From IMG/VR virus record IMGVR_UViG_3300048694_000135, positions 1-30,181 of that record: a stretch of 30,181 bases of DNA; one strand, given 5' to 3'. The first letter of the stretch is position 1. Each line of letters begins with the position of its first letter. This DNA is from a virus. The position numbers were made by a program, and so were the translations under genes. A model generated the notes under the pieces. The model searched no databases, had not been told where the DNA came from, and was given only the letters and a program-made list of their open reading frames with translations. Shown here piece by piece: positions 1 to 30,181 of the stretch.

Positions 1-394
1 TGGTTTGACCTGTACCGCCGTTTGCAACAGGCAGGGTTCCTGTCACGCCTGTAGACAGGGGTAGTCCCGTTGCGTTGGTCAGAGTGCCAGAAGATGGTGT
101 TCCAAGTGCGCCACCATTGACCACAAATGCCCCTGCCGTGCCTGTATTGACCGCCAGAGCAGTCGCAACGCCTGTCCCAAGCCCTGACACACCTGTGCTA
201 ATCGGCAAGCCTGTAGCGTTTGTTAGAGTGCCAGATGAAGGTGTCCCCAAGGCTCCATTGAACAGAATAAATGCGCCTGTAGTTCCTGTGTTGACAGCCA
301 AAGCGGTTGCAACACCCGTTCCCAAGCCAGATACGCCTGTGGAGATCGGCAAACCTGTTCCGTTGGTCAGCGTTACTGCGCTCGGAGTCCCAAG
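1..394 (-). repeat. 144-nt in-frame tandem repeat in tail fibre gene
   Basis: Three copies start with a Leu codon at 394, 250 and 106, exactly 144 nt (48 codons) apart; the third is cut by the edge. Copies one and two share 40 of 48 residues, but the DNA has diverged mainly at synonymous positions. This points to an old duplication kept by selection on the protein. Such repeats can change copy number by recombination. Confidence 0.9.
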
Positions 395-694
395 GTTGGG
401 GGTGGTGAAGACAGGACTGTTGGTCAGTGCCAAAACAGTCCCAGAACCACTGGTGGAGTAGGAAGTGCCCCAAGCAGAGCCTGTGGAGTTGGGGATGCCT
501 GCCGAGGGCCAAGTAAAGCCTGCGGCAGTTTTGGTGGCAATCGTCTGTACCACGCCGCCGTTGTCCTTGTAAAACAACTTGCCGTCAGTGATGTTGATCG
601 CCAACTCGCCATTTGCCAAGTTGGTGTTTACAGGAACGGCTGAACCAGTCGTGCTGTAATACAGTTGAATTGGTGTGTATCCTGATGCCGCCAT
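1..694 (-). CDS. Tail fibre protein, C-terminus cut by window edge
   Basis: This open frame has no stop and runs off the left edge, leaving 231 codons. It starts with ATG at 694, one base after the stop of the previous fibre gene, with GGAGG 11 bases upstream inside that gene. The N-terminus (MAASGYTPIQLYYSTTGS, then LANGELAINITDGKLFYKD) is the type seen at the start of phage fibres that attach to the virion. From about residue 101 it becomes glycine-, threonine- and alanine-rich with a 48-residue repeat (LGTPSSGTLTNATGLPIS..GVATALAVNTG), ending in TGTLPVANGGTGQT. The repeats suggest an extended trimeric shaft; the receptor-binding tip would lie beyond the window. The fibre role is inferred from composition, repeats and position. 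Confidence 0.85.
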   Translation of the reverse strand, partial: MAASGYTPIQLYYSTTGSAVPVNTNLANGELAINITDGKLFYKDNGGVVQTIATKTAAGFTWPSAGIPNSTGSAWGTSYSTSGSGTVLALTNSPVFTTPNLGTPSAVTLTNGTGLPISTGVSGLGTGVATALAVNTGTTGAFILFNGALGTPSSGTLTNATGLPISTGVSGLGTGVATALAVNTGTAGAFVVNGGALGTPSSGTLTNATGLPLSTGVTGTLPVANGGTGQT

Positions 695-695
695 T

Positions 696-3467
696 TTAGA
701 AAGTACCTCCAGAGATTCCACCAGTCAATGCGTTGGTAGAAGGATTGTAAGAAAGTCCTGCGTCAACTCCAAGTGCCTGATTGCCAGAAGATGAGGACGC
801 AACAAATGGGATGTAAAAGTCGGTGTTGGTTGAAGTCGCCGTTGTGCCCACATTGGTGGCATTGGTGGCATTTGTCGCAGAACCCACAGAAAGAGTGCTT
901 TGGGCGACATACTGAGGGGCAGTTCCCGAAGAAGTCAGAACTTGACCGCTTGTCCCAATCCCCAACTTTGACAGTGTTGTAGAACCAGAGGCATAGAGCA
1001 AATCACCAGAAGTGTAGGAGGCAAGTCCAGTCCCGCCGTATCCAACCCCTATGGTGGAAGCGTTCCATGTCCCTGCGGTCAGCGTTCCAACCCCTGTAAT
1101 TCCCGTGTAAGAACCAGAAATGTAGGACGAACCAACAGTTCCAGAGGTGATCTGGTTACCGTTGATGGCAATTGAGGTATTTGAGGCAAGGGTCAACTGA
1201 CCCTGAGCATTGACCGTGAAAGTTACCACAGATGACCCAGAACCATAACTTCCAGCAGATACAGCGGTGTTGGTGATGCTGAACTGAGTGCCTGTAAGGG
1301 TTAATCCTGTGCCTGCTGTGTATGCGCCCGGGCCAGCGATCTGGACAAAATCAATGGCTGTCGTTCCAATCGTGATCGGGAAATCAGTCGTCTGTACCCA
1401 CTGCGTTCCAGCGTTGACAGTTCCATTGATGATGAAGGTTGTGTCGCCCGGGGCGATTTCGTTCTGCCCTGTCCCTACTTGGTCGTAGTCGGTCGCACGG
1501 GTCAGCACCCAGTTTGTCGAGACAGAACCTTGGTTGGTGACCGTATAGATGCCGTTATATGCGCCGTTGGTCATGTTTTTGACCAAAACACGAACGCCAT
1601 TTGTCACATCGGTGGCGGTAAAGGTGTGCCCATCAATGACCAGTGCCGCCTGAGTTCCAGCGTTTGTGATCGTTGCACCAACACCTGACGAACCATTGCT
1701 ATAGGTAACCGTTCCAAGGGTGGCTGTGGTCGCCCATTGACAAGCCGCATGGTAGTTGGTGTTTGATACTGCCGCATCCACATACTGCTTGGTGGCGGCT
1801 TGTAAGGCTTGAGTCGGGTCTTGAGTCAGCGTGACTGATGTCAAACCCGCCAAAGTCAGGCTTGTTGCACCCAAAGCCACACTGGTCGTGCCCAAAGTCA
1901 ACGATGAATTTGCCAGATACGAATTGGCAATCGGACTTGCATTCCAAGTGCCCGTGGTCACCGTTCCCAATGTGGTCAGGCTTGTAGAACCAGCCAATGG
2001 AGAGGCTCCAACCGTGTTGTAGGAGATGGTGTAAGCAGTCGAACCATCAAAAGCGGTTCCAGATGCCGCACCAGAGCCACCATTGTTAAAGGTCAGACTG
2101 TTTGTCGTGGTAGATGAAATAGTCGCAGAACCACCCAAAGAAACAGTCGTTCCATTGATGATGATGGATGAATTGGTCAACGAACTGTTGCCAATGTTGG
2201 AAAGCGTATTGCTTGACCCACTGATGGTCTTATTTGTGAGAATTTGCGAACCAGTCAGTGTCGCAACAGTCGAATCAATGTCAATCGTGACAGGCGCAGA
2301 GCCGTCATAACTCCCGCCAGACAGCCCCGTGCCTATCGTCAGAGCATTTGGGTTTGACGCATAGATCGTTCCAGAACCTCCCAAAGCCACCGTCACCCCG
2401 TTGTAAGTGACGCTTGAATTGGTCAGGCTGGAGTTGCCAATGTTGCTCAGGGTGTTGTTTGCACCGCTGATCGTCTTGTTTGTCAGCGTTTCTGCACCTG
2501 CCAAGGTCGCCAAAGTGCCCGTGGTGGGCAAAGTGACATTGGTAGCACCTGTGGCAGTCAAATTCAGAGAAAACGCCCCAGAGGTCGAAAACGCCCCTGC
2601 TGTGGACAGATTTCCACCCAAAGATATGGTATTTGTGCCGTTGTTGACCCCTGTGCCACCGCTTGCTGGGTTCAGGATGCCGCTCAGAACAATGTTGCCG
2701 TAACTTGGAACAGAAGGAGAAAAGCCAGTTGCACCAGCACTAAAAGACAACAACCCACCAGCCAATGAAAAGGGTTGCCACTGTGTGGTGTATCCCTCAA
2801 AATAACCGTTGGTAGAGTTATAACGAATTTGCCCCGGGGTTCCAGCGGGTTGTTGAGCCGCAGTTCCGATAGGAATGGTCATCCCGCCGTTTCCCGGGAT
2901 CACAGGGTTGTCAGCAAGAGAGAATGTCGGATTGCTTGGCCCACTCCCATTTGCCACATCAATCTGGTTTGTCGTGCCCTGCAAGACCACCGAAGTCAGC
3001 CCTGCCCCACTATTTGCAATCAAACCATTTGATGAACCAATGTTCGCAAGGCTCAAAACCTTGCCAGACAGGTTTACTGTCGGATTGCCTGCTACCCCAT
3101 CACCATCGGCAATAGAAACGCCAGCAGTGCCAGAAACAAGGGTTCTAGGCACAATCAGACCAGACACCTTGTAGAGCAATCCATCTGCTGAGTTTTGTAG
3201 GCTCAACGCTGTGCCCGTCAACTCAACAGTTAAAGTAGACTGCGCCCCACCATCAACCAGAGTAACCCCGTTGTTGCCAGCCAAAGCCCTGCTGTTGGGC
3301 AGTGTTGGCTCTTGATTTAGCGTCAAAAAGGTCTGCGTCTGACTCGGAGAAACAGAAATTGCCTGAGTCGTTGTTCGTACAGTGATGCCTTGTTGAACTA
3401 TGGGAACAAGTTCTGTCCCATCCAGAGTCTGTGCGGCAGGGAGTTGACTGATCTGAATGTTGGGCAT
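696..3467 (-). CDS. Large repeat-rich tail fibre protein
   Basis: This 923-residue protein is Ser/Thr/Gly/Asn-rich with almost no Cys, typical of beta-structured fibre shafts. The N-terminus (MPNIQISQLPAAQTLDGTEL) resembles virion-attachment ends of phage fibres. A repeat unit (LTNKTISG..NTLSNIGNSSLTNSS) occurs at residues 328-352 and 410-434, an 82-residue period. A short TWNAS motif recurs near 507 and 800. Residues 558-715 (from ATKQYVDAAV through EIAPGDTTFIINGT and WVQTTDFP) match a module I recall from many phage fibres. It follows the adaptor and Cys-rich genes and precedes a second fibre gene, so it is probably the proximal or main host-recognition fibre. No enzymatic depolymerase motif was seen. 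Confidence 0.85.
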   Translation of the reverse strand: MPNIQISQLPAAQTLDGTELVPIVQQGITVRTTTQAISVSPSQTQTFLTLNQEPTLPNSRALAGNNGVTLVDGGAQSTLTVELTGTALSLQNSADGLLYKVSGLIVPRTLVSGTAGVSIADGDGVAGNPTVNLSGKVLSLANIGSSNGLIANSGAGLTSVVLQGTTNQIDVANGSGPSNPTFSLADNPVIPGNGGMTIPIGTAAQQPAGTPGQIRYNSTNGYFEGYTTQWQPFSLAGGLLSFSAGATGFSPSVPSYGNIVLSGILNPASGGTGVNNGTNTISLGGNLSTAGAFSTSGAFSLNLTATGATNVTLPTTGTLATLAGAETLTNKTISGANNTLSNIGNSSLTNSSVTYNGVTVALGGSGTIYASNPNALTIGTGLSGGSYDGSAPVTIDIDSTVATLTGSQILTNKTISGSSNTLSNIGNSSLTNSSIIINGTTVSLGGSATISSTTTNSLTFNNGGSGAASGTAFDGSTAYTISYNTVGASPLAGSTSLTTLGTVTTGTWNASPIANSYLANSSLTLGTTSVALGATSLTLAGLTSVTLTQDPTQALQAATKQYVDAAVSNTNYHAACQWATTATLGTVTYSNGSSGVGATITNAGTQAALVIDGHTFTATDVTNGVRVLVKNMTNGAYNGIYTVTNQGSVSTNWVLTRATDYDQVGTGQNEIAPGDTTFIINGTVNAGTQWVQTTDFPITIGTTAIDFVQIAGPGAYTAGTGLTLTGTQFSITNTAVSAGSYGSGSSVVTFTVNAQGQLTLASNTSIAINGNQITSGTVGSSYISGSYTGITGVGTLTAGTWNASTIGVGYGGTGLASYTSGDLLYASGSTTLSKLGIGTSGQVLTSSGTAPQYVAQSTLSVGSATNATNATNVGTTATSTNTDFYIPFVASSSSGNQALGVDAGLSYNPSTNALTGGISGGTF

Positions 3468-3470
3468 CTT

Positions 3471-3827
3471 TTAATTTGGGTCTGGCGTTACTTCCAGCCC
3501 ATCCAAATTTCCATCGTTTTGAGGTGTTTCAGTGTTTCCTTCAGTGGAAATCACAAACCCACCGTATGCGCCACCAGTTCCAGCAATGTCATTCGGATTT
3601 ACAGCAACGCTGACATCAGGACGGGGAAAGCGAAGATTGATGCGCTCAGTCTTTCGAGCAGGCAGTCGATACGGGTCTTTTTGATCACGACAGTTTTCCT
3701 CGCAGACCATGAGACCGGGGAAGTTGAAGTCAGGCCCCAAGGTCGCATGAGGACGCTTCATCTTGCACCGATCACATACTCCAATCGCTATGTCGGTCAA
3801 ACCCAGTGTATCGAGGAATCTTGGCAT
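3471..3827 (-). CDS. Small cysteine-rich (zinc-ribbon-like) virion-region protein
   Basis: A 118-residue protein of unknown function. Four cysteines form two pairs (C18-x2-C21 and C42-x3-C46), a spacing that could bind one zinc ion. A conserved-looking LPARKTERINLRFPRPDVSVA segment follows, then a Gly/Asn/Asp-rich tail. The start is well supported: the upstream gene ends in an AGG-TAA context whose GAGGT acts as the ribosome binding site two codons before this ATG. I recall similar proteins between adaptor and fibre genes in other environmental phages, so a role at the head-tail or fibre junction is plausible but inferred. Confidence 0.75.
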   Translation of the reverse strand: MPRFLDTLGLTDIAIGVCDRCKMKRPHATLGPDFNFPGLMVCEENCRDQKDPYRLPARKTERINLRFPRPDVSVAVNPNDIAGTGGAYGGFVISTEGNTETPQNDGNLDGLEVTPDPN

Positions 3828-3829
3828 GA

Positions 3830-4900
3830 TTACCTCGTATAGACTGAAATGTTCGGTGCGTAGTAAATTGGCGACTTGTCTCGTTCTTCCTGCTCTGCTC
3901 GTTGCAGATGCTTCTCTGCCTGAGCCTCCAAATACTGGATACGAGCCACATCAATCCCGGGCAACTCCAGCGCCATCTTGAATGCAAGCATATTGACAAT
4001 GGCTTCATACCACCGCTGAGGAATCTCGATCTCGTTGGTGAGATCGCCCACATCCATGATCTGGCGTGAGTACCAAATCGTCATCTGGATAAAGGGATCG
4101 CTGGGGGTGGGCCAGAGGTAAATGGTTGCTTGCGGGATCGTGCGATCAAACCAGAACTGATACGGCTGGTTGGCTGTGAAGTTTTTGTTGGGCAGGTTCG
4201 TGTAATCGTCACGGTTCAAACGAGCCATCTGGATTTCACGGCTGTTGTTGCCAACATAGAACTCACGCACACTGAGCGTGTTCCCGCCAGTTTCCCTCAT
4301 GCGGTAGTATTGGATCGTTGCCCCGGGGTCAATGTCATACCAAAGCCACTCGTTATCAACCCAAGTGGTCACTCCGCAGTCATGGATGGTTGTCCATGTC
4401 ACTCCATCTACGCTGACTTCCAACAAAATGTGGAATTCGCCAGAAGTGCCCGGCAAAATGCCAATAGAACCAGCATAGACCTCGTTATACAAACCGTAAT
4501 TCAACCCAATGTTGCCGTTTGGCGCAGTTTGAACCACTTTGGTCTCAACATCATTGTCAAAAGCGTTGACGGTGTAGCCAGAGGAGGAAAAATACCCACC
4601 ATCCGAGTTCGGGGTTGGGCGATTCATCTGCCGATACAGCGCATTGAGCACATCAACACCACCAACAGGCAATAAATACTGGTATTGGTCAGCCTTCAGA
4701 CCATAAACCTTCTTGTCAATTGCCCAATACTGGATGCCAATGTTGATCAGGTCACTCAGAAGGAAGAAAAGCGACTCCTTGGCAGACAAAACCTGCTCAG
4801 ATGTCAGTTCTTCAGCGAGTTTTCCCGCACGGCGTGCTCCGTGGTCGATGAATTTTTGGACATTGAGGACTGTTGTTCCAACTGTTCCGCTGTAAGCCAT
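3830..4900 (-). CDS. Head-tail adaptor / tail-stabilisation protein (gp4-like), putative
   Basis: This 356-residue protein has a helical N-terminus (residues 10-70) and a helical C-terminus (about 290-350, including IPQRWYEAIVNMLAFKMALELP and a charged helix rich in Glu and Arg). This arrangement is seen in P22 gp4-type packaged-DNA-stabilisation proteins that dock under the portal. Residues of about 115-215 form a beta-rich insert (FHILLEVSVDGVTWTTIHDC .. YYRMRETGG) resembling a discoidin/F5-8C-like carbohydrate-binding fold. The start has a good GGTGAGGG site overlapping the end of the previous gene. Position between capsid and fibre genes supports the adaptor call; the insert assignment is weaker and comes from sequence pattern only. 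Confidence 0.6.
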   Translation of the reverse strand: MAYSGTVGTTVLNVQKFIDHGARRAGKLAEELTSEQVLSAKESLFFLLSDLINIGIQYWAIDKKVYGLKADQYQYLLPVGGVDVLNALYRQMNRPTPNSDGGYFSSSGYTVNAFDNDVETKVVQTAPNGNIGLNYGLYNEVYAGSIGILPGTSGEFHILLEVSVDGVTWTTIHDCGVTTWVDNEWLWYDIDPGATIQYYRMRETGGNTLSVREFYVGNNSREIQMARLNRDDYTNLPNKNFTANQPYQFWFDRTIPQATIYLWPTPSDPFIQMTIWYSRQIMDVGDLTNEIEIPQRWYEAIVNMLAFKMALELPGIDVARIQYLEAQAEKHLQRAEQEERDKSPIYYAPNISVYTR

Positions 4901-4907
4901 GTTTCCC

Positions 4908-5291
4908 TCACCATCCCGGGCAGTTCCAACGCTTCATCGAAGCCCTAGAACGACTGCCCTTTTCAGATTTTTCAGCAACTGCCCCCATTCTGGCGCAGAA
5001 ACTGTCTCTACGGGAGCCTCCTTGGGGCTGTGGAGCCTTCAGATGGCTTCCCGTCTCTCTGTTGTACTTCTCTCGACCCTTTGCGGTAAGCCCTGCACCA
5101 CGGTCAACAGGCATCTTCTCGCCTCGACCCACGCTCAAGTTGACCTGTCCACCCTTTTTCTTGCCCTCTTCAGCCTTGCGCTTGACAGCATAGGCTATCG
5201 CCACCGCTTGCTTTTGGGGCTTGCCAGCGCCAATCTCAGCCTTGATGTTGGATTTGAAGGCTTTGTCTGATTTGGATTTGATTAAAGGCAT
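4908..5291 (-). CDS. Small basic two-module virion-region protein (DUF6321-like C-terminus)
   Basis: A 127-residue, very basic protein. Residues 1-40 (KSKSDKAFKSNIKAEI, then GKPQKQAVAIAYAVKRKAEE) are a module I recall as a stand-alone small phage protein. Residues 51-127 (LSVGRGEKMPVDRGAGLTAKG, SHLKAPQP, SFCARM, ending RWNCPGW) resemble DUF6321. The two are joined by a KKKGGQV linker like the tags in the 344-aa and 2034-aa proteins of this phage. Function is unknown; the basic charge would suit DNA binding or virion assembly. The adaptor gene's ribosome binding site lies in the 3' end of this gene. Confidence 0.7.
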   Translation of the reverse strand: MPLIKSKSDKAFKSNIKAEIGAGKPQKQAVAIAYAVKRKAEEGKKKGGQVNLSVGRGEKMPVDRGAGLTAKGREKYNRETGSHLKAPQPQGGSRRDSFCARMGAVAEKSEKGSRSRASMKRWNCPGW

Positions 5292-5293
5292 GA

Positions 5294-5575
5294 TTAACCA
5301 CAGAAAATAGTGATTGCCGCACCAGTAGGCAACACAGCATAGATGTCAGTGGTAAATCGAATGCCGTTACCGGGCAACAAAGTTGCAATTACAGCCGTGT
5401 TTGTGGTGATGTCCAACTCAAGCAAAAGAGTGCCACCTGCGCCACCATCACGCAATTCTATTGTTCCAGCAGTACCGCCGGGTTTAATTTGATACCCGCC
5501 AAGGTTGGTTGCGCCACTGTAAATTGTTCCCGTAGCATTTGCGTGTTTTGCAAACACATTTGTCAATGTAGACAT
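5294..5575 (-). CDS. Small beta-rich structural protein, unknown role
   Basis: A 93-residue protein (TIYSGATNLGGYQIKPGGTAGTIELRDGG.. ending AAITIFCG) with alternating hydrophobic and Gly/Thr residues, consistent with a small beta-sandwich. Its Shine-Dalgarno GGAGA lies directly against the T-run of the upstream intrinsic terminator, 7 bases before the ATG, so expression depends on terminator read-through. The next gene starts two bases after its stop. I recall similar short proteins in the structural modules of aquatic phages. A decoration or fibre-accessory role is only a guess. Confidence 0.7.
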   Translation of the reverse strand: MSTLTNVFAKHANATGTIYSGATNLGGYQIKPGGTAGTIELRDGGAGGTLLLELDITTNTAVIATLLPGNGIRFTTDIYAVLPTGAAITIFCG

Positions 5576-5585
5576 TTAAATCTCC

Positions 5586-5610
5586 AAAAAAATGGGGGGC
5601 GAACCCCCCA
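5586..5610 (-). terminator. Strong intrinsic terminator in mid-operon
   Basis: On the minus strand a stem TGGGGGG / CCCCCCA closes a TTCG tetraloop and is followed at once by seven T. This is a textbook Rho-independent terminator. It starts a few bases after the stop of the KKGG-repeat gene and ends only about 10 bases before the next start codon, leaving no room for a separate promoter. It probably attenuates transcription into the adaptor and fibre genes instead of ending the operon. Confidence 0.88.
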
Positions 5611-5616
5611 CTTGGT

Positions 5617-6651
5617 TCAGCAACTTACCCGACCACCACGCTTCTTGGCTGTTTGACCAGTCTTCGTTTTGGTATCTTCCTCAATTACTTTGCGCTCCTG
5701 AGCACTGGGCGTACCCAGACCCATGATTTTCTTTGCGCCTTCGTAAATGCGGTTGGGAAGACTACGCATCGTCCGAGCAATGTCCATCTCGTCTTGGGAC
5801 GGGCCAATGCTCTTGTCGTATGCGCCCTTGCTCAAGTCCTCGACTTCTGTATACCCGCCGCCAGCATACTTACTGACCTTGCCACCTTTTTTGAAAGTGC
5901 CACTCAGTTTGGTAATGTTGACAGGGGTAGAAGCCTTTTTCTTGGGCATTGCTACGGGTTTGCCTGTGTCAACAAGCCCCCCCGTAGCGTAGGCTTTTTT
6001 TGCTGAACCACCTTTCTTGTAGCCACCGGGCTTGCCCAGTTTCACATCGCCAGTAGGCGCAGAATTGGTGTCAACCTTTGCCTCGTGCATCAAAGTGTTG
6101 CGGTATTTGCCACCCTGACCTTCGGTGTTGATGATGCCCGATTTGGGCACACCACCTTCAGCCATTTTGACTTTGCCGCCCTTTTTATAGCCGCCCTGAC
6201 CATTCACAACGCCACCTGTAGCGTATTCCCCCGGTTTAGAGGACTTCACCACTCCACCAGTCTTCAGCCCTTTGTGGGCTTTGCTGGCAGGCTTAGATTC
6301 GTGAGACTTCAGTTCTTTTTCAAGACCCTTCATCTCCTTCATCTCTGCCTTGTGCATTGATTTGGATTCGCCACCTTCAGCCTTGCCACCCTTTTTCATA
6401 GCGGGGGGCATGGACACAGGGGGAGGAACAGCCATCGCTTTACGGCGAACCGCCATAGAGGGACGCTTGGGAGCCATCGCAGATAGAGCGCCACCACGAG
6501 GTGCGCCAATCGAAGCGGAAGGCATATTGGAGGGCATGGCAGAGACCATTGCACCACCATCGGCTTTTTTGACAGCACCGCCCTTTTTGAGTTTTAACTC
6601 AATCGAAGGTTCGGTGGTAGCCATCTTTACCATCGGTTTAAATTGGCCCAT
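5617..6651 (-). CDS. Lys/Gly-repeat (KKGG) protein, virion-associated
   Basis: This 344-residue, highly basic, low-complexity protein has repeated KKGG motifs at residues 22, 86, 156, 212 and 254 and a KKRGGRV near the C-terminus. Variants such as TGGVV, AEGGV and TGGLV lie between them. Residues 35-85 are rich in Ala, Met, Pro and Ser. A more ordered C-terminal part (about 270-320, EVEDLSKGAYDKSIGPSQDE.. RTMRSLPNRIYEGAKKIMGLG) may fold. A perfect AAGGAGG site precedes the ATG. It sits in the capsid block, so a DNA-binding internal head protein is plausible. Many environmental phages carry such KKGG proteins and their function is unknown. Confidence 0.75.
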   Translation of the reverse strand: MGQFKPMVKMATTEPSIELKLKKGGAVKKADGGAMVSAMPSNMPSASIGAPRGGALSAMAPKRPSMAVRRKAMAVPPPVSMPPAMKKGGKAEGGESKSMHKAEMKEMKGLEKELKSHESKPASKAHKGLKTGGVVKSSKPGEYATGGVVNGQGGYKKGGKVKMAEGGVPKSGIINTEGQGGKYRNTLMHEAKVDTNSAPTGDVKLGKPGGYKKGGSAKKAYATGGLVDTGKPVAMPKKKASTPVNITKLSGTFKKGGKVSKYAGGGYTEVEDLSKGAYDKSIGPSQDEMDIARTMRSLPNRIYEGAKKIMGLGTPSAQERKVIEEDTKTKTGQTAKKRGGRVSC

Positions 6652-6662
6652 TTTGCGCCTCC

Positions 6663-7112
6663 TTAAACTTTCTGGGAGTAAACCACTGTTAAGCGGTAAA
6701 CACCCTGAGTGGTAGAGATAGTGCCATTGGGATCAACAGTGACAACAACCGACTGGCTTGTGCCGATGTCAGCCATAGCCGCACATTGTGCAGTGGTGAA
6801 CGACAGGGCAACTCGACCACCAGCGATAGCATCAGTTGCCGACAGGTATTGTGTACCTGCGGCGGCTGTGCCAACAGTAATAGGGCAAGTGGTTGCAGTA
6901 CCGCCACCAACCACAGGGGTCACCATCGTGTCCAAGAACAAGTTGATGATCTGAGAACTGGCAGGCAGTGTCAAAGTCGAACTCACCGCAGTACCTGCGG
7001 AAACAGTTGTGACAGTCGTAGTCTGGCTCAGGACAGCGTATCCACCATCCGTAGAATCAGTCAGAGCGTCAGAACCCATACGCACGGCAGAACCGAAGTA
7101 TGTCTGAGACAT
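6663..7112 (-). CDS. Putative head decoration / minor structural protein
   Basis: A 149-residue, Thr/Ala/Val-rich, beta-type protein directly downstream of the major capsid gene, ending in QGVYRLTVVYSQKV. It lacks a signal peptide or membrane segment. The N-terminus (MSQTYFGSAVRMGSDAL) leads into a TTTVTTVSAGT region and two repeated strand-like segments. The start has AGGAG six bases upstream, next to the hairpin that follows the capsid gene. Small beta proteins in this position often decorate capsids, but no diagnostic motif is present, so the role is inferred from place and composition. Confidence 0.65.
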   Translation of the reverse strand: MSQTYFGSAVRMGSDALTDSTDGGYAVLSQTTTVTTVSAGTAVSSTLTLPASSQIINLFLDTMVTPVVGGGTATTCPITVGTAAAGTQYLSATDAIAGGRVALSFTTAQCAAMADIGTSQSVVVTVDPNGTISTTQGVYRLTVVYSQKV

Positions 7113-7129
7113 TTTTTTCTCCTGTGAAT

Positions 7130-7149
7130 AGGGGAGCCTAAGCCCCCCT
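7130..7149 (-). promoter_or_regulatory. Post-capsid RNA hairpin without T-run
   Basis: The minus strand has AGGGGGGC / GCTCCCCT, an 8-bp stem with one G-U pair and a TTAG loop, in the short gap after the major capsid gene. No T-run follows, and the next gene's AGGAG comes soon after. It is more likely an mRNA-end stabiliser or weak pause than a full terminator. Confidence 0.6.
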
Positions 7150-7156
7150 GTTTCCT

Positions 7157-8074
7157 TTAAACGCCGGGCGTACCGTACATCGCACGAGGATCGGTGAAGC
7201 CGATGTCATAACGCTCAGTGGCTTTGTACCGCATGGTGTCGGTCTCAAAATCACCTTCCATCGTCTTCTCCAGACGACGACGCATCATCAACTTCATGCC
7301 CTCGGGAGCATCGGTCTGCACCCACCAAGCGGTAGGAGAAGTCAAACGGCTCATAACAGCCGCACCTTCGTCCAGCAAGCCAATAGACTTGACAGGGTTC
7401 AGGTCGTTGTTTGCCGTGCCTGCACGAAGGACAGACTTCAGCAGAACTTCGGCTTGGAAGATGTTGCCGGGGGCGACAACGATCTGTTTGGGAACCAAGC
7501 GGATTTTCTTGCCGTTGTTGTCCACTGCCTGACGAATCTGGATCAGCATCTGTTCCAAAGAGGTCTGCGACAGGTTAGCGGCGGTGGTCAGCAGGTTGCT
7601 GAAAGTGCCGTTCACGATGGGGTGCGAAGCGGAGTTCAGGGCTACGCCGTCACCACCAGCATAAGCACCGCCTGTGAAGGCGTTGTTCAGCACATTAGCC
7701 GCCAAGGTTTCCTTGGTTTCAATCAAAGATTGAGCCAAGTGTTTGGCATAAACCTGACCGATACGGATGTGGTCACCGTCTTCGACCAGAACTTTCGTCA
7801 GAGCGAAAGCCAGACCATAGACAGAGTACACATAACGCTTCAGGAACAGGACACCGCCCTGCTGATAGGTCACGGGTGTGCCATCAGGCAGTTGGGGAGC
7901 CGCACCGAAGCCGTACAGGACGGGTTCTTCGTGGTAGTTGCGGGGGATGCCGTCTTGCTCACGGAACACACGGCTCCATTCGTCGGCTCGTTGGTCATAG
8001 ACTCCATCAAAGCATTCGTTGAGGATCGGCTCAACAATACTTCTAAAGTCTGTACTACGCATTGGGGTTGCCAT
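7157..8074 (-). CDS. Major capsid protein
   Basis: This 305-residue protein has the marks of an HK97-fold capsid subunit from environmental phages: an N-arm (MRSTDFRSIVEPILNECFDGVYD), a central segment rich in Gly/Ala (AFTGGAYAGGDGVALNSASHPIV), LVPKQIVVAPGNIFQAEVLLKS, and a C-terminus (DFETDTMRYKATERYDIGFTDPRAMYGT). It follows the scaffold-like and two virion-region genes and is followed by a hairpin, as expected for the most highly expressed head gene. It has the strongest ribosome binding site nearby (AAGGAGGG, eight bases before ATG). Similarity to remembered capsid sequences is high; no separate protease gene was seen upstream. Confidence 0.88.
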   Translation of the reverse strand: MATPMRSTDFRSIVEPILNECFDGVYDQRADEWSRVFREQDGIPRNYHEEPVLYGFGAAPQLPDGTPVTYQQGGVLFLKRYVYSVYGLAFALTKVLVEDGDHIRIGQVYAKHLAQSLIETKETLAANVLNNAFTGGAYAGGDGVALNSASHPIVNGTFSNLLTTAANLSQTSLEQMLIQIRQAVDNNGKKIRLVPKQIVVAPGNIFQAEVLLKSVLRAGTANNDLNPVKSIGLLDEGAAVMSRLTSPTAWWVQTDAPEGMKLMMRRRLEKTMEGDFETDTMRYKATERYDIGFTDPRAMYGTPGV

Positions 8075-8087
8075 TTGTCAGCCCTCC

Positions 8088-8660
8088 TTAAATTGCCGCC
8101 GCATTAGCGACATATTGATGTTCCGCAATCTGGCACTGGACGATGGTATAAGCATCACCCCAAGCGTTGCCCGGATACGGTGCGAGGTTGACAACACGCA
8201 TTTGCTTGTTATTGCCTGCGCCTGCGGCAGAAGTGCCGAGGGTGCATTGGCTCAAGCCAGTGGTGGTGGAACCAGCGGTCGCATTGGTAATGTTGTATTG
8301 ATCACCAATTGCGGCTTGAGACAAAGAGCCATCGGCTTGCATCTCATACACGACCAACGGGTCATCCCACACATACGCAACACACGAACCAGTCTGGTAC
8401 GCTGTGGAGGCGGGCCAGTAGTTCGAGATGCGGCGGCGACCAGTGGTGTCAGTCCACTCAACGCCATCAAAAGCGCCGAGGAACGCATCACCAGATGCGG
8501 CAGGTTGAATAACGCCAGCAGTCACGAGTTTGACAGGCTGACCCTTCAGAATGTCAGAGCCGTAGCCCGACACAATTCCGTCAGCATACGCACGGGCACG
8601 ATCCAGACCAGAAGGATGGAACGCAGGGCGCATACCGAACGGAGCAGAGGTTGCACTCAT
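8088..8660 (-). CDS. Conserved structural protein next to capsid gene
   Basis: A 190-residue protein beginning MSATSAPFGMRPAFHPSGLDRARAYADGI, with GYGSDILKGQPVKL, FLGAFDGVEW and a conserved-looking acidic and aromatic centre (VAYVWDDPLVVYEMQADGS). It ends in HQYVANAAAI. The fold is probably beta-rich. AAGGAG lies five bases before the ATG. It sits immediately upstream of the capsid gene in the same transcript, and I recall homologues in this position in many uncultured phages. A capsid cement or decoration role is likely but not shown by any motif. Confidence 0.7.
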   Translation of the reverse strand: MSATSAPFGMRPAFHPSGLDRARAYADGIVSGYGSDILKGQPVKLVTAGVIQPAASGDAFLGAFDGVEWTDTTGRRRISNYWPASTAYQTGSCVAYVWDDPLVVYEMQADGSLSQAAIGDQYNITNATAGSTTTGLSQCTLGTSAAGAGNNKQMRVVNLAPYPGNAWGDAYTIVQCQIAEHQYVANAAAI

Positions 8661-8672
8661 ATTTACTCCTTG

Positions 8673-9233
8673 TTACCCCTCAAAAATGGGGGCGATGTTG
8701 GGTTGCTGTTTGTCGATTCGTCCGAAACCTTCACCCTCTACTTGCAGGAGTCTGCGATTTGAACTATCACGGGCTTGACCTTGCAGATTCTCCAATTGCA
8801 TCTCAATTTTCTGCTGTTCCTCAAGAGGGGCAGTGTGGTGCATTTGGGTCATGACTGCTTGGTAAACATCCATTGGCAGTTTAAATAACAACATCTCGTT
8901 ACAAGAGATAAAGCCAGTATGTTCGCCAGCCTTTACACGGAAAGTTTCGTAACCGGGCAACTCATCTGAAGTGACAGGTTTGTAGCCCAGACGCATCCGT
9001 TTATCAATGCTGTCGTAACTATTGGTGGTGGAGAGCCAGCACAGATGCCACCCGGGGATTGCATCGACTGGGATTTTCGGCAGAGCCGATTGCGTCCACT
9101 CATCGCTCCACGCCTTGAGGCGTTCCTGCGCTGATGCGAACTGTTCCTCTACGGGACGGCGGGTCTGGTCTTGCGAAGACCGATCTTCACGACCACCAGC
9201 AGAGAGAGATTTTTTGAGACGAGATTCAGCCAT
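8673..9233 (-). CDS. Conserved virion-region protein of unknown function
   Basis: A 186-residue protein. The N-terminus is charged (RLKKSLSAGGREDRSSQDQTRRP) and probably disordered. The core (AIPGWHLCWLSTTNSYDSIDKRMRLGYKPVTSDEL, then VKAGEHTGFISCNEMLLFKLP) looks folded. The C-terminal third is a predicted helix rich in Gln and Glu (HHTAPLEEQQKIEMQLENLQ). Its AGGAG site lies in the end of the scaffold gene. The placement between scaffold and capsid suggests head assembly. I know no function for this family. Confidence 0.65.
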   Translation of the reverse strand: MAESRLKKSLSAGGREDRSSQDQTRRPVEEQFASAQERLKAWSDEWTQSALPKIPVDAIPGWHLCWLSTTNSYDSIDKRMRLGYKPVTSDELPGYETFRVKAGEHTGFISCNEMLLFKLPMDVYQAVMTQMHHTAPLEEQQKIEMQLENLQGQARDSSNRRLLQVEGEGFGRIDKQQPNIAPIFEG

Positions 9234-9235
9234 GA

Positions 9236-10213
9236 TTAACTCCTGTAGCCTTGAGATTGACGAGCCTGTTCTGCATAACGCTTGATCATGCGGTTGCGTG
9301 ACTGCGGGTTATCCCACAGACCTGCATCCTTGATCGCACGAACTTGTTCAGGCGACAACACGAAAGTGTTTCGTGCGCCACTTGAAGAAGTCGTAGTCTC
9401 ACGCCCAGAACCAGTCACAACACTCCTTGGTCTACGAGAGGGTCGGTTATCTCTCCCGTCATAGTCATCAGTGTAATGGTGGGGCAGGCGTTTTTGCAAG
9501 CGTCTGTCCAACTCTTCCCAATAGTCTTCTGATGCAGGGTTCCAACCTTCTTTAACAAGTTTCTGGTCGATCACCTTGGCGATCTCAGAATCCTCGTCAT
9601 CACCTTCGGGTCGGAACCACGGATTTCTGTCCATCCAACGAGTGGCTTGACGCTGGAGTTCAGCATTGGAAGCGGGGGCAGGACTGTTGGTTTGTTTAAC
9701 AGCCTGTTCTTTAACTCGCTCCATTGATTCGATTTCACGCCGAGCCTCGTACCACATCTCTTGGGCTTTGGCGAGGGCTTCGCCGTCCCCTGCGGAGGTG
9801 GCTTCGGACATCTTCATACGGGCGTATTGCAGGCGCAATTGCTTGTCCTCAATCGCCTTGTCCAAACGAGCCAGATCAGCGGAATGGGTCTTGCGCTCCA
9901 CATTGGAGAGGCGCTCCATCAGTTCCTGATTCTGACGCTGGAGCATCATCAGGCGCTGGTCTTTCTCCTCGTTGGTCTTTTTGATGTATTCCTTCTTGGC
10001 TTTGCGCCGTGCCCTGCGAGCAGAACGGATCGCCTCAGTGTCATCGGCATGATCACGATCATCATCGTCATCGCCAACTTCACCACCTTCGGCTCGTTGC
10101 TCTTCTTGATCTTCCTCGGCATCGGGGGAAGGGATGCTATCGGGCAAGTCAACAGTCACAGACCCATCAGCCTGTTCCTTGACTTCAATCTTTTCTTCTG
10201 TTTCAGTTGTCAT
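9236..10213 (-). CDS. Putative capsid scaffolding protein
   Basis: This 325-residue protein has the classic scaffold layout. Residues 1-60 are strongly acidic (VGDDDDDRDHADDTE). Residues 63-175 are a long charged coiled coil (RRARRKAKKEYIKKTNEEKD, QRQNQELMERLSNVERK, EMWYEARREIESMERVKEQAV). The C-terminus (about 285-325, LSPEQVRAIKDAGLWD.. RNRMIKRYAEQARQ) is a short basic helical region that could bind capsid subunits. AGAGGTG precedes the ATG. Its place between portal and capsid genes fits. No protease domain is visible. Assignment rests on architecture and order, not on sequence identity. Confidence 0.7.
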   Translation of the reverse strand: MTTETEEKIEVKEQADGSVTVDLPDSIPSPDAEEDQEEQRAEGGEVGDDDDDRDHADDTEAIRSARRARRKAKKEYIKKTNEEKDQRLMMLQRQNQELMERLSNVERKTHSADLARLDKAIEDKQLRLQYARMKMSEATSAGDGEALAKAQEMWYEARREIESMERVKEQAVKQTNSPAPASNAELQRQATRWMDRNPWFRPEGDDEDSEIAKVIDQKLVKEGWNPASEDYWEELDRRLQKRLPHHYTDDYDGRDNRPSRRPRSVVTGSGRETTTSSSGARNTFVLSPEQVRAIKDAGLWDNPQSRNRMIKRYAEQARQSQGYRS

Positions 10214-10223
10214 GTTTCACCTC

Positions 10224-10661
10224 TTAAATGAAAGCACGCATAGCCAACGGGTCACCAGTGACCTTGGCAATGCACTCATGGTCGTTCAGGATCATGAACA
10301 GTGCGGGGTCTTCCAAGTCATCCTCGCCGGGAACCTTGACCTCCCAACGATCACCGCCCCACTTGGGGACACGGATGTAGTCACCAACCTCAACCCATGT
10401 GCCTTCGGGCCAAGGTTGCATGGTGTCTCGATGCTTGAATGCGATGGGGCCAATCTCAACGACTTTAGCCACCATGTTGTTCCACTTTTCAGTCTCTTTG
10501 GTCTCCTCGACCAAGATGATTCCTGCACTGGTTGCTTTCTTTTTGGTTCGGCGCAACTGAACAAGCACACGCCCACCAAGAGGTTTAGCACCCGGGTTCA
10601 CGCTCGGAAATGCCCAAGCAAGTTCAGCGGCGTTTGCCACTTCGGGTTCATTCATGTTCAT
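10224..10661 (-). CDS. GroES-like co-chaperonin
   Basis: This 145-residue protein aligns along its length with bacterial GroES (cpn10), which caps GroEL. KPLGGRVLVQL (26-36) matches the PLHDRVIVK start. TSAGIILVEE (44-53) matches the mobile loop, with I48-I49-L50 at the place of the GroEL-contacting hydrophobic tripeptide. VAKVVEIGP (64-72) matches EVLAVGNG; VGDYIRV (92-98) matches VGDIVIF; ALFMILNDHECIAKV (120-134) matches the C-terminal strands. It is longer than GroES by about 25 N-terminal residues and a loop with WPEGTWV. It lies between portal and scaffold genes, so it probably tunes host GroEL for folding capsid proteins, as T4 gp31 does. No GroEL gene is in the window. Confidence 0.85.
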   Translation of the reverse strand: MNMNEPEVANAAELAWAFPSVNPGAKPLGGRVLVQLRRTKKKATSAGIILVEETKETEKWNNMVAKVVEIGPIAFKHRDTMQPWPEGTWVEVGDYIRVPKWGGDRWEVKVPGEDDLEDPALFMILNDHECIAKVTGDPLAMRAFI

Positions 10662-10833
10662 CTTCTTCCTTCAAGATGTTGTTTAAGATGTCCAAGGCTT
10701 CGGTTAAACCTTGGTATTGACCAACCATGCGCTGATACGCCTCCCATGTAGACGCATTTCCCTGCGCCAAGGAAAGAGCGAGGTCGCTCTGTGAGGCTTT
10801 GATACCAGCAATCAGGTCTCCTACTGTTCCCAT
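10648..10833 (-). CDS. Small helical protein of unknown function
   Basis: A 61-residue acidic, probably all-helical protein (MGTVGDLIAGIKASQSDLAL.. QYQGLTEALDILNNILKEEDEHE). It starts immediately after the stop of the 51-aa gene and its end overlaps the GroES-like gene by 14 bases, consistent with one translated unit. Nothing in it points to a function. Confidence 0.6.
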   Translation of the reverse strand: MGTVGDLIAGIKASQSDLALSLAQGNASTWEAYQRMVGQYQGLTEALDILNNILKEEDEHE

Positions 10834-10989
10834 TTATTTCTTCTTCGCTTGGCTCAGACCTCCTTGGGGCTTGGCGGGGGCAGGACTGCCACCCTTGGTT
10901 TTCAGGGAAGTGCCATCAAGGTTCTCGCCAGCGGCGATACGCTTGTGCATAGGCACTGCTTCGTTGTGGTACGGGTTACTGGATGCCAT
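10834..10989 (-). CDS. Short basic protein downstream of portal
   Basis: A 51-residue open frame beginning MASSNPYHNEAVPMHKRIAAGENLDGTSL and ending in LSQAKKK. It starts inside the last 14 bases of the portal gene, behind a GGAGG site, and ends right at the start of the next small gene, filling a gap that would otherwise be empty. It is Lys-, Pro- and Gly-rich with a KTKGGS motif like the tags in other virion proteins here. I recall similar short proteins next to portal genes. Function unknown. Confidence 0.65.
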   Translation of the reverse strand: MASSNPYHNEAVPMHKRIAAGENLDGTSLKTKGGSPAPAKPQGGLSQAKKK

Positions 10990-13513
10990 AGGTTCCTCCT
11001 GTTGTGGCACGCTCTTCCAATCTCAACTTTGCCGCATCACGGTTCAGTCGAGCCGCTTCAATGCGCTCTTTGGTCTCGTTGTCGCCGTTGGCAATCGCCT
11101 CCCGCAACTGCAAGTCCTCTTGTTTGAACGCAAACTCTTCCTGTTGCTTTTTCTGTTGCAACTGGATTTCAGCCTGATCACGAGCCGCACGGCGTTGAGT
11201 TTCTGCCATGCTGGTCTGCTGGAGCACCAAAGCCTCTGGTGTCATCTGAGGTTGAGGCTTGAACTTCTCCAATTCCTGAGCCATGCCCTGAATGATCGGC
11301 ATGATTCCGCTGAACACTTGCTGTGCATCCAAGTCGGTATGCTGTGATGCCACCGCAAACAACTGATCCACCTTCGGGGTAACTTGCGGAAGGTCGTAAT
11401 CTTTGACTTCCTGACCCACAGCCTTGTTCACATACCCATTCATGCGGTTCAAATACCACAATGTCAGGTGCTGTTTGATGTGCTCGATGGCGTTGGGGAT
11501 GTATTTGGGTGCAATCAGGGGGTTTGCACCAAAGATCGGGTTCTTTGCGAAGTCCAAATGCGACTGAAGGTGCGCCAAATGATCTTGCTCGATGTAAGCG
11601 TAGGCAGATTGACCCAAAGCCATCGCCACATTTTCGTTTGCGGCATCTCGCTTCTCAGGATCAGGCACTCCAATCATCAATTCGTTGACTTCAGGCACTT
11701 TAATCTGCTTCAAGAACCTCTCAACGACCGCTTTTCGGTCAAAAAGGTCAGGATTCTTGTCCATCAGAGCCATGACAGCCTGCATCTGAGCCATTCTCTG
11801 GGTCTCAGAGAAGATTGCAGGGTCAGAGACAGGGATCACATCGGTATTGCGCTTGAAATCCTCCTTGCGGATGTCCAAATCAGCGACAACTTCACCCTTT
11901 TTCTGCTCATCCAAGTACCAACGGTTGATGCGACCGAGGATTTTGAGCATCCGAGACTGTGCATCGTGCAGTCGGGCATGGATGGCGGCAAAAACCACTG
12001 CACCTTGCTCGATCAAAGCCTGTGTTGTGCCCACAGGAGCGTTGGAAGTGATGTCTGCAATCTTCTCTTCAGCCGTTGTGACCACGCCTTTGGCGGCTTG
12101 ATCAAGGAAACCCATGAGTTCAAACAGCACTTGAGAGGGCGGGTTGAAGGGCATGGGCATGGCGATCTTGCGAATGTCGTCCACCCCGGGCGCTCCCTCA
12201 ATCTCAGCAACCTGAGTCACCTCAACTTGGGTGCTTTGACCGCTGATTTTCGCCCCCTTCAACTTCAGCATGGTGGCGGCGTTGTTAATGTGAGCAGAGT
12301 CAAGCAAAGCACGCAGGCTACCAGTGAGAGCGGCACTAAGACCGCCAATGAGATGAGGAAGACCCACCGCATAAGCACCTCGCCACGGGATGAATTTGTA
12401 CTCGATCAGCCAATCCAACTTGGTCATGGACTCATCGCCCTGCTCCCAGTTGCGATACAAGCCCACAACCTCGCTCTCCAACTCATCAACCATCAGGATG
12501 TAGGGAGCCATCTTGCCTTCTGACTGGCGATCACCCTCCAATTCCAGCCATGTGTAGATGTGATAGACGGTGCGAACGCCATCAATGTTCTCAGCATCAT
12601 CCTTGCGACCTTCGATCTTGTCGTTGGCTTTCTCCGCTTTGGTCTCCTCTGGAGACATGGATGCACGGATGTAGTTGATGTCACGATACAAACCACGCTT
12701 GACCCGTTGGTCAAACTCCCATTGGGTGATGTCCTGACGCTCAGTGACACGCTGAGAGGTGTAGAAGTTTCCTGCGGCAAACGGCAGGATGATGTTGTCG
12801 ATGGGCACGAACTCAGCACAGGGACGCTTTTTGTCCTCGTCGTACCAGAGTTTCATGTACTGCGACCCACCCAAAGGCAACTGAGTCAGCATCTGTTCCT
12901 GTTCGTCACGGAACTCTTCAATCTGCTCAGTCAACTGCCAGTTCATGAAGTCACGCTTGCGCTCGGCAACGACCAACTTCTCTTTGTCCACATCGCCAAG
13001 GATTTTTGTTCGGGTTGGCCCGTTCGGGGGGAACAACTCCTTGATCGCACGAGAAGCAAAGTCCACACAAGCCTCAGCCATGACGGGGTGAACCACACGG
13101 CTTGCGCCTTGGAACTGAGCACCCCCGGGCGCATCATTACCCATACCAGTGCGTTTGATGCCCTCCTCATACTGCTTGTCCCGCAGGCTTCTGGCTTCCT
13201 TGTCCTTGTCGATCAGTTCAAGGTAGCGTAGAGCAATGTTGTTGAGGTCATAGGGGTCGATGTCGTCGCTCTCAGCGAGGTTCTGGTAGAAGTCCTCATC
13301 TTCGTCAGGCCCACGCAATTTGTCATCCATTGTGACCACAGCAGAGCCGTCGGGCAGTTCCTCGATCTGAGCCTCATCCATGTCCAGAGGAACTTCGATG
13401 GAGCCATCCTCGTATTGGGTCATGCCTTCTGGCATATCCTGAGCAATCTCATCCGCTGTCATCCCGGGGATTTCACGCCCGTAGTCAGGCTCGATGGGGA
13501 ATTGTGTAGCCAT
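10976..13513 (-). CDS. Portal protein (P22-like, podovirus type)
   Basis: This 845-residue protein forms the dodecameric DNA channel at one capsid vertex. Length and order (after the terminases, before scaffold and capsid) fit the large portal class of short-tailed phages. Residues 1-100 are an acidic extension (EDEDFYQNLAESDDIDPYDLN). The core begins near RYLELIDKDKEARSLRDKQYEEG and has PVMAEACVDFASRAIKELFP, LPLGGSQYMKLWYDED and FVPIDNIILP, then an IPWRGAYAVGLPHLIGGLSA segment. The last 110 residues form a Gln/Glu/Arg-rich coiled coil like the barrel of P22-type portals. It starts two bases after the stop of the 2034-aa gene. Confidence 0.85.
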   Translation of the reverse strand: MATQFPIEPDYGREIPGMTADEIAQDMPEGMTQYEDGSIEVPLDMDEAQIEELPDGSAVVTMDDKLRGPDEDEDFYQNLAESDDIDPYDLNNIALRYLELIDKDKEARSLRDKQYEEGIKRTGMGNDAPGGAQFQGASRVVHPVMAEACVDFASRAIKELFPPNGPTRTKILGDVDKEKLVVAERKRDFMNWQLTEQIEEFRDEQEQMLTQLPLGGSQYMKLWYDEDKKRPCAEFVPIDNIILPFAAGNFYTSQRVTERQDITQWEFDQRVKRGLYRDINYIRASMSPEETKAEKANDKIEGRKDDAENIDGVRTVYHIYTWLELEGDRQSEGKMAPYILMVDELESEVVGLYRNWEQGDESMTKLDWLIEYKFIPWRGAYAVGLPHLIGGLSAALTGSLRALLDSAHINNAATMLKLKGAKISGQSTQVEVTQVAEIEGAPGVDDIRKIAMPMPFNPPSQVLFELMGFLDQAAKGVVTTAEEKIADITSNAPVGTTQALIEQGAVVFAAIHARLHDAQSRMLKILGRINRWYLDEQKKGEVVADLDIRKEDFKRNTDVIPVSDPAIFSETQRMAQMQAVMALMDKNPDLFDRKAVVERFLKQIKVPEVNELMIGVPDPEKRDAANENVAMALGQSAYAYIEQDHLAHLQSHLDFAKNPIFGANPLIAPKYIPNAIEHIKQHLTLWYLNRMNGYVNKAVGQEVKDYDLPQVTPKVDQLFAVASQHTDLDAQQVFSGIMPIIQGMAQELEKFKPQPQMTPEALVLQQTSMAETQRRAARDQAEIQLQQKKQQEEFAFKQEDLQLREAIANGDNETKERIEAARLNRDAAKLRLEERATTGGTYGIQ

Positions 13514-13515
13514 AT

Positions 13516-16500
13516 TTAAGCCTTAGCCTTTCGTTTGTTCTTTACCTTGATCAGCCCATTGTCGGCATTTGTTACTTTGCCGCCTTCTGCCATCTTTAAT
13601 TCAAGTTTTTTACGGCGCATATAGTCATAAACCTCTTGGATGTTGTTGGGATCAAACTCTCCCTTCATAAGTCCTTCTTGGTAGGTTTTGACTGCATCAA
13701 TGTTTCGTTGACCAATCTTTTCTGAAATAGCGTTTTTTCGCTTTTCCATTGCGCCGATTGCCATGTTCCTCAATGCTTCTTTTGATGCATTGGGGTATTC
13801 TGCTTTCATTTCCTTGTAAATGTTTTCAAATGTTTTTGGCATCAAAATTTCAACAGGCATATTTGGCATAGAGCCTGCATAGACGCCAGGGAAATCATGA
13901 CTATAAGTTGACGATTTTGATGGGCGCAACTTGCCAAACACATCCAATTCTGCCGCCACATTACCAACATAACCTTTAGGAACACCTTTTAGTTCTTCAG
14001 CCAACACAGAGCCAGTCAAATCTTGTATGTTGTACCCAAGCCGTTTTTGTTGCTCAACTAATGCCATACGATCCATGAATGCTTTACGCATATTCATGTC
14101 CGTAAAACCACTGATCTTTTTTTCTTTGTCTGATGGCAATCCGTTTTTCAATTGTTCAAAAAATTCTTTGGAACCAAACGGAGCCATGTCCTTAAATACG
14201 CCTTTTTTGCCTTCAAAGACCATGTTTCTCATGCTCTCATCAAGGGCTTTTTTTTCTGCCTTTTTAAGACCAGCCTGTTCCATGATGTCAATCATGATAT
14301 CTGTTGGAAAAGTAGAAGCGTATTCAGCTTTTGCACCCATGCGAACAGGAAAACCAAACACCCTTCCAGTTCCATTACCAAGCAACTGATTTTCTACAGA
14401 TGCTTCATTTATTCGATCCATTATTCTTTTTGCAATACCCTCATTTGAGGCTCCAGCAATTCTTTGTTTAATGTGTTGAAGATCACGCATATAGTCATCA
14501 CCGCCTTCTGTCAACACAGGCTTTTGCAGTGGAATATCTGATACTTCAGTTACCAACTTGTTTCGGCTGGTTGCGTCCCACGGAAAGATTTTGACTTGAG
14601 AGCCTTGCAAGTTCTCAATGTTCAAATCTTGTCGAGGAGCAAGACCACCTGTGTCAGTTACTTTGTATCGAATGCCGACATCAGGATCAGGCTTAAGAGG
14701 TGTATGCGGTTTATAGACACTCATGACTTGAGGGGTCAAAGCATTCAACACGCCTGACTTGCTTTCCCCAAACATAGCCTTATCAATCTCTTTTGCCGCC
14801 GCTTTGCCTAAAGCCTTTGCGCCTTTTAAGGCAGGCTTTGAGAGTGGAGCAAGAGCTTCAATAGCACCAGATGTATCTTCTGGAATTATCGGGACATTTG
14901 CCTTGTTAATGTTTGTGATGGGCTGACCATATGATTTGCGTTCAAGCGTCCGAGCCAACTCAGGAATTCGCAAAAAATTTGCAATTTCCTCTGTTACGGG
15001 GTTTTTGTAACCAAACTGTTCTTTGGATGCGTCTTCAATTGACTTTGCCAGATCAGCCGCCATCCCCCAACCTTCACTACGAGGAGTGGCTTTAACTTCA
15101 CCTCCCTTGTCAAACCCCCGATCCTCAACCTCCATCATCATGGCATCGGGGTTGTCAGTGATCTGGACAGGCTTAGGCTCTTCCATCTGGGTTGCGCCAA
15201 TACCGACAGGGGCGGCAACCGAATACATCGGAAAGCCCTTCTCGGTGAACTCCTGACGCATCTCAGGCGTAATCTTGAATGAGTGCAAATCAATGTAATT
15301 TGGTTCACCAGAACGAATCATGCCAAGACCAGCACGATCCTGAACCATCTTTTCTCCAGATTGGAGAGGCATGGTCTCAACCTGAACGCCATACTTCTTG
15401 CCAAGGCTGTTGAGGTAGTCGGGCAACATCTTGTCGTAAAAGCCCTTCATGCCTTCGCCGCCCACTTGCAGGTCAAGGCCAGTCAAAGTCTTTTTACCTT
15501 CACTGACGCTACCAGCAGGGAATTCTTTACCTTCTCCGCTGACAATCTTTTGAGCGACTTCTTTGCCAACCATGTTTTCCAACTGGCTTTCAGTCATGGT
15601 TGGCTCGTTTAAAGCAACTCGCCCATTTTTATCAACGGCAGTTAAAGAATATGTGCCATCAGCATTTTTGCCATAGTTGATTTCGTTGAGATGCCTGCTC
15701 AGGTCATAGCGTTCTGCTTGCACAACCCCGGGAGAGATGGCAACCCTGTCATATCCCTTTTCAGCGGCATCGGCAAGGATGCGGTTCATCATCAACTCAT
15801 GCCAGTTCTTTTTGAAGGGTGCGTCAGGAACGCCTTCTCTGGCTTTGAGTCGAGCCTGATGCAGAGACATTTGCTTTTCGCTCTCACCCAAGAAATCAGC
15901 CAACTTGCGGGGATCATCTGCAATTCTTTGAGCCATGTTTTGACCAAGTGTGGCGGCTTTTTCTTCAGCCACGCCCTCTTTGATCATTGTTTGTTTTATG
16001 TCTTCAGCAACTCTTTTTTGCAGATCATTTAGGTAGTCAACATACTCTTGCTCTGCATTTTTATTTGCATAACCCTTCTTGCGCCCTGCCTGATGCCAGT
16101 CAGATTGAATCTCCTCGACATGAAGCACTCTTTCGCCTTCAGGTGTTACACGATCAGATACACGAGCATGAGCAATCACATTCGGCTCATCATAGTGACT
16201 TGAACGAAATGCCTCTTGTTTTTCAGCGGCAAGAAGTTTGTCGTGCATATATTGATCATCTGCACCAGCGGCACGCCTCCAATCAAGGCGACCATACTTT
16301 TGTTTCATCTCATCTTGGAATTTACGCAAGTTTTCTTTTGCTTGGTGAAATGTATCAGGCAACTTCAACAAAATCTCTCGGTAGTTTTGACCGCCGGGAA
16401 GAATTAAGTCAGGTCTATCATACTTAGGTGGATTTGCTTGGCCTTGCCCTTCCAAGTCTAATTTTTCAGCACGAGTATTCAAAAACTCTGCTTCTCTGAA

Positions 16501-19500
16501 ATACTTTTCAGCAGTCAGATTATTACCTTGCTTTTGCGCTCTTTGACCAGACCTTGTTGCCTGTTCAGCGGCATCATAAAGAGTGTTAATAGTGCTTTGA
16601 TCCCTGATGTTCATCAGTCGGATCAATTCGTTGTATTTCTCTTCTCCAAATGATGGGTCATCAATTGGATGTTGTTTGAGAGCTTTGTATTCTTTCTCAA
16701 GTTCTGCAAGCCGTTTTGCATCAAACTCTTGTTTGCCACCCAAAACCTTCTCTTCCAACTGAGCAGGGGGACGCTTCTCCAGTTCCTCAAGGAAACCTTC
16801 CTTGGTCATCTTGGGCAACGCTTTAATCTCGTCCAGTTTGCGGTGCTGGATTTCAGCAGGCTTCACGCCTTTGGCTTTCTCCAATTCCTTCATGAACTCT
16901 GCGCCAGTGCCCTTGGTGCGGGGCAATTCTTTGGCAACCTCGTCCACTTTGGAGAAGAAAGACAAAACTTTCTTTGCGCCACGTTCAGCCAAACCGCCTA
17001 TACCAAAGTGCTGGTCTTGCAACTCCAGCATCATGGTGTCAGGGTTGTCAGACACTACAACGCCGCCTTCTTTATATTCGTGCGGAGGCTTGACGATGAT
17101 CTCTTCGGGCAGGATGTCATAACTTGCGTAGGGAAACTCAGCCTGACGCTGGCTTGGCGACATATCCATGCGCTCTTGCACCGCCCGTGCCTCAGCCTCT
17201 CCTCCAAGCCGCTTGTAATAGTCTCTAGCAACATTTTCTTGGAGATACCTGTCGTATGCGGGATCAATTCCTTTTTGCAAGTCTTTGGTGTATTTGGTGT
17301 AGTCCTTGCCAGCCTGCTCCATGTCGGTGTATCCACCTTGGCGCACGAAGTCCTCATAAGGCATAGCCTGAAGCATTTTCAGACGTTCTTTTTTGAGCAT
17401 CTCATAGGCAATTGGGTCACTAAACGCAAACTTCGGGTTGCCGCCGGGGTGCATTCCCTCAATTGTTTGCACAGCGTGTTGCATCTCATGCAAAGTTGTT
17501 GAAGTTGGATTGCCCCGAAGACCTGCATCAAAAATATCCATCGCCAAAGAACCCGGAATTTGTCCATGGGAGGGAACAATGCTCAACTGCCCTCGTGTCG
17601 ATCCACTGCCACCTTCAGTAGTGATATTGACATTGCGGAGTTCTGGATACGCCTTGTACAACTCAGGATGTTCAAAGATGTATGGGGCATTCAAACCTTG
17701 TGTGCGGGGATTGCGCTGACGTAACTTATTCTCACCCTTAAGCCCTGAAATCTCTTCCCTTGCTTCTTTCTTGGCTTCGGTCAAAGCCTTGGGGAACAAG
17801 TCCTTTTGAGGGGTAGGAGCGATCTGCTCTTTAAGTTTGTCAATCGCCAGTTTGTTCTCAGCGATGCGGAGTGCCCGATCTTCAGAGGTCAGGAACTTTG
17901 CGGCTTGATCGCTTATCTCTTGCCGCCAGATGCCATCAGCACCACGGAAGGTTCCTGTGGCTCTCCATATGTCCACAGGATCAGCGCCCTTCTTTTCCAT
18001 CGCCACGGCTTTCATGGCTCGGTTTCCATCAAAGGTCTTGGCGTTCGGGCCGATGAATGTCAAGCCAACAGGCATACCCTTAGTCATTTGAGCCAGCGGA
18101 GCAACAGCCATAGCCGCATCAACCACTTCTTCTCGGGGGCGAGTTGTGCCACCAATACCACCAGCACCAGTGGTCAGGGGTTCGCCATAGCCTATGCGCT
18201 CAAGGGTCTTGGCAACAGCAGGCAAACCCACCAACTCACTGAGCATTTCACCGGGCGGGTTCTGATAGCCAAAAGGCTTGGACAGGAACTCATGCGCTTT
18301 CTGGACGGCTCTGGACACGCCCAAGGCTTCCTTGTTCTTGACAGGCGTTGCCTTCATCTCGTCTTTGTTTGCCCTGCCACCTTTGTCGAAGTGCTTCTCC
18401 TCCAACTCACGGCACATGACTTCAGGATCGTTGGAAATGGAAACGCTTCCACCTTCCTTCTTGCGCTCAAGGATGTTTAGCAGGTCTTCGTTGCCGGGGA
18501 ATACCACAAAGTTGCGTGTGCCTTCGCCACCTCCACGACTTCCACCGTCTAAATACTTGATGCCCGGAATTCCGTAGTGACGCAAATCCATTGATGCCGC
18601 TTCTCTGGCTGGATTTAAATTTACTTTTGCGCCACCTTCAGGGCCAAGGGTTGCGGCGCTAACAGACCCATAAATGCCTTCGCCTGTTAATTCTTTTGGA
18701 TCGCCATAGTATTTCATGGAAGGGTTGTCTTCCCAATACTTGAGAATTGCTTTCTGAACATCTGGATGTTGTTTATCAAACTTGACATCCCAATCAAGCA
18801 TTCTTGGAATTGCTTCGTCAGACAAATCAATTTTGTAAAGCCCACCAACTTCTGGTGGATTCTTTTCATACCAACTAGCAAACTCTTTTGCCGCCTTCAT
18901 GTGTTGCGGCGTGTAACCTTCATCAGCGTTTCCAAACTTTGCCAAAATATCTTCTGGGTCTTTATGAAGCATGGCATCTTCAAGCACTTCCATCATAGGG
19001 TAGTTGCTTCGCCTTCTGGCTTGTTCATAAAGCGTTAGCAGTTTTTGTTCATACTCTGGAGACCTTGGCTGATATGAACTGCCAACACCCTTGGCTTCTG
19101 CCGTGTAATGCCCATGACCATAAGCCTGTGCGCCCTCGCCAGTACCAATCTTTCTTGGGTCAAACTCACCCAATGGGTTTTTGGGTGTCGGGGCAAACTT
19201 GTGTGGTGAGCCATGCCATACAGTAAGGTGTGGCGCACCAGCGGCTGATGCCTTGGCAAACTCTTGCGCCCCATGCTTCAATGCGCCCGGTATTGCGGCT
19301 ATGGCTCTCAATGGCGATCCACGCCCTGTATAGAACCCACCAGCCAACTGCCCCAAGCCTGTGGCGGCTTGACTGACAGGCGACTCAGAACGGAAGGGGA
19401 TGCGCTTTTCGATGTCTTCCGAAGTCGGGAGGATGGTCTCTTCGCTCAGACCGGGGAGCAAACGGATCAGGGATTCGATGTCGCCGGGAGCGCCCAAGAC

Positions 19501-19620
19501 ACCAGACAAAGCACCACGGGCAAGATCAACAGGGACATTCTTGGCGGCTTCTGCATCCTGCTTGGATCGCTTTGCCTTGAGATGCGGGAACACGCCAAAG
19601 GCGGCTTTGTCGTCAGCCAT
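13516..19620 (-). CDS. Giant polyvalent-type protein: ART-like, zincin-like and EIQSDW domains
   Basis: This 2034-residue protein resembles the injected 'polyvalent' proteins described by Iyer, Burroughs and Aravind. Residues 131-385 look like an ADP-ribosyltransferase domain: VWHGSPHKF (H136), IGTGEGAQAYGHGHYTAE (Y172), and a final NFVVF strand. Residues about 640-850 hold a zincin motif (HEMQH, 711-715) with a possible third ligand in GGEAEARAV (807-815). Residues 1147-1470 carry HVEEIQSDWHQ, PDAPFKKNWHELMMNRIL and QAERYDLS, a domain known from other polyvalent proteins. The C-terminal 500 residues are unassigned. A 20-residue tag occurs at 396-415, 857-876 and 1488-1507 between these blocks, and an FGYxNP..LERxxYG module is duplicated at 450-483 and 1536-1569. 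The start has TGAGGT upstream. It probably enters the host with the DNA; enzymatic activity is inferred. Confidence 0.75.
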   Translation of the reverse strand: MADDKAAFGVFPHLKAKRSKQDAEAAKNVPVDLARGALSGVLGAPGDIESLIRLLPGLSEETILPTSEDIEKRIPFRSESPVSQAATGLGQLAGGFYTGRGSPLRAIAAIPGALKHGAQEFAKASAAGAPHLTVWHGSPHKFAPTPKNPLGEFDPRKIGTGEGAQAYGHGHYTAEAKGVGSSYQPRSPEYEQKLLTLYEQARRRSNYPMMEVLEDAMLHKDPEDILAKFGNADEGYTPQHMKAAKEFASWYEKNPPEVGGLYKIDLSDEAIPRMLDWDVKFDKQHPDVQKAILKYWEDNPSMKYYGDPKELTGEGIYGSVSAATLGPEGGAKVNLNPAREAASMDLRHYGIPGIKYLDGGSRGGGEGTRNFVVFPGNEDLLNILERKKEGGSVSISNDPEVMCRELEEKHFDKGGRANKDEMKATPVKNKEALGVSRAVQKAHEFLSKPFGYQNPPGEMLSELVGLPAVAKTLERIGYGEPLTTGAGGIGGTTRPREEVVDAAMAVAPLAQMTKGMPVGLTFIGPNAKTFDGNRAMKAVAMEKKGADPVDIWRATGTFRGADGIWRQEISDQAAKFLTSEDRALRIAENKLAIDKLKEQIAPTPQKDLFPKALTEAKKEAREEISGLKGENKLRQRNPRTQGLNAPYIFEHPELYKAYPELRNVNITTEGGSGSTRGQLSIVPSHGQIPGSLAMDIFDAGLRGNPTSTTLHEMQHAVQTIEGMHPGGNPKFAFSDPIAYEMLKKERLKMLQAMPYEDFVRQGGYTDMEQAGKDYTKYTKDLQKGIDPAYDRYLQENVARDYYKRLGGEAEARAVQERMDMSPSQRQAEFPYASYDILPEEIIVKPPHEYKEGGVVVSDNPDTMMLELQDQHFGIGGLAERGAKKVLSFFSKVDEVAKELPRTKGTGAEFMKELEKAKGVKPAEIQHRKLDEIKALPKMTKEGFLEELEKRPPAQLEEKVLGGKQEFDAKRLAELEKEYKALKQHPIDDPSFGEEKYNELIRLMNIRDQSTINTLYDAAEQATRSGQRAQKQGNNLTAEKYFREAEFLNTRAEKLDLEGQGQANPPKYDRPDLILPGGQNYREILLKLPDTFHQAKENLRKFQDEMKQKYGRLDWRRAAGADDQYMHDKLLAAEKQEAFRSSHYDEPNVIAHARVSDRVTPEGERVLHVEEIQSDWHQAGRKKGYANKNAEQEYVDYLNDLQKRVAEDIKQTMIKEGVAEEKAATLGQNMAQRIADDPRKLADFLGESEKQMSLHQARLKAREGVPDAPFKKNWHELMMNRILADAAEKGYDRVAISPGVVQAERYDLSRHLNEINYGKNADGTYSLTAVDKNGRVALNEPTMTESQLENMVGKEVAQKIVSGEGKEFPAGSVSEGKKTLTGLDLQVGGEGMKGFYDKMLPDYLNSLGKKYGVQVETMPLQSGEKMVQDRAGLGMIRSGEPNYIDLHSFKITPEMRQEFTEKGFPMYSVAAPVGIGATQMEEPKPVQITDNPDAMMMEVEDRGFDKGGEVKATPRSEGWGMAADLAKSIEDASKEQFGYKNPVTEEIANFLRIPELARTLERKSYGQPITNINKANVPIIPEDTSGAIEALAPLSKPALKGAKALGKAAAKEIDKAMFGESKSGVLNALTPQVMSVYKPHTPLKPDPDVGIRYKVTDTGGLAPRQDLNIENLQGSQVKIFPWDATSRNKLVTEVSDIPLQKPVLTEGGDDYMRDLQHIKQRIAGASNEGIAKRIMDRINEASVENQLLGNGTGRVFGFPVRMGAKAEYASTFPTDIMIDIMEQAGLKKAEKKALDESMRNMVFEGKKGVFKDMAPFGSKEFFEQLKNGLPSDKEKKISGFTDMNMRKAFMDRMALVEQQKRLGYNIQDLTGSVLAEELKGVPKGYVGNVAAELDVFGKLRPSKSSTYSHDFPGVYAGSMPNMPVEILMPKTFENIYKEMKAEYPNASKEALRNMAIGAMEKRKNAISEKIGQRNIDAVKTYQEGLMKGEFDPNNIQEVYDYMRRKKLELKMAEGGKVTNADNGLIKVKNKRKAKA

Positions 19621-19650
19621 GACTTACCTCAGAGGGTTGAGTTGTCATGA

Positions 19651-19863
19651 TTATGCCCTTGCGCCTTCTTGTTTGTCCAACAGTTCCCGCAGTCGGGTTT
19701 CCATTGACACACGCCAAGCCTCTCGCACTTGGTGGTCGATCCACTCGTCGAGCATCCTGTGGAGGGCTTGCCTATCGACTCCAGCCATGCCTTCGCTTCG
19801 GGCAAACTCAAGGCGGTTTTCGCAGATGACAATCTTGATGGGGTGGACTTCTTCATTCGGCAT
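19651..19863 (-). CDS. Small helical protein between terminase and giant gene
   Basis: A 70-residue protein (MPNEEVHPIKIVICENRLEFARSEGMAG.. MLDEWIDHQVREAWRVSMETRLRELLD). The ATG at 19863 overlaps the last 11 bases of the large terminase gene; an in-frame ATG farther upstream would overlap terminase by about 100 bases and add a low-complexity Met run, so the shorter start is preferred. No clear Shine-Dalgarno is seen, so translation may be coupled to terminase. Predicted to be helical after residue 30. A competing 75-codon frame over the same bases looks like noise. Function unknown. Confidence 0.6.
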   Translation of the reverse strand: MPNEEVHPIKIVICENRLEFARSEGMAGVDRQALHRMLDEWIDHQVREAWRVSMETRLRELLDKQEGARA

Positions 19864-21274
19864 AGGGGTTGACACGGCGTTTGGCTCCTGAGTCAATGTA
19901 GTCATCATCATCATAAGGCTCAGGAGGTGCGCCATCAATGTCGATGAATCCTGCATCCCTCAAGTACCTCAACGCCTGTGTGGTTGAGTCTACAAAGTCA
20001 TCATGCGTTGTGTCTGGAAATGAACACAATTGGCTTAATAGTGGTTCTGCCCAGTCCCTTACATAGCCCGGTCTCTGGCTCGACTCAGGCATCCAGACTC
20101 GACCTCTGGCGAACAGGTTGGACACAATGTTCAGGCGTTGCATCTTGTCAGCTGATCCGGGGTTATACGCTCTGGCTGGCAGGTGCGCCCTCTGGAGGTC
20201 TTGGATCAACTGAATCCCTGCTGACTTGTCCTCGATCAGGATCAGGTCAACCCGCTTCCTGTCCTTGCCTTCCCCAAAGACCACCTCGTAGTCTTCCTGA
20301 ACTTTGGGGCGCAGATCAGGGTATTGGAGGCGGTCTTGCCAACAGTCGATGAGCATGGCTGACATTGGGCCATCCGTCGGTTTGAACACACCCCAAGTGC
20401 TGGAGGCTGTTGGATCATTCTGAGTTTTCTCAGAAGTGGCGCAGTCATAGGATTGCAAAATGTACTCGAAGCGTGGGAACTCTTTGCCGTGGGGCCAGAG
20501 TTTGATCATGTCCCGTTTGATGATGCCGAACTCCTCTGCATCGAGCACTTCAGCATGGATTTCCTGCCGTCCAAGGCGTGTGCCCTCATAGGACAGAATC
20601 TGCTTCTGGAACGATGGCGCAAGGTTCTCGATGTTGGCGTAGGTGGATGCGGTGATCAGATACACATCATCACCTTCCCTGCCAACCAACTCAACGATCA
20701 GGTCTTTGGGCTTAGGTGTGGTGGTACACAGAATGCGGGTTCTTTTGCCCAATCGGACAGAAAACATCAGTTGCGACCAAACCTCATCGAGGTAGTCATA
20801 GGCGGCAAGTTCATCACACCACGCCCCGTGGAACTGAGGGCCTCGAAAGCGTTCAGGCTCAGACGCTGGAATGCCCTTGATCAGACTTCCATTGACCAAC
20901 TTGAGTTCGTGGAATGCCCTGTTGTAGTCCTGAATTAGAACTTTAGGTATAACATTGAGCAGTCCAGAGTCCCCTTCAAAGCAAGTCGCCCGAACATCAG
21001 AACTCGTGGGAGCAGTGACCAGCCATCTGGTTTCTGGTTCTTTGTATGCCCACCACCATATTTCCTCACTGGACGCTCTGGTTTTTCCTGCGCCTCGCCC
21101 AGCGAGAATTAGGGCAATGCTCCACCAGTCCTGAACGGGAAACTTCTGGTGGTCGTGCGCCCTTGCCAACCACTCTATTCTGGCTTTGTAGGCTTGCTGA
21201 TCAAGCGGTGTCAGTTTGCTGAAGCGTTCCTTGGTCTTGGGGTCTTTCAGCACCACCTCAAGTGCATCAACCAT
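19853..21274 (-). CDS. terL: Terminase large subunit
   Basis: This 473-residue packaging motor has both expected parts. The ATPase shows Walker A (LAGRGAGKTR, 57-66) and Walker B with catalytic Glu (AWCDE, 151-155), followed by a coupling motif CTTTPKP (183-189). The nuclease is RNase H-like, with D277 in QSYDCATSEK, the acidic pair in ILIEDKSAG (E348, D349) and HDDFVDS (D425, D426). Length is normal for the family. It overlaps the small terminase gene by eight bases and ends in an acidic tail (PYDDDDYIDSGAKRR). It translocates DNA into the prohead through the portal and cuts it. All key residues are present. Confidence 0.95.
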   Translation of the reverse strand: MVDALEVVLKDPKTKERFSKLTPLDQQAYKARIEWLARAHDHQKFPVQDWWSIALILAGRGAGKTRASSEEIWWWAYKEPETRWLVTAPTSSDVRATCFEGDSGLLNVIPKVLIQDYNRAFHELKLVNGSLIKGIPASEPERFRGPQFHGAWCDELAAYDYLDEVWSQLMFSVRLGKRTRILCTTTPKPKDLIVELVGREGDDVYLITASTYANIENLAPSFQKQILSYEGTRLGRQEIHAEVLDAEEFGIIKRDMIKLWPHGKEFPRFEYILQSYDCATSEKTQNDPTASSTWGVFKPTDGPMSAMLIDCWQDRLQYPDLRPKVQEDYEVVFGEGKDRKRVDLILIEDKSAGIQLIQDLQRAHLPARAYNPGSADKMQRLNIVSNLFARGRVWMPESSQRPGYVRDWAEPLLSQLCSFPDTTHDDFVDSTTQALRYLRDAGFIDIDGAPPEPYDDDDYIDSGAKRRVNPYAE

Positions 21275-21893
21275 TTTTGCGGCGCAACTGGAGGTTTTCT
21301 ACCACCTCATCAAAGAACTGGACTTCGACCTTGTGGCTCAGTGGGTTTTCTGCATCTCCAGACAGTTGCACCCGATCCCCATACTTCTTGGGATTGAACT
21401 TTGCCAGCAGTTTCAGGCGGGTTTCGACCTGAAGTTTTCTTGCGTTGACATCGTCGAACTGAATCACCGACCTATTGATGTTGCCAGTCTTGGGGTCTTC
21501 TGTAAGAGTAATCTTTTCACTTAGCATCGGATTGTCAGCAATTCTTAAACAATCCTCTGCTAAAGCATCGTATCCAATGTCCCGTGCGTGTGCGATGGCT
21601 CTGGAAAGACCGACACCTTTCTCACCCAAAGCGTCATCCCTGTACATCCAATCGTAGACTGTTTGCCAAGCGGGGAAGCCATCTTGTCTGCATATCTCTC
21701 TGAGGGGAATGCCATCAGCGAGCATTTCGCACATTTGTTTGGCTATTTCGGGGGTGTATTTGGAGGGTCTGCCTGTTTTTTTCTTTTGCGGCTCGGTTCC
21801 TGCCGATTGCATAGCCTGCTCAATGGCTTGTTTTGCCACTTTTTCGGCGTTTTGGGGCGTTTTTTTGGGTTCTGAAGGGTTTGGTGAGTCCAT
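21267..21893 (-). CDS. terS: Terminase small subunit
   Basis: This 208-residue protein recognises packaging DNA for the large subunit. After a Lys/Gln-rich disordered start, residues 41-86 (GRPSKYTPEIAKQMCEMLAD, GIPLREICRQDGFPAWQTVYDWM) form the helix-turn-helix seen in many phage small terminases. The rest is helical (SRAIAHARDIGYDALAEDCL, VNARKLQVETRLKLLAKFNPKKYGDR), as needed for oligomerisation. The NPKKYGDR end segment is common in this family. It overlaps terL by eight bases. Its start codon and ribosome binding site lie next to or inside a large inverted repeat, which suggests controlled translation of the late operon. Confidence 0.88.
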   Translation of the reverse strand: MDSPNPSEPKKTPQNAEKVAKQAIEQAMQSAGTEPQKKKTGRPSKYTPEIAKQMCEMLADGIPLREICRQDGFPAWQTVYDWMYRDDALGEKGVGLSRAIAHARDIGYDALAEDCLRIADNPMLSEKITLTEDPKTGNINRSVIQFDDVNARKLQVETRLKLLAKFNPKKYGDRVQLSGDAENPLSHKVEVQFFDEVVENLQLRRKNG

Positions 21894-21928
21894 GAGTTAA
21901 ACGGCTCCTATAGCCCTCAGTTTAACTC
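21894..21928 (-). promoter_or_regulatory. Inverted repeat enclosing the terS ribosome binding site
   Basis: Two perfect 9-base arms, GAGTTAAAC (21894-21902) and GTTTAACTC (21920-21928), flank an inner 4-bp stem GGCT (21903-21906) / AGCC (21912-21915). The second outer arm directly abuts the terS ATG on the minus strand, and the AGGAG ribosome binding site lies in the inner loop and stem. As RNA this would mask the site; as DNA it could be an operator. Whether it acts as RNA or DNA cannot be told from sequence. Confidence 0.7.
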
Positions 21929-21982
21929 AGCGTTTGATTTTGGTTCAACCCTCCCCTTTTTTGCGGGGATTTGACTTGTTAA
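21929..21982 (-). promoter_or_regulatory. Gap before late operon: possible promoter and palindrome
   Basis: This noncoding stretch has a candidate minus-strand -35 (TTGAAC) with only a poor -10 17 bases on, so a promoter is plausible but weak. CCCC and GGGG around an A-run pair weakly and have no T-run, so this is not a terminator. At its right edge, 21977-21988 is a perfect 12-bp palindrome (TGTTAATTAACA) that overlaps the stop codon of the preceding gene and contains GTTAA/TTAAC half-sites like those in the other gaps. Confidence 0.4.
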
Positions 21983-22255
21983 TTAACAGCCGTTCTTCTG
22001 CTTGAGTTTGGCTTCGGCGTTTCGGATTGCCTTGTATGTGTCGAATCCGTTGTCCAACCCAACGCAGTCATCCAGTTCCTCATCCGTCAGCCCAACCCAT
22101 TCACGCTTCTCTGCTTCTGCTATGGCTTGATCAAGTGCATCAATGTTCTTTCGTAGCATTTTTGCCCACTGGTCGCAAGCTGGGATGTTGTCTAAGTCCG
22201 TGTTCAAATTCCAAACAAAAGCGTTTCTCGCCTGTCGCATTACTTTAATGCTCAT
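21983..22255 (-). CDS. Small accessory protein with EWVGLTDEE motif
   Basis: A 90-residue charged helical protein. After MSIKVMRQARNAFVW it has AIAEAEKREWVGLTDEELDD and ends AIRNAEAKLKQKNGC. The AEKREWVGLTDEE block is shared with the next upstream gene, at DNA level too. Start ATG overlaps the previous stop as ATGA, with GGAGA upstream. I recall the EWVGLTDEE motif from small proteins of Burkholderiales phages; function unknown. It appears to be a shortened copy of the neighbouring 118-aa gene. Confidence 0.7.
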   Translation of the reverse strand: MSIKVMRQARNAFVWNLNTDLDNIPACDQWAKMLRKNIDALDQAIAEAEKREWVGLTDEELDDCVGLDNGFDTYKAIRNAEAKLKQKNGC

Positions 22256-22377
22256 GTGTTCTTCTCCTTGAGTTTGGCTTCGATGGCTTTTGCAATTTCG
22301 ATTGTGTCGGTGTTGTAACCTCTAAATTGCAAAACATTCCAAATTTCTTCATCCGTCAGCCCAACCCATTCACGCTT
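22080..22377 (-). repeat. 29-nt direct repeat shared by two accessory genes
   Basis: An identical 29-base segment lies at 22080-22108 and 22349-22377, 269 bases apart. On the minus strand it encodes KREWVGLTDE in both genes. A 14-base part next to the second copy (TCACGCTTGGGTGG) recurs near 22731-22744 in the third gene. Identity at synonymous sites suggests recent duplication or gene conversion. Confidence 0.9.
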
Positions 22378-22608
22378 GGGTGGAAATGCGTAGAGGGGCG
22401 TGTTCTGCTTTAGGCGCTTACCTTTTTCAGCCCACACGATGTCATTTTCTGCACTGCTGTAAACAACCCACGCCACAGGCTCTTGCTTCTCTGCCTCTGC
22501 GATGGCTTGGCGTAGGGATGTGATGGCTTCAAGTCTGCGGTGCTTGAAAATGTGTTCTCTTGATTCTTCCAACGCCTCAAGTGCCTGTTTCATTGCTGTG
22601 ATGATCAT
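22252..22608 (-). CDS. Small accessory protein, EPVAWV / REWVGLTDEE family
   Basis: A 118-residue protein. It begins with helices (MKQALEALEESREHIF, RRLEAITSLRQAIAEAEKQ), then EPVAWVVYSS, a TPLYAFPPKREWVGLTDEEIW segment and a helical end AIEAKLKEKNT. The EPVAW..TPLY..PP pattern is a known mosaic theme in small phage proteins of unknown role. Start and stop both use ATGA overlaps with the neighbouring genes, and GGAGAG lies before the ATG. Together with the genes on each side it forms a set of related cassettes. Confidence 0.7.
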   Translation of the reverse strand: MIITAMKQALEALEESREHIFKHRRLEAITSLRQAIAEAEKQEPVAWVVYSSAENDIVWAEKGKRLKQNTPLYAFPPKREWVGLTDEEIWNVLQFRGYNTDTIEIAKAIEAKLKEKNT

Positions 22609-23108
22609 TTTTTCTCTCCTATGCCGTGGGCGGCTTCGGCAAATCTAACGCCTTCCATAAAGGTATCGCTGTATCGTTGTGGCATGGGCATTTCAAGAAA
22701 CGCCTGAACTACTTGCTTAGATGTCAGCGGCTCACGCTTGGGTGGGGATGTGTTGAAGGTATAAGTTCGTTCAAATAACTCACGACCTATGGGATATTCT
22801 TCGCCAGCAACCCCCCGCATGATCAAATCATCATGGCGAATCGGTGTAATTCCTTCTCTTGTGCTGACATGATTTTCACCATCCCATTGCTTGCGAACAT
22901 GAACTACGATGGGCAACTTTATGCAAGGAGTCCACTCGTCAGATAACGCCACAGGCTCTGGCTCTGGTTGTTCCAATGCTTGTTTGATGGCGGTGATGGC
23001 GTCTTCGACCTCATCCATAACTCGCATTGGCCCTGCCCATTGCCACCCTGTGACTTCAATTAACGCCTCCAACGCCAATTTGAGAGCTTCATCTTTGGTC
23101 ATTTTCAT
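22605..23108 (-). CDS. Accessory protein with EPVA and PPKRE modules
   Basis: A 167-residue protein. It begins MKMTKDEALKLALEALIEVTGW and has AITAIKQALEQPEPEPVALSDEW, a core with VVHVRKQWDGENHVSTREGI and RHDDLIMRG, then TYTFNTSPPKREPLTSKQVVQAF and a final EGVRFAEAAHGIG helix. The start helix, the QPEPEPVA linker and the PPKRE linker are shared with the next two genes, while the core is different, so it looks like a cassette with a swapped middle. Function unknown. It overlaps the 43-aa gene upstream. Confidence 0.7.
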   Translation of the reverse strand: MKMTKDEALKLALEALIEVTGWQWAGPMRVMDEVEDAITAIKQALEQPEPEPVALSDEWTPCIKLPIVVHVRKQWDGENHVSTREGITPIRHDDLIMRGVAGEEYPIGRELFERTYTFNTSPPKREPLTSKQVVQAFLEMPMPQRYSDTFMEGVRFAEAAHGIGEKK

Positions 23109-23220
23109 CCTCTACCAAATCCCATGCATCTTCACGCTCTTGACGTCTTTGTTCTTCTCTGCGCTCACGCATGGTCTCGTTGTATTCGTATTGTTCTGCT
23201 TCAGTAAATGGGTTATTCAT
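23089..23220 (-). CDS. 43-residue charged small protein
   Basis: A short frame, MNNPFTEAEQYEYNETMRER followed by REEQRRQEREDAWDLVEDEN and DQR. It is extremely rich in Glu and Arg and probably one helix. Its ATG overlaps the end of the previous gene by eight bases, with GGAG at an ideal distance, and its end overlaps the next gene by 20 bases. It fills the only gap in this stretch. Function unknown. Confidence 0.6.
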   Translation of the reverse strand: MNNPFTEAEQYEYNETMRERREEQRRQEREDAWDLVEDENDQR

Positions 23221-23512
23221 TTGGCTCTCCAATCATTCGTTTGATCGTGAAAAGTTCTTTGTGTTCTGGGTGCCTTGCCCTCCACAGTCGAGCATAAAAG
23301 GCAATGTAGTCGTTGCTGATCTTGAACTCGTCACCAGTGGTCACAATGCTGACCTCCCATCTGATGCGGTTGATGATCAGCCAGTGACTGATGTGCTTGC
23401 GCCCTTTGGCGACTGCCTCAAGGCTGAATCGCTCAAAGTAGTCCCAGACCTCTGGGTTGGCTTTGTGCCACTCCCAGAAGTCCCTCTTGCGCTCGTCAAA
23501 CGACTTGTTCAT
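23213..23512 (-). CDS. Conserved phage protein of unknown function
   Basis: A 99-residue protein with many aromatic residues: FDERKRDFWEWHKANPEVWDYFERFSLEAVAKGR, HWLIINRIRWEVSI, then FKISNDYIAFYARLWRARHPEH and LFTIKRM. I recall homologues with the same NRIRWEV and NDYIAFYARLW segments in phages and prophages of many proteobacteria, always without known function. No catalytic residues can be named. It overlaps the preceding gene by 17 bases. Confidence 0.75.
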   Translation of the reverse strand: MNKSFDERKRDFWEWHKANPEVWDYFERFSLEAVAKGRKHISHWLIINRIRWEVSIVTTGDEFKISNDYIAFYARLWRARHPEHKELFTIKRMIGEPNE

Positions 23513-23699
23513 CTTTGAGCAATTCTTGCAAGGCTTGCATCAACTCTGTCGCTTTCTCAATGGTCATGCGAACACTGCATGAAGCACCAACAATGTGAAC
23601 ACCCATGTAGATTTCAGGCTTGCCAGAGTCAAAGTCCTCGCCCAGTTCAATAAAAATGTTGCTGTAGTTCTTGGCTTTGATGTGGAATTCTTTGGACAT
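23496..23699 (-). CDS. Small hypothetical protein
   Basis: A 67-residue protein (MSKEFHIKAKNYSNIFIELGEDF.. EIYMGVHIVGASCSVRMTIEKATELMQALQELLKD). Alternating hydrophobic residues followed by a C-terminal helix suggest a compact beta-beta-alpha fold. AAGGAG stands before the ATG. No recognisable function. Confidence 0.65.
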   Translation of the reverse strand: MSKEFHIKAKNYSNIFIELGEDFDSGKPEIYMGVHIVGASCSVRMTIEKATELMQALQELLKDEQVV

Positions 23700-23710
23700 G
23701 ATGTTCTCCT

Positions 23711-23959
23711 TCAGACAAATGAATAACGGCGCTGGTAATCAAGGTCAGCCTTGATCTGTTTTTCACCCTGATAGATGTCTTTGTTGGACAACTCAGCAGG
23801 GGTGTCAATTTGGTTGCCTTCCTCGTCCACGAAGTAGTAATTCAACTCTCCGTAGTATTCGATGTCGTTGTCGGCATTCCTGTCATAAGTGCCCTTGGTG
23901 TATTCCTCGACCTCAACATAATAGGTCTTGCAGTTGATGGTGAATTCGCTGTATTCCAT
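23711..23959 (-). CDS. Small acidic hypothetical protein
   Basis: An 82-residue protein rich in Tyr, Asp and Glu (FTINCKTYYVEVEEYTKGTYDRN, DIEYYGELNYYFVDEEGNQID, ending DLDYQRRYSFV). The net negative charge could suit a DNA-mimic or inhibitor, but nothing proves it. It has a GAGGT ribosome binding site and lies in a cluster with the 78-aa and 67-aa genes downstream of a palindromic control region. Confidence 0.65.
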   Translation of the reverse strand: MEYSEFTINCKTYYVEVEEYTKGTYDRNADNDIEYYGELNYYFVDEEGNQIDTPAELSNKDIYQGEKQIKADLDYQRRYSFV

Positions 23960-23969
23960 AATGTTTACC

Positions 23970-24206
23970 TCACAAAGTTACGAGTTCAACAACAGTGTTA
24001 TCGGGCAGATAACGGCGCTTTTTTTCTTCGCCCAAATCAAACAGATGGGCATTAGAAACATAAATGGTGTTAGGAGATTGCCTCCACATAAAGCCGATGT
24101 ATTTGTAGGTCGTGCGCCCTCCGACCACTCGCAAACCGAAACCATCTGGCAAGCCTTGATCGTCATACAACTCAGAGGCTTCTGAAACTGTCATTTGCTT
24201 TTGCAT
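23970..24206 (-). CDS. Small hypothetical protein, first of a cluster
   Basis: A 78-residue protein (MQKQMTVSEASELYDDQGLPDGFGLRVVGG.. YIGFMWRQSPNTIYVSNAHLFDLGEEKKRRYLP). It has a strong AAGGAGTAAATC-ATG start and is the first gene after the control region at 24207-24309. No motif was recognised. Confidence 0.65.
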   Translation of the reverse strand: MQKQMTVSEASELYDDQGLPDGFGLRVVGGRTTYKYIGFMWRQSPNTIYVSNAHLFDLGEEKKRRYLPDNTVVELVTL

Positions 24207-24309
24207 GATTTACTCCTTGTATCGTTCCTGCGATGTTGCAGTATGGTGAATGTTAACACAGTTAAAACAATAAAGTGTAGTAGGGGATTACCCTACCACA
24301 CCAAATGCG
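24207..24309 (-). promoter_or_regulatory. Noncoding control region with two palindromes (copy B)
   Basis: This gap holds TTAAC-ACA-GTTAA (24253-24265) and GTAGGG-GATTA-CCCTAC (24280-24296), both perfect inverted repeats, plus ATCGTTCCTGC (24221-24231). The same three elements in the same order occur in the gap at 24833-24933. It probably holds a minus-strand promoter with operators for the small-gene cluster below; a clear -35/-10 pair was not identified. Confidence 0.65.
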
Positions 24310-24531
24310 CTATTTCGTGAGGTAGATTGTGTGTTGGATGACCTCTTTTCGGGTTGTGCCAGCCTTGAGTTCTGCAAGGGTGTCAAAGCCCTTGACCCCG
24401 CATCCTTTGTCATCAGCAAAGTCCCAACCTTTGGCAAGGGTCACGATGATGCTGTTTCCCTCTGAACGCTCGTCATCAATGTGAGCGATCCAGCGGCGAG
24501 CATCGAGCAGATTGTTGATAGTTTTGCTCAT
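24310..24531 (-). CDS. Small hypothetical protein
   Basis: A 73-residue protein (MSKTINNLLDARRWIAHIDDERSEGNSIIVTLAKGWDFADD.. AELKAGTTRKEVIQHTIYLTK). The start at 24531 is fixed by a perfect AGGAGG five bases upstream; a longer in-frame start would lie inside the preceding gene. The alpha/beta pattern suggests a small folded domain. No family recognised. Confidence 0.68.
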   Translation of the reverse strand: MSKTINNLLDARRWIAHIDDERSEGNSIIVTLAKGWDFADDKGCGVKGFDTLAELKAGTTRKEVIQHTIYLTK

Positions 24532-24544
24532 GTTCGCCTCCTGA

Positions 24545-24832
24545 TTAACGGCTGGTGGTTTTGACAAAGAAACGGGCGCTGGTCTTGGTGAACTGGGCAT
24601 ACACCTCTGCACCATGAGCCTTGATGAACTTTTCTTTGTCGAAGGTGGTGACATCTGACTCGCTGTAAGTAGCCTTGAACAAGTTGCCTTCGATGACTTT
24701 TGGGCCGCCCTTGCTGGCGCTGTCCTTGATGGCGTCCTTGATTGCGTCTGCCTTGGCGGTCAACTCAGCGATCTGAGCCAACAGAAAACCCAGCTCATCA
24801 ACTTGGGTCAGGGCGATGTCGTTTGCGTTCAT
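24545..24832 (-). CDS. Small conserved phage protein with N-terminal helix
   Basis: A 95-residue protein. The first 45 residues form a helix (VDELGFLLAQIAELTAKADAIKDAIKD), followed by KVIEGNLFKATYSESDVTTFDKEKFIKAHG. I recall this helix-plus-IEGxLFKATxSxS pattern from small phage proteins of unknown function. AAGG is the likely ribosome binding site. It is first after the palindromic control region at 24833-24933. Confidence 0.68.
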   Translation of the reverse strand: MNANDIALTQVDELGFLLAQIAELTAKADAIKDAIKDSASKGGPKVIEGNLFKATYSESDVTTFDKEKFIKAHGAEVYAQFTKTSARFFVKTTSR

Positions 24833-24933
24833 GTTGAAGTCCTTTCAGAATCGTTCCTGCTTGGTGCAGTGACTCCACTTTAACACAGTTAAAGCATCAA
24901 AATATAGGACAAACCCTAATTTTGCAAAAATAT
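24833..24933 (-). promoter_or_regulatory. Noncoding control region with two palindromes (copy A)
   Basis: This gap has TTTAAC-ACA-GTTAAA (24879-24893), a perfect palindrome with 6-base arms, and TAGG-6 nt-CCTA (24905-24918). ATCGTTCCTGC (24850-24860) and TGCAGT are shared with the gap at 24207-24309. The layout fits a regulated promoter for the two small genes below. A promoter core could not be placed with confidence. Confidence 0.65.
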
Positions 24934-25215
24934 TTATCTGAGTTGCGTTTTTGCCACAAGTTCGATGGTGTCGGCAAGAATGTCCCATTCGTTGACAGAG
25001 TGGCGCTTGAAGTCATCCCTCGTGCCATGCCAACCCTTGCTTCCCCTGTGATGTTCGGGGCACAGGGGGATGACCAGCCAATCACTGGCTCTTTGGGCTT
25101 TTCCAACCCCTTCTCGGGGGTGGTGCAGTTCTGCGGGGGTTTCGCCATACCCCAAACGCCTGCACAGACCGCATCCCAGCCCCGCCACGGCGTTTTTCCA
25201 GTCTCGGACATCCAT
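24934..25215 (-). CDS. Ref-like HNH nuclease (RecA-dependent nuclease family)
   Basis: A 93-residue protein with the zinc and HNH-like pattern of the P1 Ref family: C15-x2-C18, LHHPRE (H31, H32), LCPEHHRG (C52, H55, H56) and GWHG (H63). P1 Ref cuts DNA at RecA filaments and boosts recombination. This protein is about the length of the Ref catalytic core and lacks its basic N-terminal arm. The start at 25215 has GGAGG seven bases upstream; a longer in-frame start would overlap the methyltransferase gene. The neighbouring RusA-like gene fits a recombination role. Confidence 0.78.
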   Translation of the reverse strand: MDVRDWKNAVAGLGCGLCRRLGYGETPAELHHPREGVGKAQRASDWLVIPLCPEHHRGSKGWHGTRDDFKRHSVNEWDILADTIELVAKTQLR

Positions 25216-25240
25216 AGGTAGCCTCCAGATTAAACACGGC

Positions 25241-25999
25241 TTAAAACATGGATTCTTGCGTTTGTTTAACAGGCTCGATGAACATATCAATCTGCTTGCT
25301 GGCTTGTTCTATGCGCTTACAGGCAATGTCAAAATATTTGGGTTCTTTCTCTATGCCAATAAACTTGCGCCCCATCTGGATAGCGGCGACACCTGTTGTT
25401 CCAGAGCCAAGAAAAGGGTCTAAAACAATCTCATTTTTACGACTAGAGCCAGATATACATCTTGTAGGTAGCGCCAAAGGAAAAGGTGCTGGATGATTGA
25501 TTAAATTATTTTCCATATGAGAAAACTCCCACACATTAGTTTGCATCGCCATATCAGGATTAAAGTAATCAGGCTTACCATTACTGAAGAAAAAAATATA
25601 TTCAATTCTTGGATACCATTTTATTTTTGCTACATCTGGACTTGATGGATACTTCCAAATTATTTCTTGAATTAATCTATGCTTACATACATCAACAACC
25701 CACCAAGGATGTTTATATACGCCATCAACATATTTACCTTTAAAATTCCAATAAATTGCACCGCCATTTTTTATCGGCAATCCGTTTAATAGTTTTTCAA
25801 CCCAATTTTTATATTCAATATCTTCTAAATTGTCTTCATAAGACTCATATGAAGATTTACGACCATTCCTGTTAAATCCACCAAAATTGTATGGGGGGCT
25901 AGTAACAACAATATCAACCTTTTTCAAAGTCGGTAAAATGTCCATGCAATCGCCCAAGTAAAGGGTTGCATCACCAATAATTACTTTTTCCATATTCAT
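25241..25999 (-). CDS. DNA methyltransferase, N4-cytosine or N6-adenine, beta class
   Basis: This 252-residue enzyme transfers methyl from SAM to DNA. The catalytic motif IV comes first (VVTSPPYNFGG; SPPY at 34-37) and the SAM-binding motif I follows near the C-terminus (DPFLGSGTTGVAA, 194-206, then FIGIEKEPKYFDIA), the circular order of the beta class. SPPY occurs in both N4C and N6A enzymes, so the base is unresolved. No restriction enzyme is adjacent, so it is an orphan, probably protecting phage DNA. The gene is visibly more AT-rich than its neighbours, which suggests later acquisition. Confidence 0.9.
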   Translation of the reverse strand: MNMEKVIIGDATLYLGDCMDILPTLKKVDIVVTSPPYNFGGFNRNGRKSSYESYEDNLEDIEYKNWVEKLLNGLPIKNGGAIYWNFKGKYVDGVYKHPWWVVDVCKHRLIQEIIWKYPSSPDVAKIKWYPRIEYIFFFSNGKPDYFNPDMAMQTNVWEFSHMENNLINHPAPFPLALPTRCISGSSRKNEIVLDPFLGSGTTGVAAIQMGRKFIGIEKEPKYFDIACKRIEQASKQIDMFIEPVKQTQESMF

Positions 26000-26002
26000 T
26001 TC

Positions 26003-26344
26003 TCACAAAGTCATTTTAATTTCAGAACGCTTGCTTGCCTCTTGTGACCTCCACACCTCGATGCGTGCTTCGGCGGCGATCAGCATCCAACGCAACTGCT
26101 CTTCCTGCTGGACGGCTTCCTTTAACGCCAGCAGATGTTCCTTGTATTTGGGATGGGCGTAGGCTTCCCTCTCCTGTGCGTTAGCGGCATCGTATTTGGT
26201 CATCGCCTCCTTCATCAGTTCCGCTTTCAAGGTCTTGCGGTATTCCTCGCAGTAGATGCGGTTGGCCTTGGCTTGGGCAAACTCAGCCGCCTTTGCGATC
26301 ATGTAATCAACAGCGGCGTTCGGGTCAATCAGTTTGTCCGTCAT
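26003..26344 (-). CDS. Coiled-coil phage protein of unknown function
   Basis: A 113-residue, nearly all-helical protein (IDPNAAVDYMIAKAAEFAQAKANR, RKTLKAELMKEAM, then AYAHPKYKEHLLALKEAVQQEEQLRWMLIAAEARIEVWRSQEAS). I recall homologues with the same HPxYxxLL..EExLRWxLxAAxAxIExWRxxE core beside recombination genes. Its ATG overlaps the previous stop. The position between RusA-like and Ref-like genes suggests a recombination or replication accessory factor; this is inference. Confidence 0.7.
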   Translation of the reverse strand: MTDKLIDPNAAVDYMIAKAAEFAQAKANRIYCEEYRKTLKAELMKEAMTKYDAANAQEREAYAHPKYKEHLLALKEAVQQEEQLRWMLIAAEARIEVWRSQEASKRSEIKMTL

Positions 26345-26745
26345 ACTTCCTCCATGTGTCCATCACGATAAAAACGAGTGTTGCCAATCAGACTTGGAAT
26401 GCTCAAGAAGTCTGCCGACCCGGGGCGTATGGGGTTGCGCCTGAGTTCAGCACCATCGTAGGGTTCAGACTTCATCAGGTTCTTGGTCACAACTTGGGGA
26501 AGGCGTTTTTTGACAGGCCCCATCTCCTCCCACTTTGCCTTGCCTTTTTCCGTGGCTTTGAGCAGTAACCCATCACGCTCGATGTATCCATCGTTTGTCA
26601 GAGGTTGAATGCACGACTCAAGGAATCTGGACATTGATTCGCTTGTGATCATGGGTCGCAAGAATATGGCTGTGCATGGAACACGCACGATGTATTCAAG
26701 TGTCCTGTGAATCGAACTGTTGCGTGAATACTTTGAAACGATCAT
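26341..26745 (-). CDS. Winged-helix-like protein of unknown function
   Basis: A 134-residue protein. Residues 33-75 (SESMSRFLESCIQPLTNDGYIERDGLLLKATEKGKAKWEEM) read as a winged helix: a recognition-helix region, then two strands around a short RDG turn and a closing helix. The C-terminal part (GSADFLSIPSLIGNTRFYRDGH) is conserved-looking but unassigned. It could bind DNA as a regulator or act in replication. It is the only clear transcription-factor-like fold in the window and so a candidate binder of the TTAAC palindromes, without direct evidence. Both ends use ATGA overlaps. Confidence 0.6.
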   Translation of the reverse strand: MIVSKYSRNSSIHRTLEYIVRVPCTAIFLRPMITSESMSRFLESCIQPLTNDGYIERDGLLLKATEKGKAKWEEMGPVKKRLPQVVTKNLMKSEPYDGAELRRNPIRPGSADFLSIPSLIGNTRFYRDGHMEEV

Positions 26746-27110
26746 TTTGGGTAACTCCAGATTTCAACGATCAACTTGCCGGGTTTCTCCCTCTGCTCCC
26801 GAAAAATACACAAAGGGTTGAAGAACTTGTCATCCACCCCCAGTGCCTCTGCCACACCATCGAGCGCACTCTTTGAAGCCGCCAAACAGTTGTCAATGTC
26901 ACGATGCCTTTTGTCAGGCATCTCAAAAGTCAAATGGATTTCGATTTGTTTTTCGTTCCACTCCCACTTGGCTTTGTTTTTTGCTTGCTTGGTGAGCAGG
27001 TACGCCTCGGTGCGTTCTCTGGTCTTGTGTTCGTATGTTGCTGACCAGTGCCTGCCCTTGGCTCTGTTGGGGAACAGGTCTGCGCTCGGAAAGTTCAGTT
27101 CGATTCTCAT
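26742..27110 (-). CDS. rusA: RusA-like Holliday junction resolvase
   Basis: A 122-residue endonuclease that cuts four-way junctions, made by phages to resolve recombination and packaging intermediates. The RusA signature is clear: KRHRDIDNCLAASKSALDGVAEALGVDD, with acidic residues D71, D73, D93/D94 and K80 in the positions of the E. coli catalytic and basic residues. The N-terminal PSADLFPNRAKGRHW loop also fits. Length matches E. coli RusA (120 residues). Its start follows the preceding gene's stop by five bases; no strong ribosome binding site is visible, so coupling is likely. Confidence 0.88.
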   Translation of the reverse strand: MRIELNFPSADLFPNRAKGRHWSATYEHKTRERTEAYLLTKQAKNKAKWEWNEKQIEIHLTFEMPDKRHRDIDNCLAASKSALDGVAEALGVDDKFFNPLCIFREQREKPGKLIVEIWSYPK

Positions 27111-27321
27111 GTTGTTTATACAAGGTATATAGTTCTCGATCTATCCCTGCGTACAGCCCCGATGTGTCGTTCTTGCTCAAACTCTTTGCGGAACCCCAAG
27201 CCCATTCTCTCCACCCCTTGATCAGCATCAGTCTCAACAATAGTTGTAACTCTTCCTGATAGATCGCCTGTGAGTCGAAGGGCTTGGATGATGAGGTGTT
27301 TGGAGTATCTGTGTAGTCCAT
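26923..27321 (-). CDS. Possible overlapping gene with GWREWAWGSAKSL segment
   Basis: A 132-codon frame on the same strand as its neighbours. Residues 22-70 (IYQEELQLLLRLMLIKGWREWAWGSAKSLSK, then LYAGIDRELYTLYKQ) look like a real helical phage protein, and I recall similar GWR(E/D)(W/Y)AW segments in Burkholderiales phages. The first part overlaps the 82-aa gene and the last 60 residues overlap rusA and look like chance. It has no good ribosome binding site. It may be a true overlapping gene or a remnant whose stop was lost. Confidence 0.4.
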   Translation of the reverse strand: MDYTDTPNTSSSKPFDSQAIYQEELQLLLRLMLIKGWREWAWGSAKSLSKNDTSGLYAGIDRELYTLYKQHENRTELSERRPVPQQSQGQALVSNIRTQDQRTHRGVPAHQASKKQSQVGVERKTNRNPFDF

Positions 27322-27364
27322 GTTTTTGATCGTCCAAAATTTTGTGTGCTTGATCTTTGGTCAT
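27116..27364 (-). CDS. Small accessory protein coupled to cytosine methyltransferase
   Basis: An 82-residue frame (MTKDQAHKILDDQKHGLHRYSKHLIIQALRLTGDL..). The ATG at 27364 overlaps the stop of the methyltransferase gene as ATGA, and its own stop is five bases before rusA, both typical of this operon. The N-terminal 35 residues resemble small phage proteins ending near TGDL; the remaining residues are less convincing and coincide with the best part of the competing frame at 27321. Function unknown. Confidence 0.55.
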   Translation of the reverse strand: MTKDQAHKILDDQKHGLHRYSKHLIIQALRLTGDLSGRVTTIVETDADQGVERMGLGFRKEFEQERHIGAVRRDRSRTIYLV

Positions 27365-28473
27365 TTCAATTGCCCATTTAATTGAATTTGTTTTCCGATC
27401 CAACTCATTACTGGCACAGCCATTGAACGACCAAGTGCGTTGTACCGTTTTGATATTGGTGGATTACCAACATCTGTCCATCCATCTGGGAAGCCTTGCA
27501 ATCTTTCACACTCAACTGCTGTTAATCGCCTTACTTTTGTTCCAATAGAAACTGCGTGTTGATCTGTAGCGTTCAAAGTAAATGACAACTCATGGTTGTA
27601 TCCATTACCACGAGGGCCGTTGTGATGCTCACGATTCAAGATATTTCCTTGAATGCCATACGCAACAAGATCAGACATCCTTCCCCAATCACCAGCCCTC
27701 AAAGTTGACGCTATATCTTCTTTTCCCCAAATGCCTATGCCTTGTCTGTCGAATGTGTTGATTGATACGCTACCGCTTCCAAAGCCATCTTGAGTTTCTC
27801 TGGTATGACTGTTTCTTTGAGTTCCATCCTTTTTAGCAATTTTTCGCAAATGCTCGGCTTCAAGAAGTATTGGTTGTCGATTTTGCCAGTCTCCAGTATC
27901 AAGGAGAGCAAAGACTCTTCTCCTCCGTTGCGGGACTCCAAACCATTTCGCATCCAACACTGCCCATTCACACAAGCCACCTCCTCCGCAAACAACACCC
28001 TCGTTTCCCCAAACAAATCCGTTGTTACTGAATTTGACCCCAACCAATGTTTCAAGAACTGTTCCAAAATCTCTCCCTTCTTGGCTTGACAAAGCGCCAA
28101 CAACATTTTCCCAAAGCATAAATCTTGCACCGCATACTTTTTGTGCAAGCCTGAAAACACGAACACCTTCAAAAAACAATCTTGATGAATGGTTCTCATC
28201 CTCTTTAATTGTTTGAAGCCCCGTTCTCTTTCCTGCAATGCTCATATCTTGACAAGGCGATCCAAAAACCACCAAGTCAATGTGCCCAAGTTTTTTCAAA
28301 TCTTCTTCAGTGATCTTTGTTACATCATGAAGATTTGGAACATTGGGATAGTGTTTTTTCAAAACGCTCGATTGATATGGAAGTATTTCTGCAACTGCTA
28401 CACATTCCCAACCTAATGGCTTCCATGCAACAGATACAGCCTCAATCCCGCTAAACAGACTTAAGTACCTCAT
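27361..28473 (-). CDS. dcm: C5 cytosine DNA methyltransferase (Dcm type)
   Basis: This 370-residue enzyme methylates C5 of cytosine in DNA. All major motifs are present in order: I (LSLFSGIEA, 4-12), IV with catalytic C74 (FGSPCQDMS), VI (ENVVGA, 122-127), VIII (PQRRRRVF, 181-188), a target-recognition region of about 190-320, IX (RLTAVECERLQGFPDGW) and X (RYNALGRSMAVPV). The length is normal. No matching restriction enzyme was found nearby. It overlaps the upstream SAM methyltransferase gene by ATGA. The target sequence cannot be read from the protein. The gene is somewhat AT-rich. Confidence 0.95.
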   Translation of the reverse strand: MRYLSLFSGIEAVSVAWKPLGWECVAVAEILPYQSSVLKKHYPNVPNLHDVTKITEEDLKKLGHIDLVVFGSPCQDMSIAGKRTGLQTIKEDENHSSRLFFEGVRVFRLAQKVCGARFMLWENVVGALSSQEGRDFGTVLETLVGVKFSNNGFVWGNEGVVCGGGGLCEWAVLDAKWFGVPQRRRRVFALLDTGDWQNRQPILLEAEHLRKIAKKDGTQRNSHTRETQDGFGSGSVSINTFDRQGIGIWGKEDIASTLRAGDWGRMSDLVAYGIQGNILNREHHNGPRGNGYNHELSFTLNATDQHAVSIGTKVRRLTAVECERLQGFPDGWTDVGNPPISKRYNALGRSMAVPVMSWIGKQIQLNGQLK

Positions 28474-29138
28474 ACTTCAATGACCCATCCAGCAAATTCG
28501 CCCATGCGGAAGAATTCTTTTCCATCTTTGACCAATTCTTTGTCAATTGGGATTTGAACTCCTGCAAGACTCATTTCTTTTTGAGTCACTTCCTCCAGTT
28601 TTGCCCCTTGCTGAATTTTGTATTGCATTCCAAGACGCTTTATGACTGTAGAAAAGTAGCCATTGTGGTCAAGCACCTTATCAACAATAATGATCACCCC
28701 ACCTTTTTTTGTTTTGCTTTTAATAACATCCAAAAGTTTTTCCCTTTTGTGAACAGGAATGAACATCAAGGTAAGGAAAATAATATGTACTTGCGATTCT
28801 GAAAAATTAAAATCACAGATGTCTGCATTTTCCAAAATAACAGAAGAAGAATTTAAGTTTCCAAAACGCTCATTCAATTTTTTGCACATTGAAGAACTTT
28901 TTTCAATGGCATGAATGGTTGCATTTCTTTCTTCAATCAGGGGCAACAACTTATTGATCATGTTGCCAGTTGAAGAGCCGTGATCAGTAATGAGTTCTCC
29001 TTCGGTGAGATAGTTCCTGACAATATATGCAACCGCATCAGAAACCATTTCGTACCAAGGAAGTTGTTCACGCACATGATCGTTAAATTTGTCGGCAATT
29101 TCTTTTGATTCAAATGTCCATGATTCAATCTTGTTCAT
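28470..29138 (-). CDS. Class I SAM-dependent methyltransferase, CmoA-like, substrate unknown
   Basis: A 222-residue Rossmann-fold methyltransferase. Motif I is ELITDHGSSTGNMINKLL (48-65), motif II AIEKSSSM (77-84), then NADICDFNF and a beta-strand VHIIFLTLMF. The opening (WTFESKEIADKFNDHVREQLPWYEMV) recalls CmoA-type enzymes that bind a modified SAM and act in wobble uridine modification. That resemblance is moderate and the substrate may differ. It is AT-rich, has a good AAGGAA site and is translationally coupled to the cytosine methyltransferase gene, so a role in the same modification pathway is possible. Confidence 0.7.
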   Translation of the reverse strand: MNKIESWTFESKEIADKFNDHVREQLPWYEMVSDAVAYIVRNYLTEGELITDHGSSTGNMINKLLPLIEERNATIHAIEKSSSMCKKLNERFGNLNSSSVILENADICDFNFSESQVHIIFLTLMFIPVHKREKLLDVIKSKTKKGGVIIIVDKVLDHNGYFSTVIKRLGMQYKIQQGAKLEEVTQKEMSLAGVQIPIDKELVKDGKEFFRMGEFAGWVIEV

Positions 29139-29151
29139 ATCGTTCCTTGTA

Positions 29152-29454
29152 TCAAATTATCTTTAATGCTTCTTTTGCAAACTGGACAGCAATCTTGCTC
29201 ACGGGCAACCCTTCTTTTTCTTTGTGAAGGATTCGCCGTGCCCAATCTTTTGAGTCGCCAGTGAATGTGGGCTGTGGTTCATATCGGGGTGCTGACTTGC
29301 AATACTCGTCATAGCACTTCCAGCACCGTGCGCCATAAGTTGCCATGTCACTGTAGGAAGCCTCCATCAAACAACTGGTGCAGATGTAGGTCTTGAAATC
29401 TTGGCTCTCTTGTTTTTCTGCCTCGTATGATTTCTTTGCGTTGTAGTAACTCAT
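29152..29454 (-). CDS. Small zinc-ribbon protein
   Basis: A 100-residue protein with C25-x2-C28 and C44-x2-C47 (YICTSC.. RCWKCYDEYC), a four-cysteine zinc ribbon, after a charged N-terminus. The C-terminus (SKDWARRILHKEKEGLPVSKIAVQFAKEAL) is helical. The ATG overlaps the initiator gene's stop as ATGA. Zinc ribbons next to phage replication genes often assist loading or transcription; no specific role can be assigned. Confidence 0.72.
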   Translation of the reverse strand: MSYYNAKKSYEAEKQESQDFKTYICTSCLMEASYSDMATYGARCWKCYDEYCKSAPRYEPQPTFTGDSKDWARRILHKEKEGLPVSKIAVQFAKEALKII

Positions 29455-30146
29455 GATTGATCCTTGTGGTAAACGCCTTCAATGATTCGGGGGAACTTGC
29501 TTGGGTTGAACAGGAAGTCAATGTCTGCCTTCCAGTTTTTGGCTCGACCTGTCAGAAACTTGGACTGACCAACCATGTCGAAATACCAGTTAAAGAATTC
29601 CAAGCCTTTCTCCCGATCCAGTTTGTCAGTGGTCACCACCTCCCTCCATCGGGCTGATATGGCTCTCTTGCGGGAATCGTTGACAACAGTGACCCTTGGC
29701 AACATGGGCAACTTTTCGTTGTAAAGGCTGACTATTTCCTCAATCGGGCAGGGGGGGGTCAAAACTCGGTTTTGACGGGGTGCGTCAGCACCTACATCTG
29801 TCTCTTTCTCTTCATCTTTCTCTGTCTCTCCCTCTGTCTCTGGTGCATCATTTTGATATCCGCTTGATATCATGCTGATATCACTATGTTCCAGCCAATG
29901 AGACAACTTGGAAATAGATGCTTGCGTATCACTTTCAGACATTCTTAAACGAAATGCAAGTCTTTTTGTATCAGGAAGGTTTCCATCATTCTCACTGGCA
30001 ATGAGCCAGAGCATGACAAGCACTTTGGCTGACTTGGCATCCAATTCATGCCACTCTATGTCATCCAAGATGTCACGATAAAGTTTTATCCAAGGAGGGC
30101 GGCGATCCTTGAAATGCTGAAACTGTGACCAGTTTTTGATTTTCAT
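29451..30146 (-). CDS. Replication initiator / helicase-loader-like protein
   Basis: This 231-residue protein has two parts joined by an acidic linker. Residues 1-85 (IKNWSQFQHFKDRRPPWIKLYRDILDD, LDAKSAKVLVMLWLIASEN, then TKRLAFRLRMSE) are the winged-helix type seen in phage replisome organisers. Residues about 135-225 (PCPIEEIVSLYNEKLPMLPRV, RWREVVTTDKLDRE, FDMVGQSKFLTGRAK, PSKFPRIIEGVYH) resemble DnaT/DnaD-like loader domains of Burkholderiales phages. The ATG at 30146 follows the upstream stop by two bases; a GTG at 30158 would add four residues. The DNA for the linker has origin-like structure, as in lambda gene O. Confidence 0.75.
   Translation of the reverse strand: MKIKNWSQFQHFKDRRPPWIKLYRDILDDIEWHELDAKSAKVLVMLWLIASENDGNLPDTKRLAFRLRMSESDTQASISKLSHWLEHSDISMISSGYQNDAPETEGETEKDEEKETDVGADAPRQNRVLTPPCPIEEIVSLYNEKLPMLPRVTVVNDSRKRAISARWREVVTTDKLDREKGLEFFNWYFDMVGQSKFLTGRAKNWKADIDFLFNPSKFPRIIEGVYHKDQS
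29750..29882. other. Candidate replication origin inside initiator gene
   Basis: In order on the plus strand: a run of eight G (29751-29758), a hairpin GTCAAAAC-TCG-GTTTTGAC (29758-29776), a second hairpin GGTGC-GTCA-GCACC (29779-29792), a 44-nt tract with 40 pyrimidines (29797-29840), then three GATATC palindromes at 29855, 29866 and 29877, exactly 11 bp apart and so on one face of the helix. This lies in the codons of the disordered linker, the place where lambda O and several replisome-organiser genes hold their origin. Function is inferred from architecture. Confidence 0.55.
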
Positions 30147-30148
30147 TT

Positions 30149-30181
30149 TTAGCCCCACTCAACTGAATCGACAATCTGCAA
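30149..30181 (-). CDS. C-terminal end of an upstream gene
   Basis: The last ten codons of an open frame (..LQIVDSVEWG, stop TAA at 30151-30149) enter from the right edge. The stop is two bases before the initiator ATG, the spacing usual in this operon. Too short to identify. Confidence 0.4.
   Translation of the reverse strand: MQIVDSVEWG

What the first reader, a model, noticed from the sequence alone, without database searches (positions are those of the whole stretch)
13516..19620. Modular 2034-aa protein whose domains are separated by a repeated 20-residue tag
Seen directly: a tag with pattern [ST]-[ND]-[DN]-P-x-x-M-x-x-E-[LV]-x-D/E..F-x-x-GG lies at residues 396-415, 857-876 and 1488-1507. 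It falls exactly between an ART-like domain, a zincin (HEMQH) block, an EIQSDW domain and an unassigned C-terminal block. From family knowledge, polyvalent proteins are injected with DNA and carry several effector domains. Inference: the tags may be cleavage, docking or packaging signals, so that one gene delivers four separate effectors. The FGYxNP..LERxxYG module follows tags 1 and 3 only, suggesting duplication of a tag-plus-module unit.
Basis: partly seen in the sequence, partly recalled or inferred. Interest (0 to 1): 0.82.

Follow-up and report, generated by a model that had tools for sequence, protein, structure and literature searches.

The report
Shared address tag on phage effectors
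In one clade of phages, unrelated enzymes predicted to be injected into the host carry the same roughly 24-residue tag at their ends or at the seams where they have been fused, so the tag is probably the phage's loading label for virion cargo, although that function has not been tested.

Summary
The tags are real. The ORF is on the minus strand (13516-19620, 2034 aa); three tags start at residues 396, 857 and 1488, and 20,000 shuffles never gave three. DNA-pattern scans of IMG/VR and homologue searches found the tag, [KR]GGxVxISxNPDTMxLEL, in 216 loci. It sits between unrelated modules (ART, LPD23+zincin, EIQSDW, PcfJ and others) and, tellingly, at the extreme C-terminus of about 100 proteins, including stand-alone EIQSDW proteins. 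In all 208 testable loci the tagged gene lies between terL and portal. So this protein looks like a string of fused [cap][effector][tag] genes. Codons vary synonymously while residues stay fixed, and the model of the EIQSDW block leaves both flanking tags outside the fold. Best mechanism: a transplantable C-terminal docking or capsid-targeting signal, analogous to T4 and P1 targeting sequences. Packaging itself is inference. Cleavage is less likely: tags end proteins, the zincin occurs in only 13 proteins, and no head protease was found in the window. I found no earlier description. The receptor is unknown.

The parts
13516..19620 (-). 2034-aa polyvalent-type protein built of four [cap][effector][tag] units
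19216..19617 (-). N-terminal cap module (residues 2-135)
   Evidence: cap HMM: 30 of 37 unique copies at protein N-termini, 6 right after a tag or GGxV seam, 1 borderline
18451..19224 (-). ART-like block (about residues 133-390)
   Evidence: no Pfam hit by itself; homologue L009 (HMM E 2.6e-97) hits PF18760 ART-PolyVal just above its cut-off
18376..18435 (-). tag 1, residues 396-415
18061..18273 (-). FGYxNP cap module, copy 1 (about residues 450-520)
   Evidence: FGY HMM: 4 of 8 unique copies at protein N-termini, 4 after a tag
17893..18057 (-). LPD23 domain (residues 522-576)
   Evidence: PF18838 E 3.2e-12
17101..17805 (-). zincin-like peptidase block, HEMQH at residue 711
   Evidence: HExxH kept in 13 of 13 unique homologues
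16993..17052 (-). tag 2, residues 857-876
   Evidence: modelled at pLDDT under 50, outside the fold
15214..16956 (-). EIQSDW block (about residues 889-1469), GNAT-like core with insertions
   Evidence: AlphaFold2 mean pLDDT 84.7 for residues 845-1515; 19 best structural matches all GNAT acetyltransferases or GNAT-fold, Z 8.2-10.7; Foldseek alone found nothing significant
15100..15159 (-). tag 3, residues 1488-1507
   Evidence: low pLDDT in both models
14821..15015 (-). FGYxNP cap module, copy 2 (about residues 1536-1600)
13579..14676 (-). C-terminal block 'c2' (about residues 1649-2014), confident fold, weak YTH/PUA-like resemblance
   Evidence: pLDDT mostly over 90; best matches all YTH domains but Z at most 7.5
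13519..13593 (-). C-terminal GG tail MAEGGKVTNADNGLIKVKNKRKAKA, possible variant tag
   Evidence: similar GGLIKVKRK-type ends in L001, L027, L349
19853..21274 (-). terminase large subunit, directly upstream
   Evidence: PF03237/PF17289
10976..13513 (-). portal protein, directly downstream
   Evidence: phrog_1216

Best explanation
The tag is a transplantable, mainly C-terminal sorting signal of one phage clade. Each injected effector of these phages is (or descends from) a unit [N-terminal cap][effector domain][C-terminal tag]. The tag, a GGxVxI stretch followed by a short capped helix NPDTMxLEL and a K/R-rich or GG end, sticks out of the folded domain and is bound by a component of the procapsid interior (scaffold, portal or major capsid protein; which one is unknown), so that any enzyme that acquires the tag is loaded and later ejected with the DNA. 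The 2034-aa protein is a head-to-tail fusion of four such units, and the internal tags are former C-termini that remain under selection. SHOWN: the tag, its spread over unrelated modules, its C-terminal and seam positions, clade restriction, the fixed terL-portal locus, the cap positions. INFERRED: virion location, receptor binding, ejection, and that internal tags still work.
For: Iterated tag HMM: 293 tags in 247 unique proteins, 104 within 12 residues of the stop codon (a few of these are chance hits in genome loci). Modules recombine freely around tags, e.g. ART-T-zincin-T-EIQSDW-T-c2, c1-T-c2-T-c5, c2-T-EIQSDW-T, and EIQSDW-T alone in 49 complete proteins. Tagged proteins contain ART-PolyVal, PcfJ, LPD23, RadC, GNAT and ParB-like matches. 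Cap/FGY modules are at N-termini or right after a tag/GGxV seam in 44 of 45 unique cases, the signature of gene fusion. In 34 EIQSDW proteins not fetched through their own tag, V, D, M, L, R, K of the C-terminal tag are invariant and the last 24 columns average 0.63 pairwise identity against 0.40 for the 36 before (the HMM chose them, so this is partly circular). Codons at invariant residues vary synonymously, so selection is on the peptide. Tags are outside the modelled EIQSDW fold. 208 of 208 testable loci have the tagged gene on the terL-portal stretch. Homologous modules in other phages (Dolichospermum phage Dfl-JY45, MW202675) have no tag. The exact-match pattern gave 112 stretches in viral contigs but 9 in 257 Gb of cellular genomes, about what chance gives. 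On the portal tree the deepest tagged clade and a second clade have terminal tags only.
Against: No proteomics, no binding data, no receptor. That the proteins are in the virion rests on gene position and on the polyvalent-protein literature. Sister phages (Caulobacter phage RW) have the same capsid genes without the tagged gene, so the receptor need not be tag-dedicated. L002, a close relative, has shorter GGxV seams without NPDTM at comparable borders. About 27 portal-adjacent tagged genes end without a recognised terminal tag. The short helix was predicted in one model only and at low confidence.
Confidence: 0.55

Rival explanations
1. The tags are processing sites: a protease of the phage (the built-in zincin or a head protease) cuts at the tags and frees the effectors as separate proteins.
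For: Tags lie in flexible linkers between folded blocks; metallopeptidase self-processing is proposed for polyvalent proteins and P1 DdrB is known to be processed (PMC5512222).
Against: About 100 proteins carry the tag at the extreme C-terminus, where a cut frees nothing. The zincin block occurs in only 13 unique proteins, and any HExxH in only 25 of 113 complete intervals. No head protease found among the window's capsid genes (the contig is partial). The flanking GG is not constant.
Confidence: 0.17
2. The tags are only spacer peptides or recombination seams: hinges that let modules be swapped, with no binding role.
For: Position at module borders; extensive shuffling.
Against: A spacer is pointless at the C-terminus; core residues are near-invariant. 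The DNA of the three tags in this gene differs by several bases and codons vary widely, so it is not a conserved DNA seam.
Confidence: 0.1
3. The tag acts after injection, for example as a binding site for a host protein, membrane or chaperone, or as a stability signal.
For: The proteins are expected to work in the host cell; a co-chaperonin GroES gene lies next to the portal gene.
Against: Unrelated effectors with different expected targets share one tag, and it is confined to one phage clade with a fixed capsid gene set, which fits a phage partner better than a host one.
Confidence: 0.13

Closest known systems
Polyvalent proteins of phages and conjugative elements (Iyer et al. 2017, PMC5512222)
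   Same: Large late-region proteins with several unrelated effector domains (ART, zincin, GNAT, LPDs), thought to be injected
   Different: In the passages retrieved from that paper, and by word searches for linker, short motif and packaging signal, no shared short tag was found; here one tag unites unrelated effectors and marks their borders
T4 internal-protein capsid targeting sequence (PMC3012670)
   Same: A diverse set of anti-defence proteins that share only a short targeting sequence
   Different: By general knowledge the T4 sequence is N-terminal and removed by the prohead protease; here the tag is C-terminal or internal and no protease was found
P1 DarB capsid targeting sequence (PMC9024508)
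   Same: Signal for packaging a large polyvalent-type protein; 30 residues sufficient for a reporter
   Different: N-terminal, and the authors found no consensus shared by the Dar proteins
Encapsulin cargo-loading peptides (PMC8346489)
   Same: Short C-terminal peptides load cargo into HK97-fold shells; geosmin-synthase-like cargo repeats one motif between two domains and at the C-terminus, the same layout as here
   Different: Different motif, cellular compartments; no sequence relationship claimed
N4 virion RNA polymerase (PMC4496689)
   Same: Giant injected protein; N- and C-terminal domains reported (as unpublished data) to serve injection and encapsidation respectively, which parallels cap and tag
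   Different: C-terminal domain rather than a short tag; single enzyme

Membership tests
Phage polyvalent proteins | two or more distinct effector/LPD-type domains in one chain | tested here: met
   LPD23, zincin, ART-like, GNAT-like blocks
Phage polyvalent proteins | encoded beside virion structural genes | tested here: met
   between terL and portal
Phage polyvalent proteins | carried in the virion and delivered with DNA | not testable with these tools
   needs virion proteomics
Capsid targeting sequence (T4 internal proteins, P1 DarB) | one short sequence shared by otherwise unrelated cargo | tested here: met
Capsid targeting sequence (T4 internal proteins, P1 DarB) | N-terminal position | tested here: not met
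   C-terminal or internal
Capsid targeting sequence (T4 internal proteins, P1 DarB) | sufficient to load a reporter into the capsid | not testable with these tools
   bench experiment
Encapsulin cargo-loading peptide | short C-terminal peptide after a flexible linker | tested here: met
Encapsulin cargo-loading peptide | encapsulin-type motif and shell | tested here: not met
   consensus GGxVxISxNPDTMxLEL has no TVGSL-type core; the shell gene is a phage major capsid protein
Self-processing polyprotein with zincin | peptidase present wherever the sites are | tested here: not met
   zincin block in 13 unique proteins only
GNAT acetyltransferase (EIQSDW block) | GNAT fold | tested here: inconclusive
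   consistent GNAT matches at Z 8.2-10.7, no significant Foldseek or Pfam hit; acetyl-CoA site not examined

The most novel reading that the evidence does not exclude
A phage clade has a general, plug-in effector-loading system: any enzyme that gains one C-terminal peptide is loaded into the virion, several loaded enzymes can be strung on one chain with each keeping its own docking tag, and a second, strictly C-terminal tag (GGxIxxDDLILEERPL) marks the upstream of two such proteins.
Probability: 0.42. Interest if true: 0.85.

Novelty: new variant of a known kind. Interest (0 to 1): 0.72.

Why it matters
It is not known how most phages choose the proteins they inject. T4 and P1 signals are known, but the P1 authors found no consensus among Dar proteins. 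A recognisable tag shared by unrelated effectors would let one list injected effectors from sequence alone, would explain how polyvalent proteins grow by fusion, and would give a peptide address for loading chosen proteins into phage capsids. It also makes a direct test possible: tagged reporter plus procapsid genes.

Tried and rejected
(1) T4-like 'MLIDNPDEMQSEL' proteins (about 263 aa) and 'RLNRWYLDDNPDEMSQELGV' proteins (about 855 aa) match the DNA pattern but lack the GGxV part and are conserved families of their own: rejected as tags. (2) Genome hits L266-L274: nine, near the chance number by my estimate, short or unrelated ORFs: rejected. (3) A first version of the GGKV pattern had wrong spacing and found nothing, corrected. 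(4) Sequence search of solved structures with the EIQSDW and C-terminal alignments: nothing significant; PADLOC: nothing. (5) Foldseek alone gave no significant match for either model. (6) Search for the receptor by relative divergence of capsid genes between tagged phages and the tagless Caulobacter phage RW: all genes are more diverged together, none stands out. (7) One row from a phage record was not accepted for structure prediction, so the alignment was rebuilt without that record. (8) Whole-genome search of four isolates with the protein found nothing, but lacked a positive control. (9) Full-text search for NPDTM: no paper.

Full report
WHAT WAS CHECKED. The ORF at 13516-19620 is on the minus strand and encodes 2034 aa. 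The three tags are at the stated residues and are beyond chance. The window is an entire 30,181-base IMG/VR record. It is a phage contig: terS and terL upstream; portal, GroES, a scaffold-position protein and a major capsid protein downstream.

THE TAG ELSEWHERE. Apart from two unrelated protein families they hit large proteins with the same context, KRGGxVxIS-[DN]NPDTMxLEL-xxxKMxxGG. A more specific pattern gave 112 stretches in viral contigs and 9 in 257 Gb of bacterial and archaeal genomes, where my estimate of chance is about 8. A profile iterated three times found 293 tags in 247 unique proteins; 104 of them end within 12 residues of the stop codon (a handful of chance hits, mainly in the genome loci, are included). 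After removing those, 216 loci carry the tag.

POSITION. The tag divides proteins into modules that recur in many orders: EIQSDW-T alone (49 complete proteins), c1-T-c2, c2-T-EIQSDW-T, c5-T-c2-T-EIQSDW-T, EIQSDW-T-c1-T-c2, and the window's ART-T-zincin-T-EIQSDW-T-c2. Thus the same EIQSDW module is a separate protein ending in the tag in L122, L158, L198 and L121 and an internal block here. Stand-alone C-terminal tags look like KRGGKVNMTTNRDTMFMELSNKKLKRK-stop or KKGGKVHISNNPDVMRLELLRKKHA-stop. More distant members end in variants such as KEKVTISPNMDVMQYELINRKAK-stop or KRGGKVSFASNVDAMRHELTQRQ-stop, and loci that the profile had missed show the same ends by eye, as does the published genome MW202545 (protein UOF78459.1). 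Because internal tags were fetched by pattern, their frequency is not measured.

FUSION. The first 135 residues of the protein are a cap module. Across the loci the cap was found at protein N-termini in 30 unique cases, right after a tag in 3, after a GGxV seam in 3, and once 86 residues into a protein; the FGYxNP module was N-terminal in 4 and right after a tag in 4. A module that is otherwise N-terminal, directly behind a motif that is otherwise C-terminal, is the signature of end-to-end gene fusion. In relative L001 (82% identity over its last 400 residues) a second cap stands before the C-terminal block. In relative L002 the comparable borders carry only the shorter GGEVxM-type seam, and in the deep-branching members interior borders also show only [YF]AxGGxV. 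So the long tag is an elaboration of a more general GGxV seam mark, and it is not indispensable at inner borders.

SELECTION. In 212 unique DNA copies the invariant residues are encoded by varied codons (for example V by GTC, GTT, GTG, GTA; P by CCT, CCA, CCC; L by six codons), so selection is on the peptide. In 34 EIQSDW proteins that had not been fetched through their own tag, the last 24 columns average 0.63 pairwise identity against 0.40 for the preceding linker and 0.45 for all columns. The profile selected these tags, so this comparison is partly circular.

STRUCTURE. The model of residues 845-1515 is confident (pLDDT 84.7, pTM 0.78) except at the two tags and their linkers (under 50), each with a short helix beginning at the NP of the tag. 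The second model, which starts at residue 1480, is confident only for residues 1649-2014 and shows no helix in tag 3, so the helix is uncertain. The EIQSDW block matches GNAT acetyltransferases consistently (Z 8.2-10.7, top 19 rows) with large insertions. The C-terminal block has best matches that are all YTH domains, but at Z up to 7.5, which is only a hint. The ART assignment rests on a homologue that reaches PF18760 just above its cut-off.

LOCUS AND CLADE. In 208 of 208 loci that contain terL or portal, the tagged gene lies on the terL-portal stretch. Tagged phages form a coherent group (capsid protein at least 86% and portal at least 60% identical to the window's), terL down to 51%. The sister Caulobacter phage RW (capsid 76%, portal 48%) has no such gene between terL and portal, nor do several others. 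The tagged genes are therefore an accessory cassette in a fixed place. On the portal tree the first-branching tagged clade and another clade have terminal tags only, and internal tags occur in two clades, which fits a terminal origin.

MECHANISM. The simplest reading is a C-terminal address that loads otherwise unrelated effectors into the head. Known parallels are the T4 internal proteins, which share only a capsid targeting sequence (PMC3012670), P1 DarB, whose N-terminal 30 residues load a reporter (PMC9024508), the N4 virion RNA polymerase, whose C-terminal domain is cited as needed for encapsidation (unpublished data cited in PMC4496689), and encapsulin cargo, where one motif stands between two domains and again at the C-terminus (PMC8346489). 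The present tag differs in position or sequence from each, so it is filed as working like a targeting sequence and not as a member of any of these. Cleavage is disfavoured because many tags end the protein, because the zincin is rare, and because no head protease was recognised near the capsid genes (the record is partial).

LIMITS. No virion data, no receptor, no experiment. Counts come from sets partly fetched by the tag. IMG/VR records are fragments. Absence from the literature rests on one full-text search and on term searches in the key paper, in a library that lacks many subscription journals.

Noticed in passing
L003, L122, L158, L198, L212 and about 50 further loci, ends of the upstream tagged gene: A second tag, GGxIxxDDLILEERPL, sits exactly at the stop codon and never inside a protein; when two tagged genes are present the upstream one ends in it and the portal-adjacent one in the NPDTM tag (33 pairs, none reversed). 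Its last residues overlap the start region of the next gene, so part of the conservation may be a ribosome-binding site.
   Followed up: partly
window 10224-10661 (minus): A co-chaperonin GroES gene lies right after the portal gene, conserved in place across the clade and its isolates.
   Followed up: no
L089, L087, L092 and others: A T4-like family of about 263 aa begins with MLIDNPDEMQSEL, resembling half of the tag; probably coincidence.
   Followed up: no
window 13579-14676 (minus) and L277:15282-16445: The C-terminal block resembles YTH (PUA-like) modified-base readers weakly, and a relative lies in a phage protein annotated 'type I restriction enzyme'; could be a reader of modified nucleic acid.
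   Followed up: partly
L270:5993-6224 and L274:6154-6505: Two marine MAG contigs share a short ORF with NPDTMFLEL followed by a conserved KLDNWVGNE stretch; not a phage tag context.
   Followed up: no
L354, L356, L277: Short GGRIGY / YADGGxV / MADGG motifs recur in the large proteins of related Pelagibacter and other phages that lack the long tag, perhaps a wider seam mark.
   Followed up: partly
window 25241-25999 and 27361-28473 (minus): Two DNA methyltransferases of different types, N6/N4 adenine/cytosine type and C5 type.
   Followed up: no

Follow-up and report, generated by a model that had tools for sequence, protein, structure and literature searches.

An initiator gene at the end of the window

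The window analysed here, a virus record of 30,181 bases, stops just upstream of a minus-strand gene (29451–30146; 231 amino acids plus stop codon) of the replication initiation/DnaD-like helicase-loader type. Its product comprises an N-terminal domain (residues 1–85; 29892–30146, minus strand) of the KNWxxFQH family, a linker, and a C-terminal domain (residues 129–231; 29454–29762, minus strand) of the O-like/helicase-loader type that is common to genes with other N-domains. In PHROG, the N-terminal half matches phrog_26426, which is the N-domain in all 67 family members scanned. The C-terminal half matches replication initiation families, both O-like and DnaD-like helicase-loader (phrog_5810, 1.2e-21; phrog_345, 9.5e-21; phrog_10469, 1e-19), and belongs by sequence to the O-like/helicase-loader group. 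A first-pass annotation, made from the sequence alone, had called the gene an initiator, and phrog_26426 together with the O-like and DnaD-like C-terminal families bears this out. Against Pfam and NCBIfam, the window protein matched no model at E 0.01; the sole Pfam match at E up to 1 was a weak one to DUF440, and sequence searches of solved structures gave no credible relative.

The AlphaFold model of the N-domain (residues 1–90) is confident, with a mean pLDDT of 89.9. Residues 90–127 have pLDDT under 50 and are probably disordered, with C-terminal helices following; the start and body of this linker are encoded by the repeats and tract described below. Over residues ~13–90, the N-domain model, predicted to be a winged helix, aligns with plasmid RepA (4pql, 4pt7, 5kbj) and with the N-domains of DnaD/DnaB at Z 5.4–5.8. 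The winged helices of LexA and SelB tie with RepA/DnaD on Z (5–6 overall), with fewer residues aligned, and Foldseek against the PDB returned no E below 0.2 for either model. Lambda O is absent among the fold matches listed, which does not speak against kinship. In some relatives the neighbouring genes are arranged as in lambda, with repressor/Cro-type regulators before the gene and a helicase, DnaC or primase after it.

Repeats, tract and hairpins in the linker sequence

Read along the coding strand, the linker sequence begins with three copies of the palindrome GATATC, at 29877–29882, 29866–29871 and 29855–29860, each 11 bp on from the last. The next 11-bp step (29844–29849, minus strand) holds a degenerate fourth position that may be read as a GAT half-site. 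Elsewhere in the window GATATC occurs as a single copy, at 14296. Exact 6-mer triples at equal spacing (8–25) number three in the window, two of which are the array, against a mean of 0.07 and a maximum of 1 in 60 dinucleotide shuffles. The three sites exactly 11 bp apart reported in the first pass are thus present, and lie beyond shuffle expectation.

The repeats are followed by a tract (29797–29841, minus strand) that is purine-rich on the coding strand, runs in a GAG-NNA codon rhythm and is a putative strand-opening element. It was originally described as a 44-nt pyrimidine tract. It is indeed the top purine/pyrimidine segment of the window (score 32.2 versus a maximum of 31.2 in 60 shuffles), but it is not pure: its 45 nt are 91% pyrimidine on the plus strand, with longest unbroken runs of 13, 11 and 9 nt. 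At a mean of 55% AT, against 53% for the gene, it does not qualify as an A+T-rich opening region.

Two perfect hairpins lie beyond the tract on the minus strand: hairpin 1 (29779–29792), with a 5-bp stem and the 4-nt loop tgac on the coding strand, and hairpin 2 (29758–29776), with an 8-bp stem and a 3-nt loop. A run of eight G (29751–29758; C8 on the coding strand) adjoins hairpin 2. The hairpins were located by script searches; a repeat search at default settings reported no inverted repeat. The window contains two 8-bp stems with 3–4-nt loops, the shuffle mean being 1.1, and its hairpins, taken alone, are within chance. Any weight they carry comes from the relatives only.

The 11-bp array recurs directly after the N-domain in relatives

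Relatives were gathered in two ways. In a DNA scan, viral contigs were searched for the exact pattern TGATATC-N4-TGATATC-N4-TGATATC, which returned at least 119 stretches. Among the matches listed, tblastn places the N-domain in 107 of these 119 motif loci, with the array immediately 3′ of the domain in nearly all 107; it is absent in 12 (L049, L054, L060, L064, L066, L082, L083, L091, L106, L112, L119 and L124), of which L066 looks like a truncated family member. A set chosen by the motif tells where the motif occurs, not how frequent it is in relatives. In a protein scan, relatives were therefore picked by N-domain alignments alone, leaving the linker out. The best 80 per viral scan were kept, so that the sample leans to closer relatives, and a genome scan contributed 24 loci. 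With 14 loci of an earlier relative set and the window added, an N-domain match was found in 223 of 227 sequences, which reduced to 162 non-redundant loci at 95%; 160 had the length needed for an array test (a triple 6-mer repeat at lag 11 with at least 14/18 agreement, directly after the N-domain).

In this best-match sample, 146 of the 160 loci carry a lag-11 array after the N-domain, compared with 1/160 in a control region. Other lags were found after the N-domain in 0–4 loci, and the control region reached 13 at lag 9. By eye, most of the 14 loci below the threshold have GCTAGC-type or GATATC sites at another spacing or with more mismatches. Individual departures are varied: the arrays of L348 and L351 are degraded, the spacing in L350 is 12 bp by eye, and the Rhizobiales loci L343–L346 have GCTAGC-type sites at mixed spacing though they are window-like by best match. 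L044 has reached six sites through a 33-bp duplication, and around seven GCTAGC-like sites can be counted by eye in L335. The tract is present in all of the 162 loci except L332, which has no array either, and L338; by eye, L140 shows neither array nor tract. Conservation and phasing of the sites in relatives, on which the case for an origin had been said to hinge, are thus found, and the tract is conserved as well.

Searches beyond these samples placed the module as a plasmid replicon in none of 72,556 plasmid records. Titles and abstract openings, a scope outside which most subscription journals and preprints fall, gave no description of an array of this kind.

The sites fall into two classes, both spaced at 11 bp: class A, to which the window belongs, is GATATC, and class B is GCTAGC, GCTTGC or GCTATC.

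Array and tract are conserved at the level of DNA

The linker peptide of class A is itself conserved (DIN.IS..YQ..ETETETE), and the 6-nt rhythm of the tract keeps codon register. The repeats could in principle be a feature of the protein, a conserved acidic low-complexity linker whose peptide the DNA repeats merely follow. This account fails on synonymous codons. When these were redrawn with the proteins unchanged, a mean of only 11.1 of the 160 loci retained an array, against 146 in reality. Across the 79 class-A loci, Ile93 is encoded by ATA in 77/77, Ser94 by TCA in 76/76, Tyr97 by TAT in 70/70, Ile90 by ATC in 66/68 and Glu103 by GAG in 76/76, while the corresponding usage in N-domains is 17% for ATA, 25% for TCA, 56% for TAT and 28% for GAG; as related sequences are not independent, such counts are not probabilities. 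Of the Ile codons, ATA has the lowest usage in class-A N-domains, yet it is fixed in the array. At the fourth step, the codon is GAT in all 74 of the 79 class-A loci that have Asp there.

The reading frame speaks to the same point. Since 11 is not a multiple of 3, one site is read in three frames, and the register itself varies between loci: in L028, L096 and L109 the array stands in a shifted register and the peptide words are rotated. Moreover, the linker is the part of the protein that is predicted to be disordered. As a full account, the protein-only explanation is ruled out by codon fixation and the synonymous redraws, and we regard a protein feature as the source of the repeats as very improbable.

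Codon choice in the tracts is similarly narrow, with GAG used 944 times versus 84 for GAA (N-domain GAG, 28% in class A and 46% in class B); ACA, used 519 times, is the only Thr codon among the 30 commonest codons. We note that a tract-level score was also attained in 27 of 297 control segments. Judged from these sequence comparisons, the conservation of array and tract acts at the DNA level. The first-pass view that the linker DNA is free to vary must consequently be abandoned, as the near-fixed codons and the redraws reveal strong constraint at synonymous positions.

Site class follows the N-domain

In the 160-locus best-match sample, window-like N-domains are accompanied by class-A sites in 79 loci and by class B in none (10 unclassified), and N-domains like those of L139/L014 by class B in 64 and class A in none (7 unclassified); the Rhizobiales loci L343–L346 are among the unclassified. 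Of the 143 classified loci, 142 share their site class with the nearest neighbour. The arrays of L163 and L179 are hybrid: a GCTAGC comes first, two GATATC-like sites follow at 11 bp, and the two loci were assigned to class A.

C-terminal parts are distributed differently. Single linkage sorts 209 of them into 24 groups, and each of the five largest groups includes more than one N-domain type. The C-terminal parts of L176 (class A) and L303 (class B) are 99% identical over 97 amino acids; the two genes have nearly the same DNA from the tract onwards but different N-domains and sites. L168 and L302 repeat this pattern, with identity beginning at the first AGAGACAG of the tract. The three swap pairs that were aligned base by base imply that N-domain and sites move as one cassette and that tract, hairpin and C-domain stay behind. 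We therefore find, from sequence comparison, that site class follows the N-domain clade and that chimeras swap N-domain and sites jointly.

Genes with class-B arrays have a further peculiarity. The coding sequence of the structured N-domain includes a GCTNGC pair at 11 bp in 60 of 72 loci, and class-B N-domains contain 131 GCTAGC and 1 GATATC in 17,580 nt. By best query, such a GCTNGC pair occurs in 8 of 90 class-A loci, a row that includes L343–L346. At the nucleotide positions of the class-B second array, a GATATC pair occurs in five class-A loci from the motif scan; the N-domain of the window gene contains no second array.

Covariation between array and domain holds whatever the function, and the N-domain model fits winged-helix repressors, LexA among them, no worse than it fits initiators. 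The N-domain might thus bind the array as an operator, for autoregulation or as a transcription road-block, with no origin involved. An operator would, however, have to sit deep in coding sequence with a tract attached and hairpins frequent nearby, in a gene whose C-terminal families are of helicase-loader type and whose parts follow the order of lambda ori. We consider this explanation unlikely, and favour an origin recognised by its own initiator.

Hairpins after the tract are favoured in relatives

After the tract, 67 of 155 loci show a perfect hairpin with a stem of at least 5 bp and a 4-nt loop, whereas the next 60 nt give 10 and the N-domain 2; T is mostly the first base of the loop. In 165 ordered pairs of loci whose downstream DNA is similar, double changes in the stem preserved pairing in 25/25 cells, one-sided stem changes in the same pairs left 21 G-T and 60 broken pairings, and a control gave 0 complementary among 10 double changes. 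Enrichment and compensation together indicate, at the sequence level, that the hairpin is favoured, not universal, and partly compensated. The two perfect hairpins initially singled out thus retain their perfection and their enrichment in relatives, but not a significance of their own, and they are the weakest part of the candidate origin.

The iterons may be DNA sites and the tract and hairpins nonetheless act in mRNA, in stability, translation or termination. The tract and hairpins of the relatives do lie downstream on the coding strand, they stay with the C-terminal part in swaps, and hairpins recur after another array class, in DUF1376-type genes (below). On the other side, Rfam at its gathering threshold found no RNA family in the window, and the lambda origin has a purine tract at the same place, with an inverted repeat after it by eye. 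A division of labour between DNA and mRNA remains a minority explanation, though of the alternatives weighed here it is the most serious.

Arrays in other genes and contexts

Related C-domains also occur behind N-domains that we take to be of DUF1376 type, a label that appears on fold-search rows as well. Here 43 of 46 loci have a 7-bp repeat in the corresponding position, and 4-nt-loop hairpins follow it in 28/44 versus 2/44. In loci L358–L437, the ACACAAG/ACCCATT array lies ~345–420 nt into the gene and encodes repetitive peptides, and the 4-nt-loop hairpins come after it. Such 7-bp arrays are, by sequence, probably another class of embedded origin. L049 combines a GATATC array and purine tract with yet another N-domain.

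Some arrays lie elsewhere. In L064, L082, L112 and L119, arrays of three GATATCAAAAT are apparently non-coding, with no initiator family nearby by tblastn, and in L054 and L124 (array near L054:540) a GATATC triple lies at the beginning of a different type of replication-protein-like ORF or shortly before it. In L083, a similar 11-bp TGATATCA array (~2855, minus strand) lies outside coding sequence, just upstream of a ParA-like gene, and is possibly a partition site of the same site type. It is conceivable on this ground that the array of the window is a partition centromere, or a packaging site, which happens to sit in an initiator gene. The array is, however, tied to the initiator N-domain in the motif loci and swaps with it, and none of the window ORFs that were read stood out as ParA-like; we give this account hardly any credence.

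Comparison with known origins

The locus resembles lambda ori in lying inside the initiator gene and in the order of its parts: iterons, a one-strand purine tract and an inverted repeat. In the lambda O gene, the iterons are followed by a 48-nt purine tract, the top purine segment of that gene, and by eye an inverted repeat comes next. The details differ. Lambda has four 18-bp iterons 20–24 bp apart and the window three to four hexamer sites at 11 bp; the lambda tract is A+T-rich (69% AT), in contrast to the 55% AT and GAG-NNA rhythm seen here. The N-domain of lambda O is phrog_277, which sets the window protein, with phrog_26426, outside the lambda O family, and the C-domain of the window protein matches the C-terminal part of the O-like phrog_345, whereas lambda O matches its N-terminal part. 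Lambdoid origins are described as lying in the middle of O and consisting of iterons and an AT-rich region (PMC7466680). By analogy and sequence, the embedded origin would follow the lambda plan, using an N-domain of another family.

A second parallel is offered by RepA_N plasmids of the pSK41 type. One account describes a winged-helix N-domain that binds four Rep boxes central in the rep gene, a dispensable linker encoded there, a C-domain that appears host-specific, and a natural chimera, pPR9, in which N-domain and origin were replaced together (PMC5703833). The N-domain folds align over residues 13–90 (4pql, 4pt7, 5kbj; Z 5.6–5.8), tied with LexA and SelB. Unlike these systems, the window is from a phage, not a plasmid, its sites and tract differ, and its protein matches no solved RepA initiator by sequence; the RepA_N family of Pfam was not matched by the window protein and is absent from the 14 families that 67 relatives yielded. 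Plasmid Rep proteins are also described as binding the repeats of the opening element on one strand (PMC4081077), which may serve by analogy as a model for the repeated tract of the window.

Phage replisome organizers (Phage_rep_org_N) are likewise DnaD-like phage initiators. The window protein matched neither PF09681 nor TIGR01714, and one of the 67 relatives matched them weakly (E 0.0069 and 0.00023).

GC skew, proposed in the first pass as a check, was computed for four complete genomes and gives a divided answer in which gene direction is a confounder throughout: the array lies within ~1.2 kb of an extremum in Xanthomonas phage PBR31 and MW202462, but ~7.6 kb or more off in MW202640 and 3.3 kb or more off in DC33. 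The last of these, Limnohabitans phage DC33 (L136/L354; PQ492659.1), is filed under Inoviridae despite a 39-kb genome whose genes include very large ones, one of ~9.4 kb.

A probable phage origin within the gene of its initiator

The protein families, the conserved phased sites, their constraint at the DNA level, the tracking of sites with N-domain and the lambda order of parts support the proposal that an initiator-bound origin occupies the linker of the initiator gene. We conclude that the segment very likely, at a probability of roughly 0.87, serves as a phage replication origin contained within the gene for its initiator. In such an origin, the N-terminal winged-helix domain would bind the palindromic sites, which 11-bp phasing sets on one helix face, and the bound N-domains would build a nucleoprotein complex. 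At the adjoining purine-rich tract the strands may open, or the initiator or replisome may contact one single strand, a role that would be that of the A+T-rich purine tract in lambda ori. The C-terminal domain, to judge from its families, would bring the helicase or its loader, and the hairpin or hairpins after the tract would serve as accessory structure.

More broadly, we lean towards the view that swappable origin-specificity cassettes are widespread among phages, each uniting a recognition domain with the DNA sites of that domain on one coding stretch. At least three site types (11-bp GATATC, 11-bp GCTAGC-like, and 7-bp ACACAAG/ACCCATT with DUF1376-type domains) would then precede interchangeable helicase-loader domains; repetitive peptides such as ETETETE and NNQEPITNNQEP would be by-products of origin DNA, and a second array would lie in the folded N-domain of most GCTAGC-class genes.

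The finding would provide a base-exact predicted origin for many uncultured phages and prophages that lack an origin annotation in the records examined, and embedded origin DNA would explain the repetitive linkers of phage initiators. The lambda plan of iterons, purine tract and inverted repeat within the initiator gene would recur where the N-domain belongs to another family and the tract is not A+T-rich. Because natural domain swaps exist in which the sites were swapped along, the co-evolution of origin and initiator becomes directly testable.
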